A DNA stretch of 64,000 bases from Deltaproteobacteria bacterium (GTDB lineage Bacteria; Myxococcota_A; Polyangia; Polyangiales; JADJMO01), in assembly GCA_025363655.1 (NCBI GenBank), contig JANYDK010000123.1, positions 62,001 through 126,000 on the forward strand, written 5' to 3'. Both the position numbers and the translations under genes were made by a program. How positions within the stretch are numbered: position 1 is the first letter of the stretch; each line of letters starts with the position of its first letter. This document shows, one piece after another, positions 1 to 64,000 of the stretch. The notes under the pieces are model-generated. The model saw only the letters and a list, made by a program, of their open reading frames with translations, made no database searches and was not told the origin of the DNA.

Positions 1-190
1 GCATCGGCCGGATGTAGGCGAGCGCGAGGTGCGTGTGCATGTCGATGATCGAGCCGACCACCGACTTGTCCTTCACTGCCAGCCGCCCCTCGTCGTTGAC
101 GACGAAGTAGGGCAAGCGCGCCATGTCGTTGACGCTGGTGTAGCGATGACTGACCCGAGGCGCGTCACGCGCTTCACGCGCTTCGCTCAT
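1..190 (-). CDS. Amidohydrolase family protein, N-terminal part (runs off the window)
   Basis: Only the first 63 residues lie in the window; the gene reads leftward past base 1. The reading frame opens with an ATG at 190-188 that overlaps the stop of the upstream PLP-enzyme gene in an ATGA arrangement, so the two are probably translationally coupled. Around residues 50-55 it reads IIDMHTHLAL, the HxH metal-binding signature found at the start of the TIM-barrel in amidohydrolases (PF04909-like). The substrate cannot be told from this fragment. The coupling suggests that it acts in the same pathway as the PLP enzyme. Confidence 0.7.
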   Translation of the reverse strand, partial: MSEAREARDAPRVSHRYTSVNDMARLPYFVVNDEGRLAVKDKSVVGSIIDMHTHLALAYIRPM

Positions 191-1494
191 TCGAGCCCGT
201 CCATGAACTCGAGCAAGAGCTGCGGGACCATGCTGCGATCGGGCACCGTCGCCAACATCCCGTACATCGCCGCGGCACCCTCCGGGGTCGGCTTGGTCTC
301 GCGAATTTTTTCGGTGCACTCGCGAAGGTCGGCGAGAAAGCGCTCGACGATCGCCGCGTGCGCCGGCGTGACCATGAGGTGGAGCGCCGGCGGCAGTTGC
401 TGCCTGTCGAGCTTCCATCCACGCGCGCCCATCTCTTCGCCGAGGACGAAGACGTCGATCGAATCGGAGGTGAACCCGAAGACGCTCATCTCCGGTTCGC
501 CCTGGATTTGCAGGCCAGAAATCGCAGCGACGCCGTCCATCAGCGCGCGCGTGGTCTCCATCGTCTGCTTGGCGAGGCGCAGATATCCCTCTTCACCGAG
601 GTACTTCATCACCGCCCACGCCGCGGCGATGGCGCCACCGGGACGCGTGCCGGTCATCGTCGGCGAGGCATAGAGACCGCCGTTCCAATCTCCATAGGTG
701 AAATATTGATATCGCCGGAGCGCGCGCGTTCGGTACATCACCGTCGACGCACCCTTCGCCGCGTAGCCGTACTTGTGCACGTCGGCCGACATCGAGGTGA
801 CGCCATCGACGCGGAAATCGAAGGGGCGAATCGGATGCCCGAGCTTCTCGCACCACGGGAGCATGAAGCCGCCGAGGCACGCATCGACGTGACAGAGCAC
901 CCCCTTCTCCTTCGCCAAGGCCGCGAGCGCGGGGATCGGATCGATGACCCCTTGCGGATACGCCGGCGCCGAACCGACGACGAGGATGGTGTTGGAGGTG
1001 AAGAGCTTGCGCGCTTCGGTCGGGTCCGCGCGAAAGTCGGCGCCGAGCGGAATGTGCACCGCCTTGACGTCGAAGTAGTGCGCGGCCTTCTCCAACGCCG
1101 GGTGCGCCGAGGCCGGCAAGAGCATCTCCGGAGCCTTGATTTCAGGCCGTTCCGTGCGTGCCCACTCGCGCGCCGTCTTCACCGCCATGAGCAAGCTCTC
1201 GGAGCCGCCGCTCGTCATGTTGCCGACTGCCGCTTCGGGCGCGTGGAGCATCGCCATCGTCATCCCCACCACCTCGCGCTCGAACTTGCGCAACGAGGGA
1301 AAGGCGAGCGGGTTGAGCGCGTTCTCCGAGAAGAACGCGAGGTACGCATCCTTCGCCACCTGGAGTACGTCGTCACCGGCGTTGTAGACGAGGCTCCACG
1401 TCTTCGCCTCGCGCCAGCGCGCATCGTCACCACGCGAGGCCTCCATCGCCTCGAGAATCGCCTCGCGCGCCGTGCCGCTCTTGGGAAACTCCAT
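187..1494 (-). CDS. PLP-dependent decarboxylase/lyase (sphingosine-phosphate-lyase-like)
   Basis: A fold-type I pyridoxal-phosphate enzyme of 435 residues. The motif SADVHKYGYAAKG carries the probable Schiff-base lysine in the HK context typical of group II decarboxylases and sphinganine-1-phosphate lyases. Upstream, HVDACLGGF supplies the Asp that contacts the pyridine nitrogen. I chose the ATG at 1494 because the region beyond it reads as basic, non-conserved sequence and would run into the divergent gene at 1655. The reaction is either amino-acid decarboxylation or retro-aldol cleavage of a phosphorylated amino alcohol; sequence alone does not decide. It overlaps the following amidohydrolase gene by four bases. 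Confidence 0.85.
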   Translation of the reverse strand: MEFPKSGTAREAILEAMEASRGDDARWREAKTWSLVYNAGDDVLQVAKDAYLAFFSENALNPLAFPSLRKFEREVVGMTMAMLHAPEAAVGNMTSGGSESLLMAVKTAREWARTERPEIKAPEMLLPASAHPALEKAAHYFDVKAVHIPLGADFRADPTEARKLFTSNTILVVGSAPAYPQGVIDPIPALAALAKEKGVLCHVDACLGGFMLPWCEKLGHPIRPFDFRVDGVTSMSADVHKYGYAAKGASTVMYRTRALRRYQYFTYGDWNGGLYASPTMTGTRPGGAIAAAWAVMKYLGEEGYLRLAKQTMETTRALMDGVAAISGLQIQGEPEMSVFGFTSDSIDVFVLGEEMGARGWKLDRQQLPPALHLMVTPAHAAIVERFLADLRECTEKIRETKPTPEGAAAMYGMLATVPDRSMVPQLLLEFMDGLE

Positions 1495-1654
1495 GCCGAC
1501 CTGCCTCCGCGGTGAGGCCACCGATGGTAGCGTCTCCGCGTCACCTCGTGGACGCTCTTCCGTTGGTGGCGATCCCCGACGTCTACGCGACACCGCCGGT
1601 TCGGTAGGCGCATCCGTTGTCGCTCGCCCACGGAAGGTCCATCCTCCGGCGGCG

Positions 1655-2374
1655 ATGAGCGAGACCGCCTTCATGCAGATGTGGGACACGATGTTCGAAG
1701 AGGTCTACGCTTTCGAGCTCGTCCGCCGCGGCAAAGAAGTCACCATGATTTCCCGCCTCACGCCGACACCGAAGGCCGCCGCGCTGCTCCTCGAAAAGAT
1801 GGTCTCGTCGGGCGAGCCGCTCAAGCGCGAGGCGGCCGCACACCTCGCCGGCTTCCTCGCCGAAACCGGACCGCTCGACGTGCTCCAGCGCCTCTTCCAT
1901 TTCGAGGTGAACAGCAATCTCGGCGAAGCGACCAACGCGCTCAACGCGCAACAGGTCGTCCGCGCGATCGTCCTCGCCGCCGCCCGCTTCGCCCGCGACC
2001 CACGCGCTCGTGAGGCAGGTCTCGCCGTTTGTCGGGAAGTCATCGAGCGCACGATCAACGGCGGCGCCGGCGAATACTGGGCTCCGTCTCCGTACGCGAT
2101 GGTCACGCTCGTCCGTCACCAGGCGCCCGACGCGCAAAGCATCCTCGATCGCTGGGCGGCGTGGGGACTCGGCGAGCCTCCGGCCTACGTGCTGCCGACC
2201 AGCCTCGAAGGCGAACGCAGCTGCGCCCGCGCGCTCCTCGCCGGCAATGAAAACGCGATCAAGCGAGTCGACTGGATGCTCGATCGGTCCGACGACGAGG
2301 GCATGGTCGCCTTCCCCGCCCGCATGCAATCGGGCCTCGATCAGTTGCTCGCCCTCGCCGCCGAAATCGGTTGA
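1655..2374 (+). CDS. Hypothetical alpha-helical protein, possibly HEAT-like
   Basis: A predicted soluble protein of 239 residues that I do not recognise. It has no signal peptide or membrane segment. The sequence is rich in Ala, Leu and Arg, with repeating amphipathic helices of about 30-40 residues (for example around residues 30-75 and 95-130), which resembles HEAT/ARM helical repeats. The start at 1655 is the first ATG that gives a sensible N-terminus (MSETAFMQMW); upstream codons would overlap the divergent PLP gene. It stands alone between genes on the other strand. Confidence 0.6.
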   Translation: MSETAFMQMWDTMFEEVYAFELVRRGKEVTMISRLTPTPKAAALLLEKMVSSGEPLKREAAAHLAGFLAETGPLDVLQRLFHFEVNSNLGEATNALNAQQVVRAIVLAAARFARDPRAREAGLAVCREVIERTINGGAGEYWAPSPYAMVTLVRHQAPDAQSILDRWAAWGLGEPPAYVLPTSLEGERSCARALLAGNENAIKRVDWMLDRSDDEGMVAFPARMQSGLDQLLALAAEIG

Positions 2375-2413
2375 CGCAAATGTGGCGCGCGATCGCGAGC
2401 GCTTCGCGGACGT

Positions 2414-3019
2414 TCACGCCGGCGTCACCTTGAAGTGCGTCAGCGTGACACCTCCCGCGATCGTCTCGCGCTTCTCGTTGCCGCAACTCCCACCTTCGAC
2501 CGCGAGCCGATCGAGCGCCGCCGCCGAGAGGAGAATCTCCTCCGGCCGCGCCACGTCTTCCCCGAGCTTGAACGCCACGTTGACCTCGTCACCGTAGAGA
2601 TCGTCGGTGAGCTCGAGGATGTGCCCGAACCCGATCCCGATGCAGGCACGCACCCGCTGATCTGGCTCCAAAATGGCATTTTCCGCCGCCGCCGCGCCCA
2701 TGATTTCTTCCGCTGCCGCGAGCGCGTCACCCACCCGATCGAAGACCCCGATGACGTTGTCGGCATCGAGCTTGAGCACCCGCCCCGTCACCTCGATCGC
2801 CGGACTCGCCAGCCGAATCGCCCGCCGAAAGATCGTCAAGAAGTGGAGGATCCCGTGACTCCGCGTGATCCGCGTGAAGCCGGAGAGATCGAGCACCAAG
2901 ATCGCCCGATCGCGTCCACATCGCTTCCAGAGCGCCGCCTCCTGGGCCTCGGCGATCTCCGGCGAGGCGATGCGGGCGTCGAGGAGACGGAAGAGATCCG
3001 CGCGGGAGGGGATGCTCAT
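2414..3019 (-). CDS. Class III adenylate/guanylate cyclase-like protein
   Basis: A 201-residue protein with one nucleotidyl-cyclase catalytic-domain-like fold. LVLDLSGFTRIT near residues 40-50 matches the first metal-binding Asp region, LKLDADNVIGVF the central strand pair (usually GDG/GDA), and GIGFGHILELTDDLYGDEVN the later conserved block. The usual KxxGD motif is reduced to KLDAD, so catalytic ability is uncertain. There is no attached sensor or membrane segment. It may be a cyclase or a cyclase-derived binding domain. The ATG at 3019 is preferred because the codons beyond it translate to a low-complexity Arg/Pro stretch. Confidence 0.7.
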   Translation of the reverse strand: MSIPSRADLFRLLDARIASPEIAEAQEAALWKRCGRDRAILVLDLSGFTRITRSHGILHFLTIFRRAIRLASPAIEVTGRVLKLDADNVIGVFDRVGDALAAAEEIMGAAAAENAILEPDQRVRACIGIGFGHILELTDDLYGDEVNVAFKLGEDVARPEEILLSAAALDRLAVEGGSCGNEKRETIAGGVTLTHFKVTPA

Positions 3020-3095
3020 GCGGTGAGAGTAGCGTCGACGGGGGCGCGCGGGGGCGCGTGGGCGCGGGCGCGGGCGACGAGGTAACATCTCGCCG

Positions 3096-3536
3096 ATGAG
3101 CGACTCGAAATTCGATCTCACGCCTCTGGCCGCTGCCCGGGTGCACGAGTTGGCGGCAGGGCTGACGACGGCGGAGCGACGCGTGCTCTTGGATCACGGC
3201 ACCGAGAGCCCATTTTGCGGCGGGCTCCTCGACAACAAGAAGGCCGGCACATACGTCTGCCGCCTCTGTGGGCTGCCGCTCTTCGTCTCGAAGGCGAAGT
3301 TCGAGTCGGGCACTGGATGGCCGAGTTTCCGTGCGCCGTTCGATCGCGCGCACCTCCACTACATCGAAGACCGTGCGCACGGCATGTTGCGCGTGGAGAT
3401 TCGTTGTGTGCGCTGCGACGGGCACCTCGGGCACGTCTTCGACGACGGACCCGCGCCCGAGGGCGAGCGCTACTGTCTCAACTCCGTCTCGATGGAGTTC
3501 TTGGACGAAGGCGTCGAGCCGACCTTGCGCAAGTGA
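3096..3536 (+). CDS. msrB: Peptide-methionine (R)-S-oxide reductase MsrB
   Basis: Reduces the R epimer of methionine sulfoxide in oxidised proteins. The 146-residue protein has the complete family pattern: structural zinc cysteines C55/C58 (CRLC) and C104/C107 (CVRC), the substrate-pocket motif SGTGWPSF at 71-78, HLGHVF, and the catalytic cysteine C127 in RYCLNS. There is no signal peptide, so it acts in the cytoplasm. It is a single gene facing the PBP gene tail to tail, with only about 15 bases between the stops. Confidence 0.95.
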   Translation: MSDSKFDLTPLAAARVHELAAGLTTAERRVLLDHGTESPFCGGLLDNKKAGTYVCRLCGLPLFVSKAKFESGTGWPSFRAPFDRAHLHYIEDRAHGMLRVEIRCVRCDGHLGHVFDDGPAPEGERYCLNSVSMEFLDEGVEPTLRK

Positions 3537-3551
3537 GTCCGTCGAGGTGAG

Positions 3552-5162
3552 TCAGTCGAGCACGGGCGACATCACGTTCGGCGTGCCTTGCTGCGCGAAG
3601 TACGTCTGCAGCACCTCACGGGCGATGACGTTGGCCTTCACCTTCCACACCGGATCGTTCGCCACCAGCACCGCGATCGCCACCTTGCCCGTCTTGGTCG
3701 GCGCGAAACCGACGAACCAGGTGAACAGCTTCACCGGCGAGCTTTGGTTGAGAGTGCCTGTTTTGCCGGAGATTTCCACGCCGGGGATGAACGACTTCCC
3801 CTTGGCGTCGTGGAACGCCTTGTAGCAAGTGCCCTGCGAGACGGTCTCGTTCATCATCTTGCCGACCTCTTGCGCGGTCGCCGGCTCGATGGCCTTGCGA
3901 ATCGACGACGGGGCCGGCGCCTTGTAGACGACGCTCGATCCGTCGATCACTTCGCTGACGATGTACGGGCGCATCATCACGCCGCCGTTGGCCACCGTCG
4001 ACGCGATGAGCGCGCCGTGGAGCGGCGAGAGCGTGGTGTGCCAGAACCCCGCCGCGGTGCGCGCGAACTCGAGCGGATCGGTGGGGATGTCGAGCTTCGA
4101 CGGCATCACCGGCACGTCGAAGGGAATGGCCGTGCCGTAGCCCATTTGGCTGGCGACCGCGCTCAAGTCGGGCGCCGTGAGCTTGCGTGACGCGAGCTTG
4201 GCGAAGATGACGTTGATCGAGCGACCCATCGCCTGCGCCAGCGTCGCGCAATAGACGTCGTGCTTCGGATCGTCTTTCAAATCGGAGGCGACGATCTTCT
4301 GCTCGCCGCCGTTGTAACAAGCCTTGGTGTCGATCGGCACGCCCGCCACCTGCACGAGCGCCGAACCGGTGATCACCTTGAAGACGCTGGCCGAGGGCGC
4401 GTTGGCTTCGATCGCCAGGTCCTTCCCGTCACCACCGCGCGAGGCATAGACGAGCACCTTGCCCGTCGCCGGATCGATCATCACCACCGACGCCTGCGGC
4501 ACCTTGTGCTTGTTGAGGAGACGCACGGTCGCGTTCTGCAGCGCCGGATCGAGCGTCAGCTTGGCGACCTTGCCACCGCCGACCGAGGCGACCGCGCCGT
4601 CGTCGTCGACCGCGATCGACTTCAAATCGAGCCCAGCGAGCGACGAAGGCGGCGAGAACGGCTTCGGCCCCGCGGCGTTCGTGGTGTTCGACTCGACGGA
4701 AGACGACTCGCTCTCCGAGGGCTTCTTCGAATCGGCCGTCGAATTGCGGAGGGCGACGAAGGGCGCGATCGTGCACGCGAGCGCGATGGCGATGCCGATG
4801 GCCGCGTACTTGCGCGGTTTCCGATCGTCGCCACCGAGGCCCCCGCCGAACGGCGAACGCCGCTTCGATTTCGGGCCCGTCCGCGGCCCGCCCTCGACGA
4901 CGGTGACGGGGGTGGGGCTGAAATCGCCTCCCCCGGCGCCCGAGCTCACTTCGCTGGTGACGGAGCCCGCCGTGCTCACGCTCGGCGTCGACCCCGACTT
5001 CGCCTCTTGGCTCTCTTCGCGTCGCATCGCGTCGGGCGTTACCGAAGGCTGGATGCACTGGACAAGTTTCGGGTCGTGCCGAGCCTCTGCTCCCGCCGGG
5101 ACGACCCAGGCTCCCTCCTCCGAAGACTTCCCCATTTGCGATTTTTCCTCGGGTTTTTCCAT
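3552..5162 (-). CDS. Penicillin-binding transpeptidase-domain membrane protein
   Basis: A 536-residue protein with a Ser/Pro/Gly-rich cytoplasmic N-terminus, one membrane anchor at about 119-138, and a periplasmic transpeptidase domain. The active-site triads are all present: S259-V-F-K262, S315-I-N317 and K467-T-G469. It has no glycosyltransferase domain, so it is a monofunctional transpeptidase that cross-links peptidoglycan, or a class-D-like relative. The long low-complexity N-tail before the anchor is unusual for a PBP and may be a regulatory or docking region. An AGGA about seven bases before the ATG supports the start. It is divergent from dnaK. Confidence 0.85.
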   Translation of the reverse strand: MEKPEEKSQMGKSSEEGAWVVPAGAEARHDPKLVQCIQPSVTPDAMRREESQEAKSGSTPSVSTAGSVTSEVSSGAGGGDFSPTPVTVVEGGPRTGPKSKRRSPFGGGLGGDDRKPRKYAAIGIAIALACTIAPFVALRNSTADSKKPSESESSSVESNTTNAAGPKPFSPPSSLAGLDLKSIAVDDDGAVASVGGGKVAKLTLDPALQNATVRLLNKHKVPQASVVMIDPATGKVLVYASRGGDGKDLAIEANAPSASVFKVITGSALVQVAGVPIDTKACYNGGEQKIVASDLKDDPKHDVYCATLAQAMGRSINVIFAKLASRKLTAPDLSAVASQMGYGTAIPFDVPVMPSKLDIPTDPLEFARTAAGFWHTTLSPLHGALIASTVANGGVMMRPYIVSEVIDGSSVVYKAPAPSSIRKAIEPATAQEVGKMMNETVSQGTCYKAFHDAKGKSFIPGVEISGKTGTLNQSSPVKLFTWFVGFAPTKTGKVAIAVLVANDPVWKVKANVIAREVLQTYFAQQGTPNVMSPVLD

Positions 5163-5181
5163 GGTTTTCCTGTCAAGCCGG

Positions 5182-5209
5182 TTGACCTCGATGCTGGCGT
5201 GCTTAGGTT
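5182..5209 (+). promoter_or_regulatory. Candidate promoter upstream of dnaK
   Basis: TTGACC at 5182-5187 is a good -35 match and is followed, after a 16-base spacer, by TAGGTT at 5204-5209 as a weak -10. It points to dnaK about 100 bases downstream, in the divergent intergenic region shared with the PBP gene. I see no CIRCE palindrome. Confidence 0.3.
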
Positions 5210-5310
5210 GGCCCGGAAATTGAGCGGCTGACGCGTGCCGCTCCTTCCCCCGCAGCCACAGGCTCCGTATGGGCCTGGTTCACTATCCCTGTCTCTGGAG
5301 GACCGCCGTC

Positions 5311-7221
<1,911 letters not shown>

Positions 7222-7245
7222 TCCTTCAGGTGTGAACGTTCGTGA

Positions 7246-7276
7246 GGGCGTCGATCGCGAGATCGGCGCCCTTTTA
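7246..7276 (+). terminator. Rho-independent terminator after dnaK
   Basis: GGGCGTCGATC at 7246-7256, a GCGA loop, and GATCGGCGCCC at 7261-7271 form an 11-bp stem (one T-G wobble) followed by TTTT. It ends dnaK transcription and overlaps the last codons of the convergent lipoprotein gene. Confidence 0.8.
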
Positions 7277-7837
7277 CTTGCTGCAGCTCGCGCCGCCCGC
7301 GGAAACGACGCACTTCGTGCCGGTGGCGCAGATGGAACGCTCGAGCGCCCAACCGTGGAGGCACGAGACGAGCGTGCCGTCGGTGTCGCAGCGCTTCGTC
7401 GTGTCTCCGAGAACGCCACCACCGCAGATCGCCGCGGGATCTTTCGACTCCGCGCAGAAAACGGTCACGCTCGAGAAGGTGACGCACGCTTTCGCGCACG
7501 GCGCTTGGTCGACGACGAATCCATCGCGACAGGTGAGCTTCGTCCCACCGTCACATCGATCGCCGCTGCCGCCGCCACATGCCGGCGATGGATCACTCGA
7601 GAGCGCGCAAAACGCCTCGTTCTTCTCGACGGAGTGTATGCACGCCGAAGCGCACTTTCCGAAGAGCGCACCGCCTGTCCACGCCCCCCCATGGCACGTC
7701 TGCGGAACACCGGCGTCGCAGCGGGTGATGCCCGGCGTGTCACACTCGTCTGCGAACGAGAGGTCGCCTGGAGCCACCGGTCCGACCGAGCAACCGAGGA
7801 AGAAAACAGCGAGCAAACTGGCCAATGTGATGCGCAT
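7274..7837 (-). CDS. Cys-rich secreted lipoprotein, unknown function
   Basis: A 187-residue protein starting at the ATG at 7837 with a short lipoprotein signal peptide (MRITLASLLAVFFLGC, lipidated Cys at residue 16). The mature part holds about 20 cysteines in irregular repeats of the form CDxG...CxxGxxxxxxxC, often with ACGGG or ICGGG, a pattern common in myxobacterial surface proteins and suggesting disulfide-stapled modules. I do not recognise a function. It is the last gene of a run of four minus-strand lipoprotein genes but is separated from the serpin gene by 176 bases. Confidence 0.75.
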   Translation of the reverse strand: MRITLASLLAVFFLGCSVGPVAPGDLSFADECDTPGITRCDAGVPQTCHGGAWTGGALFGKCASACIHSVEKNEAFCALSSDPSPACGGGSGDRCDGGTKLTCRDGFVVDQAPCAKACVTFSSVTVFCAESKDPAAICGGGVLGDTTKRCDTDGTLVSCLHGWALERSICATGTKCVVSAGGASCSK

Positions 7838-8013
7838 GACTCCATGCACAGCAACGAGCGGGCCGCGTCGCGCAACCTGCGCCCGCGCAGCCGAGGCCAC
7901 GTAAACCACTGACCCGCCGTCGGCGGCCGTCGTCGTCGGTCGTCACGACGGTGACTCCGACACCTCACTCGAGGGTAGTCCTACCCGCACACCGGTCGCC
8001 TCGCGCGCGCGAG

Positions 8014-9408
8014 CTACTTCGTCGGATCGACCACGTGCCCCGCGAACAGCACGGCGTTCGTCGGCTCGTCGGTGATCGCGAAGAAGAAGGGCTTGTCGAG
8101 GTGGACCACCTTGATCTTCTCCGGGTCGGGGGCCGAGCCGGCGCTCATCACCACCGCGGTCGCCGCAGCGGCTTCGACGCCCTTTTCGTCGACGCCGATC
8201 ATCGCCTTGTGGAAGACCTCGCTGATGAAGAGCGGGCCGTCGGCCTGGCCGATGCCTGAGAAATCAGCGGCGCCACCGATGAACGGCGTCTTCATCCCGA
8301 GCGACTGGAGCGCGTCGGCGAGCTTGATCGAGGCGGTGTCGAAGCGAAATTTCGGCGCCGAGAAGTCGACTTGCACGGCCTTCGCGCCAGCGTGGATCTT
8401 CGCCAGCGTCGCGCCATCGAGGCCGGCTTCGAAGGCGGCGAGGTCCTTCTTCGGCGACGCGAACCACATCACCTCGTTGCCGCCTTCCAGCGGCACGCCC
8501 ACCACCTGCACCGCGTCGTCTTCGTAGTACGAGTACGAGCTGGTCGTCCCGACGAACGTGGCGTCGACCTTGGTTCCATCGGCGCGCGTGAAGGGCGCGG
8601 GCGCCTTGGCGACGGTGAGCGGCGTCGCCCACGGAAACTTCAGGTGGAGCGCATCGACGAGGACGAGCCGGGTGCTCGAATCGAGGGAACCCGCGGGGAG
8701 CAGGTCGCGAATCTTGGTCTGCGTCTCGTCGCTCACCCATCCGTTGATCGCGAGACGCTCGGTGTCGGCCGAGGCGACGAAATTCGCGAGCGTGACGCCA
8801 GCGCCGTAGTCACGCGCCATCGTGTCGAGGAACGGCGCCTGGAACTTCACGAGCGCGTCGGCCCAAATCGAGTTGACGACGTGGAGGCGGAAATTCGCAG
8901 GGTCTGGCGCGACGCCGTCGCTGCCGGCCGCCTTCGCCTTGGCGTTGGCCGACGCCAGCGCCTGACCTTCGCGCTTGGCGAGCTCGAGCGTGAGCCAGTC
9001 GTAAGCCTTCGCCTGCCGATCGGCGGCGAGCGAGTAGTGGAGCGTGCTCTTCATCTCCGAGGCGGTCGCGCCCTTGGCGCCCGCATACGGCATCGCGAGC
9101 GCGGCCGAGATGCTCAGCGGCGAAAAGGCGACGTTGCCGCCCTCGACACCAGGAGCGACGCGGATCTTCGCGAAGAGCTCGGCGGTGAGCGCCTGCTGAT
9201 CGGTCGCGAGCGCGGTCTTCTCTGCGTCGGTCAGCGTCGGCGAGGTGTCGCGGTCGAGACCCGACTTCGCGACCTGGTGGCCCGCGACCGGAGCATCGGC
9301 CGAAGACGCCGACGAGCAACCGACGACGCCAGTGAGGGCGACCGCGGCGAGGAAGGATAGGGAGGAGAGGGAGAAGGAAGAGAGCGAGGAGTGGGTGAGG
9401 CTCAGCAT
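8014..9408 (-). CDS. Serpin-family protease inhibitor, lipoprotein
   Basis: A full-length serpin of 464 residues. It begins with a lipoprotein signal (ALTGVVGC), so it is probably anchored in the cell envelope, followed by a short linker. The serpin core includes NVAFSPLSISAALAMPYAGA at the N-terminal side. The reactive-centre hinge reads GVEAAAATAVVMS, the small-residue, Thr-containing hinge of inhibitory serpins, and the C-terminal strand is DKPFFFAITDEPT. Inhibitory activity against a serine or cysteine protease is therefore likely; the P1 residue lies shortly after the hinge but cannot be fixed by eye. The ATG at 9408 is chosen for the signal peptide. Confidence 0.92.
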   Translation of the reverse strand: MLSLTHSSLSSFSLSSLSFLAAVALTGVVGCSSASSADAPVAGHQVAKSGLDRDTSPTLTDAEKTALATDQQALTAELFAKIRVAPGVEGGNVAFSPLSISAALAMPYAGAKGATASEMKSTLHYSLAADRQAKAYDWLTLELAKREGQALASANAKAKAAGSDGVAPDPANFRLHVVNSIWADALVKFQAPFLDTMARDYGAGVTLANFVASADTERLAINGWVSDETQTKIRDLLPAGSLDSSTRLVLVDALHLKFPWATPLTVAKAPAPFTRADGTKVDATFVGTTSSYSYYEDDAVQVVGVPLEGGNEVMWFASPKKDLAAFEAGLDGATLAKIHAGAKAVQVDFSAPKFRFDTASIKLADALQSLGMKTPFIGGAADFSGIGQADGPLFISEVFHKAMIGVDEKGVEAAAATAVVMSAGSAPDPEKIKVVHLDKPFFFAITDEPTNAVLFAGHVVDPTK

Positions 9409-9576
9409 GACCCGGCACAATGCGCAGATCGTGCCGAGCCATATTTGCCGCGATTTCAAGCACTCACTCTTCACTCGAGCACCACCGGCACCCTCGTGGC
9501 ACAGCGCCTTACGGCACAATGGCACGGTCGACGACGGCCGCTGGAGGCGCCTCGGCCGACGAGGTCGACGAGGGGC

Positions 9577-11139
9577 TCACTTGAGCTTGCCCTTGCACTT
9601 CTGGTTCTGCATCTCGAACGACATCTTCTCGGAGGTCGGATCGGTCTTGTCGCACATCGTGATCGGCTGATTCGCCGCGGTCATGCGCTCTTTGCAGATC
9701 TCCGGCGACCACTTCTTGAAGTTCTTGTACGCCGCGTCGCAATCGCCGGCGTTGGCGAGGCAGGCCGTGCCCGCGGTGTACATGGCCGTGAGCGGATCGG
9801 AGACCATGACGTCACTCGTGTCCTTCGGCTTCACCTTCGCGCGCAGCTTGTCGACGATGTCGATGTCGGCGAGGCAGGCCTTGACCTCGATTTTCTTGGT
9901 ATAGGCGCCTGACATCAGCTCGGTGCGCGCCTTGATCATCGTGTCGCGATCGCCGAGCTTGCCGCCCTGGCAGAACGACGCGGTCGCGCCCTCGACGTGC
10001 ATGTCGATCGCCTCCGGACTGCTCGAGCCCGCGTACTGTGCGTCGTACGTCTTTCGGTAGAGCTCCTTGCCCGCGTCGCACTTGCCGGCCAGCATCAGGC
10101 ACTGCGCGCGCGTGATCGCGTAGTAGTAGGCCTTGTAGTTGGTCGACTGCGCGCTCGGTCGAGAGTCGAGCTTGTCGTGCGCGTCGAGCTCGGCGAGGCA
10201 GCCGTTGCCGTCCTTCGCCTTCAGCTTCTCTTGCGCCGAATTCATGTGCTCTTCGGCCTTCTTTTGCTGATCGTTCTCGGCCTTGAGCTTGCCGGCGAGG
10301 TTCAGCGCGGCGTCGGTCTCGGGGGCCTTCGCTTCGGCCACCTCGGGCGCGTTGCCGTCGGTGATCTCGCGCAGCGTGAGGCGGATGGGGACCTTGCAGC
10401 CCTCGACCTCCGTCGCCGACTCGCCCTTGCACGTCGCCAAGTCGCCGCCCTTCTTCTCGGCGCTCGACTCGTTGTTCTTCGAGGCGCCACCGCCGAAGCC
10501 GAAGTAGCTGCCGTTGACCTCCGCCTTCAACTTGCTCGCCGAGGCGAGCGCGAAGGCGCCGAGGTTGTACTGGTAGACGAAGTGCGTCGCGGTGGCGCAC
10601 GCCGGGTTCTTCGCGAGCTCGGCCTTGTAGACGTGATCGCGGGTCGCAGTGCGGGTGCCGGCGACGAAGTACTCCATGTGGAATTTCTCGCCGCTCTCGA
10701 CGCGCCCGCCGAGCGAGCCGGCGCCGAGGGGCAGCTTCGCGTAGAGCTCGCCTTGGTCTTTGATGTCGATGACCTCGACGCCGCCGCTCGTCCACTCGAC
10801 CGCCTTGTAGCTGCCGACCGACGCCTTCACGCTGTCGTCACGACACCCGGTGAGGACCTTGAGATCGCAGCCCTTGTATTGGACGAAGACGACGTCGCCC
10901 TGCGTCTGCGCCTGGAAGCTCGATTGGTCGGTGGCGTCCCAGTCGATGATGAACGGGCGCTCTGCGTTCTTCGGGTTGCACGCGTTCTGCCCGGCGAAGG
11001 TCTTGTCGTACAGGTTGTTGGGCTTGCCGTCGGCGTTGAGCTGACCGGCGCCACACCCGGCCGCGGCGAGAATTCCTCCGAGGAGCCCGAGAGCAGAGAG
11101 CGTGGTGAGGGCACGAGAACGAGAAACCGCGTGCAACAT
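9577..11139 (-). CDS. Large secreted lipoprotein with helical repeat region
   Basis: A 520-residue protein with a lipobox signal at the N-terminus (GILAAAGCGAG). It has an N-terminal beta-rich part (residues about 30-280) and a helical C-terminal half (about 280-510) with paired helices and cysteines that resemble TPR-like repeats, including a Lys/Glu-rich segment near residue 290. The function is unknown. The start at 11139 puts the signal peptide at the N-terminus. It lies 100 bases downstream of another lipoprotein gene on the same strand and may be cotranscribed with it. Confidence 0.75.
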   Translation of the reverse strand: MLHAVSRSRALTTLSALGLLGGILAAAGCGAGQLNADGKPNNLYDKTFAGQNACNPKNAERPFIIDWDATDQSSFQAQTQGDVVFVQYKGCDLKVLTGCRDDSVKASVGSYKAVEWTSGGVEVIDIKDQGELYAKLPLGAGSLGGRVESGEKFHMEYFVAGTRTATRDHVYKAELAKNPACATATHFVYQYNLGAFALASASKLKAEVNGSYFGFGGGASKNNESSAEKKGGDLATCKGESATEVEGCKVPIRLTLREITDGNAPEVAEAKAPETDAALNLAGKLKAENDQQKKAEEHMNSAQEKLKAKDGNGCLAELDAHDKLDSRPSAQSTNYKAYYYAITRAQCLMLAGKCDAGKELYRKTYDAQYAGSSSPEAIDMHVEGATASFCQGGKLGDRDTMIKARTELMSGAYTKKIEVKACLADIDIVDKLRAKVKPKDTSDVMVSDPLTAMYTAGTACLANAGDCDAAYKNFKKWSPEICKERMTAANQPITMCDKTDPTSEKMSFEMQNQKCKGKLK

Positions 11140-11239
11140 GAGAAGACCTCGGTCGGGTAGGAGGGGCCGAAACGCCCCTTGGACGGGCGAGCGCGGCAAA
11201 CATTCCAGACCCGCGGCACCTTGTCACCCCACCGCGAAA

Positions 11240-12307
11240 TCACTTCTTTTTCTTGGGATCTTCGCTTGCCTTCTTCGCGGCGTCGTCGGTGGTCTTCTTG
11301 GCATCGACCTTCGCCTTGGCCTTGGCGTCGAAGTCGGCGACCGCCGCGCGCAGACGCTTGACGTAGGCATCGGCGGCGGCTCGCGGCGCACCTTGCAACT
11401 TGGGCGCAAGGGTCTCGAAGCGATCGGCGAACCCCGCCACCACGCCGGCGAAGGCCGCCTTCTCGAGATCGACGGTCGCGGCACCCGGTCCGAGATCGAC
11501 CGGATGTCCAGCTGCTTTCGCTGCGTCGCGCACGTAGTCGAGCCAAGCGCCATGCTTCGGATCGAGCGCACCCGCGGGGAGAGGCTGGCCGAGCACGACG
11601 TCGAAGGCGGGTGACGCGATGATCGACTTGGCGGCCGGCGAGAGACCGCGCACCGACTCGAGGTGATCGGCCGCGAGCACCAGCGCGACGAGCCGCGCCT
11701 CGTCGGTGCCGAGCCCGTAGAGCGCTGCGAGCGCGGCCTTCGCGGTGAGCGCGTCGCTGTTGCCTCGCAAGTCAGCCGTCGCTTGGGCGCCATCTTTGAC
11801 CGCGAGGTCGCCACGAATCGCCTCCGCGGCGCGACGAGCCGACATCGCTTCACGGGACGCGTCGGCCGAGGCCTTCACCAACGCGATCAACGCCTTGCGA
11901 CGATCACCCATGTTTTGTGCAGCGCCGTCGATCGCATCGACGACCTTCGCGACCGCGGCCGCATCGAGGCCACGCACCGCGTCGAGCGCCGCGTCGTCGT
12001 CGGCCTTGCCGGCGAGAGGTCCTGTCACCACCTCACGACAGCGGGCGCGATGGGCGACGACGCGATCTTCGGGACGCGCACCGAGGAGCTCGCTCCAAGG
12101 ACCCCCGACGAAGCACCCGACCGACGTCCATGCCCACGCGAGTGCACGTGCTTCGTCGGCGACGGGCGCGACGGGTGTGACGGGCGCGAGGGGCGACGAA
12201 GGCGAGTTCGCCGCCACCGACGTCGAGCCCTGACCGGTCGCACTGACCGCACACCCCACGAGACCGAGGGCGAAGCACGAACCCACCGTGAGCATGCGCA
12301 GGTACAT
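11240..12307 (-). CDS. Hypothetical lipoprotein with Lys-rich C-terminus
   Basis: A 355-residue predicted lipoprotein (MLTVGSCFALGLVGC gives the lipobox; either the ATG at 12307 or the one four codons in could start it). The mature part is Ala-rich and helical, and the last 30 residues are a charged Lys/Asp/Ala tail ending in four lysines, which could bind anionic polymers or the cell wall. I recognise no domain. It is divergent from the OmpA-domain gene, with about 110 bases between. Confidence 0.7.
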   Translation of the reverse strand: MYLRMLTVGSCFALGLVGCAVSATGQGSTSVAANSPSSPLAPVTPVAPVADEARALAWAWTSVGCFVGGPWSELLGARPEDRVVAHRARCREVVTGPLAGKADDDAALDAVRGLDAAAVAKVVDAIDGAAQNMGDRRKALIALVKASADASREAMSARRAAEAIRGDLAVKDGAQATADLRGNSDALTAKAALAALYGLGTDEARLVALVLAADHLESVRGLSPAAKSIIASPAFDVVLGQPLPAGALDPKHGAWLDYVRDAAKAAGHPVDLGPGAATVDLEKAAFAGVVAGFADRFETLAPKLQGAPRAAADAYVKRLRAAVADFDAKAKAKVDAKKTTDDAAKKASEDPKKKK

Positions 12308-12420
12308 CACTGCGTTCGATTGTCCTCCTTCATCTCCGATTTGGGAACGACGACGCAAGCGAGAAACAAGACAAAGAGGTGGCCGATGCCCTCTGGGTGG
12401 TGGAGGATGGCGTCTGCGTG

Positions 12421-13548
12421 GTGAGCAAGCGGGAGATGACGGCGTGGGTCGCGCTGCTGTCGATCGCGTTCGCAGGAACGTCGGTCGCCGCTGAGCCGCG
12501 CGTGCACGTCGAGGTCGCCGCCGCGCACTTCGTCGGTGGCTGGCAGGGCAAGGAAATCGGCTTCGGCGGCGTGGTCGCGGGCGCCTTCGAGCTCGGGCTC
12601 AGCCGTCGCTTCGGCCTCGAAGCGCGCCTCGTCGGCGGTCGCTTCCTCGAAGGTGATGCGCCGAGCGATCCGTCGTTCAAACACAGCGCGGGCACCGGCA
12701 TTTTCGGCGGCGGGCTCGGCTTTCGTGCGCATCCTTTCGCCGACCTCAGCGGTTTCTGGCTCGGCTCCTCGCTCGGCTTCGTGCGCACCGGCGGCAACGG
12801 TCGTCTCGCCTTCGACGTGCGCGCAGGCTGGGATTTCCGCGTCGGCAGCCACGTGCAGATGGGGCCGTATATCGGCTTTCTCCAAGTGGTGCAGCCCGAC
12901 GCCGACGCGCTCCGCCCCGAAGATGGTCGCGTCGCGCTGGTCGGTCTCCACATCGGCTTCGACGAAGGTCTCGCGCCGCCGAAAGCGCCGCCGCCCCCTG
13001 TGCCCGTGGTCGCGCCGCCTGCGCCGGTGGTCGTCGTCAAATGCACGGGCGATTGCATCGATCCGCTCGCACCCGCTCCGCTCTCCCTCCCCGATCGTTG
13101 CCCCGACGAGCCCGACGACTACGTCGGCGCCTCCGACGCAGACGGCTGCCCGCTCGGTGAGGCCGAGGTGAAGGTCGTCGGCGACGAAATCGTCCTCAAC
13201 GATCGCGTCTACTTCGACTTCGGCTACGCCCGCGTGAAGCACCGCTCCTGGCCTCTGCTCAAGTCTCTGGCCAAACTGATCCTCTCGCACCCCGAGTACG
13301 TGCTCGTGCGCATCAACGGGCACACCGACGAAATCGGGAGCGAGGTCTGGAACCAAAAGCTCTCGGAAGATCGGGCGGCTGCCGTGAAGAAGAAGTTGGT
13401 CGAATATGGCGTGCCGGCCGATCGCCTCGAGGCGAAGGGCTTCGGCAAGACGCAGCCACGCAAGGCCGGCGGCAGCGACGCCGATCGTCAGGAGAATCGT
13501 CGCGTCGAGTTCATCATCGAGCGCAAGGTGAAGGTGACGACGCCATGA
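12421..13548 (+). CDS. OmpA-domain outer-membrane protein
   Basis: A 375-residue protein with a signal peptide (cleavage after SVAA near residue 24), a predicted N-terminal beta-barrel of about 170 residues with alternating hydrophobic strands, a Pro-rich hinge (PPKAPPPPVPV), a short Cys/Asp-rich segment (RCPDEPDD, as in thrombospondin type 3 repeats), and a C-terminal OmpA peptidoglycan-binding domain (YFDFGYARVK, NGHTDEIGSE, ENRRVEF). It should link the outer membrane to peptidoglycan. I prefer the GTG at 12421, which gives a basic n-region (MSKRE); the ATG at 12436 is the alternative. Its stop overlaps the next start (ATGA). Confidence 0.9.
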   Translation: MSKREMTAWVALLSIAFAGTSVAAEPRVHVEVAAAHFVGGWQGKEIGFGGVVAGAFELGLSRRFGLEARLVGGRFLEGDAPSDPSFKHSAGTGIFGGGLGFRAHPFADLSGFWLGSSLGFVRTGGNGRLAFDVRAGWDFRVGSHVQMGPYIGFLQVVQPDADALRPEDGRVALVGLHIGFDEGLAPPKAPPPPVPVVAPPAPVVVVKCTGDCIDPLAPAPLSLPDRCPDEPDDYVGASDADGCPLGEAEVKVVGDEIVLNDRVYFDFGYARVKHRSWPLLKSLAKLILSHPEYVLVRINGHTDEIGSEVWNQKLSEDRAAAVKKKLVEYGVPADRLEAKGFGKTQPRKAGGSDADRQENRRVEFIIERKVKVTTP

Positions 13549-14822
13549 AGCTCGAGCGCACGAGCGTCATCGCCCTCTTCGTCCTCACCGGCGCAGGCGC
13601 GCTCTTCGCCGCGTGTGGCGACACCGTCGTCGACGGAGAATGCGCCGACGGATACGAAACCTGCGGCGGCCGCTGCGTCCGCGCCGGCACCTGCTCGCCG
13701 AGCACCGACAGCGGGCTCGACGCCTCGGCAGACGGCAGCGCAGACGGCAGCGACGGCAGCGACACGGAAGACGACGTCACCTCGTCCGACGGGCACAACG
13801 ACACGCTCGACGCCGCCAGTGATGTCGACAGAGACGCAATCGACGGCGAGACGACGACGAGCGACGCCGACACTTCCCCTCTCGATGGTGCCGATGGCGA
13901 CGTGACGCCCGTCGATGGATGTCCCGCGCCCCCCTATGTCACGCCGAGCAACTGCGGCGCGTGTGGCGTCACCTGCAGTGGTGACACGCCTCTCTGCAAG
14001 GACGACGGCACCGGCAGGTTCGCCTGCGCATCGCCCTGCACGCCACCCGAGAAATTGTGCGGCGGAGTCTGCGTCGACACCACCATCGATCCTCTCAACT
14101 GCGGCACGTGCGGCAACGTCTGTCCGACCGGCCTCTGCAACGGCAGCACCTGCCGGGGCGCGCGCTCGGGGCACGCAGTCGTCATCGGCCACGACTACGC
14201 GACCTCGCTCCCGACCTCCGCCGCGGGCAAGGTCGTCTCCAACGGCGTCTTCCTCCCCTCGACGAACCCGGTGCGCGTGCTCTGGCTCGATCAGTACGCC
14301 GACCCGGGCGCCGAATCGGCCGTCACCAAGATCCTCGACAACACCGCGAGCCTCACCGGCCGCACGTGGAAACGAACTGTCGCGCCGACCTCCAGCGACG
14401 TGCTGACCAAGCTCGGCATCGACGCGTTCGAAGTGTTGGTCGTCCTCGATCAGCCGAACGCTCCCGCAGGCGAGCTCGCGAGCATCGGCGGCGACCTCGA
14501 CGCCAAGATCACCAGCTTCACGCAAACCGGCGGCGTCGTCGTCGTCCTCGACGGAGGCGGCGGCCGCGGCGAGATGCCGGCCTTCCTCGACGCCTCCGGC
14601 ATTCTCTCGACGAGCGCGCACACGACCATCAGCGGCAAGACGGTCGACGTCATCGCCCCCGCCGACGCGATCGGCATCGACGTGCTCACGCCTTATTTCG
14701 CCGCGTCGAAGAGCGTCACGTTCACCCTCACGGTGGCACCATCGCCGAGCATCGTCGTGGTCGTGCAAGAGCCGACCTCGATCGCACCCGTCGTCATTCA
14801 CCGCGTGGTGAAGAAGCCGTAG
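13545..14822 (+). CDS. Cys-rich myxobacterial lipoprotein coupled to OmpA-domain gene
   Basis: A 425-residue lipoprotein (LFAAC, lipidated C24) whose start overlaps the OmpA-domain stop by four bases. An Asp/Ser/Gly-rich linker (about 52-125) separates the membrane anchor from a Cys-rich section with two NCGxCGxxC motifs (136-144 and 185-193), typical of myxobacterial surface proteins. The C-terminal 220 residues alternate strands and helices (GHAVVIGHDYA, FEVLVVLDQP, GGVVVVLDGGGGRG) and resemble a flavodoxin/glutamine-amidotransferase-like alpha/beta fold, without an obvious catalytic Cys. The function is unknown; the coupling suggests a partner of the OmpA-domain protein. Confidence 0.8.
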   Translation: MKLERTSVIALFVLTGAGALFAACGDTVVDGECADGYETCGGRCVRAGTCSPSTDSGLDASADGSADGSDGSDTEDDVTSSDGHNDTLDAASDVDRDAIDGETTTSDADTSPLDGADGDVTPVDGCPAPPYVTPSNCGACGVTCSGDTPLCKDDGTGRFACASPCTPPEKLCGGVCVDTTIDPLNCGTCGNVCPTGLCNGSTCRGARSGHAVVIGHDYATSLPTSAAGKVVSNGVFLPSTNPVRVLWLDQYADPGAESAVTKILDNTASLTGRTWKRTVAPTSSDVLTKLGIDAFEVLVVLDQPNAPAGELASIGGDLDAKITSFTQTGGVVVVLDGGGGRGEMPAFLDASGILSTSAHTTISGKTVDVIAPADAIGIDVLTPYFAASKSVTFTLTVAPSPSIVVVVQEPTSIAPVVIHRVVKKP

Positions 14823-14846
14823 GCACTCGCCGTTCCGCCAGCCGCG

Positions 14847-14999
14847 TCAGGCCAGCGCCCCCGCATCGCCGCTCCCGGCATCGCTCGTGTCGGAGACGAC
14901 GCCCACGCCCGCGCAGCTCATCGAGCGGCGCGACGTCCCCGAGTGATTCCGGCTGCATCCGAAAGGCACGACCACGAGCAAAGAGAGCATCCAGCGCAT
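14847..14999 (-). CDS. Very small putative lipoprotein (50 aa)
   Basis: A short frame not obvious by length alone. It begins MRWMLSLLVVVPFGC, a compact signal peptide with a lipobox-like end and Cys at residue 15, followed by a 35-residue Ser/Gly/Asp-rich tail. There is no clear ribosome-binding site. It lies just after the convergent Cys-rich lipoprotein gene and just downstream of the 32-bp repeats. Either a real mini-lipoprotein or a chance frame; the well-formed signal favours real. Confidence 0.4.
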   Translation of the reverse strand: MRWMLSLLVVVPFGCSRNHSGTSRRSMSCAGVGVVSDTSDAGSGDAGALA

Positions 15000-15037
15000 G
15001 GAGCCAGTCTAGAGACGACCGCCCGTCACCGAAAGTG

Positions 15038-15145
15038 TAGCCGGGGTGAGCTCTCGGGGCCCCGGCCATAGCCGGGGTGAGCTCTCGGGGGCCCCGGCCA
15101 TAGCCGGGGTGAGCTCTCGGGGGCCCCGGCCATAGCCGGGGTGAG
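15038..15145. repeat. 32-bp tandem repeat, three full copies and a partial one
   Basis: Units start at 15038 (31 bp, one G shorter), 15069, 15101 and 15133 (partial, 13 bases). Each unit contains GCCGGGG and, 14-15 bases on, CCCCGGC, so each can fold into a 7-bp GC hairpin, and it also contains the palindrome GAGCTC. The array lies between two minus-strand mini-genes. Confidence 0.95.
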
Positions 15146-15146
15146 A

Positions 15147-15326
15147 CTACTCGGCGTCGCCGGGGCTTTGCTGGAGCTCTGGGCGCGGGGCTTTGTTGAG
15201 CGAGAGGGTGCCGACGAAAATGCCGATCACGACCGCGAGCACCGCGAGCTGCGCGGTCATGGCGCCGGTGAACCCGAGCACGGCGAAGGGCGAGAGCGCC
15301 GCGAGGTACCAGGGAGTGAGCTTCAT
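15147..15326 (-). CDS. Small membrane protein (59 aa)
   Basis: A predicted integral membrane protein of 59 residues with two hydrophobic helices (about 5-22 and 24-46) and a short polar C-tail. The ATG at 15326 is preceded, 11 bases away, by AGGAG, which supports translation from here rather than from the in-frame ATG at 15347. It is unrecognised. It may form a two-gene unit with the mini-lipoprotein on the other side of the tandem repeat. Confidence 0.55.
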   Translation of the reverse strand: MKLTPWYLAALSPFAVLGFTGAMTAQLAVLAVVIGIFVGTLSLNKAPRPELQQSPGDAE

Positions 15327-15349
15327 AGGGACGGAGGCTCCTGACATCG

Positions 15350-15907
15350 AATCGTAGAATCGCTGACTGCTACATGTAGGTCAAAGTAAGTGACTGCACT
15401 GCGATCCTTCGGCGGGGCTCACGCGCTCTAACTCGCTGCGTTGACGGAAACTTGACCGAGGCGGGCGCCCCAAAGCGGGAATCGTGCCGTCGCGCAAATT
15501 GCCGAAACGCTACGGGATATCAGTTACTTAGACTGTGGAGAGCGTGTGGTTCGGAGTCGAGGACGAAAGGCAGCGTGGAACGTGACCCACACGGCGAACG
15601 GAACGCGGAGGGGTCGAATGGGTGTCGATTCCCTCTTGCGGTCGCCGCTTTGTCCGGCTCGTGGACGGCATCTTTCGGCAATTGTCGCTGCGCAGCCGGA
15701 GACGCCGATCGGACCACGCAGTGCGGGCGAATGGACACAGACTTGGGCTCGGGAGACACCGTCTCGCGTGCGCAGGTGGGACATGCTCTTCCTCAACGAA
15801 AGCGACAGTGATTCGGTAATCGTGCGTCGAGCGCGGATACGAACAGGCAGTGCATCTCGACGACCAAGTCGCTTTCGGCCAGTTTCTCAGCGATTCGCGG
15901 ATGAAGC
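15350..15907. other. Gene-poor gap of about 560 bases
   Basis: No frame here has the strong third-position GC bias, start context or recognisable protein sequence of its neighbours; the several overlapping open frames on both strands encode Arg/Ser/Thr-rich nonsense. The composition is slightly less GC-rich than the surroundings. It holds a perfect 10-base palindrome at 15370-15379. It may contain the promoter of the downstream TIGR04552-like gene or a decayed gene. Confidence 0.6.
15370..15379. promoter_or_regulatory. Perfect palindrome, possible operator
   Basis: CTACATGTAG is self-complementary and stands about 45 bases upstream of the small membrane-protein gene, read on the minus strand, in an otherwise featureless stretch. 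It could be a regulator site; no supporting -35/-10 pair is clear. Confidence 0.25.
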
Positions 15908-17170
15908 GTGTCCGTCGCATGCGAGCGCGGGTCTCTAGACACACAGAGAGCTGACGACTCGCCGCCCCCACGCGATCGACGTAGCAGTGCACGCTTGGCC
16001 TCTCCGAGCACGGGCGCTGGTCGCCTCAAGTCCATCGCCGATTGGTCGCTCGCAGATTTGGAGGCGGTGCGGCTCATCCTCCGCGGCGAGTCGGTCATCG
16101 ACTGGCACCGCCTCAATTTCGACGAGGAGAAGGACGTCCGGGCGTTCATCGCCGCCAACGAGTTCCAGGTCGAAGAGGCGAGCGATCGCGGCCGTCTCGA
16201 TCGACTGCGGGCCGACTCGATCGAGTTCCTGCGGCGTCACTTCGACTTTCCCATTCCCAAGCCGGTCGAGCGGCTGCCGATGCACGAGCTGCTGCTACTC
16301 GCGAGCGGCAAGGGTCATCGGCAGCTCTGCGCGTGCACCATCCTGAAGTGCATGCACATCATCCATCACCTCGAGGGGCGTGAGCTGCTGTTCATGCTGC
16401 CGCTCTCCGACCAAGAGGTCTTCCACCTCGTCGAGGAGAAGATCTATCGCGTCGTCGGCGGAATGCTCGCCGCGGGGATGCCGATCACCGAGTTCGTCGG
16501 AGGTCGGAAGAACAAGTACAGCCTCTATACGAAGCTGCTCTCGAAGCAGGAGAACATCGCCGCGCAGATCTACGACAAGCTGCGGTTTCGAATCGTGACG
16601 CGGGATCGGGAGGACATCTTCCCGGTCATGCACTACCTCACGAAGCGGCTTTTTCCGTTCAATTACGTGATTCCGAGCGAGTCGGTGAACACGATTTTCC
16701 ATCTTCGCAGCTACTGCGAGTCGCAGCCACGGCTGCGAATTCTCGCGAAGGACACGCGGGTCAATTTCGAGGAGGAAGACACCTTCAGCCCGAGCCCGAA
16801 CACCTTCAGCGCGGCGAACTTCCGCATCATCCATTTCGTCGTCGACCTGCCGGTGCGCGTGCCGAAGGAAGTGCTCGACGCCGCGCCGCCGCAAGCACGC
16901 ACGCTCGGGCCGGTCATCTTCGTGCTCGCCGAGTTCCAGATCATCGATCGCGAGACCGAAGCGGCGAACGAGCTCGGGGATGCGTCGCACGAGCGCTACA
17001 AGGAGCGGCAGCGTCAGGCGGTGATGCGGCGGCTCAAGCTCGGGGCGCGAGGTCTGGAGAACCTGCCCGATTTGCCGGCGTCGGCGCATCTCCAAGCGGC
17101 CCTGCCGGTGCGTTCGTCCCAACCGCCGGAGCCTCCGCCAGCTCCGCCGAAGAGCAAGCGCGAACGATGA
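15908..17170 (+). CDS. TIGR04552-like conserved myxobacterial protein
   Basis: Up to 420 residues. The conserved part begins near residue 40 (SIADWSLADLEAVRLILRG, then SVIDWHRLNF). The true start is unclear: GTG at 15908 opens the frame, and TTG at 15995 would give a shorter N-terminus closer to the conserved region. I recall this sequence type as a family restricted to myxobacteria (TIGR04552). The central stretch KLRFRIVTRDREDIFPV has the look of the strand-helix that starts the synthetase domain of RelA/SpoT proteins, but I cannot confirm catalytic residues. It has a Pro-rich tail. The stop overlaps the next start (ATGA), so the product is coupled to the NamZ-type gene. Confidence 0.7.
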   Translation: MSVACERGSLDTQRADDSPPPRDRRSSARLASPSTGAGRLKSIADWSLADLEAVRLILRGESVIDWHRLNFDEEKDVRAFIAANEFQVEEASDRGRLDRLRADSIEFLRRHFDFPIPKPVERLPMHELLLLASGKGHRQLCACTILKCMHIIHHLEGRELLFMLPLSDQEVFHLVEEKIYRVVGGMLAAGMPITEFVGGRKNKYSLYTKLLSKQENIAAQIYDKLRFRIVTRDREDIFPVMHYLTKRLFPFNYVIPSESVNTIFHLRSYCESQPRLRILAKDTRVNFEEEDTFSPSPNTFSAANFRIIHFVVDLPVRVPKEVLDAAPPQARTLGPVIFVLAEFQIIDRETEAANELGDASHERYKERQRQAVMRRLKLGARGLENLPDLPASAHLQAALPVRSSQPPEPPPAPPKSKRER

Positions 17171-18300
17171 CGATGTTGGTCGGTCTCGAGGTCCTCCTCG
17201 GCGATTCGTCACGACTCTCCGAGCTGCGGAGGACGCGCGTCGGGCTCTTGGCGCATCCGGCGTCGGTCGACCGTCGGATGGTGCACGCGCTCGATCGACT
17301 GCGCGAAGCCGGGATTTCTCCGCGCGTCCTCTTCGGGCCCGAGCACGGTTACGGCGGCGCGGCGCAAGACATGGCGCACATCGGCGATGCGCAGCAAGAG
17401 GACGCGCGCGTCGTCTCGCTCTACGGCGATCGCTACGAACGTCTCTCGCCGCAACCCGACGAGCTGGCCGAGATCGACGTCCTGCTCGTCGATCTCCAAG
17501 ACGTCGGCGCGCGCTATTACACCTTCGTCTGGACCGCGCTCCTGGCGTTGCGGGCGGCGGCGAAGGCAGGCGTGCGGGTGATCGTCCTCGATCGACCGAA
17601 CCCCATCGACGGGATCACGGTCGAGGGAAGGCCGCACGAAGAGGAGCGACTTCGTTCGTTCGTCGGGCTCGAGCCGATCCCCATTCGGCACGGGAAAACC
17701 CTCGGTGAAATCGTCAGCGCGCGGGCACGCGCAGAGGGGCTCGAGGGCTCGCTCGAGGTGATCGATGTCCGCGGTTGGGAACGGGCGCGGTACGCGGATG
17801 CTTGGGATCGACCCTTCGTCATGCCGTCGCCGAACATGCCGACGATCGAGACCGCGGTCGTCTATCCGGGTGGATGCCTGATCGAGGCGACGAACCTCTC
17901 CGAAGGACGCGGGACGACGAGACCGTTCGAAATCGTCGGCGCGCCGTTCCTCGATGGAACGCGGCTCGCGCGCGAGCTGCACGAGACCGAGCTCGACGGC
18001 TTCCGGGCGCGGCCGATCACCTTCGAGCCCACCTTCCAAAAGCACGCGCGTGCTTCCTGCGGTGGCATTTTTCTCCACGTCGTCGATCGAGCGCGATTTC
18101 GGCCCGTCGCGACCTATCTGGCGATCCTCGTCCTCGCGCGCGCGCAGGCGCCAGAGCGCTTCGGGTTGCGCACCGAGGTCTACGAGTACGTCGACCCCAA
18201 GGACGCCGAGGCGCTCGACCTGCTTTGTGGCACGACCGCGACGAGGCTCGCGCTGCTGAGCGGCGCCAGCGTCCGCGACGTCGTCGCGACCGTCGCCTGA
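17167..18300 (+). CDS. namZ: DUF1343 / NamZ-type exo-beta-N-acetylmuramidase-like protein
   Basis: A 377-residue protein of the DUF1343 family, whose characterised member NamZ removes terminal N-acetylmuramic acid from peptidoglycan fragments. Recognisable blocks are LLAHPASVD, FGPEHGYGG (with the family's conserved Glu), VDLQDVGARYYTFVWT, VLDRPNPIDG, PSPNMPT and NLSEGRGTTRPFE. No signal peptide is visible, so it would act in the cytoplasm or by another export route. It is translationally coupled (ATGA) to the upstream TIGR04552-like gene. A role in cell-wall recycling is inferred from the family. Confidence 0.88.
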   Translation: MTMLVGLEVLLGDSSRLSELRRTRVGLLAHPASVDRRMVHALDRLREAGISPRVLFGPEHGYGGAAQDMAHIGDAQQEDARVVSLYGDRYERLSPQPDELAEIDVLLVDLQDVGARYYTFVWTALLALRAAAKAGVRVIVLDRPNPIDGITVEGRPHEEERLRSFVGLEPIPIRHGKTLGEIVSARARAEGLEGSLEVIDVRGWERARYADAWDRPFVMPSPNMPTIETAVVYPGGCLIEATNLSEGRGTTRPFEIVGAPFLDGTRLARELHETELDGFRARPITFEPTFQKHARASCGGIFLHVVDRARFRPVATYLAILVLARAQAPERFGLRTEVYEYVDPKDAEALDLLCGTTATRLALLSGASVRDVVATVA

Positions 18301-18334
18301 CACCGTCGCCGGACAGTGCTACCAGGGCAGGAAA

Positions 18335-19066
18335 ATGGCCGAGCCCGAGGTGGAAATCTCGATCGTCATCCCCGCGTACAACGAAGAAGTACGCATCGGG
18401 ATGACCCTCGTCCGCACGCTCGAGTACTTGCGTGCGCGGCATCCGTCTTCCGAGGTGCTGGTCGTCGACGACGGGTCGCGCGACGACACCGTCGACGTCG
18501 TCGAACAAATCTCCGTCGCCGAGCCGAGCGTGCGCGTGCTCCGGCAGCCACGAAATCTCGGAAAAGGCGCGGCGGTGCGGCGCGGCGTGATGGAGGCCAA
18601 GGGGCAGGTCGTCCTCTTCATGGACGCCGATCTGGCGACGCCGGTCGAGGAGCTCGACACGCTGCTCGTCTACCTACGCAAAGGGTATCGCGTGGTCATC
18701 GGCTCCCGTGGCCTCGCCGAGAGCGACATCCGTCAACGGCAGCCGCCCGGGCGCGAGTTGATGGGTCGCGTCTTCAATCTCCTCGTGCGCACGGTGCTCC
18801 TCGGCGGGTTCAAGGACACGCAGTGCGGCTTCAAGCTCTTCGATCGCGAGGCGGCGCGCGAGCTCTTCGGGCGACAGAAGCTCGATGGCTTCGCCTTCGA
18901 CGTCGAGGTGCTGCTCCTCGCCAAAGAGCTCGGCTATCGCATCGCCGAGGTGCCGGTGGTCTGGTACCACGCGCCCAACTCGAAGGTCTCGCCGATCGCC
19001 GATTCCTCGAAAATGCTCGGCGACTTGCTGCGCCTACGCCTCGCGCGACTCGCCGGCCGCACCTAG
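18335..19066 (+). CDS. GT2 glycosyltransferase, dolichyl-phosphate-glucosyltransferase-like
   Basis: A 243-residue family 2 glycosyltransferase: SIVIPAYNEE at the start, VVDDGSRDDT for nucleotide binding, and FMDADLATP carrying the metal-binding DxD. Later blocks GGFKDTQCGFKLF and DVEVLLLAKELGYRI match the dolichyl-/polyprenyl-phosphate beta-glucosyltransferase subgroup. There is no C-terminal membrane pair. It probably loads a sugar onto polyprenyl phosphate for use by membrane GT-C enzymes in this locus. It ends tail to tail with the methyltransferase gene, the two TAG stops sharing one CTAG. Confidence 0.9.
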   Translation: MAEPEVEISIVIPAYNEEVRIGMTLVRTLEYLRARHPSSEVLVVDDGSRDDTVDVVEQISVAEPSVRVLRQPRNLGKGAAVRRGVMEAKGQVVLFMDADLATPVEELDTLLVYLRKGYRVVIGSRGLAESDIRQRQPPGRELMGRVFNLLVRTVLLGGFKDTQCGFKLFDREAARELFGRQKLDGFAFDVEVLLLAKELGYRIAEVPVVWYHAPNSKVSPIADSSKMLGDLLRLRLARLAGRT

Positions 19067-19794
19067 GACGAGGGCAGTTTTTCCGCGACGCAGAGGAGCG
19101 AGACGCCGAACGGGAGCGACGTCTTCGGCAAGAGGCTGCGCTCGGCGGAGAAGGCGCGGTAGAGCACCTTGTTGACGAGCGGCGAGGGCTCCTGCGCGTC
19201 GGAGGCGTCGCGCTTGCCGAGGAGCTTCTGGGCCATGCGCACGCCGGCGATGAGCGGGAAGAGCACGGTGTTGAAGTAGCTGACGTACTTCGGCCGATAG
19301 CCAGCGGCGCGCACGGCTTGCTCGAGCGAGTCGCGCGTGTAGCGGCGGCGATGATGGTGCACCTCGTCGTGCGCACTCCAAAGGAACTGGAAGGCGGGCA
19401 CGGTGATGAGCACGAGGCCGCGCTCGCGGAGCATGCTCTTGGCGGCGACGAGCGCGCCGACGTCGTCGTCGAGGTGCTCGATGACGTCGAGAAAGGTGAC
19501 GAGATCGAAGTCTTTACGACCGAAATCGGCGGTGCCGAGCAGGCCGAGATGGACGTTCGAGAGGCCGCGTTGCTTGCAGTATTCGACGGCGAGCTCGGCG
19601 GAATCGAGGCCGTGGACCTCGTAGCGCTCGGCGAGTCGCTCGAGGACGAAGCCGGTTCCGCACCCGACGTCGAGGATGGCGCCGCCGGCCGGGACGAACG
19701 ACTCGATCGTCTTGGCGAGGATCTCGCGGCGAGCGAGGAACCACCAATGCGTGCTCTCGAGGCGGTTCATGTCCTCGTGGAGGTGCCGTTCCAT
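19063..19794 (-). CDS. Class I SAM-dependent methyltransferase
   Basis: A 243-residue protein with the SAM-binding glycine motif ILDVGCGTGFVLE near residue 40 and the post-motif FLDVIEHLDDD. The segment HHHRRRYTRDSL is seen in sugar and lipid methyltransferases of glycan gene clusters. The C-terminal half has a hydrophobic stretch (FNTVLFPLIAGVRMA) that may contact the membrane. Start at the ATG at 19794. The substrate is unknown; by context, a glycan or polyprenyl-linked sugar. It faces galE divergently, with 55 bases between. Confidence 0.85.
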   Translation of the reverse strand: MERHLHEDMNRLESTHWWFLARREILAKTIESFVPAGGAILDVGCGTGFVLERLAERYEVHGLDSAELAVEYCKQRGLSNVHLGLLGTADFGRKDFDLVTFLDVIEHLDDDVGALVAAKSMLRERGLVLITVPAFQFLWSAHDEVHHHRRRYTRDSLEQAVRAAGYRPKYVSYFNTVLFPLIAGVRMAQKLLGKRDASDAQEPSPLVNKVLYRAFSAERSLLPKTSLPFGVSLLCVAEKLPSS

Positions 19795-19849
19795 CGGCGG
19801 GCACGCTAGCACCGTTGCACCCCGCTCGCGACGTGCCCAGGTTTTCGAA

Positions 19850-20830
19850 ATGCGCGTGCTCGTCACCGGTGGAGCTGGCTACGTCGGAAGCGTCGTCGTC
19901 GAGGAGCTGGCACGGGTCGGACACTCTCCACGGGTGCTCGACAACCTGCAAAAGGGTCACCGCGACGCGCTCGCCGAGGGCGTGCCCTTCGTGCAGGGCG
20001 ACGTCGCCGATCGCCCGCTGGTCGAGGCGCTGCTCCGCGACGAGAAGATCGAGGCGGTCATCCACATGGCCGCCGACTCGCTGGTCGGCGAGTCGGTCAC
20101 CGACCCTGCCAAGTACTGGCGCAACAACGTCGGCGGCTCGCTCGCGCTCCTCGACTCGATGCGCGCGGCGAACGTGCGCGCCTTCGTCCTCTCGTCGACC
20201 GCCGCCGTCTACGGCGAGCCTGAAAAACAGCCCATCGACGAGGACGCGGCGCTGGTGCCGACCAACCCCTACGGCGACACCAAGCTCACCATCGAACGCG
20301 TCCTGCGCACTTACGACGTCGCCTACGGTCTCCGCTCGATCGCCCTCCGATACTTCAACGCCGCCGGTGCGAGCGAGCGGTGCGGCGAGCGGCACGATCC
20401 CGAGACGCACCTCATCCCCATCGTCCTCGAGGTCGCGGCGGGCACGCGCCCGGAGGTGTCGATCTTCGGCGACGACTACCCGACGCCCGATGGGACGTGC
20501 GTGCGCGACTACATCCACGTGCTCGATCTCGCCCGCGCGCACGTGCTCGCGATCGAGTCGCTCGGCGAGGGCGGCCCGACGCGCGCGTACAACCTCGGCT
20601 GCGGCGGCGACGGCTACAGCGTGAAGCAGGTGGTCGAGACGGTGCGCGCCGTCACCGGACACCCGGTACCGGTGAAGATGGCACCCCGACGTGCAGGCGA
20701 TCCGGCCGTGCTGGTCGCCTCCTCCGCCCGCATCCAGCGCGAGCTCGGTTGGCGCCCCGAACGCCAGGATTTACGGGTGATCGTCGAGTCGGCGTGGCGC
20801 TTCCTCCGCGCCCATTCTTCGCCGTGCTAA
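19850..20830 (+). CDS. galE: UDP-glucose 4-epimerase GalE
   Basis: A 326-residue short-chain dehydrogenase-type sugar epimerase. VTGGAGYVGS is the NAD-binding glycine motif, LSSTAAVYGEP supplies the catalytic Ser/Thr, and NPYGDTK the YxxxK pair (Thr stands where Ser is usual). RYFNAAGA, the block before HLIPIV, and CVRDYIHVLDLA are GalE hallmarks. It interconverts UDP-glucose and UDP-galactose, and perhaps the N-acetyl forms, providing sugar donors for the surrounding glycan locus. Confidence 0.93.
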   Translation: MRVLVTGGAGYVGSVVVEELARVGHSPRVLDNLQKGHRDALAEGVPFVQGDVADRPLVEALLRDEKIEAVIHMAADSLVGESVTDPAKYWRNNVGGSLALLDSMRAANVRAFVLSSTAAVYGEPEKQPIDEDAALVPTNPYGDTKLTIERVLRTYDVAYGLRSIALRYFNAAGASERCGERHDPETHLIPIVLEVAAGTRPEVSIFGDDYPTPDGTCVRDYIHVLDLARAHVLAIESLGEGGPTRAYNLGCGGDGYSVKQVVETVRAVTGHPVPVKMAPRRAGDPAVLVASSARIQRELGWRPERQDLRVIVESAWRFLRAHSSPC

Positions 20831-20846
20831 CCCCGCGCGTCGCGCA

Positions 20847-21872
20847 ATGGCCCGTCCGACGCTCAGCTTGGTCCTCCCCATCTACAACGAGGAGGAGGTC
20901 ATTCCCGAGCTGCACGAGCGCCTGCAGGAGTTCCTCCGCGAGCTCGCCCTCGACACCGAGGTAATCTTCGTCAACGACGGTTCGAAGGACCGCTCGATGC
21001 CGCTCCTGCGGAAGATTTGCAAGGGCGAGCCGCGCTACCGAGTGCTCTCGTTCGCTCGAAATTTCGGCCACCAAATCGCCATCACCGCCGGCGTCGACTG
21101 GGCGCGCGGTCGTGCGGTGGTGGTGATGGACGCCGACCTCCAGGACCCACCGAGCGTCGTCCTCGAGATGGTCGCCAAGTGGCGCGAGGGCTACGACGTC
21201 GTCTACGCCAAGCGCCGCAGCCGCGAGGGCGAGACCTTCTTCAAGCTCCTCACCGCGAAGATCTTCTACCGCGTCTTCGCCTCGATGATCCCCATCGCCG
21301 TGCCGCTCGACACCGGCGATTTCCGCCTGATGAGCCGCCGCGTGGTCGTCGCCCTCCGCGCGCTCCGCGAGACGCACCGCTTCGTTCGCGGGATGGTCGC
21401 GTGGATCGGCTTCAAGCAGACCGCGGTGCTCTACGATCGTCCTGCGCGCTTCGCCGGTGAGACCAAATACCCGCTGCGGAAGATGATCCGCTTCGCCGTC
21501 GACGGCATCACCTCGTTCAGCGTCCTGCCGCTCCGTTTCGCCACCTACCTCGGCATGTTCATCAGCATGTGCAGCGTCGGCGTCGCCATCTGGGCGATCG
21601 TCGGCAAGTTCGTGCTGCACAACACGGTGCCGGGCTGGAGCGCCGAGGTGGTGCTCGTCTCGCTCCTCGCCGCGGTCCAGCTCCTCATGATCGGCATCGT
21701 CGGCGAGTACATCGGCCGCATCTACGAGCAGGTGAAGGGAAGGCCGACCTACCTGGTGGGCGATCGGGTGAACGCGGAGCGCAAGCCCGACGACGACGAG
21801 CTCGACGACGAGGACGAGCAGGGCGGCGCGCTCGCGGACGAAGACGTCGGCGAGACCACGCCCGAGCAATGA
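20847..21872 (+). CDS. GT2 polyprenyl-phosphate glycosyltransferase, membrane anchored
   Basis: A 341-residue enzyme of the DPM1/ArnC/GtrB type: LVLPIYNEEE, VNDGSKDRS, MDADLQDPP (catalytic DxD) and TGDFRLMSR, then two C-terminal membrane helices (about 235-258 and 270-293) with VGEYIGRIYEQVKGRP after them. The last 40 residues are strongly acidic. It transfers a sugar from a nucleotide donor to polyprenyl phosphate at the inner face of the membrane. It follows galE by 16 bases and precedes a polytopic membrane protein by 22 bases, so an operon is likely. Confidence 0.92.
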   Translation: MARPTLSLVLPIYNEEEVIPELHERLQEFLRELALDTEVIFVNDGSKDRSMPLLRKICKGEPRYRVLSFARNFGHQIAITAGVDWARGRAVVVMDADLQDPPSVVLEMVAKWREGYDVVYAKRRSREGETFFKLLTAKIFYRVFASMIPIAVPLDTGDFRLMSRRVVVALRALRETHRFVRGMVAWIGFKQTAVLYDRPARFAGETKYPLRKMIRFAVDGITSFSVLPLRFATYLGMFISMCSVGVAIWAIVGKFVLHNTVPGWSAEVVLVSLLAAVQLLMIGIVGEYIGRIYEQVKGRPTYLVGDRVNAERKPDDDELDDEDEQGGALADEDVGETTPEQ

Positions 21873-21894
21873 CGGGGAAATAGGGGACACGCGC

Positions 21895-23676
21895 ATGCTC
21901 TCGGCACGACGAAAAGCCATCGTCACGCACGTCGCGCTCGGCGTCGCACTGACGATCGTCGCGTTCTTCGTCGCGCGCACGATTCGCTCGGTCCTCCACG
22001 AGCAGCCGGTGATGCTCGTCGGCGAAAACGGCATGCGGCACTGGGAGGCGGCGCGCGCCTCCTTCGCGCGCGGCGAGGGTTTTCCCTACTGGGATCGCAC
22101 GACTTGCGGCGGTGGCCCCGGCCTCGCCGACCCCGAGTCGCTGATGCTCTCGTCGCTGGTGGCGGGCCTCTTCGACATCCACGGCGACGTGATGGGACGC
22201 TGGTACCCGACCTTGGCGGCGACGCTCGGCATCCTCGGCGTCTACGTTTGGTGCCGCAAATCCTTGGCGATCGGCCGCATCGGCGCGTTCTGGGCGGGCG
22301 TCGTCTTCGTCGCCAGCGGCTTCCTCTCGTTGCAGGCCTCGCAGCGGATGGTGTTCGTCTCGTTCATGTGGATCCCTTGGGCGCTCACGTTCGCGCGCCT
22401 CGGCGAGAAGAGTCTGCGCGCCTCGGTGCTCGTCGGCTTGGTGCTCGCGCTGATGGTCTACGAGGGTGGCGTCCTCTCGATGGTGCAGGCCCTCCTCGCG
22501 ATCCTCGTCGTCAGCGCGCCGCGCTTCTTCGCCAGGGACGGCGGCCCGAGAGCCGTTTCGAAGATGCTCGGCGTAGCGCTCGTCGCTTTCGTCCTCGTCG
22601 CCGGCGTGAAGCTCTTCCCGGTCCTCGTGCAGCTCTTCCGCTGGCCGACGCGCGCCGTCCCCAACGACTCGCTGAAGTGGGCCGATTTCATGCCGATCTT
22701 CATCGACAAGGAGCGTGTCGAGCCGCTCGTCGGGCACCGCTTCGGGTTCAGCGAGTACCGCGCCTACGTCGGGCCGATGGTGCTCGGGACCGCCATCGCC
22801 GGCGCCGGCATCTCGGTCATCCTCTCGCCGCGACGCTGGGGGCTCGTCCTCCTCCTCGTCCTCGGACTCTCGCTCACGCGCGGAGCTTACGATCAGACCG
22901 CGCCGTTCACGCTGCTCTTCCGCGGCGTCGGCTTCAGTGCGCTCGCCGTCCCCTCGCGCTTCGTCGTCCTCGCGCTCCTCGCGATCGCCGCGGCCGGAGC
23001 GATCGCCATCGACACCGGCCTGCGCCTCGCCGCCAAGCAGCGTGGGCTCGCGGCCGTGCTGATCGTCGTCGCCGCCGTCGGCGCCTGGGACTGCGTCGTC
23101 GAAGCGCAGAAGCTCATGAAGGTGCAGGGCCTCGAGGCCGGGCTCCCGCGTCCCGATCCGATCTCGCGTCCGTACTCGCTCATCGACGATCCGCGCCGCG
23201 TGCAGGAGTTTCCCGCGCGCAACGTCGGCACCATGCTCTGCGAACGCACCCTCGACGCGCCGCACGCGGAGGGGCTCGCGATCGGGCCGGTGCCGCAGGC
23301 CCGCCTCGACGGGCCCGACGTCGGCGCGCTCGGGCCGGTGCACACCACGCAGAACGGCTACGTGTTCACCGCGACCATGAGCCGGCAGGCGGTCGTCCAC
23401 GTGAACACGTCGTGGGATCCGGACTGGTCGACCAACCTCGGCGTGATTCGCGCCGCGCAGAACGGCGGCCTCGATCTGCTGCTCCCTGCCGGCTCCGCCA
23501 ACGTCACGTTGTCCTACAAGCCGCGCGGGCTCTTGGCCGGGGCGACCGCGACCATCGTCGGCCTGGCCGGTTTCCTCGCGCTGCTCGCGTGGCCATGGCT
23601 CGCGCGCAGGGGCGTGGCGAAGCGTCGGTCGAAGATCGCAAACGCGACGCCGGCTGCGCCGCCATCGCCCGCATAA
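21895..23676 (+). CDS. Polytopic membrane protein, YfhO-like, putative GT-C glycosyltransferase
   Basis: A 593-residue protein with about a dozen predicted membrane helices. The first periplasmic loop (ENGMRHWEAARA through GEGFPYWDRTTCGGG) is where GT-C enzymes keep catalytic acidic residues. It shares ALMVYEGGV and the general layout with the tail-to-tail neighbour, and the C-terminal part (NTSWDPDWSTNLG, VTLSYKPRGL) matches the end of YfhO-family proteins (related to bacterial membrane glycosyltransferases). It probably uses a polyprenyl-phosphate sugar made by the GT2 upstream. Confidence 0.75.
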   Translation: MLSARRKAIVTHVALGVALTIVAFFVARTIRSVLHEQPVMLVGENGMRHWEAARASFARGEGFPYWDRTTCGGGPGLADPESLMLSSLVAGLFDIHGDVMGRWYPTLAATLGILGVYVWCRKSLAIGRIGAFWAGVVFVASGFLSLQASQRMVFVSFMWIPWALTFARLGEKSLRASVLVGLVLALMVYEGGVLSMVQALLAILVVSAPRFFARDGGPRAVSKMLGVALVAFVLVAGVKLFPVLVQLFRWPTRAVPNDSLKWADFMPIFIDKERVEPLVGHRFGFSEYRAYVGPMVLGTAIAGAGISVILSPRRWGLVLLLVLGLSLTRGAYDQTAPFTLLFRGVGFSALAVPSRFVVLALLAIAAAGAIAIDTGLRLAAKQRGLAAVLIVVAAVGAWDCVVEAQKLMKVQGLEAGLPRPDPISRPYSLIDDPRRVQEFPARNVGTMLCERTLDAPHAEGLAIGPVPQARLDGPDVGALGPVHTTQNGYVFTATMSRQAVVHVNTSWDPDWSTNLGVIRAAQNGGLDLLLPAGSANVTLSYKPRGLLAGATATIVGLAGFLALLAWPWLARRGVAKRRSKIANATPAAPPSPA

Positions 23677-23681
23677 TATAG

Positions 23682-25427
23682 CTATGTTTTTCGCAGTCGT
23701 CGCCGGCGCGTCAACCAGACGACCGCGGCGATGCTGCCGACGGTGCCCAACGCGGTGAGCGCGACGCCGAGGCCGAACGTCTTCGGCCGGTACCGCACCT
23801 TCAGGTGGTGCTTGCCCGCGGGCACGTCAACGACGAGCTGCTTGTCCTGCTCGAGGGCGACGCCGACGTCGGAGCGCCAGCCCTTGTCGTACGCGCTGTT
23901 GAAGACGATGCGGGTGGGCGCCGAGGCGGTGACGTCGGCGGTGAAGGTGTTGGGCGTGCGGACGACGTTCTCCACCGTGGCCGCTGCGGGATCGCTCGCG
24001 CGCGCCTGCGGGACGTCGCCCTCCCAGAGCGGCGCGCCGACGCCGAAGCCCCACTCTTCCCAGCACGTCGTCCGCGCCAGGTTCTCGCGCGGCCCGTCGA
24101 TCATGTTGGGCGCGCGCGAGCCGATATAGAGCTGGGGCGAGGGCTTGATGGTCGGATCCTCGGGCTGACCGCCGAAGGAGACGCTGGCGACGTCGAGGCC
24201 GACGCTGATGACGTCCCCGACGCCGACGAGCGCGAGGCCGAGGATGCCGACGCGTACCGCATCGAAGACGTCGAGGCTGCGGGCGACCTTGCGCGCGAGG
24301 GCGGTCAGCCGATCGACGGCGAGGCCGGCAGCGGCGGCGAGGATCATGCTGGCCTCGAGGCCGAACCGCGACGGCACGCGCATGTCCTTGAAGGGGAAGA
24401 CGTGCGCGCGCAGCACGGTCCAGGGCGCCTTCGGAGCGTAGTCGCCCGCCATCAGGACCAGCGAGACGACGAGGAGCACCCACAGCCACGCGCGCCGCAC
24501 GCCGGCGAGGAGGAGCCCGACGAGCGCGAGGCCGACGACGATCGGCCCGAGGTACATGCCGTACTCGCCCCAGACGTAGCGCTGACCGGGCATGAAGCGC
24601 TCGTGGGTGCGGAGGAGGAAGAGGTCCTGCATCGTCCCCCAGTGCACGGCGTCGTTCTCGACGGCGACGCCGCGGACGTGTGAGCGCACCTGGTCGACCA
24701 CCGGGAGAAAGCGAGCAGCGCCGACGGTGAGCGCGACGGCGACGACGATGACGCCGGCGACGACGATGCGACCGAGACGACGCGGCGGCCATACCCGCGT
24801 CAGCGTCTCGACGCCGAGGATGACCGCGAGGTGCGGGATGGGATAGACGCCGCCTTCGTAGATCATCAGCGCGACGAGCGCGCCGAGACCGATGGCCTTG
24901 CGGTAGTCGGTGTCGGCTTGCCTCCAGAAGTAAATTCCCAAGGGGAAGTACTGGAAGGCTGCGAAGACGAGGTGACCGCCGGGGAGATGATTTGCGAAGA
25001 AGCCGCAGAAGGCCCACGCGCCCGAGGCGACGAAGGCTGCGCCGCGACTCTGGCCGAGCTCACGACGAGCGAGGAGCCACATCGAGACGAAACCGAACGC
25101 CGAATGCGCGACGTACCAGAGAGCGACCGTCTTGTTGGAGCCGAGGAAGTAGAGCGGCCACATCAGCGGCGCGCCGAAGGGCGCCTGCGGGTTGTCCCAG
25201 AGCGGGAGCCCGCCGCATTCGTAGGGATTCCACAGCGGCAACTCGTGGTAGCGAACGACGCTGACGCGCGCCGCCTCGAACATCTTGTGAAAGACGGGCC
25301 CGTCGCCGCCCTGCGTCTGCGGCATCGCGCCGAGCATCGGCCACCACGCGAAGATGCTCAGCGCGAAGGCGAGCGCGAAGAGCCCGAGCCAGCGCACCAG
25401 CGGGGAGGCGACGAAACGTTGCTGCAT
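23682..25427 (-). CDS. YfhO-like polytopic membrane protein, paralog of the neighbour
   Basis: A 581-residue protein with many membrane helices and the YfhO-type layout: a first loop with LPLWNPYECGGLPLWD, ALMIYEGGVYP in the middle, and a C-terminal periplasmic domain with FNSAYDKGWRSDVG and LKVRYRPKTF. It is clearly related to the plus-strand gene ending at 23676 (shared ALMxYEGGV, CGG, KGW/PDW block) and lies tail to tail with it, five bases between stops. The ATG at 25427 is preferred to a TTG eight codons upstream. Likely role: glycan transfer or loading at the membrane. Confidence 0.75.
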   Translation of the reverse strand: MQQRFVASPLVRWLGLFALAFALSIFAWWPMLGAMPQTQGGDGPVFHKMFEAARVSVVRYHELPLWNPYECGGLPLWDNPQAPFGAPLMWPLYFLGSNKTVALWYVAHSAFGFVSMWLLARRELGQSRGAAFVASGAWAFCGFFANHLPGGHLVFAAFQYFPLGIYFWRQADTDYRKAIGLGALVALMIYEGGVYPIPHLAVILGVETLTRVWPPRRLGRIVVAGVIVVAVALTVGAARFLPVVDQVRSHVRGVAVENDAVHWGTMQDLFLLRTHERFMPGQRYVWGEYGMYLGPIVVGLALVGLLLAGVRRAWLWVLLVVSLVLMAGDYAPKAPWTVLRAHVFPFKDMRVPSRFGLEASMILAAAAGLAVDRLTALARKVARSLDVFDAVRVGILGLALVGVGDVISVGLDVASVSFGGQPEDPTIKPSPQLYIGSRAPNMIDGPRENLARTTCWEEWGFGVGAPLWEGDVPQARASDPAAATVENVVRTPNTFTADVTASAPTRIVFNSAYDKGWRSDVGVALEQDKQLVVDVPAGKHHLKVRYRPKTFGLGVALTALGTVGSIAAVVWLTRRRRLRKT

Positions 25428-25452
25428 GCGCGGGGCGCTAGACAAGCTCAAC

Positions 25453-27306
25453 TCAATTGCAGATGGAAGGGGAGGTGCCGTGTGCGCGCGCGGTATCGCT
25501 CTCGGCCTCGGCCTTCCAGCCGAGGATCTGCTCGAGTCGCGCCAACTTCAGCCACATGCAGGGATGATCGCCTGGTTTTTGCGCCTTCTCACGCAGCGCG
25601 GGGAGCGGGTCGCGCTCCTTTGGCTCCCAGATCGAGGGAAAGAAGCGGACGCCCCAGTCGAGATCGTCGCAGTGGTTGCCGGTGGTGCAAATCATGTCGT
25701 CCGGGCCCGGCGCGGAGAGCGCGGGACGGATGCCGACGACGAAGACGGCGGCGGTGAGGACCAGGCGCGCGGCCCATTCGCGCACCCGATCGCCCTGTGG
25801 CCATAGCGCGGCGAGGACGCCGGCGAGGAAGAGGCAGCCGACGACGAAGTAGAAGAAGCGCGGCGAGTCCCAGCCGAAGAGCTCTCCGAGGTGGTGGGGG
25901 ACGAAACCGACCCGCGCCATCGGGATGGCGAATTGCGCGAGCGGCCGCGTGAAGGCTTCGGGGAGCGTGTTGTAGACCATCGAGACGAGGCCCGATTGCA
26001 GGACGCTCGCGGCCGCGAGACCGCCGGCGACCGAGCGCACGAGGACGCGTCGGCCCCGACTCGCGCCGGCGACATGCTCGAGCGCGCAGACGGCGCCAAA
26101 GGCGAAGAACGGTGGTGCCGCCCCGAGATAGCGCGGCCCGATCGCCCAACCAGCCCGCCAGTTGATGGCGGCGCTGACCGTGACGAAGAGGAGGCCCATG
26201 ATGAGCAACCACCCGAGGTTGGCGTCGCGAAGATTGCGCCCGAACTTCGTGTCACGCCGGAGCCAGACGACGCCGAGCGGCAGCGCGAGGAGACCGAGCC
26301 ACATGAACGGGCTCGTCCCGAAGAAGCCGAAGCCGACGTTGATGGTGATGCCCTCGAAGGCGATCATCTTCGGCGCGCTGATGCCGAAGAGTCCGGTGCT
26401 GAGGATGTTGCGGAACGCCTCGGTCTCACTGAACTTGTGACCGGGTGTCAGCGGACTGCCGAAGCACTTCCATTGAAAGTACATGAGCCCGAGGGCGTTG
26501 AGCGAGGCGCCGACGCCGAACGTGACGAGGCGGGTCGGGCGCCAGAACGAGGTGAGCGCGTAGGCGGCGAGCGCGACCGACACGGGGAGCGCGTGGTACT
26601 CGAGGAGCGTCGCGAGGCCGGCGAAGAACCCGGCGAGGAACGCCCGCGAGAGCCGCCGCTGCTTCCAGTCGGGGAAGCGCGCACGCTCACCGGTGATGAT
26701 GCCGAACGACGCAAAGGCCGCGCACGCGAAGGGCGCGTGGCTGGCGAACATCATCGCGTAGGCGAGGTAGTTGGTGCCGAGCCCGGCGGCGGCGACGGCA
26801 GCGAGCCGGAGCACGACGTCTTGGCTGACCGTGCGCAAGTAGCGCTCGAACCAAACGAGGAAGACGAAGCACGGGAGCTGGATGGTGAAGAGCCGCAGCG
26901 CCCAAATCGTGTTGCGGAGCCACCACGCCTTGTCTTCGGGCGACGACGCGATCGTCGGCAATTCGTGCCCGAATCGCGGTGCGAGCTTGGTGAAGGCCCA
27001 GTAGACGGGCACACCCGCGTAGCTCACCGCCGGGGCCTTCACCGAGTAGAGGTGCGGCTCGCCGGTCATGGTCTTCGGGTTCTCGGGGACCTTCGCCATG
27101 TCGTTCGTCCACCCGTGGCGGGCGACGATGTCGTCGATTTTGAAGGTGTGCTTCTCGACGAGCGCCATCGTCATGTAGACGCGGACGTTCTCGTTCGGGT
27201 TGTTGATCGACGCGATGTAAGGGAAGACGCCGGTGAAGACGATGAAGGTGAGCGCGAAGAAGATCCGGACGGCCCAGGTCTCGCTCCCCTTCCGGCTCAC
27301 GCTCAT
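25453..27306 (-). CDS. Polytopic membrane protein, GT39/ArnT-like putative glycosyltransferase
   Basis: A 617-residue membrane protein. After the first helix it has INNPNENVRVYMTMALVEK and SVKAPAVSYAGVPVYW, blocks I associate with GT-C (ArnT/PMT-like) proteins of myxobacteria and other deltaproteobacteria; the acidic residues in the first loop would be catalytic. About ten further helices follow, then a soluble C-terminal tail of 70 residues with TPR-like character. Its start overlaps the stop of the upstream methyltransferase gene by four bases, so the pair is coupled. Confidence 0.75.
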   Translation of the reverse strand: MSVSRKGSETWAVRIFFALTFIVFTGVFPYIASINNPNENVRVYMTMALVEKHTFKIDDIVARHGWTNDMAKVPENPKTMTGEPHLYSVKAPAVSYAGVPVYWAFTKLAPRFGHELPTIASSPEDKAWWLRNTIWALRLFTIQLPCFVFLVWFERYLRTVSQDVVLRLAAVAAAGLGTNYLAYAMMFASHAPFACAAFASFGIITGERARFPDWKQRRLSRAFLAGFFAGLATLLEYHALPVSVALAAYALTSFWRPTRLVTFGVGASLNALGLMYFQWKCFGSPLTPGHKFSETEAFRNILSTGLFGISAPKMIAFEGITINVGFGFFGTSPFMWLGLLALPLGVVWLRRDTKFGRNLRDANLGWLLIMGLLFVTVSAAINWRAGWAIGPRYLGAAPPFFAFGAVCALEHVAGASRGRRVLVRSVAGGLAAASVLQSGLVSMVYNTLPEAFTRPLAQFAIPMARVGFVPHHLGELFGWDSPRFFYFVVGCLFLAGVLAALWPQGDRVREWAARLVLTAAVFVVGIRPALSAPGPDDMICTTGNHCDDLDWGVRFFPSIWEPKERDPLPALREKAQKPGDHPCMWLKLARLEQILGWKAEAESDTARAHGTSPSICN

Positions 27307-27920
27307 GCGCCGGCTTCGAGCGCGAAGATGAGGTACTCGGCGCGGCCGTTCTTCGGGTGCGATTTGACGATCTTCTCTTCGGCGACGCGCAGACCGGCGC
27401 GCGCGACGAGGCGGCGATATCCGTCGACGCGGCGCACGAATTTGCCACGATCGAAGAAGGCGAAGGCATTGGAGAGGTGCTTGCCAGGAAGGTAGACGAC
27501 GTCGGAGGTGGCGATGCGCTTCACGCTCTTTTGGCGAGCGAGCGACGAGAGGAGCGCGAGCGCCTGATCGTCAGAAAGGTGGTGGAGCAGCCCGCAGAGC
27601 ATCACGCGCGTCGGCGCGATGGTCTCGACCGCCTTCTCGTCGACGATGCCGACCTGGAAATGAAAGTGATCGCCGCGGGCCTTGGCCGCCCTGGTGGCGA
27701 AGTCGATGGCCACAGGGTCGGTGTCGAAACCCTCGTAGCGCGCGACGTCGCCGAGGTAGTTGAGCGCGTCGCCCGTGCCGCAACCGACGTCGAGGACCAC
27801 GTCGTCCTTGCCGGCGTCGAGCGCGCGGTAGGCGGTGCTGTTGTCGACCCCGCCGACGACGAACGGCCGGACATGGTTGTAGACGAAGGGGTTGCCGAGG
27901 ATCAGTTGATAGAGCGACAT
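27303..27920 (-). CDS. Class I SAM-dependent methyltransferase
   Basis: A 205-residue protein with the SAM motif VLDVGCGTGDALNYLG, the acidic post-motif FDTDPVAIDFA, and MLCGLLHHLSDDQA. The C-terminal part (GRAEYLIFALE) completes the Rossmann-like fold. It starts at the ATG at 27920; the sequence upstream of this does not read as protein. It is coupled by an ATGA overlap to the downstream polytopic membrane protein, suggesting that it methylates the same glycan or its lipid carrier. Confidence 0.82.
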   Translation of the reverse strand: MSLYQLILGNPFVYNHVRPFVVGGVDNSTAYRALDAGKDDVVLDVGCGTGDALNYLGDVARYEGFDTDPVAIDFATRAAKARGDHFHFQVGIVDEKAVETIAPTRVMLCGLLHHLSDDQALALLSSLARQKSVKRIATSDVVYLPGKHLSNAFAFFDRGKFVRRVDGYRRLVARAGLRVAEEKIVKSHPKNGRAEYLIFALEAGA

Positions 27921-28058
27921 GGGGGCTCGCGAGCGGGGGGAAACGTACGCGAAGTCGCGATGGACCGGGCTTTTTCGCGGGAGCGTGCATAGCTCGCGCA
28001 GCAGACCCGCGCAATCCGGCTCGTGCGTGCAGGAGAGCCGCGCGCTAACGTTTCTACG

Positions 28059-28643
28059 ATGGGGCGAGCGGCATGGGTGCGGAGAGCGGCACTGGGAATC
28101 GTGCTCGCCGCGACGGGCTGCGCGAAGCTGCCGCCGCCGACACGACCGCCGACTCACGTCGCGGTCGTCGGCGAGCCTGCCGCGAAGGGCGAGGTCGGAC
28201 CGCTGGTACGGGTCGGTTTCCGTGACGACGCCCTCGGCCCCGAGGACGGACCGGTGCGCAAGGACGGCCAGCCCGACTTCGCCTTCCGAGTGCGTCTCTC
28301 GGGCACGGTCAGCGCCCTCGCGCTCATCAACAGCGACCCGCAAGGACACCTCGCAGCGCCGGAAATCTGGGACACGATCATCGGCCCCACGCCCTATCCC
28401 AAGGCGCTCGGATTGCCGTTTCGCACGGGAGGCGAGACGGCTTCGCTCGCGCTCGTCGACGCGGAGGGCACGCTCCTGAACGAAGCGGGCTCGCTCAGCG
28501 CGCACGTCTTCGACGGCGCCGGCGAGATCGTCACCATCTACGTCGCCGACCCGTGGAACAACCTGCGCGAGGGCCGTGCCTTCACGCTGCTGGTGCTCCG
28601 CCCCGACGGGGTCGTCGACCGCAGCACGGTGATCCTGGTCTAA
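28059..28643 (+). CDS. Predicted lipoprotein, unknown function
   Basis: A 194-residue protein with a lipoprotein signal (RRAALGIVLAATGC, lipidated Cys near residue 20), a Pro-rich spacer (LPPPTRPPTHV), then a compact beta-rich domain of about 150 residues with FAFRVRLSG, LALINSDPQG and GEIVTIYVADPWNN, suggesting an immunoglobulin-like or C2-like sandwich. I do not recognise the family. It stands alone between divergent and same-strand glycan genes. Confidence 0.65.
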   Translation: MGRAAWVRRAALGIVLAATGCAKLPPPTRPPTHVAVVGEPAAKGEVGPLVRVGFRDDALGPEDGPVRKDGQPDFAFRVRLSGTVSALALINSDPQGHLAAPEIWDTIIGPTPYPKALGLPFRTGGETASLALVDAEGTLLNEAGSLSAHVFDGAGEIVTIYVADPWNNLREGRAFTLLVLRPDGVVDRSTVILV

Positions 28644-28661
28644 ATCGCGCCCGGACAACAT

Positions 28662-28676
28662 ATAGTCTATCTATAC
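28662..28676. promoter_or_regulatory. AT-rich inverted repeat, possible promoter/operator
   Basis: TATAG, a 5-base spacer, and CTATA form an inverted repeat in an AT-rich patch that stands out in this GC-rich DNA, about 50 bases upstream of the pseudo-methyltransferase/GT2 gene. TATAGT or TATACA could serve as a -10 element; no convincing -35 is seen. Confidence 0.35.
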
Positions 28677-28724
28677 ACTGACCCGGGTGGCGCCTCTCGG
28701 CGGCCAAGGCTAGAGCGAGGCGCC

Positions 28725-30356
28725 ATGGCCGTACCCGAGCAAGCCGGCGATCGCCGCTTCACCTTCGAATCGACCCCCGCGGTCGTCGCCTCGCGCGCAC
28801 GCACTCGCTACGTGTCGTGCCCCGTCTGCAAAGGCGACCAGACCGAGTACCTCTTCCACCGCACGGGGGTCCGCTTCGTCCGGTGCACGTCATGCGGGCT
28901 CGTGTACGTGAACCCGGTCGGAACGGTCCGCGAGAACTACTTCGACATCGACCGCTCGGGCCAGTACGCCGGCGCACCGCGTGACCGCGAGTACGCCATC
29001 GACGAGTTCGACGCCGTGCTCCGCCGCATCGAAGCCCGCTATCGCGAGCAGACGGGCCAGCCGCTGCGGCGCGTCGCGCTCCTCGGGCGCTACATGAAGG
29101 AGTTCGCGGAGACCGAGACGGCGAAGCGCATCGGCCTCTCGTTCGTCGCGGTCGACGACCCGACCTTCGAGCGGCTCGTCCTCGACTCCGACGTCTCGTG
29201 GGCCAAACCGCTCCTCGACCAGCAGCCGCAGCTCGTCTTCCTCAAAGAGATGCTCGAAGCCTGCAGCGATCCCGCTCTGGTGATGGAGCGGCTGCGTGCC
29301 GCCGTCCCGGAGGGCACCTGGTTCGCCACCGACTACTCCAACGTGCGCTCGCTCCCGGCGGTGCTCCTGCGCCGCTACTGGTCGCGCTTCTTCGACTACA
29401 AGAGCACGTTCTTCGATCTCAGCAACCTCAACGCGCTGATGGCGCGAAGCGATCTGCTCATCGCCTCGCAGTTCGTCTATCCGACGAAGCGCACGGTCGA
29501 ATACGTCGTCGCGCGCCTGCCGAGCGGTAGGGTCGGCAAGGCGATGGTCCACTCGCCGGCCAAGCACCTCGCCGCCAAGCTGAGAACCGGTCACCACGTC
29601 GCCGTCTACGCACCCAAGCCGGAGGGGCGCCCCGCCGGCGAGAAGCTCTCCATCGTCCTTCCGGTCTTCAACGAGGCGCGATACGTCGCCAAGCTCATCG
29701 AGGCGGTGCTCGCCAAGCCGCTGAAGATCGACCGCGAGCTGATCATCGTCGAGAGCAACAGCACCGACGGCACCCGCGACATCGTCAAGCAGTTCGAGGG
29801 ACGCGAGGGCGTGCGGGTGCTTTACGAGGACAAGCCCCAGGGCAAGGGCCACGCGGTGCGCACCGGCCTCAAGGCCGTGAAGGGCACCATCGTCCTCATC
29901 CAGGATGCCGACTTCGAATACGACGTCGAAGACTACGACGCGCTCCTCGAGCCCATCCTCCAACACAAGACGTCGTTCGTCCTCGGCTCGCGCAGCCTCG
30001 GCATCGACGACTGGAAGGTGCGCAAGTTCGCCCGCGGCCACACCAAGGCCTTCCTCCTCAATTTCGCGCAGCTCGTCTTCGCGCAGACCTTCAACGTCCT
30101 CTACCAGCAGCGAATCACCGACGTGAACACCATGTACAAGGTGTTCCGCACCGAGGCGCTGCAGGGGATGGACCTCGAGAGCAACGGCTTCGAGCTCGAC
30201 ATCGAGCTCGCCTGCAAGCTGGTGCGCACTGGCAACACCCCCATCGAGGTGCCGGTCAACTACGTGGCGCGCGGGTTCGACGAAGGAAAGAAGATCCGCT
30301 TCTTCCACGACTCGTGGGTCTCGTACTTCGCCTTCTTCAAGCACCGCTTCGAGTGA
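28725..30356 (+). CDS. Fusion of zinc-finger/pseudo-methyltransferase and GT2 glycosyltransferase
   Basis: A 543-residue two-part protein. Residues 32-57 carry four cysteines in C-x2-C...C-x2-C, followed by LVYVNP, the zinc-binding head of C-methyltransferase-type sugar enzymes. The next 230 residues have the length of a SAM methyltransferase domain, but where the glycine-rich SAM loop should be the sequence reads RVALLGRYMKEFAE (116-129), so SAM binding is probably lost. From residue 307 a complete GT2 domain follows (LSIVLPVFNEA, IIVESNSTDGT, IQDADFEYD), like polyprenyl-phosphate mannosyl/glucosyltransferases. The N-terminal part may act as a substrate-binding scaffold. The stop overlaps the next start (TGATG). 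Confidence 0.85.
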   Translation: MAVPEQAGDRRFTFESTPAVVASRARTRYVSCPVCKGDQTEYLFHRTGVRFVRCTSCGLVYVNPVGTVRENYFDIDRSGQYAGAPRDREYAIDEFDAVLRRIEARYREQTGQPLRRVALLGRYMKEFAETETAKRIGLSFVAVDDPTFERLVLDSDVSWAKPLLDQQPQLVFLKEMLEACSDPALVMERLRAAVPEGTWFATDYSNVRSLPAVLLRRYWSRFFDYKSTFFDLSNLNALMARSDLLIASQFVYPTKRTVEYVVARLPSGRVGKAMVHSPAKHLAAKLRTGHHVAVYAPKPEGRPAGEKLSIVLPVFNEARYVAKLIEAVLAKPLKIDRELIIVESNSTDGTRDIVKQFEGREGVRVLYEDKPQGKGHAVRTGLKAVKGTIVLIQDADFEYDVEDYDALLEPILQHKTSFVLGSRSLGIDDWKVRKFARGHTKAFLLNFAQLVFAQTFNVLYQQRITDVNTMYKVFRTEALQGMDLESNGFELDIELACKLVRTGNTPIEVPVNYVARGFDEGKKIRFFHDSWVSYFAFFKHRFE

Positions 30357-31171
30357 TGGACGCCGCCGATCCGACGCCGCAGTGGGGCTCGATCCTCGTC
30401 GATCCGAAGCAGCCCAGCCTTCCGGGGCTCAAGGTGCGCTTCCTTCTCGATCACCTGCCGACCGCCGGCAAGGTCCTGGAGATCGGCTGTGGCGGCGGGA
30501 AAATCCTCCGCACCATCGCCCATCACCGCCCGCACCTGGAGCTGCACGGCTGCGACGTGCGCGAGCCGCAGGACGCGCCCGACGTCTACCAGTTCCGTCG
30601 CATCGAAGGCGCCGCGCTGCCGTACGGCGACGCTGACTTCGACGTGGTGCTGGTGTTCGACGTCCTCGAGCACGTCCCCGATCCGGCAGCGCTCCTCGCA
30701 GAGGCGGCGCGGCTGCTCGCCCCCGGCGGAAGGCTCGTCGCGTTCGTCCCGGTCGAGGGCGAGCGAGTGTCGTTCTACGAGCTCTACCGGCGCTTGCTCG
30801 GCGCCGACGTCTACGTCGAGACCAAAGAGCACATCCAGTCGTTCACCCACCGCGAGCTCGGGCGGCTGCTCGGGGCACACTTCGAGGTGCGCGATCGTAC
30901 CTACGCGTATCACGTGCTCGGCCAGTTGATGGACGCCAGCTTCTTCGCGGCGACGCGCCTCAAGACGCTGAAGAGCTACTGGTGGAAGGACAACGCCATG
31001 TACCACGGCAAGAAGGCCGAGGCGGGCGCCCTCACCAAGACGATGAACGCGCTCCTCGACGTCGGCAACGCGCTGGCGTGGGCCGAGTCGACCCTCCTCG
31101 CGCGCTCGCGGCTCGGCGCCGCCGGCGTGCTCGTCGAGTGTGAGCCCCGAGAAGCCGCCGCTCGACGTTAG
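30356..31171 (+). CDS. Class I SAM-dependent methyltransferase
   Basis: A 271-residue protein with an intact SAM-binding motif (VLEIGCGGGKIL), LPYGDADFDVVLVFDVLEHVPDP and APGGRLVAFVP. It starts within the stop codon of the pseudo-methyltransferase/GT2 fusion, so its synthesis is coupled to that of the fusion; an active methyltransferase directly coupled to a degenerate one suggests that they work as a pair. Substrate unknown, probably a glycan intermediate. Confidence 0.85.
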   Translation: MDAADPTPQWGSILVDPKQPSLPGLKVRFLLDHLPTAGKVLEIGCGGGKILRTIAHHRPHLELHGCDVREPQDAPDVYQFRRIEGAALPYGDADFDVVLVFDVLEHVPDPAALLAEAARLLAPGGRLVAFVPVEGERVSFYELYRRLLGADVYVETKEHIQSFTHRELGRLLGAHFEVRDRTYAYHVLGQLMDASFFAATRLKTLKSYWWKDNAMYHGKKAEAGALTKTMNALLDVGNALAWAESTLLARSRLGAAGVLVECEPREAAARR

Positions 31172-31268
31172 CTCGAGGCCTCGTGCGTTGATTGCCGAGG
31201 GTTGGGTTCCGTGGCATCGTGCACCGCTTTCTTCGAAGAAATCCCCAGAAAATTACGGAGTCGCGCGC

Positions 31269-32228
31269 GTGGAACTCACAGGCAAATCGGTCGTCGTCAC
31301 TGGCGGCGCCGGCTTCATCGGCAGTCACATCGTCGACTCGCTGGTCGCCCGCAAGAACCGCGTCACCATCCTCGACGACTTCTCCACGGGTCGCGAGGAG
31401 TTCGTCAACCGCTCGGCGGGCGTCGCGCTCGTCCGCGGCGATCTCCTCGACCAAGACCTGGTCGATCGCGCGCTCGCCGGCCACGACTTCGTCTTTCACT
31501 TCGCGGCCAACGCCGACATCAAGGACAACCTCAAGCACCCGCGAAAGAACGTCGAACAGAACGTCGTCGCCACGCAGAACGTGCTCGAGGGGATGCGCAA
31601 GCACGGCATCAAGGACATCGCCTTCTCGTCGACCGGCTCGGTCTACGGCGAGCCGGAGATCTTCCCCACGCCCGAGACCTGCCCGTTTCCGATCCAGACC
31701 TCGCTCTACGCCATGTCCAAGGTCGCGGCCGAGGGCATGCTCACTTCGTACGCGATCGGCTACGAGTTCCGCACGTGGATCTTCCGCTTCGTCTCGATGC
31801 TCGGTCCCCGTTACACGCACGGCCACGTCATCGATTTCTGGCGCAAGCTGCGCAAAGATCCGACGCGCATGGAGGTGCTCGGCAACGGCCTCCAGCAGAA
31901 GGCCTACTGCCACGTGCTCGACTGCGTCGATGCCATCTTCACCGTGGTCGAGAAGACTTCGGGCCCGATCAACATCTACAACCTCGGCCACACCGACACG
32001 CTGGTCGTCAACGACAGCATCGCGCTCATCTGCGCCGAGCTCGGCGTGAAGCCGAAGCTCGAATACACCGGCGGGACGCGCGGTTGGGTCGGCGATTCGC
32101 CGCTCATCATGCTCGACACCACGAAGCTCCGCGCGCTCGGATGGGCGCCCAAGCACTCACTGCGGGACGCGGTCGTCGACACGCTGCGCTTCCTCGACGA
32201 GAACCTGCACCTCGCCGAGATCGGTTGA
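31269..32228 (+). CDS. NAD-dependent sugar epimerase/dehydratase
   Basis: A 319-residue extended SDR enzyme: VVVTGGAGFIGSH for NAD binding, FHFAANADIKDNL, SSTGSVYGEPE and YAMSKVAAEG with the catalytic Tyr and Lys, then RFVSMLGPRYTHGHVIDFW. The subgroup is GalE/UDP-glucuronate-epimerase-like. I chose the GTG at 31269, because GGAG stands eight bases before it and the first residues lead straight into the NAD-binding strand; the frame is open further upstream but overlaps the previous gene. It supplies a nucleotide sugar to this locus; the exact sugar is not determinable. Confidence 0.88.
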   Translation: MELTGKSVVVTGGAGFIGSHIVDSLVARKNRVTILDDFSTGREEFVNRSAGVALVRGDLLDQDLVDRALAGHDFVFHFAANADIKDNLKHPRKNVEQNVVATQNVLEGMRKHGIKDIAFSSTGSVYGEPEIFPTPETCPFPIQTSLYAMSKVAAEGMLTSYAIGYEFRTWIFRFVSMLGPRYTHGHVIDFWRKLRKDPTRMEVLGNGLQQKAYCHVLDCVDAIFTVVEKTSGPINIYNLGHTDTLVVNDSIALICAELGVKPKLEYTGGTRGWVGDSPLIMLDTTKLRALGWAPKHSLRDAVVDTLRFLDENLHLAEIG

Positions 32229-32320
32229 ACACCGTGGCCAGCTCCTCCAACGTCGATTTCGAGCGTCGCTGCGCCGAGCAAGGCGAGAGCTCGGTCGACC
32301 TCATCGGCGTGAAAAGCTGA
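32225..32320 (+). CDS. Possible small ORF of 31 codons
   Basis: A TTG overlapping the epimerase stop (TTGA) opens a frame that ends at 32320; a GTG at 32234 is an alternative. Codon third positions are almost all G or C while second positions are balanced, the signature of translated DNA here. It encodes a polar peptide with one Cys and an acidic middle. It may be a real short peptide gene or a remnant of a longer one. Confidence 0.25.
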   Translation: MNTVASSSNVDFERRCAEQGESSVDLIGVKS

Positions 32321-32343
32321 AGCGCCGCTCACGAGGTATTTCG

Positions 32344-33237
32344 ATGCGCTTCGAGCTCGCTCCCCTCCGTGAGTATCTCCTGCTGCGCGAGCACGAGGCG
32401 CGATCGCGCGTCCTGCCGACGGCGAAGAAGATCGAGCTCGAGGCGCAGGTCGTCGAGCAACGCGAGGTCCGGCGCGCGGCCAACGTGCTCTGGGCCGGCG
32501 GCTCGCCCGCGCAGGGCTATCGGCTGGCGGTCGAAGCCCTGCGCGCTGCTCTCGCTGCGGCCGAGCGGGACGGCATCGTTCTCGAGAACGCCGACGAGAT
32601 CGCCTCGCTGAAGAGCCGCATCGACGCGTTGCCGGGGCCGAAGCTCGACCGCGACATCTCGGTGCAGCACGCCCAGCTCTTCGAGCGGCTGTGCGGCGTC
32701 GGAGCCCGTGTCGGGCGGGCACTCGAGCCCTACGCCGACGACGCACCGGCCATCGCCCGAAGGCGACGCGCTCATTGGTTGCGTGCCGCAATCGTCAGCG
32801 TCCTCCTCGTCGCCTTCCTCGTTCTTTTCGTGAAGGGCCAGTTCCGCACCAAGGTCAGCGCTTCGGCCTTCTACGCCCCGAAGTACGAGGCCGAGAACGT
32901 CACCGACGGGCAGCCCAACAGCGAGTGGCTGCTCCCCAACACGACGGGCGGGTGGCTCGACGTCCAGCTCTCGCCGCGACGCACGGTCCACGCGGTGCGC
33001 CTCCTCAACGCACACAACATCGGCCACGAAGATCGCGCGACGCACGAGTACCGCATCGAGGTCTATAGTCACGGTTCGCTGGTGAAGAGCGTCGACGCCG
33101 AGTTTCCCGAGTTCAGCTCGACCCCGCAGTGGGTGACGGTCGACCTCGGCGAGAACCGCGGCGTCGAGCGCGTACGCATCGTCGTGAAGAGTTGGTTCCT
33201 CAACGGCGGCGGGCTCTCCGAGGTCCGGGTCGACTGA
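32344..33237 (+). CDS. Single-pass membrane protein with discoidin-like C-terminal domain
   Basis: A 297-residue protein: an N-terminal cytoplasmic region of about 135 residues, mostly alpha-helical and probably coiled coil (residues 20-100), an Arg-rich stop-transfer segment (ARRRRAHW), one membrane helix at about 142-160, and an external beta-sandwich whose sequence (YEAENVTDGQPNSEWL, WLDVQLSPRRTV, HEYRIEVYS) fits an F5/8 type C (discoidin, carbohydrate-binding) domain. It may bind the surface glycan made by the locus. The next gene starts two bases after its stop. Confidence 0.75.
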   Translation: MRFELAPLREYLLLREHEARSRVLPTAKKIELEAQVVEQREVRRAANVLWAGGSPAQGYRLAVEALRAALAAAERDGIVLENADEIASLKSRIDALPGPKLDRDISVQHAQLFERLCGVGARVGRALEPYADDAPAIARRRRAHWLRAAIVSVLLVAFLVLFVKGQFRTKVSASAFYAPKYEAENVTDGQPNSEWLLPNTTGGWLDVQLSPRRTVHAVRLLNAHNIGHEDRATHEYRIEVYSHGSLVKSVDAEFPEFSSTPQWVTVDLGENRGVERVRIVVKSWFLNGGGLSEVRVD

Positions 33238-33238
33238 G

Positions 33239-35128
33239 ATGGAGCTCCCGTACACGAGCGCGCCCATCGACGCGTACATGGCGGCGCAGACGTCGGTCGG
33301 CATCGCGCTGAGCGCGGTGATCTGGCGGAGGCCGCTCTCGAACCTGGCTTCGACCGTCGGTCTCCTCGTCGCGATTTGGCTGAGCATCGTCGCGCCGATC
33401 GCGCCGGAAACGCTCGTCTCGATCGGCGCGAAATTCACCGTCGAGCAGCGCATCCCGCTCCTCAACCTCGCGGCTGCCATCGGGACGGTCGCCATCGCGC
33501 TCAGCCGACCACGGTGGCTCGCGATCGTCGCGCTGGCGGGGAACCTCGGGCTCGTCTGGTGCGGCGGCCACATCACGGACAGCGACACCGAGTTCGCCGG
33601 GCTCCACCTCGTCTGGTTTGCCGTTCTCTACGCACTCCACTGGCGGGCCAACCGCCCGTGGGAGCGCCCTCGTGAACCGACGACGTCGATGCCGTCGCGA
33701 ACGAAGGAAGACTTCGTCATCTTCGGCGCCGCGCTGACGCTCGCGCTGCTCGTGGGCTACTTCATCATCGAGCGCGTCTGCGACAGCGCCGACGAGTGGG
33801 CGTACCAATGGCAGGCGCTCGCGCTCGCTCGCTTCAAGGCGTACGCCCCCGTACCCAAGTGCGAGACCGCGCTGGCGAGCCACTGGATCTTCAACCACGA
33901 GAACCGGTGGTTCGCCATGTACATGCCGGGGTGGCCCATTTTTCTAGCGCCGTTCGCGCGCGCCGGCGTGGCGTGGCTCGCCTCGCCGATCGCGTTCGCC
34001 CTCATGGTGCTCGGCATCGCGCGCGTGGCGAGGCGACTCGGCGGTGACGCCGCGGGACGCATCGCCGCGCTCGCCGCCGGGCTCGGCTCCTCGACGCTCT
34101 TCAATGCCGCCTCCCTCTATTGCCACTGCTTCGTCGCCGCCGGCGTCATCTGGACGATCGAGGCCGTCTGCGCGACCAGCGCCATCGACGTCACGCGACG
34201 CGCGCAGTGGCTCTATGGCCTCGTCATCGGCAGCGGCATTGGGCTCGCGATCTCGACGCGCCCCACCGACGCCGCGATCCTCGGCGCAGGCGCCTTCCTC
34301 GTCTTCGCTCACGGGCTCGTCCGCCGGAAGATTGGTTGGCGCGTACTCGTCACCGCGACGCTCTCCTTCGCGCTCTTCACCGGTCTCACGCTCGTCATCC
34401 TCCGCCTCCAGCTCGGCGTGTGGTTCAAGACCGGCTACGGCATCGCCGAGAAGTACTATTGGTGGACGAAGATCGTCATGGACGTCCCCGCGCGCGACGC
34501 TTGGAAATACGGCCTGCCGTTCATGACCGTGGCCTATTGCTTCTTCCCCGCCGCCGCTGCGCTCGGCGCCGCGGGCCTCGTCTTCGCCGGCCGGCGCATC
34601 TCCTTCATGTTCGCGCTGGCCACGGTCGGCCACCTCGCCTTCTACGTGGCCTGCGCGTTCGGGCGCTATCGCGACTACGGCTACGGCCCGCGCTATCACC
34701 TCGCGCTCGTGATGCCCATGGCGATCGGCGCCGGCGTCCTGCTCGCGCCGCTCTTCAAGGGTCTGCGCGCACCGCGGCTCTCGAGCATCGTGCACGCCGA
34801 GCAAGGCCCGGCCGCGATGGTGGTCGTCGCCGCCGTGCTCGGCCTCTTGCGCATCGCGCCGCTCCTCTATTCGCACGCCTACCATCCACCGCGCAGCGCT
34901 CTCGCGCGGGCCATCGCTCGCGAGAAGCCCACCCACGCCGTGATCGTCATTCCCAGCGGCGCGACCGCCCAAGGTCCCCTCGTCTCCGTACAGAACGACC
35001 CGTTCGATCCCGATCCGCAGGTCGTCCTCGTCTCGTCCGACCAAGCCGAGTGCGTTCACGAGGTCTACAAGGATCGGGTCTTCTATCGGGCCTCCGGCAT
35101 CGAGGAAGTGACCTTGACGCCGTACTGA
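33239..35128 (+). CDS. Polytopic membrane protein, putative GT-C glycosyltransferase
   Basis: A 629-residue protein with about 13 predicted membrane helices. The loop CDSADEWAYQWQALALA (near residue 182) has the acidic DE pair expected of GT-C enzymes using polyprenyl-phosphate sugars, and later loops contain GRYRDYGYGPRYH. The C-terminal soluble segment (from about residue 565) has a small alpha/beta appearance. It follows the discoidin-like gene immediately and probably forms a functional pair with it. The acceptor is unknown. Confidence 0.75.
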   Translation: MELPYTSAPIDAYMAAQTSVGIALSAVIWRRPLSNLASTVGLLVAIWLSIVAPIAPETLVSIGAKFTVEQRIPLLNLAAAIGTVAIALSRPRWLAIVALAGNLGLVWCGGHITDSDTEFAGLHLVWFAVLYALHWRANRPWERPREPTTSMPSRTKEDFVIFGAALTLALLVGYFIIERVCDSADEWAYQWQALALARFKAYAPVPKCETALASHWIFNHENRWFAMYMPGWPIFLAPFARAGVAWLASPIAFALMVLGIARVARRLGGDAAGRIAALAAGLGSSTLFNAASLYCHCFVAAGVIWTIEAVCATSAIDVTRRAQWLYGLVIGSGIGLAISTRPTDAAILGAGAFLVFAHGLVRRKIGWRVLVTATLSFALFTGLTLVILRLQLGVWFKTGYGIAEKYYWWTKIVMDVPARDAWKYGLPFMTVAYCFFPAAAALGAAGLVFAGRRISFMFALATVGHLAFYVACAFGRYRDYGYGPRYHLALVMPMAIGAGVLLAPLFKGLRAPRLSSIVHAEQGPAAMVVVAAVLGLLRIAPLLYSHAYHPPRSALARAIAREKPTHAVIVIPSGATAQGPLVSVQNDPFDPDPQVVLVSSDQAECVHEVYKDRVFYRASGIEEVTLTPY

Positions 35129-35189
35129 ACGGTCCGTCTGGTCGGTACCCGCCCGTCGTGCTAATCAGCGCATTTCCAAGGCTTTCTGC

Positions 35190-36194
35190 ATGATCATCTC
35201 TCGCGCACCGGTTCGTTTCTCGCTCGGCGGTGGCGGCACCGACCTGCCCAGCTACTCGCGCGAGCACGGCGGCTATCTCGTCGCGGCGGCGATCGACAAA
35301 TACGTCTATGTCGGCGCGCACCGGCGCTTCGTCGACAACATCAAGCTGGCGTACTCCAAGACCGAGACCGTCGACGCCGTCGAGCAGATCGATCACCGCA
35401 TCTTCCGCGAGGCGCTCAAGGCCAACGGCATCCACAAGGGCATCGAGCTCTTCTCCGTCGCCGACGTGCCCTCGAACACAGGCCTCGGCAGCTCGAGCAC
35501 CTTCACGGTCGCGCTCCTCAACGCGCTCCACGCCTACAAGCGCGAGTTCGTCACCACCGAGCAGCTCGCCGAAGAGGCCTGCCACATCGAGATCGACGTC
35601 CTCGGCGAGCCCATCGGCAAGCAAGACCAATACATCTCGGCGTTCGGCGGCATCACCGCGTTCACCTTCGAGAAGGACGGTCGCGTGCACGTCGAGCGCG
35701 TCGACGTGAAGCCCGAGGTCGTCGACGAGCTGGAGATGAACCTCCTCATCTTCTACTCGGGCATCGAGCGCTCGGCGTCGGGCGTCCTGAAAGAGCAGGG
35801 CCAGAGCATCAAGTCGAACACCGACGACGCGGTCGCGCGGATGCACAAGATCAAAGAGCTCGGCTACGAGACGCGGCGCATCCTCGAGCAAGGACGCATC
35901 GACGACTACGGCGCGCTACTTCACGAACACTGGAGCAACAAACGAAAGCTCGCCTCGAAGATGACCGACTCCGTCATCGACGAGCACTACGAAGCCGCCA
36001 TCGAGGCCGGCGCGCTCGGCGGCAAGCTGATGGGCGCGGGCGGCGGCGGCTTCTTCATGTTCTACGCGCGTCCGCAAGAGCGCCGCGCCGTCTACCACGC
36101 CATGACGTCGCGCGGCCTCCGGCCTCTCCGCTTCGGCTTCGATTTCGACGGCGCCCGCATCGCCGCCAACTTCCACCGCTCGCTCGAGATCTAA
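35190..36194 (+). CDS. hddA: D-glycero-alpha-D-manno-heptose 7-phosphate kinase HddA
   Basis: GHMP-family sugar kinase of 334 residues that phosphorylates C1 of D-glycero-alpha-D-manno-heptose 7-phosphate. The start IISRAPVRFSLGGGGTDLP is diagnostic for the HddA/heptokinase subgroup, the GHMP glycine loop is PSNTGLGSSST, and GGKLMGAGGGGFFMFY is the C-terminal GHMP motif. It is first in a five-gene heptose cassette (hddA, gmhA, transaldolase, hddC, gmhB), with small gaps throughout. Confidence 0.92.
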   Translation: MIISRAPVRFSLGGGGTDLPSYSREHGGYLVAAAIDKYVYVGAHRRFVDNIKLAYSKTETVDAVEQIDHRIFREALKANGIHKGIELFSVADVPSNTGLGSSSTFTVALLNALHAYKREFVTTEQLAEEACHIEIDVLGEPIGKQDQYISAFGGITAFTFEKDGRVHVERVDVKPEVVDELEMNLLIFYSGIERSASGVLKEQGQSIKSNTDDAVARMHKIKELGYETRRILEQGRIDDYGALLHEHWSNKRKLASKMTDSVIDEHYEAAIEAGALGGKLMGAGGGGFFMFYARPQERRAVYHAMTSRGLRPLRFGFDFDGARIAANFHRSLEI

Positions 36195-36199
36195 AGACG

Positions 36200-36802
36200 A
36201 TGTCCGAGTTCGTTCGTCAGTTCATCGCAGAGAGCGTCTCCGCCCTCCAGCAAGTCGACGCCGCCGCCATCGAGGCCCTCGCCGAAGGTCTCGCCGGCGT
36301 TCGCACCGGTGGCGGTCGCCTCTTCATCCTCGGCGTCGGCGGCAGCGCCGGTCACGCCGGCCACGCGGTCAACGACTTCCGCAAGCTGTGCGGCATCGAG
36401 ACCTACGCGCCCACCGACAACGTCAGCGAGCTCACCGCGCGCGTGAACGACGAAGGTTGGGACACCTGCTTCAGCGAGTGGCTCAAGGTGTCACGCCTCC
36501 GCAAGGGCGATGGCGTCCTCGTCTTCTCGGTCGGCGGCGGCAACCGCGACAAGAACGTCTCGGTCAACCTCGTCCGCTCGCTCGAATTGGCCCGCGAGGT
36601 CGGCGCCAGCGTCTTCGGAATCGTCGGTCGCGACGGCGGCTTCACCAAGCAAGTGGCCGACGCCTGCGTGGTCATCCCCACCGTTCACAAAGACCGCATC
36701 ACCCCGCACACCGAAGGCCTCTGCGCGGTGGTCTGGCACTTGCTCGTCAGCCACCCCAAGCTGCAGGCCAACGCGACCAAGTGGGAGTCGGTGGTCAAGT
36801 AG
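36200..36802 (+). CDS. gmhA: Sedoheptulose-7-phosphate isomerase (GmhA-like SIS protein)
   Basis: A 200-residue SIS-domain protein. LFILGVGGSAGHAGHAVNDF is the phosphosugar-binding loop, and VLVFSVGGGNRDKNVSVNLV the second conserved block; DNVSELTARVNDEGWD lies between. GmhA converts sedoheptulose 7-phosphate to D-glycero-D-manno-heptose 7-phosphate, the substrate of the kinase encoded five bases upstream. Family assignment is strengthened by the flanking hddA, hddC and gmhB. Confidence 0.88.
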   Translation: MSEFVRQFIAESVSALQQVDAAAIEALAEGLAGVRTGGGRLFILGVGGSAGHAGHAVNDFRKLCGIETYAPTDNVSELTARVNDEGWDTCFSEWLKVSRLRKGDGVLVFSVGGGNRDKNVSVNLVRSLELAREVGASVFGIVGRDGGFTKQVADACVVIPTVHKDRITPHTEGLCAVVWHLLVSHPKLQANATKWESVVK

Positions 36803-36856
36803 TCGTCAGGTCTCGCGCTGCGAAATCGCCTCGGAATTAGGGAGAATCGTTCGATC

Positions 36857-37516
36857 ATGGCCATCTTCATCGACAGCTCGGACCCGAAGGAAATCAAAGA
36901 GCTCTTCGGCTGGGGCGTGCTCTCGGGCGTCACCACCAACCCGCTCATCATCGCCAAGGAAGCGCCCGACGCCGACCTCGGCGAGCGCATCAAGGAAGTG
37001 ATCGCCGCGAGCTGGGGCGACGTCTCGGTCGAGCTCACCACCGAGACCGAGAAAGAGATGTTGGACGAAGCCGCGCAGTACCACGCGTGGGATCCGTCGC
37101 GCATCTGCATCAAGGTGCCGATGAGCGAGATCGGCCTCCGCGTCGTGCACGCGCTCACCAAGAAGAACGTGAAGACCAACGTCACGTGTCTGATGGCGAT
37201 GAACCAGGCGTACCTCGCGGCCCTCGCCGGCGCGACCTACGTCAGCATCTTCAGCGGCCGCGTGCGCGACATGGGCTACGACGTGCGCCCGGTCATCGAG
37301 GGCACCCGCAAGATCCTCGACCGTGAAGGTCTGGCCTCGAAGATCATCGTCGGCTCGATGCGCCACATCATGGACGTCAACGAGGCGCTCGAATGTGGCG
37401 CCCACGTGCCGACCATCACCCCGCCGATCCTCCGGAAAATGGTGTGGAATCCGCGCACCGAGACGACGATCGAAGAGTTCAACACCGCCTGGCGCAACCG
37501 CGGCAAGAAGAAGTAA
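36857..37516 (+). CDS. Transaldolase-like protein (small TalC/FSA type)
   Basis: A 219-residue TIM-barrel protein of the short transaldolase/fructose-6-phosphate aldolase subfamily. ATTNP-type motif GVTTNPLII sits at 24-32, the Schiff-base lysine is K86 in ICIKVPMSE, and TNVTCLMAMNQAYLAALAGA with YVSIFSGRVRDMG closes the active site. Its place inside the heptose cassette suggests that it provides, or controls, sedoheptulose 7-phosphate for GmhA; that role is inference, the fold is clear. Confidence 0.88.
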   Translation: MAIFIDSSDPKEIKELFGWGVLSGVTTNPLIIAKEAPDADLGERIKEVIAASWGDVSVELTTETEKEMLDEAAQYHAWDPSRICIKVPMSEIGLRVVHALTKKNVKTNVTCLMAMNQAYLAALAGATYVSIFSGRVRDMGYDVRPVIEGTRKILDREGLASKIIVGSMRHIMDVNEALECGAHVPTITPPILRKMVWNPRTETTIEEFNTAWRNRGKKK

Positions 37517-37522
37517 CTCTCC

Positions 37523-38248
37523 TTGCAAGCGGTCGTCCTCGCCGGCGGGCTCGGCACGCGCATGCTCCCGCGCACCGAGCGCATCCCCAAGGTGCTGCTC
37601 GACGTGGCGGGAAGACCGTTCGTCGCTTGGCTCCTCGAAAAGCTGGCGAGCTGCGGTTATCGCGAGGTGATCTTCTGCATCGGTCACCTCGGCGAAATGG
37701 TCGTCGCCGAGGTCGGTGACGGCATGCGGTTCGGCGTGCGCGCGCGGTTCGTCGACGAGGGGAAGAACCTCCGCGGCACCGGCGGCGCGATCGTCCTCGT
37801 GCGAGAGCAGGGCCTCCTCGAAGACGACTTCCTCGTCACCTACGGCGACAGTTGGTTGCCCTTCGACTACGCCGAGCCGCTCGCCAAGCTGCGCGCGCGC
37901 CCCGAGCTCGACGGGGTGATGTCGGTCTACGACAACGACTCGAAATGGGACGCCAGCAACGTCGAGCTCACGAGCGATGGCGATCGCGTTCTGCGCTATG
38001 AAAAGGGCGGAAAAGACGCCGCGCTCCGCTACATCGACTACGGCGCGACGGCAGTGCGCAAGCGCGTCTTCGACGATCGGCCCGATGGCGCGGTCTTCGG
38101 CTTCGACTCCATTCAACACTCCCTCGGCGCGCGCGGCGTGATGGGCGCGACCGTGGCCGAGCATCGCTTCTTCGAAATCGGATCCCCGCAAGGCCTCGCC
38201 GATCTCGAAGCGCACCTCGTCGCCCAGCCGAAAAAGCGAGCGACCTGA
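37523..38248 (+). CDS. hddC: Heptose-1-phosphate nucleotidyltransferase (HddC-like)
   Basis: A 241-residue sugar-phosphate nucleotidyltransferase: VVLAGGLGTRMLPRTERIPK is the nucleotide-binding signature (GGxGTRxxxxTxxxPK), and LVTYGDSWLPFDY carries the metal-binding Asp. It starts at TTG (37523), seven bases after the transaldolase stop; no ATG or GTG fits. By context it activates D-glycero-alpha-D-manno-heptose 1-phosphate, most likely as the GDP derivative as in known hddA/gmhA/hddC/gmhB pathways. Confidence 0.85.
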   Translation: MQAVVLAGGLGTRMLPRTERIPKVLLDVAGRPFVAWLLEKLASCGYREVIFCIGHLGEMVVAEVGDGMRFGVRARFVDEGKNLRGTGGAIVLVREQGLLEDDFLVTYGDSWLPFDYAEPLAKLRARPELDGVMSVYDNDSKWDASNVELTSDGDRVLRYEKGGKDAALRYIDYGATAVRKRVFDDRPDGAVFGFDSIQHSLGARGVMGATVAEHRFFEIGSPQGLADLEAHLVAQPKKRAT

Positions 38249-38249
38249 C

Positions 38250-38855
38250 GTGAGCGCTCGGCCCGGTCTCCTCGTCGATCGCGATGGCACCTTGGTCGAC
38301 GTCCATCGCGACGGCGAAACCGGCACCGTGCACACCGCGTTTCATCCCTCGCATCTCCGCTTCCTCCCCGGCGTGCTCGAGGGCCTTCGCGCGGCAAAAC
38401 AAGCCGGATTCACCATCGGCGTGGTCACCAATCAACCAGGCGCGGCGAAGGGTCAGGTCGATCGCGCGTCGATCGAACGAACCAACGCCGCGCTCCTCTC
38501 CATGCTCGAAGCCGAGGGCGTGAAGGTCGACGGGCTCGAGGCGTGTCTTCATCATCCCGATGGCGGCCCTGGTGGCGACGACTCGCTCGTCGGTCCCTGT
38601 GACTGTCGCAAGCCGAAGCCGGGCATGCTGACGACGCTGATCGCGACGCTCGATCTCGATCCTGCGCGCACCTGGATGATCGGCGACACGGGAACGGACA
38701 TGGAAGCCGGCCGCGCTGCGCAAGTACGAACGGCGCTGGTTTTTCCGAGTGGACGATGCGAGCTCTGTCCGCTCAGAGATGGCCCGAAGGCGAGCGCGGA
38801 CGTCGTCGCCACCACCTTCGATGCCGTCGTCGCCGAGATTCTCCGTCGAGGATGA
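38250..38855 (+). CDS. gmhB: D-glycero-D-manno-heptose 1,7-bisphosphate 7-phosphatase GmhB
   Basis: A 201-residue HAD phosphatase that removes the 7-phosphate of heptose 1,7-bisphosphate. The nucleophile motif is D10-R-D12-GTL, motif II VVTNQPGAAKG, and motif III/IV IGDTGTDMEAG. The zinc loop that marks GmhB is present (ACLHHPDG ... GPCDCRKPKP). It starts with GTG two bases after the hddC stop. It completes the heptose nucleotide route encoded from 35190 on. Confidence 0.93.
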   Translation: MSARPGLLVDRDGTLVDVHRDGETGTVHTAFHPSHLRFLPGVLEGLRAAKQAGFTIGVVTNQPGAAKGQVDRASIERTNAALLSMLEAEGVKVDGLEACLHHPDGGPGGDDSLVGPCDCRKPKPGMLTTLIATLDLDPARTWMIGDTGTDMEAGRAAQVRTALVFPSGRCELCPLRDGPKASADVVATTFDAVVAEILRRG

Positions 38856-38977
38856 TCGAGAGTCAGACGTGATCCTCCGCACGCGCGCGAGGTGCGCTCG
38901 CACATGCGCGTGAACGATCGAGGCTGTGCGCATCGGTAGGGCGCGTAACGACACGCCGTTCGTCACTACGAAAGCCC

Positions 38978-40099
38978 ATGGCCCGATTCCCCTCGACCTT
39001 CGCTGGGCACCTCGCGGTGCTCTGCCTCTCCACGATCGCGTCCACCTTCGCCGCCGGTTGCGGCAGCAGCGGGAACGGCACCGAATCGACGAGCGACGGC
39101 GGCGGCACGCTCGACGACGTCGGCGGCGGAGGGCCGGGCGTTTGCCCGAGCGGCGCGCTCAACCTGACCAACGACGGCATCCTCGGCAGCACGACGTCGC
39201 TGCGAAGCGACGGCACCAACGTCTACTACGCGACCATCCCCGGCGCGGGAAAGTCGTACGACGATCTCCACTTCGTGATGAAGCTCCCCGTCTCTGGCGG
39301 CACGCCCGTGAAGCTGGCGACGGGCAACCACGGCAATGCGCTCAGCTCGTTCGGTCTCGACGACACGAGCGTCTACGCCTTCCTCGACAGGGCACTCATC
39401 GGTGTACCCAAGGCTGGCGGCGCCCCGACCAAGATCTTCGCACCGGCCGGGCTCGCCGCGATCACGATGACGTTCGCGGTCGACGACGCGTCGATCTGGA
39501 CCGCCGACGGCGCCGCCGGGCTCGGAAAGATGAAGAAGGACGGCACGGGAAAGACCATGTTTTGGAGCGATCCGAGTCTGCACGTGGACGGGCTCACCAC
39601 CGACGGCGAGCACGTCTACTTCATCGCCAGCCCGCCCTCGTCGTTCGGTGCCGACGCCGGGCCCCCCGCACCCGATCAGCTCGAGTCGATCGCCAAGACC
39701 GGAGGCACTCCGACGTCGCTCGCGACCATCTCGAGCGATCGCAACCTCGAGGAGTCGATCTGGCAAGTGGTCGTCGACGGCGATCAAGTCCTCTATTCGA
39801 CGACGACGGCGATCTTGAAGGACGGCGTGAAGACGCAGTTCGCCATCTATTCGGTCGCCAAGACCGGCGGCGCGGTGAAGACCGTGGTCGCGCTCGGCGA
39901 CACCAGCAGCCCTGCGTTCGCGGCCGGCGGCGGCAACGTCTACTTCGGCGGACCGCTGGGAAACGTGAAAAAAGTGCCGGAAACCGGCGGATCACCGACC
40001 GAGCTGGCCACCACCTCCGACAGCCTCGGCGCGGTCACGCTCGACGCGACCAACGTCTACTACGAGGTGCGTGGTTGCATCTTCAAGGCGCCGCGATAG
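38978..40099 (+). CDS. Predicted lipoprotein, beta-propeller-like
   Basis: A 373-residue protein with a lipoprotein signal (STIASTFAAGC, Cys near residue 28), a Ser/Gly/Asp-rich linker, and about seven repeats of roughly 40-45 residues of the form (D/G)xxxVY(Y/F)xx...(V/L)xKxGGxP, for example NVYYATIPGAG, SVYAFLDRAL and NVYFGGPLGN. This is the pattern of myxobacterial beta-propeller surface proteins. The function is not known. Twelve bases after its stop the histidine-phosphatase gene begins. Confidence 0.75.
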   Translation: MARFPSTFAGHLAVLCLSTIASTFAAGCGSSGNGTESTSDGGGTLDDVGGGGPGVCPSGALNLTNDGILGSTTSLRSDGTNVYYATIPGAGKSYDDLHFVMKLPVSGGTPVKLATGNHGNALSSFGLDDTSVYAFLDRALIGVPKAGGAPTKIFAPAGLAAITMTFAVDDASIWTADGAAGLGKMKKDGTGKTMFWSDPSLHVDGLTTDGEHVYFIASPPSSFGADAGPPAPDQLESIAKTGGTPTSLATISSDRNLEESIWQVVVDGDQVLYSTTTAILKDGVKTQFAIYSVAKTGGAVKTVVALGDTSSPAFAAGGGNVYFGGPLGNVKKVPETGGSPTELATTSDSLGAVTLDATNVYYEVRGCIFKAPR

Positions 40100-40110
40100 A
40101 AGCGCTGTCG

Positions 40111-40701
40111 ATGCGACTGCTCTATCTCGTTCGTCACGGCGAGACCGACTGGAACCTCGAAGGTCGATGGCAAGGCGCGACCGACGTCCCCCTCAACGAT
40201 CGCGGTCGTGACCAAGCACGCGATCTCGCCGAGCGACTTCGCTACCACCCCATCGGCGCAGTCGGCGCGAGCGATCTCTCGCGGGCGCGCGAAACCGGGG
40301 AAATCATCGCGCAGATGCTGTCGGTGCCCTTCGTCGGTGCGCATGCCGGCCTGCGCGAGCGAAGCTATGGCGTCCTCGAAGGTCGCACGCGAGAAGAATC
40401 GATGGCGCTGCACCCGGAGGTCTGGAAAGACCACGTGCACGGCACCTTGCTCGAAGCGCCCGGCGCCGAACCACACGCCACGGTGGCGAGCCGCATGCAC
40501 GAGACGCTCGAGTCACTGACGCTCGCGCACGCCGACGACAAGCGCGCGCTCGTCGTCGTCACGCACGGCGGCTCGATGCGCGTCTTCCTCGATCGCACGC
40601 TCGGACGGCTCGTGCCTCCGGTGCCGAACGTCGGCGTCTATCTGGTGCCGCACGACGGCGAACGCTTCTCGGCCGCGTCACTGCTCGACGAGCAGGAGTG
40701 A
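40111..40701 (+). CDS. Histidine phosphatase (phosphoglycerate-mutase-like)
   Basis: A 196-residue member of the histidine phosphatase superfamily: LVRHGETDWN at the N-terminus with the catalytic H9, GASDLSRARETGEII, and VVVTHGGSMRVFL with the second His. Substrates in this group range from 3-phosphoglycerate to alpha-ribazole phosphate and small phosphosugars; sequence alone does not decide. Its last 24 bases overlap the 3' end of the convergent TetR gene. Confidence 0.88.
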   Translation: MRLLYLVRHGETDWNLEGRWQGATDVPLNDRGRDQARDLAERLRYHPIGAVGASDLSRARETGEIIAQMLSVPFVGAHAGLRERSYGVLEGRTREESMALHPEVWKDHVHGTLLEAPGAEPHATVASRMHETLESLTLAHADDKRALVVVTHGGSMRVFLDRTLGRLVPPVPNVGVYLVPHDGERFSAASLLDEQE

Positions 40702-41307
40702 GACCGCCGCCAGCCGCTCTCGAATGGCGCGATGCGCACGCGCCGGCGCCTCGCGATCACCGAAGAGCTGAAACGCCCAATTTGCGCCCATCTCCAGGGC
40801 GTGAAGCTCGAAGGCGAGTTGCTTGGCGTCGACGTCGCGATGAAGATGACCGAGGCGCTTGGCGTCGCTGATGACCGCTTCGAGCCCGTCGAGCCACTCG
40901 CGCATCAGTTGCACGATGCGATCGCGCACCGGCCCCGGACGACCATCGAACTCGGCGGCCGCGGCGGAGAAGAAGCATCCGCCGCGAAATCTCTCGGCGC
41001 GCGCGTACGCCAGCCAGTGACTGCAGAGACCGAGGAGCCGCGGCGCACCCTCGTCGGCCTTCATCGCCGGCATGACGACGCTCTCGAGGAAGATCTCGCG
41101 CGCCGTCTCGACCACCGCGAGCTGCAGCTCTTCTTTCGAGCCGAAGTGACCGATGAGGCCGCTCTTGCTCATCGAGAGCTCGGTCGCGAGACGACCGATG
41201 GTGAGCCCTTCGAGCCCTTCGGCCGAGGCGATGTCGACCGCCTTCTCCAAGATGGCGCGACGCGTGCGACCCCCCTGCGGCGTCTGGGTGCGTGCGATCG
41301 TGCTCAT
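40678..41307 (-). CDS. TetR-family transcriptional regulator
   Basis: A 209-residue repressor-like protein. The N-terminal helix-turn-helix (RRAILEKAVDIASAEG then TIGRLATELSMSKSGLIGHFGSKEEL) is typical of TetR proteins; the C-terminal ligand domain contains two cysteines (LCSHW, GGCFF) and a conserved FHALEMGANWAFQLF-like helix. It is coupled by ATGA overlap to the upstream flavin oxidoreductase, and the operator candidate at 42622-42651 lies just upstream of that gene, so autoregulation of the two-gene operon is likely. Confidence 0.92.
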   Translation of the reverse strand: MSTIARTQTPQGGRTRRAILEKAVDIASAEGLEGLTIGRLATELSMSKSGLIGHFGSKEELQLAVVETAREIFLESVVMPAMKADEGAPRLLGLCSHWLAYARAERFRGGCFFSAAAAEFDGRPGPVRDRIVQLMREWLDGLEAVISDAKRLGHLHRDVDAKQLAFELHALEMGANWAFQLFGDREAPARAHRAIRERLAAVSLLLVEQ

Positions 41308-42605
41308 GCGGCGGTGGCTTCTTTTCTCGGTCGGGGTGCTTGCAGCGGGTTTGGCCGTGACGATTCGACGACGAGTTTCTCTCGGCGCATCGCGCGGAGG
41401 AAGTCACCGAGCATGTAGGCGAGCATCGAATAGTAGATCGAGAGGCGCGGGCTCGGCGCGCGGCCTTCGCTCATCCGCTGCAACTGGCGCCAGAACCACG
41501 CACCCTCGGCGAGCGCGGCGAGCGCGGCGATGAACGGACGAGCGGGCGAGGGAGCCGCTGCGCGCTCGATCTTCCCTTCGAGGAGCAGGCGCGGCAGATC
41601 GGGTTCGAGCGCGAGCGGACGAGCGAGCCCGACGACGTCGAGCGCACCCTCGGCGAGTGCCGACTCCATCACCGCGCGCGAGCGGAACCCACCGGTGACC
41701 ATCAGCGGCACCTTCGACACGCCCCGGACGCGGCGCGCGAAGGCGAGAAAATAGGCCTCGCGAGCCTGCGTGCGCGTGCGCTGCGAGGCGTCGACCCCGA
41801 AGAGCGCCGGAGCCTCGTAGTTGCCGCCGCTGATCTCGAGGAGGTCGATTCCCTCGACGTCGAGCAGGCGCACGACCTCGAGCGCGTCGTCCTCGTCGAA
41901 GCCTCCACGTTGGAAGTCGGCGGAGTTGAGCTTGACCGAAATGGTGAAGTCACGGCCGACGCGCGCGCGCACCGCCCGCACGATCGAGAGGAGAAACCGA
42001 GCACGATTTTCCAGCGATCCGCCCCACGCGTCGTCACGGACGTTGGTCAAGGGCGAGAGGAATTGGTTCGCCAGGTAGCCATGCGCCGCGTGGATTTGCA
42101 CGCCATCGAACCCGGTCTGTTTCGCGAGCTCGGCGGACTCTGCGAAACGCTCGATGACGTCGAGGATCTCGTCCTCACGCAGCGCGCGCGGCTTGCCGAA
42201 GCTGCCGAAGAGCTTCACTGCCGCTACCGCGGACGGCGCAACCGGCTCACGCACGACCATCTTCTGCGTCTGGCGACCCGGGTGACTGAGCTGCATCAGC
42301 ACCGGAGCGCCGCTCACCTTCGCCGCGCGCGCCCAGGCAGTGAGCTGTGAACGCGTCTCCTCGTCGACAAGCTCGGCCGGCGCGCCGAGGATGACGTTGC
42401 CCGGCCTCTCGAGGTAGCGCCCGTCGACCATCACGTTGCCGGTGAGCTGCATCCCGACGCCGCCCTCGGCCCATCGTCGATAGAGCCGCGCGTGCCCTTT
42501 CGTCGGCCGGCCACGTCGATCGGCGAGCGCCTCGGTCATCGAGGCCTTGGCGATGCGGTTCGGCAGCACGAGGCCACTCGGGAGCGTCAGCGAGGTTGCG
42601 AGCAT
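41304..42605 (-). CDS. NADH:flavin oxidoreductase (old yellow enzyme family)
   Basis: A 433-residue FMN-dependent oxidoreductase of the OYE/2,4-dienoyl-CoA-reductase-like family: LPNRIAKASMTEALA near the start, QLSHPGRQ, GFDGVQIHAAHGYLANQFLSP with the catalytic/substrate His residues, GGSLENRARFLLSIV, and VTGGFRSRAVMESAL for FMN phosphate binding. A C-terminal extension of about 60 residues (SIYYSMLAYMLGDFLR) is extra to the TIM barrel. It reduces activated double bonds; the substrate is unknown. It forms an operon with the TetR regulator. Confidence 0.92.
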   Translation of the reverse strand: MLATSLTLPSGLVLPNRIAKASMTEALADRRGRPTKGHARLYRRWAEGGVGMQLTGNVMVDGRYLERPGNVILGAPAELVDEETRSQLTAWARAAKVSGAPVLMQLSHPGRQTQKMVVREPVAPSAVAAVKLFGSFGKPRALREDEILDVIERFAESAELAKQTGFDGVQIHAAHGYLANQFLSPLTNVRDDAWGGSLENRARFLLSIVRAVRARVGRDFTISVKLNSADFQRGGFDEDDALEVVRLLDVEGIDLLEISGGNYEAPALFGVDASQRTRTQAREAYFLAFARRVRGVSKVPLMVTGGFRSRAVMESALAEGALDVVGLARPLALEPDLPRLLLEGKIERAAAPSPARPFIAALAALAEGAWFWRQLQRMSEGRAPSPRLSIYYSMLAYMLGDFLRAMRREKLVVESSRPNPLQAPRPRKEATAA

Positions 42606-42621
42606 TCCCCCGTTATAACAC

Positions 42622-42651
42622 CCGAACGTTCGTGCGCAACCGAACGTTCGT
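42622..42651. promoter_or_regulatory. Twin palindromic operator for the TetR/OYE operon
   Basis: CCGAACGTTCGT occurs twice, at 42622-42633 and 42640-42651, 18 bases apart (nearly two helical turns). Each contains the perfect palindrome CGAACGTTCG. The pair lies 16-46 bases upstream of the oxidoreductase start, where a TetR repressor would be expected to bind. Confidence 0.75.
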
Positions 42652-42658
42652 TCGCTCT

Positions 42659-43720
42659 CTAGACGGTTGGCCGCAGGGCCTTTGAAAGTACACGCGCGGC
42701 CGCAGAAACAGCCTCTGCGCTCGTCCGCACTCCAGCGCTGACCGAGAAATAGCCGTGAAACATCCCTTCGTCACTGCGATGCACCACGGAAACACCTGCT
42801 TTTCGCAGCGCCTCCGCGTAGGCGTCGCCCTCGTCGCGAAGGGGGTCGAAGCCTGCGGTGATGACCATCGCGGCGGGGAGGCCAGCGTGACTCTTCGCGT
42901 AGAGGGGCGAGGCCCGCCAGTCCTTCACATCCTCGGGCGAGCGAAGATAGGTCCCGAGAAACCAGTCGACGGTGCTGGCGTCGAGGAGAAAACCTTCGGC
43001 GAACATCCGATGCGACGCCATCGAGCGCGACATGTCGGTCGCCGGATAGACGAGCAGCTGCATCACCGGGAGCGGGTGAGCGGCGTCACGCAACGCGAGG
43101 CACGTGACCGCCGCGAGGTTGCCACCGGCGCTGTCACCGCCGACCGCGATCGCCGAGGGATCGACGCCGAGCGACGCCGCGTGCGCGTGCACCCACTGAA
43201 ATGCTTCGACCGAATCGTCGACGGCGGCCGGGAATTTGTGCTCGGGCGCGAGGCGATAGTCGACGGCGATGACCACGCACGGCGTCTCGTCGGCGAGCGC
43301 GCGACAGAGCCCATCGTGCGAGTCGAGGTCGCCGAGGACGAACCCGCCTCCGTGATAATAGACGAGCGCCGGCGCGCGCTTCACGCCTTTCACGCCATCG
43401 AGAGAGCGCGGAACGTAGACGCGGAGAGGAATCGAGCCCCACGAGGTCGGCACGCGCCACGCTTCGACGCGCGACATCTCGATGCGCGGCGCCAGCACGT
43501 GCCCGCTCTCGACGAGGCCCTTTCGCGACTCCGGCACCGGCCGCTGCTCGGGCTTCTCTTTGCCGAAGAGCTTGGCGAGCTTGATGAGCAGCTGCGCGTC
43601 GGGCGAGAGCGTGCGTCCATCGCGCACGATCGGCTTGCCGGCGAGTCGACGAAGGGTCGTCGGCGATCGGCGGAGGATGGCGAGGGCGAGGGCGCGTTGC
43701 GCTTCGACGGCGACGTTCAC
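42659..43720 (-). CDS. Alpha/beta hydrolase, hormone-sensitive-lipase (HSL) type
   Basis: A 353-residue esterase/lipase-like enzyme with oxyanion-hole motif YYHGGGFVLGDLDSHDG, nucleophile motif GGDSAGGNLA, the catalytic Asp in DPLRDEGDAY and the His in HGYFSV. A helical cap of about 90 residues precedes the core. The GTG at 43720 gives a normal HSL length; sequence farther upstream in this frame does not read as protein. It probably hydrolyses short-chain esters. It is next to the TetR/OYE operon on the same strand, but the operator lies between them. Confidence 0.85.
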   Translation of the reverse strand: MNVAVEAQRALALAILRRSPTTLRRLAGKPIVRDGRTLSPDAQLLIKLAKLFGKEKPEQRPVPESRKGLVESGHVLAPRIEMSRVEAWRVPTSWGSIPLRVYVPRSLDGVKGVKRAPALVYYHGGGFVLGDLDSHDGLCRALADETPCVVIAVDYRLAPEHKFPAAVDDSVEAFQWVHAHAASLGVDPSAIAVGGDSAGGNLAAVTCLALRDAAHPLPVMQLLVYPATDMSRSMASHRMFAEGFLLDASTVDWFLGTYLRSPEDVKDWRASPLYAKSHAGLPAAMVITAGFDPLRDEGDAYAEALRKAGVSVVHRSDEGMFHGYFSVSAGVRTSAEAVSAAARVLSKALRPTV

Positions 43721-43837
43721 CGCGCCAACTTCACCATTCGCCCGAGGGAGCGCAATCGACGGGCCCGCGCTTCGAGGAGCGCGATGTACGCGATGTGGGG
43801 AGAGCCGAGAAGCGATCCGTGTCCTACAATCGCCCGC

Positions 43838-44410
43838 GTGAGCTTCGACGAGCCGAATTGGGACGCCCCGATCGACGTCGACGCGTACTACACGGCAATC
43901 CCCGCCGCCGAGACGATGAAGGGCATGTTCCTCATCCCGGTGGTGCGCGCCGCCGCCGAACGTGGACACGCGCTCCCCGACGCGCGCGAGCGATATCTCC
44001 CGTTCCACGACTATCCGCTGCGGGAGCACATGAGCCTCCTCGTCGCCGCCGCGCGTGCGCTCTGGCCGCGCGAATCACTGCGACGCGGGCTACGAAGGCT
44101 CGGACGTGGCGCCATCGACGTGCTCTTGGACTCGACGGTCGGCCGCGTGCTCTGGGCCACCGCCGACGATCCGACGAGCGCCATCGAAGCGACGGTGAAG
44201 GCCTACGCCATCACGCAACCACGCTCGTCGGTCGTCGTCGTCGAGACCTCGCCCGAGAAAGTGATCGTGCGCGCCGAGCGAGTGCACTCGTTCCTCGACT
44301 CTCACCACATCGGCGTCTTCGAGGCCGCGCTCAAGAGAACCGGCATCCGCGGGAGCGTGACCCTGAAGGCGCGTTCCCTCTCCAGCGCCGACATTTGCTG
44401 TCGTTTCTAG
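43838..44410 (+). CDS. TIGR02265 / DUF2378 family protein
   Basis: A 190-residue protein of a family that is expanded in myxobacteria and has no assigned function. Markers are IPAAETMKGMFLIPVV, YLPFHDYPLREHMSLLVAAARALWP and RRGLRRLGRGAIDVLLDS. The start is a GTG at 43838. It has two Cys near its C-terminal end (ICC). It is transcribed away from the HSL hydrolase and ends about 190 bases before rpsU. Confidence 0.85.
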   Translation: MSFDEPNWDAPIDVDAYYTAIPAAETMKGMFLIPVVRAAAERGHALPDARERYLPFHDYPLREHMSLLVAAARALWPRESLRRGLRRLGRGAIDVLLDSTVGRVLWATADDPTSAIEATVKAYAITQPRSSVVVVETSPEKVIVRAERVHSFLDSHHIGVFEAALKRTGIRGSVTLKARSLSSADICCRF

Positions 44411-44469
44411 GCAAATCCACCAAGAACGGACCCTTCCGCGGCCCCTTCTCTCGCTTTGTGGAGGACCCG

Positions 44470-44478
44470 TGCTATACA
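44470..44478 (+). promoter_or_regulatory. Candidate extended -10 promoter for rpsU
   Basis: TGCTATACA contains TATACA with an upstream TG, the extended -10 form. It lies about 120 bases before the rpsU start in a 190-base non-coding leader. No good -35 is present at the usual distance. Confidence 0.3.
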
Positions 44479-44599
44479 CGCCGACCCCGCGCCGCTTTGG
44501 GCGCCGGTAGGAGCAACAGCGAGCGGATCGTGCCTGAAAAGCATGCCCCGGCGAGCGGCCAAGGATGCGCGAGCAAGCCCTGGCAAGAAGGAAGCATCG

Positions 44600-44839
44600 A
44601 TGCCGAGCGAAGCCGTTCAGTGCAAACCGTTGGAAGTGATCGTCGGTGATCGCGGCGTGGAGCGCGCGATCAAGACCCTCAAGCGCAAGCTGGCCGCCGA
44701 AGGCGTGCTCCGCGAGCTGAAGGTTCGCCGCCACTACCTCAAGCCGAGCGTGAAGCGTCGCAAGAAGCAGGCGGAAGCCGCGCGTCGTCGTCGCAAGCGC
44801 AGCCGCATGGACGCGGCTCCCCCGCCCGCCAAGCCTTAG
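44600..44839 (+). CDS. rpsU: 30S ribosomal protein S21
   Basis: A basic protein of 79 residues: PLEVIVGDRGVERAIKTLKRKL matches the S21 core, ELKVRRHYLKPSVKRRKK the middle, and an Arg/Lys-rich helix (AARRRRKRSR) the C-terminal rRNA-binding part; it ends with a short Ala/Pro tail. It binds 16S rRNA near the anti-Shine-Dalgarno region in the platform of the small subunit. AAGGAAG stands before the ATG. It is not linked here with dnaG or rpoD. Confidence 0.96.
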   Translation: MPSEAVQCKPLEVIVGDRGVERAIKTLKRKLAAEGVLRELKVRRHYLKPSVKRRKKQAEAARRRRKRSRMDAAPPPAKP

Positions 44840-44844
44840 TCGCA

Positions 44845-44862
44845 CCCCGTCTATGGACGGGG
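44845..44862 (+). terminator. Hairpin after rpsU, possible terminator
   Basis: CCCCGTC, a TATG loop and GACGGGG form a perfect 7-bp GC stem six bases after the rpsU stop. No T-run follows, so it may be a weak or Rho-assisted terminator or an RNA-stabilising hairpin. Confidence 0.5.
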
Positions 44863-44964
44863 CTCCCGAGGGCTCACCCCGAGTTCTCGATTTTCTCGAA
44901 CGCGGTGCTCGTCGGAAGACGATTGCCGCGTTGAGCTTTTTTGTCGGTCGTTGGTGGGGACGTC

Positions 44965-46437
44965 TCAGCGCCCTGTGACGAGAGCTGGCGAGAGCGGCGG
45001 GCCGCCCGGGGTGCTCGGATCGTGGGGAAGGCTTCCGCGCGGCGAGCGCAGGTAGATGAAGGGCGTGGCGTGGAGGAAGTTGGAGACGCGGGACGTGTAG
45101 ACGTCGGCGTAGCGCTCGACCTGCCTCGCGAGATGGCTCTTGTCGTTGCCGGCGCGCGTGAGGAGCCCCCAACGTGAGTTGGCGAGCTCGCCCGACGCCC
45201 TCGCCATCGGCGCGATCGAAGCGTCGATTTCCAGGAGGCGATTGCGCGTCGCGTGGATGTGCGCGTGCCACTCGGCCTCGGTGCCTTCGACCGGCGGACC
45301 ATAGCCCGCTTGCAGCCTTTGGAGCGAGAGCCGCGCCCAGGAGAGCTCGGCCTCGAGGCGCTCTTTTTCTTCCATCCGAGCTTTGAGGTCGACCTCGAAG
45401 GCGTGGAACGATTCGATGGCGCCGACCTCCGCCTCGAGCTCGCGGAGGATGAGCGCGGTACGCCAGCGGAGCACGCTCTTGGTGACGTGCACGTCGCCGA
45501 ACATGTGATCGCCGACGTAGAGAATTTCGTCGCCCGAGAGCCCGAGCGCACGCTCGACCTGCGCCGCGCTCCCTCCGAGATAGGCGACGCCGGTGCGCAG
45601 TCCGCTGACCGAGGGCCGGAGGAGCCCATCGTCGGTGGCGACCTCGAAGACCGGTCCTTGATAGGTGAAGAACTCGGGCTTGCGCGCGCCGACGATGATG
45701 ATGTCGAAGAGATCGCGCCAGGTCTTTCCCCCCGGGAGAAAGCCGTCGAAGGCGAAGGTCATCATCGCGCGCGTGTATTCCCACTCGCTGTTGGTGATGA
45801 GCATCAGCTTCTTGCCGGCGTGCTTCTGATCGAGGAGCGCGAGCGGGAGCTCGGTGTCGCGAACCACGAAGCGCTCGGGATCGGCGATGATCTCCCGCTT
45901 CAGCGCGCCGTCTTTGTGGATGCCGTCGGTGGCGACGCGCACGCGCTGGTAGAGATCGCGATAGCCCATCACGCCCGGCAACGCGCGCTGATCGAGGAGG
46001 TCGACGAGCTGGCCGTAGAGGCAGGCCTCCGAGAGCGAGAAGAGCGTGTTGAGGAAGACCCACCGCCCGTCGGCGAGATCGATGATCGTGCGCGCGTAGG
46101 TGGTGCGTTGCTCGTCGAACTCCATCACCCGCGTGCCGTGGAGCGCGCGCTTGATGAAGCCGAAGCGATTGGCCTTGAGCGTGTTTCCCAGCTCGGTGTC
46201 GATGATGAGGCCGCGGATGACCGCGTTCGGATCGAACTCCAGGTGGGCGACGGGCCAACCCGCGGCGACGAAGACGTCACGCACGCACTCGTACGCACGT
46301 CGCTCCCACACCTCGACGTGATAGTCGACGAGCGTGTAGTCCATGTCGTAGCCAATCGCGCGGATCGACCGCATGTTGAGCGTACGATTGCAGAAGACGC
46401 CGCGCCCCTTCGACGGCGGCTCGGGAGAGCGTTGCAT
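44965..46437 (-). CDS. HAD-IG family 5'-nucleotidase (IMP/GMP-type)
   Basis: A 490-residue HAD-superfamily 5'-nucleotidase related to the cytosolic IMP-GMP-specific enzyme. The nucleophile motif is D31-M-D33-YTLVDY, followed by motif II LITNSEWEYT and motif III/IV YVGDHMFGDVH. The N-terminal VFCNRTLNMRSIRAIGYD fits the family start and supports the ATG at 46437. The C-terminal 150 residues are helical with a coiled-coil-like stretch (ARMEEKERLEAELSWARL). It dephosphorylates nucleoside monophosphates. It is last in the run downstream of the radical SAM operon, 91 bases from the lipoprotein pair. Confidence 0.9.
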   Translation of the reverse strand: MQRSPEPPSKGRGVFCNRTLNMRSIRAIGYDMDYTLVDYHVEVWERRAYECVRDVFVAAGWPVAHLEFDPNAVIRGLIIDTELGNTLKANRFGFIKRALHGTRVMEFDEQRTTYARTIIDLADGRWVFLNTLFSLSEACLYGQLVDLLDQRALPGVMGYRDLYQRVRVATDGIHKDGALKREIIADPERFVVRDTELPLALLDQKHAGKKLMLITNSEWEYTRAMMTFAFDGFLPGGKTWRDLFDIIIVGARKPEFFTYQGPVFEVATDDGLLRPSVSGLRTGVAYLGGSAAQVERALGLSGDEILYVGDHMFGDVHVTKSVLRWRTALILRELEAEVGAIESFHAFEVDLKARMEEKERLEAELSWARLSLQRLQAGYGPPVEGTEAEWHAHIHATRNRLLEIDASIAPMARASGELANSRWGLLTRAGNDKSHLARQVERYADVYTSRVSNFLHATPFIYLRSPRGSLPHDPSTPGGPPLSPALVTGR

Positions 46438-46528
46438 CACCGAGGCATGCCGCGGCTCGGCGGGCGCGTCACCAAGTAGCGGTGATTCCACGGATCCGCC
46501 GAAGGTGGGACGTGGGTATGTGAAATTC

Positions 46529-47191
46529 TCAGTAGTAGCTGTCGTGGAGCGTGACCTTGGGGGCCGCTTTGCTCGTGAGATCGACCTCGACGCTGACGTG
46601 CTCGCTGCCACCGGTGCAGGAGGCCACGAGGGTGATGTAGACGTAGGTCTCGCCGACGTTGGGCGTGACTTCGAGGACCAGATTTTCGCCTGACCACGTC
46701 GTCTTGGTGATGGTTCCGGCCGAGATCTTCGGCGGATCGGTCTTCGACCAGCGATCGGCAAGACCGCGCGTGGCCTTGGGCAGGCTGAGCTCGAGGAACG
46801 TGCCGCGCCAGGAGATGCTCGCCTTCACCGTGGCGGCGAGGCCCGCGCATTTCGCCGGAGGCGGCAGCATGTCGACGACGCCGTAGCTGGGCCCCGTCGG
46901 CGGGAGCGGCGGCGCCGCATCGGTGATGACGACCGAGGGCGAAGGCGAAGGCGAGGGCGCGGGATTCGGCGGTTCGCTCTTCTTCTTGGTGACGTCGTCG
47001 TCTTTGCGAATCGGCTTCTCGCCGTCTTCCTTCGTGCACCCCGCGAGCGCTGCGGTCGTCGCCGCGAGCGCCATCAGACGACGCAAGTGCTCGATCGTCC
47101 GCGTGCGGGGCGCACCACCGGAGCTCACCTGCGTCGGGTCGGGCAACACTTCGGGCATCAGCCGGAGTCGGCGTTTGGTGTCTTCGCTCAT
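46529..47191 (-). CDS. Radical-SAM-linked lipoprotein, paralog B
   Basis: A 220-residue protein with an unusual N-terminus: a conserved cytoplasmic leader (KRRLRLMPEVLPDPT at 6-20, then GAPRTRTIEHLRRLM at 26-40) comes before the hydrophobic signal and lipobox (LAGC, C52). A Pro/Ser/Asp-rich linker follows, then the conserved block YGVVDMLPPPAKCAGLA (103-119) and a beta-rich C-terminal domain ending in LHDSYY. It is the close relative of the gene just upstream, three bases away. I recognise no known domain. The RR-containing leader may indicate Tat export; that is inference. Confidence 0.75.
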   Translation of the reverse strand: MSEDTKRRLRLMPEVLPDPTQVSSGGAPRTRTIEHLRRLMALAATTAALAGCTKEDGEKPIRKDDDVTKKKSEPPNPAPSPSPSPSVVITDAAPPLPPTGPSYGVVDMLPPPAKCAGLAATVKASISWRGTFLELSLPKATRGLADRWSKTDPPKISAGTITKTTWSGENLVLEVTPNVGETYVYITLVASCTGGSEHVSVEVDLTSKAAPKVTLHDSYY

Positions 47192-47194
47192 GGC

Positions 47195-47845
47195 TTAGAA
47201 CGCGTCGTAGAGGGTGATGACCGCGGTCCCCGGTTTGCTCACGTCGACCGAAACGTTGACGTGCTCGTCGCCGGCGGCGCACGAAGCGCTGACGTAGACC
47301 GAGACCAGCGGCGCGCCCGAATCAGGCACGATTTCCAGCACCAAATCATCACCGATCCAAGTCGTCTTGGTGATCTTCCCGCTGTAGGCGGTCGGCGGAT
47401 CTTTGCGCGACCACTTGCCGTCGGGGCGCGTCGTCTTCGGCAGCTTGAGCTCCACGACCTTGCCCTTCCAGGTGGCGGTCGCGGCGACCGAGGCGGCGAG
47501 GCCCGCGCACTTGGCCGGGGGTGGCATCGGATCGACGACGCCGTAACCGATGGTCCCGGTGTCGACCGCGGTCGCGCTCGCGGTCGCCGTCTCGGCCGTC
47601 GTCGGGTCGGGCGGCGTGCTCTTCTTCTTCGCCGTCGAATCGTCTTCCTTGCGAATCGGCGGTGCGCCCTCTTTCGTGCACGCGACGCCGAGCGCTGCGG
47701 TCGTCGCCGCCATCGCCATCAACCGACGCATGTGCTCGAGCGTGCGCGTCCGCGGCGCACCCTGCGCGTGGTGCTGCTTGGTCGGATCGGGCAGCACCTC
47801 CGGCATCAGCCGAAGCCGCCTCTTGCTCGCCGGCTCGTCCGTCAT
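47195..47845 (-). CDS. Radical-SAM-linked lipoprotein, paralog A
   Basis: A 216-residue paralog of the next gene, with the same layout: leader KRRLRLMPEVLPDPT, GAPRTRTLEHMRRLMA, hydrophobic signal with Cys at 56 (GVAC), low-complexity Thr/Ala/Pro linker, the conserved block YGVVDPMPPPAKCAGLA (101-117), and a beta-rich domain ending LYDAF. The leader and the YGVVD block are nearly identical in the two copies, while the linkers are unrelated, so both blocks are under selection. The ATG overlaps the stop of the radical SAM gene (ATGA), giving translational coupling. Confidence 0.75.
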   Translation of the reverse strand: MTDEPASKRRLRLMPEVLPDPTKQHHAQGAPRTRTLEHMRRLMAMAATTAALGVACTKEGAPPIRKEDDSTAKKKSTPPDPTTAETATASATAVDTGTIGYGVVDPMPPPAKCAGLAASVAATATWKGKVVELKLPKTTRPDGKWSRKDPPTAYSGKITKTTWIGDDLVLEIVPDSGAPLVSVYVSASCAAGDEHVNVSVDVSKPGTAVITLYDAF

Positions 47846-49488
47846 CGCATGCCTCCGGCGGCGAGGCGGGCGGTCTGGAGCGCGGTAGCGACGCGATCGC
47901 CGACGTCGGTCAGCGGCTTGCCGTGCCCGATCGCCCGCTGCAGCGCGTAGGCCAGGTCTTTCGCCCGCTCGCCGATTTCGAGCTCCTTTTTCCGCAGCTT
48001 CGGCGAGATCTCGGCGATCAGATGGTGATCTTGCTCGCGCGTGCTCCCGCGCGTGACGTGATCGACGATGCGATCGAGCGCGTCGCAGGAGTCCTTGGCG
48101 AGCTCGCGGCTGAGCGTCTTGCCTTCGAGGAGCCACTCGGGCCGGAAGATGTCGCCGTGGAAGTGCTTGCACACCTCGATGTCGAAGCGCGTGCCCATGA
48201 TGCGATTGTTGAGCGCGTCCTCGCCGAAGTTGCGCGCGTGGAAGCACTGCATCGTCAGCCGGAAGACGCGCTCGACCTCGACGCTCGCGAGATCGTAGTC
48301 CCGCTGCATCCAATCGCCCTTGGTGCGCTTTTCCTGCAGCATCCGATGGAGCAAGGGGGTGCCGGCGTAGAGCTCGACCCGCCCGAAGTTGGACGGGTAC
48401 TCGGCGGCGAAGCGCATGAACGCGATGTTGGTGCGGAGGCTCTCGATGGTGGTGTCGGGATCGAACACCAACATGTTGAAGCAGGTGTAGAGATCGAGCT
48501 CGCGCACGACCTTGAAGGCGTCGCGGTTCTGCTTCGTGCCCGACCAACGACGTAACGTCTTCAACCCCTGATCAGCGTCGGTCTCGACCCCGATGTAGAC
48601 GCGGATGCACTGCAGCCTTTCGCGGAGGATGCGAAAGACCTCGGGGTCGACGTCGGTCGGCCTGGCCTTCACCACCGTCGCGAATTTGCCGATATTTCGT
48701 GCGTCGAGCGCGTCGGCGAGGGCGGTGAAGCGCTCGCGGTTGCGACGATGGCCGGGGACGAAGAAGTTGTCGTCGTGAAAGACGAAGACGTCGACGTTGC
48801 GCTCGCGCTTCAGGGCCACCATCTCGTCGGCGACGTCCTCGACCTCGCGAAGCCGATAGCGCTTGCCGGGGAGGCTCTGCTCTTGCCACGCGGCGATGCA
48901 GCAGAACGAACAGTTGGCATAGCAGCCGCGACTGCTGACGAGCGGTGCGATGCCGTGATCGAAACATCGCGCCGGCTCACCACGACGATCGGGCCACTTC
49001 AGCTTGGCGAGATCGGGAAGCGCGGGGTGCTCGGTGAGGTAAGGCTCGCCGCGTGCGTCGCGGAGGCCGAGCCCCGGAAGGGCGGAAAATGAAGCGCCGG
49101 ACTCGATCGCCTGCACCAGCGCGAGCATCGTCTCTTCGGCCTCTTGGCGGACGATCGAGTCGACCTCGGGAAACTCGCGGAGCACGTCTTCGGTGGCGAA
49201 GGTCGCGAAGTGCCCGCCGAGCGTGATGTGGCCGGCATAGCCCGACTCGCGGAGCGCGACGGCGAAGGCGAGAAAATCGCGTGCGCGCCATTGGAAGGCG
49301 AGCGAGATGCCCACCACCGTCGGCGGCGTCTCGGCCTGGAGAATGGTCGCGAGGGCGACGCCGAACTCTCCATCGTGGCTGAAGGGGACGATCTCCGCCT
49401 TCACGCCCGACGCCTCCAACGTCGAGGCGATGTAGCGCAGGCTGAGGTTCTCTTCGATCTCGGGACCCACGAGCGCGACCCAGGTCAT
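47842..49488 (-). CDS. B12-binding-domain radical SAM enzyme
   Basis: A 548-residue protein. Residues 1-130 have the alternating strand/helix pattern of a cobalamin-binding Rossmann domain (WVALVGPEIEENLSLRYIAS, GHITLGGHFATF), without the classical DxHxxG. The radical SAM core carries C189-x3-C193-x2-C196 (RGCYANCSFC) for the 4Fe-4S cluster and FVFHDDNFFVPG downstream. The C-terminal 120 residues are helical. The family includes methyltransferases and cyclases acting on unactivated carbon. Two paralogous lipoproteins follow in the same operon, making them candidate substrates or partners. It is divergent from maf, with about 150 bases between. Confidence 0.88.
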   Translation of the reverse strand: MTWVALVGPEIEENLSLRYIASTLEASGVKAEIVPFSHDGEFGVALATILQAETPPTVVGISLAFQWRARDFLAFAVALRESGYAGHITLGGHFATFATEDVLREFPEVDSIVRQEAEETMLALVQAIESGASFSALPGLGLRDARGEPYLTEHPALPDLAKLKWPDRRGEPARCFDHGIAPLVSSRGCYANCSFCCIAAWQEQSLPGKRYRLREVEDVADEMVALKRERNVDVFVFHDDNFFVPGHRRNRERFTALADALDARNIGKFATVVKARPTDVDPEVFRILRERLQCIRVYIGVETDADQGLKTLRRWSGTKQNRDAFKVVRELDLYTCFNMLVFDPDTTIESLRTNIAFMRFAAEYPSNFGRVELYAGTPLLHRMLQEKRTKGDWMQRDYDLASVEVERVFRLTMQCFHARNFGEDALNNRIMGTRFDIEVCKHFHGDIFRPEWLLEGKTLSRELAKDSCDALDRIVDHVTRGSTREQDHHLIAEISPKLRKKELEIGERAKDLAYALQRAIGHGKPLTDVGDRVATALQTARLAAGGMR

Positions 49489-49639
49489 GATGCCTCCGTC
49501 GAACGGGTTCGAAGGTGTACGAGTGGTGACCGAGAACGATCTTGGCTTCGAAGCAGACCCGATCGCGACGAGATGGGGAAGCGACTGGAAAATGACTCGA
49601 CGGATCGCGCACTTGCGCCAACCGTGATAGTTGCGCCGC

Positions 49640-50275
49640 GTGCGAACGCTCGTCCTCGCCTCGCAGAGCGTGCATCGTCGCGCCCTCCTCGACGCCGCCG
49701 GAATCTCCTACGTCGCGGCCACGCCGCCCTTCCACGAAGACCTCACGCGGCCACTCTCGCCGACCGACCTGGCCATCGCCTTCGCCCGTGGCAAGGCCGA
49801 GAGCCTCGCGAGCGCGCACCCCGACGCGTTGATCCTCGGCGCCGATCAGGTGGTCGAGCTCGACGGTGAGGCGTTGGGCAAGCCGGGCACTCTCGAGCGC
49901 GCGGTCGCCCAACTCCTCCGCATGCAAGGTCGTGAGCATCGATTGCTGACCGCCGTCGCGCTCCACGATCCCGTCGCGGGCGTGACCACACATGCGCTGT
50001 CGGTGCATCGAATGAAAATGCGTCCGCTCACCCGCGAGCTCGCCGAGCGCTACGTCGCCGCGGAAAGGCCGCTCGACTGCGCCGGCAGCTACAAAGTCGA
50101 GTCGGCGGGCGCGCTACTCTTCGAGGAGATGACGGGCGACGATCACACCGGCATCATCGGACTGCCGCTCACGGTGATGTCTCGTCTCCTCCGCGACGTC
50201 GGCGTCGACCTGCTCGCGAACCGACTCGCGAACGGCCCCGCGCACCCTTCCGCGAAACCTACGAGAAGCCCATGA
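49640..50275 (+). CDS. maf: Maf-family nucleotide pyrophosphatase (YceF-like)
   Basis: A 211-residue house-cleaning pyrophosphatase. LVLASQSVHRRALLDAAG replaces the usual S-P-R-R with S-V-H-R-R, as in the YceF (7-methyl-GTP) branch; FARGKAESLA, GADQVVELDG, KPGTLERA and CAGSYKVESAG complete the family. It hydrolyses non-canonical nucleoside triphosphates. The GTG at 49640 gives the conserved N-terminus; a TTG three codons upstream is possible. Its stop overlaps the hslO start (ATGA). Confidence 0.9.
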   Translation: MRTLVLASQSVHRRALLDAAGISYVAATPPFHEDLTRPLSPTDLAIAFARGKAESLASAHPDALILGADQVVELDGEALGKPGTLERAVAQLLRMQGREHRLLTAVALHDPVAGVTTHALSVHRMKMRPLTRELAERYVAAERPLDCAGSYKVESAGALLFEEMTGDDHTGIIGLPLTVMSRLLRDVGVDLLANRLANGPAHPSAKPTRSP

Positions 50276-51150
50276 TCACGACCGATCACGTCCTCCGCGC
50301 CATCACCGACGACGGCGCCTTTCGCGTCATCGCCATCAACTCGACCGAGACGGTGCGCGGCGTCGTCGCGGCGCAGAAGGCGCTCGAGCGAGGGAAGGAC
50401 ACCGAGGAGCGCGAGGACCTGGCGCGCATCGTCGGCGATCTGTCGACCGCCACCATCCTCACGCGTGAGCTGATGTCTCCCGATTTTCGCGTGCAGGGCA
50501 TCCTCACGAGCGACGACGGCAGCCGCATCGTCGCCGACGCACACCCCGGAGGCGCCACCCGCGGGCTCGTGCAGCTCGCCAAGGGAACGACGCGTTTCAC
50601 CTTCGGTCCCTCGTCGCGCTTGCAGATGATGCGCTCGCTGCGCACCGGCGCGCTTCAGCAAGGTCACGTCTCGGTGCCGCCGGGCACGGGTCTCGGCGGC
50701 GCGATGATGGAGTACCTGCAGACGTCGGAGCAGCTCATCTGCACCGCCGCGCTCGGCACCATCGTTCGTGACAATCACGTACACGCGGCCGGCGGTTGGA
50801 TCGTGCAGCTCCTCCCGGAAGCCTCGCGTGGACCGCTCGAAGTGATGACCAATCGCTTGACGGCCATCGCGCGCATCGAACATTTGCTCGAGGAGAACGC
50901 GGCCGATCCGGCGGTGCTGCTCGGCGACATCCTCGCGGGCATGCCGTTCACGCGCACCGCCGAAGCCTCGCTCCGCTTTGGCTGCACCTGCAGCGAAGAG
51001 CGCGTCATGCTCGGGCTCGCGACGATCGGGCGCGACGAGATCAAACAGATGATCGAGTCCGGCGAGCAGCTCGACATCGCCTGTGATTACTGCGGGAAGG
51101 CCTACGACGTCTCGCCCGAGAAGCTCCGCGCGCTGCTCAGCGACAACTGA
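50272..51150 (+). CDS. hslO: Redox-regulated chaperone Hsp33
   Basis: A 292-residue Hsp33. The C-terminal redox switch has the zinc-binding cysteines C238-x-C240 and C271-x2-C274 (FGCTCSEER, ACDYCGKAY). The N-terminal core contains GDLSTATILT, GPLG-like loops and PPGTGLGGAMMEYLQTSEQ. On oxidation the zinc is lost and the protein becomes a holdase for unfolded proteins. It is translationally coupled to maf. Confidence 0.94.
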   Translation: MITTDHVLRAITDDGAFRVIAINSTETVRGVVAAQKALERGKDTEEREDLARIVGDLSTATILTRELMSPDFRVQGILTSDDGSRIVADAHPGGATRGLVQLAKGTTRFTFGPSSRLQMMRSLRTGALQQGHVSVPPGTGLGGAMMEYLQTSEQLICTAALGTIVRDNHVHAAGGWIVQLLPEASRGPLEVMTNRLTAIARIEHLLEENAADPAVLLGDILAGMPFTRTAEASLRFGCTCSEERVMLGLATIGRDEIKQMIESGEQLDIACDYCGKAYDVSPEKLRALLSDN

Positions 51151-51250
51151 GGTCATGTGACGCGTCGCGAAATCGCGCGCGTTCCGGACGGATGGGCCGT
51201 TGGCGCGCCTTTCGTTTGCGAGGGAGCGGCGCTCCAATAGGCGCCCTCGA

Positions 51251-52786
51251 ATGAAGTCTGCACCGGCGAGCACTCCGCCCCTCGACGCGCGCGTCGGCAC
51301 GCGTCTCGCGGGTGAATTCACGCTCGATGCGGTCCTCGGACAGGGCGGCATCTCGACGGTCTACGCGGCGACCAACCGGCTGGGACAGCGCGTCTGCGTG
51401 AAGTTGATGCGCGAAGAGCTGCGCGACGATCCGATGGTGCGTGCGCGCTTCCTCCGCGAGGTCGACATCGCCGCCAGCATCGCCCACCGCGCGTGCGTGC
51501 CGATCGTGCGCACGGCGAGCGGTGAAGATGGTCTGCCGTTCCACGTGATGGAGCTGGTCGACGGTGATCCGCTCGATCGCGTGTGGCGAAGGCTGGGGAG
51601 GCGAGTGCCGATCCAAGGCGCGCTTCGTATCGCCGAGCAGCTCCTCGACTTGCTCGAAGCCTGCCACGCCACCGGCGTCGTCCACTGCGACATCAAACCG
51701 GCGAACCTCATCCTCGACGCCACCGGAGCCCTTCGCGTCATCGATTTCGGCGACGCCTATGCTCCCCGCATCGCGCCGCTCGACGCGCTCGCCGCCGACG
51801 CCGCCGTGGGAACGCCTTCGTTCATGGCGCCCGAGCAGGTGACGGGCGAGGTCGAGCTCGACGGACGCGTCGACGTCTTCGCGGTCGGCGCGCTCCTCCG
51901 CACGTTGCTCACCGGCAAGCTCCTCCATCGCGGAAAATCCCCCGATGAATCGCTTCGCATGGCCGCGACCGAACGCGTTCCACCGCTTCGCGACGACGCG
52001 CCCGAGCTCTCGCCGCTGCTCCTCGCCGTCGTCGATCGCGCGCTCTCGTACTCTCGGGACGATCGCTATTTCAGCGCGCGCGAGATGCGAGCCGCAGTGA
52101 CGCCGCTGATCACGCGCGACGAGCGTGGCTCGACACGTTCCGCGCGCTCCGCCGACCTTCGTGACGACGTCGAGTCGGGCGAACGGATGCGCACCACCAG
52201 CGCACGCGCGCTTCCCCGCGTCGCTGCTGCCGGAAGCCTCGGCGTGACGCCCCTGCCGCAGCTGGTGCGCATCGTCCACCAGCGTCACCTCCACGGCTCG
52301 CTGCTCCTCACCGCGACGGGCGATCGTCGACGCGTCCGTTTCTACGATGGCGCGCCGGTCTGCGGCGTCGTCGGTGAGCGCGAGGTGCTGGCCGAATTGG
52401 AAGAGCTCGGCGCGCTCGGCGACGGCGCCACCTTCGAGTTCCTCGTCGAAGAGCCCATCGCCGCCGAAGGTGAAGAGCCGACGCTCGATCCACTCGCCGC
52501 CGTGCTCGCTGCGTCCCGACGCTTCCGCGGACGGCACCTCGCCGCATCCCTCGCGCGGCTCGGACAACGTCCTTTGCGCCTCCATACGCATGCGGCGCTC
52601 GAGCGCTTCTGCCTTCGCGCCGACGAGGAACGCGTCGTCGCGCTCCTGCGCAAGGGCGCCCCCAATCACACCGCGTTGCACGCCGCTGGCCTCGCCTCGC
52701 GCCCAGTCGTCGACGCCGTCCTCTACGCTCTCGGTGCCACGCACCACCTCGACCTCGGCAGCGCGACCCGTCCGCACGGCATCTGA
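51251..52786 (+). CDS. Serine/threonine protein kinase with DUF4388/PATAN-like C-terminus
   Basis: A 511-residue soluble Hanks-type kinase. The glycine loop GQGGISTVY (30-38), K51, the catalytic loop VVHCDIKPANLIL (H145-C146-D147, a non-RD form), DFG at 165-167 and APE at 193-195 are all present, so it should be active. After a Ser/Arg-rich linker (about 295-335) a second domain begins SLGVTPLPQLVRIVHQRHLHGSL, matching the DUF4388/PATAN module common in deltaproteobacterial signalling proteins. There is no membrane helix or sensor domain. The start is the ATG at 51251. Confidence 0.92.
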   Translation: MKSAPASTPPLDARVGTRLAGEFTLDAVLGQGGISTVYAATNRLGQRVCVKLMREELRDDPMVRARFLREVDIAASIAHRACVPIVRTASGEDGLPFHVMELVDGDPLDRVWRRLGRRVPIQGALRIAEQLLDLLEACHATGVVHCDIKPANLILDATGALRVIDFGDAYAPRIAPLDALAADAAVGTPSFMAPEQVTGEVELDGRVDVFAVGALLRTLLTGKLLHRGKSPDESLRMAATERVPPLRDDAPELSPLLLAVVDRALSYSRDDRYFSAREMRAAVTPLITRDERGSTRSARSADLRDDVESGERMRTTSARALPRVAAAGSLGVTPLPQLVRIVHQRHLHGSLLLTATGDRRRVRFYDGAPVCGVVGEREVLAELEELGALGDGATFEFLVEEPIAAEGEEPTLDPLAAVLAASRRFRGRHLAASLARLGQRPLRLHTHAALERFCLRADEERVVALLRKGAPNHTALHAAGLASRPVVDAVLYALGATHHLDLGSATRPHGI

Positions 52787-52799
52787 GATCTCGCGCCCG

Positions 52800-55106
52800 T
52801 CAGTCGACCTTCACCTTCGTCACCACGTCACCCTCTGCGAGCGCGGCGAAGGGGCCGCTCGCCTTGCCGAGCCACGAGTAGCTGCCTTCGAGGTGTGGCG
52901 TGCGCGCGAGGGTGACGAAGAGCTGGCTCGATCCGGTGTCGCGTCCCGCGAGGGCGACGCCGATGGAGAGCGGTTCGAATGCGATCGGTGCCGTCTCGCA
53001 ACGCAACGCCTGGTGCGCGCCGCCATAGCCGTCGCCGAGTGGATCGCCGAATTGGACGACGAACCCGGGCACCACCCGATGAAAGACGATTCCATCGTAA
53101 AAACCAGCAGCGGCGAGCTCGGCGACGCGCGCGACCGCCAACGGCGCGTACGTCGGATCGAGCGTCAACGTGAGCGCGCCGACGTCGGTCTCCAGGGTCA
53201 GCACATGGCCCTTCGGCGACGCGGCTGCGAGAGAAGCGGCAGCGCCGAAGTCGGTGACGACGTCGCACGCATGCGCGGTGCCCGGCGGATCGAGATGATC
53301 GAGCGCCTGTCGCGCCGCTCGTCGCAGCGCCGGTCCACGATGCCCACAGAGGCGGAGGAGGAACGCCCTCCCCTTGGCGAAACGCAATGCTCCGACCGCA
53401 CCGGCGAGATCAATCTCGATCTCCGCGTCGGCCTCCTCGAACGAGCGGGCGAGCACTCCCTCGAGGGCCTTCTCGACCGCGGGATCGACGCCTTTTTTCG
53501 GCTCCAACGTCGCTGGCCCGGGCGCCTTCGGATCCATCCCTTGCTTGATTTGCTCCTTCGGCGAGAGCGCCAGGTCGTGATCGGCGAGGCTCGGCCTTTC
53601 GGTCAGCGCCTGCGCGGCGGCCGCGACCCAGCCGAGCTCCTTGGCACCGAGCGCGCGGACGAGGATCGCCGAAGCGGCCTCGGTCTCGGCGTGCTTGGCG
53701 AGGATCGAGAGCGCGCGCTCACGCACTCGCAAGGCGCCGTCTTTCGCCAGCCGCAGCAAGAGCTCGCGTCGTTCATCGACGATTTGCGTGTGATCGAGCG
53801 TCGTCAGTCGAGCATCGTCGCGAAGGGCATCGAGCTCGGCCCCGAGCGCGGCAGGCAAGCCCGCGTCGTGGGCCGCACAGCGCACCAGCTCGCTGTCGGC
53901 GGGCGCGCTTGGATGGAGCCCGACCGCGGCGAGACAACGCAAGCTCGCCACTCGCCGCGCCACCACCGGATCGATTCCCACGGCGATCGGCGCGAAGCCC
54001 GTCGGTAGGAACGCGCGCAGGCTGCTGGTGACCGTCTTCGTCGCTGGGCGTTCTGCGAGCAACTCGAGCGCGACGCGCAGCGGACCGAAGTGTGGCGTGA
54101 CCCAGGCCGCAGCCGTCAGCGTCGTCGGTACCTCTCGCGTGGCGAACGCCGCGATCTCCGCATCACCCTCGACACCTTGCTTGTGGAGCGCGCGAATCGC
54201 CTCCACGAGCCGCTCCGGCGGCGACGTCGCGTCGGCCAGCACCGGGCGCAAATCGGCTGGTTTTCCCGCGTCTTCACGACCGAGCGCGCGAATCGCGAAG
54301 AGCCGGGCCTGCGCGTCGCCCCCGAGATGCGCTCGGGCGACCTCGCCGAGTCCGGGAGCCGGCGGACGACCACTCCAGTCGCCGCGCCCGAACGGATAGA
54401 GCGCCTCCGGAAGCATCGGCCCCGCTTCACCTCCGCGCGCCGCCTCGACGAGGAGCTGGGCGATGTCGTCCTCGAGCCCGCGATCGTGTTGCGCGATGGC
54501 GCCGAGGGCGAAGCAAGCCGCACGCGCGCGCACGACGTCGCCGCGGAGCCAGCGGGCGAGCTCACGCGACGCATCGATGCCACCGCACCGCCCGAGCCCC
54601 CACGCGAGCGCCGACCAAGGCTCGAGGACGCCGCTGGTTCCGCCATGTGTCTCCCAGGTGAGCGCACGCGCCGCGAGCGCATGGACGATCTGCGCGCGTT
54701 CTTCACGACCGAGATCGGGCTCGACGTCGCAGCGAAGCGCGATGCCGTACGCGGCCCAACCCACGACCTCCGGGTCTTCGTCGCTGAGCGCGTGCCCGAG
54801 CCTTTCTACGGCTGTTTTATCGCCGATTTGCGCGAGCGCGCGGGCCGAAGCGCGGCGGGCGACGACATCCGAGGACGACGCGAGCGACGACGGTACCGCG
54901 GCCGCCTCGCGTCGATCGGAGGCCTCACGCGCCGTCAGCAAGTCGCTGCTGGAGACTCCGGTGAATGAGGTCGAGCTCGAAGCGAACGCGCTCGAGGGGG
55001 CTGCCGCGTCGCCAGCGCTGCCGTTTTTCGGACCGTCGCGACGACAAGCGAACCCACAGGCCAGCCCGAGCCCGACGACGAGGAGCGGACGGAGCGCGCG
55101 CGTCAC
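52800..55106 (-). CDS. HEAT-repeat protein fused to cyclophilin peptidyl-prolyl isomerase
   Basis: A 768-residue envelope protein. The GTG at 55106 overlaps the stop of the upstream gene and gives a hydrophobic signal ending in two cysteines (GLACGFAC), so a lipoprotein is likely. Residues about 90-610 contain irregular HEAT-like helical repeats (ARRASARALAQIGDKTAVERL, LRVRERALSILAKHAE). The last 140 residues are a cyclophilin domain with FHRVVPGFVVQFGDP, GSSQLFVTL and HLEGSYSWLG, retaining the catalytic Arg in FHR. It probably helps fold or hold envelope proteins, the HEAT array acting as a docking surface. Confidence 0.88.
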   Translation of the reverse strand: MTRALRPLLVVGLGLACGFACRRDGPKNGSAGDAAAPSSAFASSSTSFTGVSSSDLLTAREASDRREAAAVPSSLASSSDVVARRASARALAQIGDKTAVERLGHALSDEDPEVVGWAAYGIALRCDVEPDLGREERAQIVHALAARALTWETHGGTSGVLEPWSALAWGLGRCGGIDASRELARWLRGDVVRARAACFALGAIAQHDRGLEDDIAQLLVEAARGGEAGPMLPEALYPFGRGDWSGRPPAPGLGEVARAHLGGDAQARLFAIRALGREDAGKPADLRPVLADATSPPERLVEAIRALHKQGVEGDAEIAAFATREVPTTLTAAAWVTPHFGPLRVALELLAERPATKTVTSSLRAFLPTGFAPIAVGIDPVVARRVASLRCLAAVGLHPSAPADSELVRCAAHDAGLPAALGAELDALRDDARLTTLDHTQIVDERRELLLRLAKDGALRVRERALSILAKHAETEAASAILVRALGAKELGWVAAAAQALTERPSLADHDLALSPKEQIKQGMDPKAPGPATLEPKKGVDPAVEKALEGVLARSFEEADAEIEIDLAGAVGALRFAKGRAFLLRLCGHRGPALRRAARQALDHLDPPGTAHACDVVTDFGAAASLAAASPKGHVLTLETDVGALTLTLDPTYAPLAVARVAELAAAGFYDGIVFHRVVPGFVVQFGDPLGDGYGGAHQALRCETAPIAFEPLSIGVALAGRDTGSSQLFVTLARTPHLEGSYSWLGKASGPFAALAEGDVVTKVKVD

Positions 55107-55588
55107 GTCGACCTCGCGGCGAGACGAACGTCGACGACCACCGCCACGCGTTCGTGGAGCGCGCGAATCACCGTGCGAAAAAGCGAGACCGGGGGCGCAA
55201 TGGCGGGGACGCCGACGACCGAGAGGCCGAGGGCGCGCCCGATCGTCAGTGCGCGCGGAAGATGCCAATCACACGTCGCGATCGCCACGGTCCCCACGCA
55301 GGAGAGACGCCGGAGCATCCCCGCCGCTTCCACGAGGTTCTCCCGCGTCGTGAGCGACAGACGGTCCCGCCGCACGCGTGCTCGATCGACCCCACCGGCG
55401 ACGAGCCCACGCGCGATCACGTCGGCCTCGACGTGACCATCCCAGCCTCGACCGCCACAGGCGACGACGATCGCGCGAGGCCAATGGGAGGCCGCCATCG
55501 CCGCGGCGTCGACGCGCCGTGCGAGCGCACCGCGGAGCTGGCCCTGACGGACGCGCGCGCCGAGGACGAGGATCGCCACCGGCTCCAC
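55103..55588 (-). CDS. YdcF-like DUF218 domain protein
   Basis: A 161-residue protein of the DUF218 type: ILVLGARVRQGQLRGALARRVDAA, ACGGRGWDGHVEADVIARGL, LTTRENLVEAA and IATCDWHLPRALTIGRALGL. Members such as YdcF and SanA are implicated in envelope barrier function and bind nucleotide-like ligands. It starts at GTG 55588, with GAGG five bases before; GTG 55594 is the alternative. There is no signal peptide. Its stop overlaps the next gene's GTG, and it lies seven bases from the exonuclease stop, so four minus-strand genes form one operon. Confidence 0.82.
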   Translation of the reverse strand: MEPVAILVLGARVRQGQLRGALARRVDAAAMAASHWPRAIVVACGGRGWDGHVEADVIARGLVAGGVDRARVRRDRLSLTTRENLVEAAGMLRRLSCVGTVAIATCDWHLPRALTIGRALGLSVVGVPAIAPPVSLFRTVIRALHERVAVVVDVRLAARST

Positions 55589-55595
55589 GCCCACC

Positions 55596-56351
55596 TCACG
55601 GCCGCGGGTTGCGCTGCCGCCACATGCGGAAGTCGTCTTCTTGCGCACGCGAGAGACGCCGCTGCTCCTGAACGAGAGCGGCGTACGTCTGCGGGACGCG
55701 CGTGTCGGTGGCGAAAGCCCAGAGGATGCGCAGCGCCGCCTCGGCGTCGTCACTCGCCCGGTGTGCGTTTTCCAGGGTGATTCCGAGGCGCGCCGCGACC
55801 TCGCCGAGCTTCTTCCCCTTCTCGTACTTCTGCAGCTCACGTGCCCAGACGAGCGGATCGACCCACTCGCACTCGGGCTTCATGCACGCCGGGAAGTGCT
55901 CGAGCTGGAGCCCACTCTTGGCGAGCTCGGTGGCGACGAACTGACGATCGAAGTTCGCGTTGTAGGCCGCCGGGATGGTCCCCTTGAGCGCAGCCGCGAC
56001 CTCGCCGGCGATCTCGGCGAACGACGGCTTGTCTTTGACGTCTTCGTCGGAGATGCCGTGAATCTCGCGCGCGCCATCGGGGATGGGGATGCCGGGATTG
56101 ACCAACCAGTTGTGCCGCTGCGTGATCTCGCCGCGAAGGCCGACGACGATTCCGATTTCGACGATGCGATCGCCCGCCGCGGGATCGCGTCCGGTGGTCT
56201 CGGTGTCGAGGACCGCGATCGGCAGCTCCGACCAACGCGCGTCGCCGTCGAGATCAGCGACCACCCCTCGCGCGCGCACCCGAAGGAGGTGCGCGATGCC
56301 CGGGTAATGTCGCCCGGTAGGGAAGCAGCCGCAGCCGACGTGCTCTTTCAC
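55596..56351 (-). CDS. DEDDh 3'-5' exonuclease (DnaQ-like)
   Basis: A 251-residue exonuclease. The catalytic acidic residues are in DTETTG (D49, E51), AYNANFDRQF and HRASDDAEA, the DEDDh pattern of DnaQ/RNase T-like enzymes. A Cys-rich leader of about 40 residues (GCGCFPTGRHYPG) precedes the domain and is not part of the usual family. I took the GTG at 56351, which follows the previous stop by one base. It could be a proofreading subunit, an RNase, or a stand-alone DNA repair exonuclease. Confidence 0.85.
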   Translation of the reverse strand: MKEHVGCGCFPTGRHYPGIAHLLRVRARGVVADLDGDARWSELPIAVLDTETTGRDPAAGDRIVEIGIVVGLRGEITQRHNWLVNPGIPIPDGAREIHGISDEDVKDKPSFAEIAGEVAAALKGTIPAAYNANFDRQFVATELAKSGLQLEHFPACMKPECEWVDPLVWARELQKYEKGKKLGEVAARLGITLENAHRASDDAEAALRILWAFATDTRVPQTYAALVQEQRRLSRAQEDDFRMWRQRNPRP

Positions 56352-56352
56352 G

Positions 56353-57396
56353 TCACTTCGAGCCCTTGGCAGACGCCGACGGAGCGGCCGACGTCGAAGG
56401 CGCCGCGGAGACGCTCGCGCTCGGTGCTGCGCTCGTCGAACCACTCGGGAGAGGCGCCGCCGCCGAGCCGGATGAAGGCGGCGCCGGAGCCGCGGTGCTC
56501 ATCAGCTGCATCTCGAGGCGCATCCAATCACGCAGCTGCTCGGCGAAGTCGGCCTTGCCAATCGTCTCGAATTTACGACCATTCACGTAGATCGAAGGCG
56601 TGCCGGCGACGCCGATCTTGGTGCCGACGTCGCGATCGGCGGTGACGCGATCTTTCGTCGCCGGCGCCGCCCAATCGGTCTTCCACTTCTCGACGTCGAG
56701 GTTGAGCTTGCGCGCATACGCCTCGAGCTCGGGCCCGGTGAGGTTGTTCTGGTTGGTGAAGAGGAGATTGTGCATCTCCCAAAATTTCCCCTGGTTCATC
56801 GCCGCCAGGGCCGCGCGCGCAGCCGGCTCGGCGTTCTCGTGACCCGAGAGGGGGAACTCTTTGAAGACGAAGCGGACCTTCGGCTTCATCTCCGGCGAGT
56901 CGATCACTTCGTGGATGATCGGCATCGCCGCGCCGCAGTGCGGACACTGGAAGTCTGCGAACTCGACGACGACCAGCGGCGCGTCGGAGGGACCGAGCGA
57001 TGGGCTGCTGCTCGTGTCGATGGACTGGACCGCCTTGTCCTCGAAGCGATTGGAGAGCCAATCTTTGATGACCTTCTCAGGCTCGCCCTTGGGAACGAGC
57101 ATCGCCACCGCTTTGGCCGCCGGAATGCACTTCTTGCAAGCGCGCGCTTCCTTGACGCAGACCTCGAGCGTGACCGGGTCACCGCACGGCGACATGTACT
57201 CGTGGACGATCTTCGAGAACTGCTTCTTCTCGGTGGAGATGAGGCTGGTGGTGTCGACACCGGGCAAATCGATGATCGGCTGGTCGTCGGGGTCGATGCT
57301 GTCTCCCCCTTTTTTGCAGCTGAAACCGCATGAGGCGAGCGCGACGAGGCCGAGGAACAACGAGCGGCCGGAGCGCGCGGAGAAGGAAAGACGCAT
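56353..57396 (-). CDS. DsbA-like thioredoxin-fold lipoprotein
   Basis: A 347-residue envelope protein with a hydrophobic signal (LFLGLVALASCGFSC). An N-terminal region with several extra cysteines (SPCGD, EVCVKEARACKKC) comes first, then a DsbA-type thioredoxin fold: ADFQCPHCGAAM with the redox pair C151/C154, a helical insert, and the cis-Pro loop VAGTPSIYVNG. A Ser/Ala/Pro-rich tail of about 55 residues ends the protein. It probably oxidises or isomerises disulfides in secreted proteins, which fits the many Cys-rich lipoproteins here. It is first of the four-gene minus-strand operon. Confidence 0.9.
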   Translation of the reverse strand: MRLSFSARSGRSLFLGLVALASCGFSCKKGGDSIDPDDQPIIDLPGVDTTSLISTEKKQFSKIVHEYMSPCGDPVTLEVCVKEARACKKCIPAAKAVAMLVPKGEPEKVIKDWLSNRFEDKAVQSIDTSSSPSLGPSDAPLVVVEFADFQCPHCGAAMPIIHEVIDSPEMKPKVRFVFKEFPLSGHENAEPAARAALAAMNQGKFWEMHNLLFTNQNNLTGPELEAYARKLNLDVEKWKTDWAAPATKDRVTADRDVGTKIGVAGTPSIYVNGRKFETIGKADFAEQLRDWMRLEMQLMSTAAPAPPSSGSAAAPLPSGSTSAAPSASVSAAPSTSAAPSASAKGSK

Positions 57397-57506
57397 CGCG
57401 CGCGGAGCCTAGTACAGGGCGCCCGTCGTGTGTATCGCGCGCGTCGAGGCACGGTTTGGCCGGATCGTGGCTTTCCGCCCGATGGCGACCCGAGTATCGT
57501 GGACAC

Positions 57507-58451
57507 GTGCGCAGCGTCGTCTTCCGATACGACGACCTGCTCCTCCTCGCCGATGCCCTCGATCAGGCGCACGGCCAGGGTTTGCCGCTCCCGGCCGCGG
57601 TCCAGGTGCAGGACGGCGAGTGGGTGCTGGCGATGTTCGAGCTCACCGGCTCACGTCGCGCGACCGCAGCAGCTGGACGTGGCGTCATCCACGAGGGCGG
57701 CCCAGCGCTGGTCTTCGAGCGACGCGACTGGGAACGTTTGAAGCTGTTTTCCCGGGCCCGCAGCGAATCGGAGACGCGGGTGCACGCAGCCGCCGCTGCC
57801 GAGGAAGCACAACTCGACGACGCCGACACTGCGCGCAGCGGCATCCACGCGGCCGATCCTCTGCGCGAGAGCGGAGGCCCGATCCCCGCCGAGAGCCGCC
57901 TGCGACAGACGCTCGGCTGGGAGCGTCGGGAAAACGAGCCCGTTTCCCTCTCGTCGAGCAGCGGCGAGGCCATCCCCGTCGAGGTGAGCCTGCCGCCGCC
58001 CGTCCCTGCCGAGGGAGGCGCGACAGAAGAAGTGGTCGAAGATCCGACGATGCGCGGGCGAGCCTCGGGCGCAGCATCCGCCGTACTCCTCGTCGACGAC
58101 GACGAAGATCTGCGCGAGGTCGTCGGAGCGATGCTCGAAGCCGTCGGGCTCGTCGTCGCGGCAGTCGGCTCGGCCGAAGAGGCGCTCGTGCTCCTCGACG
58201 AACGCCCCTTCGCACTCGTCCTGCTCGACTGGTCGCTGCCCGGCATGAACGGTCTCGAGCTCTGCCGCGCGCTACGAAGACACCCCAAACACAGCCAACT
58301 GGCGATGATCTTCCTCACCGCCCACTCGGCCACGCAAGACATGGTCGAGGCCTTCGCCGCCGGCGCCGACGACTACGTGGTGAAGCCGTTTCGCGCCGCC
58401 GAGCTCGGTGCGCGCATCTTCGGTCTCTTGCGGCGAGCGAGACCGCGATGA
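57507..58451 (+). CDS. Response regulator with novel N-terminal domain
   Basis: A 314-residue protein with the receiver domain at the C-terminus rather than the N-terminus: acidic pocket D197-D198-D199, phosphorylation site D241 in LVLLDWSLPGMNG, and KPF near residue 290. The first 85 residues form a small alpha/beta domain (FRYDDLLLLADALDQAHG, VQDGEWVLAMFEL) that I do not recognise, joined by a long disordered linker (about 90-190). No DNA-binding domain is visible, so it may act by protein contact. GTG start at 57507. Its stop overlaps the LpxK-like start (ATGA). Confidence 0.82.
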   Translation: MRSVVFRYDDLLLLADALDQAHGQGLPLPAAVQVQDGEWVLAMFELTGSRRATAAAGRGVIHEGGPALVFERRDWERLKLFSRARSESETRVHAAAAAEEAQLDDADTARSGIHAADPLRESGGPIPAESRLRQTLGWERRENEPVSLSSSSGEAIPVEVSLPPPVPAEGGATEEVVEDPTMRGRASGAASAVLLVDDDEDLREVVGAMLEAVGLVVAAVGSAEEALVLLDERPFALVLLDWSLPGMNGLELCRALRRHPKHSQLAMIFLTAHSATQDMVEAFAAGADDYVVKPFRAAELGARIFGLLRRARPR

Positions 58452-59428
58452 GCACGGCGATCGCGAGGACCGCGACCGCGAAGATCGCGCACTGGCTCGA
58501 AGCCCCGAGCACGACGCGGGAGAGAGCGGCGCGCCGTTGGGAGTCGTTGGTCGCGCGCACGTCCCTCTTCGATCCCGTTCGCACCGTCCTCCTCCCGCGT
58601 GGCGCTGCCGTCGTCGGAGTCGGCGGCGCGACCCTCGGGGGCTCCGGCCGAACGCCGCTCGCGATCGCTCTCGCGCGCGCGCTCGTCGAACGGGGAGAGC
58701 GCGTCGCCTTCGTCGCCCACGGTCACGGCGGCGTCGCTCATGCACCGCGCACGGTCACGAGCGACGACGACCCCGCCATCGTCGGGGACGAAGCCCTCCT
58801 CGCCGCTCGCGCGCTATCATCGATCGCCCTTGTTTTCTCGGGAGGATCTCGCGAGGAACGACTCGCTCTCGCGGCGACGCAGGGTCGCATTCTCGTCGTC
58901 GATCGACTCCTGCAGACGCGTCCGCAACGTCTCGCCCGCTCGCTCCTCGCACACGACGTCGAAGCACAGTGGGGCTCGGGCCGACTGATTCCCTTCGGTG
59001 ATTTGGCCTCGCCCCGCGCCCACCTTCTCGCAGCCGCCGACGAGGAGATCGCCATCGGCGGACCCGATGCACGCTCGATCCTGGAACCGACCCTCGGCGC
59101 CGGGCCCTTCTCCGTCGATTCGTTGCGAGTCGCCCGCGTCGGTCTCGTCACCTCGATGGCCCGCCCCGACCGCGCCAGGCGAGCCCTCGAGCGCCACGGC
59201 GTGAAGCCGATCGAGCACTTCGTCCGCGCCGATCACCGCCCGCTCGCGGACGGCGAGCTCACTCGACTGGTACGCAAGGCGACCGATTCCGCTCTCGATT
59301 GTTGGCTCCTCTGTCCCAAATCGTCGGTCTGGCTCGACGGCCTGGATCTGGGCGCGACGGCCGTGGTCCTGCAACATCGCGTCGAGCTCGCGGCGTCGAT
59401 CGTCGATCGCGTGCGCCGCTGCTGCTAG
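58448..59428 (+). CDS. Divergent LpxK-like (tetraacyldisaccharide 4'-kinase family) protein
   Basis: A 326-residue protein with the LpxK layout, but with key changes. The P-loop reads GGSGRTP (64-70), with Arg at position 68 in place of the Walker A lysine. The RGYGG motif is HGHGG, and the DDGxQ motif that normally follows the central strand reads VDRLLQ (151-156), losing one Asp and the Gly. [11 protein letters not shown], matching the GDEP region, is kept. It may be an inactive relative, or an enzyme with a new substrate, rather than the lipid A kinase. The frame is intact. Confidence 0.7.
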
Positions 59429-59441
59429 CATCCGCCCGCCC

Positions 59442-60398
59442 ATGATCCGCACCGACTGGTCCCTCGCCGAAATCCGCGCCCTCCACGATTTGCCGCTGCT
59501 CGAGCTCCTCTTCCGGGCGCAGGGCATCCATCGCGAGCACCACCCGAAGAACCAGGTGCAGCTCTGCACGCTCCTCTCGGTGAAGACGGGCGCCTGCCAA
59601 GAAGACTGCGCCTATTGCCCGCAGTCCTCGCGCTACGAGACCAACGTAGAGCCGGAAAAGATGCTCGACGTCGAGTCGGTGATCGCCAGCGCCCGTCGAG
59701 CGAAGGCCGCCGGAGCGACCCGCTTCTGCATGGGCGCCGCCTGGCGCGAAGTGAAGGACGGACCGCACTTCGACCGCGTCCTCTCCATGGTGAGCGGCGT
59801 GAAGGGCCTCGGTCTCGAGACCTGCACCACCCTCGGCATGCTCAACGCCGATCAGGCCAAACGCCTCAAAGACGCGGGTCTCGACACCTACAACCACAAC
59901 ATCGACACCTCCGCCGAGTACTACAAGCGCATCATCACCACGCGCTCGTACGAAGATCGGCTGACCACGATCCGCAACGTTCGCGAGGCAGGCATTCACG
60001 TCTGCTCCGGCGGCATCATCGGCATGGGCGAGAGCATCGACGATCGCTGCCGCATGCTGCGCGAGCTCTCGAACCAACCCGAGCAGCCCGAGAGCGTCCC
60101 CATCAACGCCCTCGTCCCCGTCGAAGGCACCCCGCTCGCCGATCGCCCCCAGGTCGATCCGCTCGAGCTCATTCGGATGATCGCCACCGCTCGCATCCTC
60201 ATGCCGAAGGCGAAGGTCCGCCTCAGCGCAGGCCGGCAATCGATGAACCGCGAGGCGCAGCTCATGTGCCTGATGGCCGGCGCCAACTCGATTTTCTACG
60301 GCGAGCAACTCCTGACCACGCCCAACCCCGACACCTCGTTCGACCAGCGCCTCCTCGCCGACGCCGGGCTCACTCCGCTCGAGCCGGTCCTGACATGA
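59442..60398 (+). CDS. bioB: Biotin synthase
   Basis: Radical SAM enzyme that inserts sulfur into dethiobiotin to make biotin. The 318-residue protein has the cluster motif C52-x3-C56-x2-C59 ([11 protein letters not shown]), [27 protein letters not shown] and the C-terminal [12 protein letters not shown] and LSAGRQSMN with residues that bind the 2Fe-2S cluster and substrate. It is separated from bioF and bioD by about 1.8 kb. It ends in an ATGA overlap with a small secreted protein. Confidence 0.97.
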
Positions 60399-60958
60399 GC
60401 GTCCTCGGGCGAGGTCTCTTCCTCCTCGCCGCGATCCTGTCGCTGTCCCTGCTCGCCGGGACGACCCAGGCAAGGCCGCAAGTCAGCGTCCAGACTCAGC
60501 TCGGAGCCACCGGCATCGGCGGCGACGGTGGCCTCTGGAAATCGACCCGCCTCGACCTCGGCCTGCGCGCAGAAGCCATCTATCTTCGTGAATCTCCAAA
60601 CGATTTCGGCATCGGTCCCTATCTCGAGACGCGCACCGCCGCCTTCGTCCACGCCGACTACGGCGGCGGTCTCGTGGCCCTCCTGCCCGTCAACGGCACC
60701 TGGCCCGTCTGGCTAGGCGGCGGAGGTTTCGCCCGCCGTCAGGACCACACGTTCGCGCCGGGCGGCAACGTCTTCCTCGGTTGGGGCGGCCGTAGCTACA
60801 ACTACCACTCGAACTACGCGATGGCGTACGGCCTCCTCTTCGACGTCCGCGCCCACTTCGGCGACGAGCGCGGCGTCGACCTGGTCCTTGCGGCGACCGT
60901 CGACCTCGAAGGCCTTCTCCTCCCTCTCGCCTACGTCACGAGCTCCATCCTTCACTGA
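60395..60958 (+). CDS. Small secreted protein, possible outer-membrane beta-barrel
   Basis: A 187-residue protein with a signal peptide ([15 protein letters not shown], cleavage near TTQA). The mature part alternates short amphipathic strands ([45 protein letters not shown]) with aromatic ends, typical of a small beta-barrel. The function is unknown. It is translationally coupled to bioB (ATGA), although no link to biotin is apparent. Confidence 0.6.
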
Positions 60959-61012
60959 ACGTACGTATGGCCAATCGCCGGTGGTCGCGATAGCTTGGGA
61001 GCCCGAGGGGCG

Positions 61013-61357
61013 ATGTCGAAGACTCCGGTAGCACTCAACGTCGGCGGCCAAAGCTACCGCATCGTCGCGAGCGTCCCCGAGCCCGTCCTCCGCCGCCTCG
61101 CGGGCGTCGTCGACGAACGCATCCGCCAGCTGGTCCCTCCCGGCAAACCTGTTCCGCCGACCGCCATCCTCCTGGCGGCGATCGCCCTCGCCAATGACCT
61201 GGAAGAGGAGCGGGAGAAGCGGCAGGGTGTGGAGGCGCGTAGCCGAGACGTCCTGCGTCGGCTGCTGGCGCGGATTGATGACGCTCTGGAGGTGCCGGAG
61301 GTCGAGGTCGAGGAAGACACGTCCGTAGGGACGCCTGTGCCGCCGGCATTGCTGTGA
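61013..61357 (+). CDS. zapA: Cell division protein ZapA
   Basis: A 114-residue ZapA-like protein. The N-terminal globular part reads VALNVGGQSYRIVASVPEPVLRRLAGVVDERIR, and the rest is a coiled coil (ILLAAIALANDLEEEREKRQ) followed by a short acidic tail. ZapA cross-links FtsZ filaments at the division ring. GAGGGG precedes the ATG at 61013. It lies 48 bases upstream of the first parS-like site. Confidence 0.88.
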   Translation: MSKTPVALNVGGQSYRIVASVPEPVLRRLAGVVDERIRQLVPPGKPVPPTAILLAAIALANDLEEEREKRQGVEARSRDVLRRLLARIDDALEVPEVEVEEDTSVGTPVPPALL

Positions 61358-61404
61358 TCTGAGCCCGGGGCATCGGGCGGTCGGCGGCGAGATCTGCACG
61401 GGGT

Positions 61405-61420
61405 TGTTTCACGTGACACA
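61405..61420. promoter_or_regulatory. parS-like centromere site 1
   Basis: TGTTTCACGTGACACA matches the bacterial parS consensus TGTTTCACGTGAAACA at 15 of 16 bases. It is intergenic, between zapA and the ABC ATPase gene, and is a candidate ParB loading site. Confidence 0.8.
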
Positions 61421-61484
61421 TCGCGGGCGCTGCATGGGTGCGGGCGTGGGTGCTAACGCAGGCACGACGGCGTGCGCGGGTTGC

Positions 61485-61500
61485 TGTTTCACGTGAAACG
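61485..61500. promoter_or_regulatory. parS-like centromere site 2
   Basis: TGTTTCACGTGAAACG matches the parS consensus at 15 of 16 bases and contains the full 14-base palindrome GTTTCACGTGAAAC. It lies 80 bases from site 1, one base from the stop of the convergent ABC ATPase gene. Confidence 0.9.
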
Positions 61501-61501
61501 G

Positions 61502-62155
61502 CTAGTCGCCCTTTTCGGCCAGCCTCCCCCCAGCCAGCCGCCAGCAGCGTGCCGCGAGCTCGGTCAGCTGGTCTCGGAAGGGCTCGTCGTGGGTGACGAT
61601 GAGGACAATGACGCCGTCCAGCGCGAGCCGACCCAGCAAGTCGACCACCTTACGGAGAGCGTTGGCGTCGAGGCCAGTCGAGGGTTCGTCGAGGAGAAGG
61701 ACAGGCGGGGCGCCGACGAGGGCGCGGGCGAGAGCGACGCGTTGGCGCTGGCCGCGGGAGAGGTCGCGGACGCGTCGGTCGCGAAAGGGGTCGAGGGTCA
61801 TTGTGACCGAGCTCCGTTCCCATTCGGGCTCGGTGGGGACTCCTCGGAGGCGGCAGTGGAGAGCGATGTTCTCGAAGGAGGTTAGGTCGGGGTAGAGGCC
61901 GAGGTCGTGGCCGAGCCAGCCGGCCTCCTCGCGGAGGGCTCGTCCAGTCAGGCGTTCTTGGTCGAGTTCGAGGGTCACGGTTCCGCTCGTGGCCGAGAGG
62001 CGACCGCCGAGGATCGACAGAAGCGTGGACTTGCCTGCACCGTTGGCGCCCTCGATGACGTGAAGACCAGGGAGAAACTCGGCGTCGACGCCCCGAAGGA
62101 CGCGGAGTCCGCCGAGCATCTTCACCACGCCGCGAGCCTCGAGAGCGGGGGGCAC
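61502..62155 (-). CDS. ABC transporter ATP-binding protein (CcmA-like)
   Basis: A 217-residue ATPase: Walker A GANGAGKST at 36-44, signature LSRGQRQRVALARAL, Walker B VLLLDEPSTGLD and switch His in VTHDE. The overall length and HCRLRGV segment resemble the heme-exporter ATPase CcmA, but no permease or other ccm gene is adjacent. It starts at GTG 62155. Identification of the transported substrate is not possible from this gene alone. Confidence 0.88.
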   Translation of the reverse strand: MPPALEARGVVKMLGGLRVLRGVDAEFLPGLHVIEGANGAGKSTLLSILGGRLSATSGTVTLELDQERLTGRALREEAGWLGHDLGLYPDLTSFENIALHCRLRGVPTEPEWERSSVTMTLDPFRDRRVRDLSRGQRQRVALARALVGAPPVLLLDEPSTGLDANALRKVVDLLGRLALDGVIVLIVTHDEPFRDQLTELAARCWRLAGGRLAEKGD

Positions 62156-62238
62156 GAGGGAGACTTAGCGGATCTCCGAGAGGGCCAGGGAAAGTGATGC
62201 CTCGACGAGGCCGACGCTCGGCACTACGAACCTCGGCC

Positions 62239-63369
62239 ATGAGCGCGCTCGATTGGCTCGACGAGGAGCTGCAGGGCCTGGCGCAAGCAGGTCTCGAAAG
62301 GACGAGGGCGTCGACCATCGTCCAGCCGGGACCGTTCGTCGACGTCGGGGGCAGGAGGTTGCTCAACCTCTGCAGCAACGACTACCTCAGCTTGGCCAGC
62401 GAGCCGGTTACGTCGGTGGCGTCCGGGTCGGGGTCGAGTCGACTCGTGGTCGGTGACCTCGCCGTCCATGCCGAGCTCGAAGGAGCGATCGCGCGCTGGC
62501 TCGATGTGGAGGCAGTGCTCCTCTTCTCGAGCGGATACGCAGCCAACGTGGGCGTCGTCTCCGCCCTGGCAGATGCCGAAAGTGTCGTCATCTCCGACCT
62601 CCTCAACCACGCCAGCCTCATCGATGGCTGTCGCCTCTCGCGCGCTCGCACCGTCGTCGTGCCCCATCGCGCTCTCGAGGAGGTCGAGGCAGCACTTCGA
62701 GCGGCTCCCGAACGTCGACGCTTCGTCCTCACCGATGGCTACTTCTCGATGGATGGAGACACGCCCGACTTGGTGGCGCTGCGGTCGATCTGCGATCGAC
62801 ACGGCGCGGCGCTGGTCGTGGACGAAGCCCATGCCCTCGGCGTCTGGGGCCCTGAGGGTCGAGGCGCCTGCGCGGCTCAGGACGTTCGACCGGACGTGTT
62901 GATGGGCACCCTCGGAAAGTCGCTCGGCTCGGGAGGCGCATTCGTCGCGGGTAGCCGCTCGCTCGGACGCTGGCTTTGGAACCGGGCGCGGTCCTTCGTC
63001 TTTTCCACCGGCCTCAACCCTGCGGCGGCGACTGCCGCCCTTCGCGCGCTGCCAATCCTCCAAGCCGGCGAACGAACTCGGACTCTTCTCGGCCACGCCA
63101 TCCTGCTTCGAGATGAGCTCGCCCGCGCGGGGGTCGTGGTTCGGGAAGGCTCGATCGGACCGATTCTACCGATCGTCTTGGGAGGCGAGCCGCGCTTGGC
63201 CGTCGAGGCGGCTGGTCGTCTTCGCGAGGCGGGCCTCTTCGTCCAAGCCATTCGCCCGCCGACTGTGCCACGTGAAACATCCCGACTCCGCGTCACGGTT
63301 CAGGCGGGCCACGAACCAGACGACCTGCGGCGTGCAGCCCAGGCCATCGCGCGGGCACTTCATCCATGA
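62239..63369 (+). CDS. bioF: 8-amino-7-oxononanoate synthase
   Basis: PLP-dependent enzyme that condenses pimeloyl-ACP (or -CoA) with alanine in biotin synthesis. The 376-residue protein has LCSNDYLSLA, SSGYAANVGV, VVDEAHALGVWG (D195) and GTLGKSLGSGGA with the Schiff-base lysine K227. The ATG at 62239 is followed by a normal N-terminus (MSALDWLDEEL). A parS-like site lies inside its 3' part. Its stop overlaps bioD (ATGA). Confidence 0.95.
   Translation: MSALDWLDEELQGLAQAGLERTRASTIVQPGPFVDVGGRRLLNLCSNDYLSLASEPVTSVASGSGSSRLVVGDLAVHAELEGAIARWLDVEAVLLFSSGYAANVGVVSALADAESVVISDLLNHASLIDGCRLSRARTVVVPHRALEEVEAALRAAPERRRFVLTDGYFSMDGDTPDLVALRSICDRHGAALVVDEAHALGVWGPEGRGACAAQDVRPDVLMGTLGKSLGSGGAFVAGSRSLGRWLWNRARSFVFSTGLNPAAATAALRALPILQAGERTRTLLGHAILLRDELARAGVVVREGSIGPILPIVLGGEPRLAVEAAGRLREAGLFVQAIRPPTVPRETSRLRVTVQAGHEPDDLRRAAQAIARALHP
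63264..63279. promoter_or_regulatory. parS-like centromere site 3, inside bioF
   Basis: TGTGCCACGTGAAACA matches the parS consensus at 14 of 16 bases. It lies in the coding sequence of bioF, which is common for parS sites, and is oriented like the two intergenic sites. Confidence 0.6.
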
Positions 63370-63983
63370 GTCGCACGAGCCGTTTGGTCTTCGTCGTCGG
63401 TACGGGGACGGGAGTCGGGAAGACGACCCTGGTCGAAGGATGGCTGCTGCGGCTTCGCGCGGACCGAGTGTCGGCGATGGGCTGGAAGCCGGTGGAGACG
63501 GGTGGGGATGAAGACAGTCGGCGACTGCGGGCGGCCTCGAGCGTGGCGCCTCCACCGACCTTGGTTCTGCGGGAGCCGATCTCGCCGCATCGGGCTGCGC
63601 GGCTCGAGGGGCGGGCGCTGTCGCTCGAAGCGCTTCAGGAGCAGGTCGAGTCGATACGGGAGAAAGCTGACGTCGTGGTCATCGAGACGGCGGGAGGACT
63701 CTTCACCCCCCTCACCGATGAGGGGCAAACCAATGCCGATTGGGTGGCGAGCTGTCGCCCAGACGCGGTGGTGCTGGTGGCCGCGAACCGCCTCGGGTGT
63801 CTCCACGACGTCCTCGCTTGCCAACGCGCTTTCCAGAGACCGTTTGCCAAGGTGGTCCTCACGGGGCGGCCTGCTGGTGATGCGTCCGCCAGCAGCAACG
63901 CCGAAGAGCTCTTGCGCTGGGGTCTGCCGGTGGTGTCCGTCGAGGCGCCCGAAGACGCCAAACACATCGACTATTTATATTAG
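63366..63983 (+). CDS. bioD: Dethiobiotin synthetase
   Basis: A 205-residue ATP-dependent carboxylase-type enzyme that closes the ureido ring of dethiobiotin. The P-loop VGTGTGVGKTTL is at 11-22, and GWKPVETGG and VIETAGGLFTPLTD are family motifs. It is coupled to bioF by an ATGA overlap. The gene is complete, ending 17 bases before the window edge, where the DNA becomes AT-rich. Confidence 0.93.
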   Translation: MSRTSRLVFVVGTGTGVGKTTLVEGWLLRLRADRVSAMGWKPVETGGDEDSRRLRAASSVAPPPTLVLREPISPHRAARLEGRALSLEALQEQVESIREKADVVVIETAGGLFTPLTDEGQTNADWVASCRPDAVVLVAANRLGCLHDVLACQRAFQRPFAKVVLTGRPAGDASASSNAEELLRWGLPVVSVEAPEDAKHIDYLY

Positions 63984-64000
63984 CTAACTATGCTATTTCG

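Follow-up and report, generated by a model that had tools for sequence, protein, structure and literature searches.

The window, by which the whole stretch of 64,000 nucleotides analysed here is meant, carries on its minus strand an operon (49488-46529) in which a gene for a B12-binding radical SAM enzyme is followed by genes for two paralogous lipoproteins, A and B. The locus raises the question of whether the enzyme acts on the lipoproteins encoded beside it and, if so, at which part of them. The comparative analysis described below makes it probable that the enzyme is a protein-modifying B12 radical SAM maturase with A and B as its substrates, acting on Asp/Glu-x-x-Pro cores of exported lipoproteins.

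The operon and its products

The three minus-strand genes lie in the order enzyme (47842..49488, 548 aa), lipoprotein A (47195..47845, 216 aa) and lipoprotein B, the paralogue of A (46529..47191, 220 aa); all coordinates given below for parts of these genes are likewise on the minus strand. The stop codon of the enzyme gene and the start codon of lipoprotein A overlap in ATGA, and lipoprotein B starts 3 bases past the stop of lipoprotein A, a layout that had been reported in a preliminary description of this DNA and is confirmed by the coordinates. Searches for promoters and terminators gave no signal beyond chance. The neighbouring genes (44965-46380, minus strand, and 49631-52786, plus strand) encode a 5'-nucleotidase family protein, Maf, Hsp33 and a protein kinase. 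At the closest relative (L035) the flanking genes are unlike those of the window operon, so only the enzyme-lipoprotein unit has been kept. At 52800-55268 (minus strand) the window also encodes a predicted lipoprotein in which HEAT repeats are fused to a cyclophilin-type prolyl isomerase.

Two domains were detected in the enzyme using Pfam, a B12-binding domain (PF02310, 1e-11; residues 11-124, 49117..49458) and a Radical_SAM domain (PF04055, 2.6e-13), and no peptide-binding RRE domain was found by the same search. Together with the cluster motif CxxxCxxC (C189/C193/C196, 48901..48924), which is invariant among 25 aligned relatives (alignment A3), these are the features of a B12-dependent radical SAM enzyme, and the assignment agrees with the clade profile and tree described below. 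The AlphaFold model of a fused relative (L053) showed the B12, radical SAM and helical parts with high confidence and a disordered tail (pLDDT <40), with no core placed in the active site. The solved folds nearest to this model were those of OxsB, TsrM, MgmA, CysS, AprD4 and TokK.

Both lipoproteins have, as judged by sequence, the hydrophobic signal and following lipobox cysteine of bacterial lipoproteins (ALGVAC in A, with C56 at 47678..47680; ALAGC in B, with C52 at 47036..47038). Ahead of the signal are leader block 1 (A, KRRLRLMPEVLPDPT, 47780..47824; B, 47132..47176) and leader block 2, the proposed enzyme-recruiting motif (A, PRTRTLEHMRRLMA, 47714..47755; B, PRTRTIEHLRRLMA, 47069..47110). 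Behind it, both proteins contain a core block YGVVDxxPPPAKCAGLA, the proposed modification site (A, YGVVDPMPPPAKCAGLA, 47495..47545; B, YGVVDMLPPPAKCAGLA, 46835..46885). In the AlphaFold2 model of lipoprotein A, a helix over residues 31-51, upstream of C56, comprises leader block 2 and the signal, and a beta sandwich over residues 123-215 forms the C-terminal domain (47198..47494; pLDDT >90 over most of 123-215), for which a structure search returned no significant PDB match. No Pfam or NCBIfam family scored above its cut-off with A or B, and a search for plasmid relatives of lipoprotein A found none.

Compared region by region, A and B are 70% identical in leader 1 (15/15 residues over KRRLRLMPEVLPDPT), 80% in leader 2 plus signal and 85% in the core, versus 52% in the aligned part of the linker and 45% in the C-terminal domain, so that leader and core are their best-conserved regions. 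The near-identical leader blocks and core on either side of the signal were thus present as described earlier, whereas the earlier statement that the linkers have no similarity was overstated. Within leader block 1 (15 codons) the two genes differ by 9 silent changes and no replacements, and within the core (17 codons) by 5 silent changes and 2 replacements; the silent changes show that the sequence is being kept at the protein level. Chance or recent duplication was rejected as the cause of the likeness, because leader and core have been kept despite these changes. A profile search of the 9.0-Mb source genome found two copies of this lipoprotein type, A and B, and no further protein that scored well with the precursor profile.

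Fused and split relatives of the enzyme

A profile of the enzyme clade was built from the radical SAM domains only, cut ahead of any tail (alignment A3); since it holds no lipoprotein or tail sequence, whatever is encoded downstream counts as independent evidence. A scan of GTDB genomes yielded 26 loci, which belong to Myxococcota, Acidobacteriota, Planctomycetota and one proteobacterial MAG, and more were added by searches at the level of the order (179 genomes) and of the phylum (379 genomes). After removal of duplicates the clade comprised 127 members at a threshold of at least 240 bits; leaving aside fragments of members, no background enzyme scored above 196 bits.

Most relatives of the enzyme, which the preliminary description had overlooked, are enzyme-tail fusions. 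In approximately 84 of the 127 members the chain continues into a C-terminal hydrophobic segment, usually with a lipobox, and then into a proline-rich tail. This count combines 69 members passing a strict lipobox filter with 15 loci accepted by inspection for a clear anchor and tail, some of which end at contig ends and one of which is frameshifted. None of 29 background B12 radical SAM enzymes has such a tail, and the lone match in the control bin came from a fragment of one of the clade's own proteins (L138).

Short cores are repeated in most tails and differ from branch to branch (PPPDPLPPP; VVDPPPPDAG; EMAPxP/EAAPP; EAAPPP/EYAPPP), the type of core tracking the enzyme branch on the tree; a few fused members lack the pattern of their branch. 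In the three large branches, tails contain on average 4.4, 2.7 and 8.0 cores versus 0.31, 0.23 and 0.23 in shuffled sequences, figures that describe the repetition and are not a test, since the patterns were picked after the tails had been viewed. The excess over shuffles is far smaller for the bare [DE]xxP element and weak in some branches. One distant fused branch (L139-L149) is without proline-rich repeats, its tails mostly ending in a PCLASFEVCPEYAIAE-like sequence (CPEYAIAE-like), and possibly has a different target. The fused tail of L120 carries TSP3 repeats.

Among the 43 members without a tail, 35 have next to them, downstream or upstream, a gene whose product is exported and contains a related core, the partner of L125 being the least certain. 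The remainder consists of one member with a candidate partner on another contig, four cut by contig ends and three for which no partner was found (L142, L175 and L177). The candidate partner on another contig (L219) was found with the precursor profile in the same genome as its enzyme (L050, G092:C503) and has, besides the leader, three VVCDPMP cores; as this MAG is fragmented, the two loci may or may not lie truly far apart. A protein encoded behind this orphan precursor (L219:400-1356) has 31% identity to a protein near the window operon (43870-44400), a likeness that may be a link or a coincidence. At another locus (L043:1888-4330), five overlapping tandem precursor genes follow a single radical SAM gene, which is frameshifted in the MAG; two of the precursors (L043a, b) are short, approximately 110 aa, and end in the core, unlike the products of the window operon. 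At L040, VVCDPLPPP cores occur three times in tandem, and two of the three are recent copies at the DNA level.

The pairing of enzyme and exported protein recurs in Myxococcota, Acidobacteriota and Planctomycetota. Strong matches to the precursor profile in the 179 genomes of the order stand beside a clade radical SAM gene with two exceptions: in G056 the match lies at a contig end, and in the other case the genome has a clade radical SAM gene, but on a different contig. The paralogues are therefore not widespread without the enzyme, nor, given the adjacent partners and fused tails counted above, is the enzyme gene conserved beside unrelated genes, both of which had been named beforehand as observations that would speak against a link between the two.

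The tree placed the window enzyme within a 23-member split branch (SH-aLRT 100) and the members with an upstream partner in another branch (SH-aLRT 100). Six changes between fused and split states were counted on this quick tree, the root of which is not fixed. The second split branch (L123, L126, L127, L129-L132, L134 and L167) has its lipoprotein gene upstream of the enzyme, a core of the form xxPPxGxPAEPxQ[LI]C and a distinct N-terminal leader, MRKLxVxxxxxGG. Partners and tails are varied elsewhere as well (L036:7643-8209, L045:7586-8146, L049:3630-4271 and L120): one has a PEGA domain, and two have seemingly ordinary non-lipoprotein signal peptides.

Leader, core and the proposed route of modification

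The separate substrates of the window branch carry the leader consensus [PVA]RxR[TV]xxH[LM]xxL immediately ahead of the signal peptide. A looser form, [PVAT]-R-x-[RKS]-[TVIA]-x-x-[HR] before a hydrophobic segment, was present in 27 of the 27 standalone precursors of this branch. A strict form, R.[RKS][TV]..[HR][LM]..[LM], was present in 19 of the 27 and did not occur in any of the 69 fused tails or of 2000 shuffled N-terminal regions. The motif is absent exactly where enzyme and substrate share one chain, which is the best evidence for the role proposed for it, namely recruitment of the enzyme. KRRLRLMPEVLPDPT forms a second, less general leader element that is missing from several precursors. 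In an alignment of 18 precursors with a mean identity of 23%, only Met1, R32 of the leader and D105 of the core are invariant (numbering of lipoprotein A), and V103, P108, C113 and C189 are conserved in at least 90%.

The gene arrangement, the conservation of leader and core, the fused forms and the association with the enzyme clade point to a route in which lipoproteins A and B would be synthesised beside the enzyme and bound by it at their cytoplasmic leaders, mainly through [PVA]-R-x-R-[TV]-x-x-H-[LM]-x-x-L before the hydrophobic signal. The V-x-D-x-x-P core would be modified while the lipoprotein is still cytoplasmic. Sec export would follow, and signal peptidase II would remove the leader together with the signal, leaving a protein at the surface or in the periplasm with its modified core close to the lipidated N-terminus. 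Radical SAM chemistry requires the reducing cytoplasm, so modification before export would be the natural order, as far as knowledge of the class can indicate. In most relatives the proposed substrate forms a C-terminal extension of the enzyme, set off by a lipoprotein signal inside the chain, and a leader would then not be needed. The earlier suggestion that the leader is recognised and the core modified is in this way supported by comparative genomics, from which we infer the modification itself.

Most characterised B12 radical SAM enzymes are methylases, and C-methylation of the acidic residue, or of a neighbouring Pro or Val, is for this reason the leading guess at the reaction, offered tentatively; closure of a ring, or another radical reaction known from the class, is an alternative. 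A thioether to the Cys of the core was considered but is improbable as a general reaction, since the branch with PPPDPLPPP cores has no such Cys. It is nearly as likely as not that the clade as a whole is a class of self-modifying, self-exporting B12 radical SAM proteins. These would modify, in the cytoplasm, the repeated Asp/Glu-x-x-Pro cores in their own tails, be cut by signal peptidase II at the lipoprotein signal within the chain and display the modified polyproline segments at the surface, with the window operon as a split, leader-guided branch. Fusion of the tail to the enzyme could instead serve localisation.

The same evidence bears on three other explanations. The tail or lipoprotein might be a membrane anchor or partner of an enzyme whose target at the membrane is a lipid or small molecule; the exported part would then serve only localisation or signalling. 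HpnR and HpnJ act on hopanoids, and both, with BchE, are among the best NCBIfam matches of the clade, though far below cut-off; a hydrophobic segment in the fused tails, and folded domains in some tails and in all window-type partners, would also suit an anchor. An anchor would not explain why short cores are repeated and branch-specific, why one enzyme has several tandem partners, why cores stand at the extreme C-terminus of short peptides (L043a, b) or why separate partners have the leader motif and fused tails lack it, and we regard this explanation as unlikely. It is very unlikely that the leader motif is an enzyme-independent export or sorting signal, Tat-like or for surface retention, and the pair a conserved operon of other function. 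Like an n-region, the motif is basic and lies directly against the signal peptide, and A and B read RRLMA at this point, but the RR pair is not conserved, for which reason a Tat signal was rejected as the cause of leader conservation; moreover, the motif is absent from the fused tails, which are likewise exported, and A and B are alone in the window genome in scoring well with the precursor profile. That A and B are ordinary duplicated lipoproteins standing behind a radical SAM gene by chance is scarcely credible: Pro/Thr-rich lipoproteins are common in Myxococcota, but the pairing recurs in three phyla and is absent from the 29 background enzymes.

If the maturase reading is true, leader-guided radical modification reaches beyond small peptide natural products and includes exported lipoproteins, and the export signal doubles as the means of leader release. 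If the self-modifying reading is also true, the fused forms belong to a large class, not described before, of proteins that modify and export themselves. Fusions of a B12 radical SAM enzyme with its candidate substrate offer a one-gene test system, and the many clade members with varied cores offer a ready series for studying recognition of, and action on, acidic, proline-rich segments.

Comparison with known systems

Membership of the enzyme in a named B12 radical SAM family (BchE, HpnR, ApyD, TIGR03975, Mmp10 or CUAEP) was rejected, as NCBIfam scores were far below the cut-offs. A search of open-access full-text literature found no account of lipobox-tailed B12 radical SAM enzymes or of this gene pair, an absence that is provisional given that scope. 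Provisionally, then, the arrangement matches no described family in the libraries and papers searched, in agreement with the preliminary description, which had not recognised the pair as a described RiPP or maturase system.

The B12 radical SAM maturases of RiPPs (ApyD, NF050148; rSAM_ocin_1, TIGR03975; TsrM; KedN5-like) have in common with the clade the B12-binding and radical SAM architecture, the fold and a substrate encoded nearby. ApyD forms beta-methyltyrosine on a precursor peptide (PMC10635010). Clade members score 70-95 bits with NF050148 (cut-off 750) and 38-69 bits with TIGR03975 (cut-off 282), and they differ from these maturases in two respects: no RRE, a domain usual though not universal in RiPP pathways, was found, and the candidate substrates either form part of the enzyme chain or are separate exported lipoproteins that contain a folded domain. 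As in a RiPP system, an encoded precursor with a separable leader and core stands beside the enzyme (27 standalone precursors), but the product is not a short peptide: the window products keep their folded C-terminal domain, and the term RiPP suits the mechanism better than the product. Mmp10/MgmA (TIGR04014; structural match 9ccb), the glutamine C-methyltransferase of methyl-coenzyme M reductase, is likewise a B12 radical SAM enzyme, and its target is a side chain in a protein of full size; it differs in having a single cytoplasmic target and no leader, repeats or export signal, and clade members score 46-68 bits against its cut-off of 360.

Borosins (OphMA and relatives; PMC8429565) combine the modifying enzyme and the core in one polypeptide, and split forms exist. 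The same kind of fusion, with enzyme and core repeats in one chain, is found in the approximately 84 fused relatives and not in the window enzyme; borosin enzymes are classical backbone N-methyltransferases without a lipobox or export tail, whereas the clade enzyme is a radical SAM enzyme. By analogy, the window system appears to work like a leader-guided RiPP maturase and the fused relatives to resemble a borosin-type enzyme-substrate fusion.

HpnR, HpnJ and BchE are among the top-scoring curated families, yet reach at most 104 against cut-offs of 481-650, and their substrates are small molecules. The CUAEP/CCAEP-tail radical SAM (seleno)protein family (NF040546) is named for a conserved C-terminal tail; its tail motif differs, and clade members score 29-43 bits against a cut-off of 500. 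Conserved C-terminal ends were seen in the split enzymes of the clade: those of the window type end in PLTDxGDRVATPLQ (47842-47930 in the window) and others in CxHxRP or CDHAPVKGIPV, all absent from fused enzymes and possibly representing a leader-docking element or the remnant of a tail.
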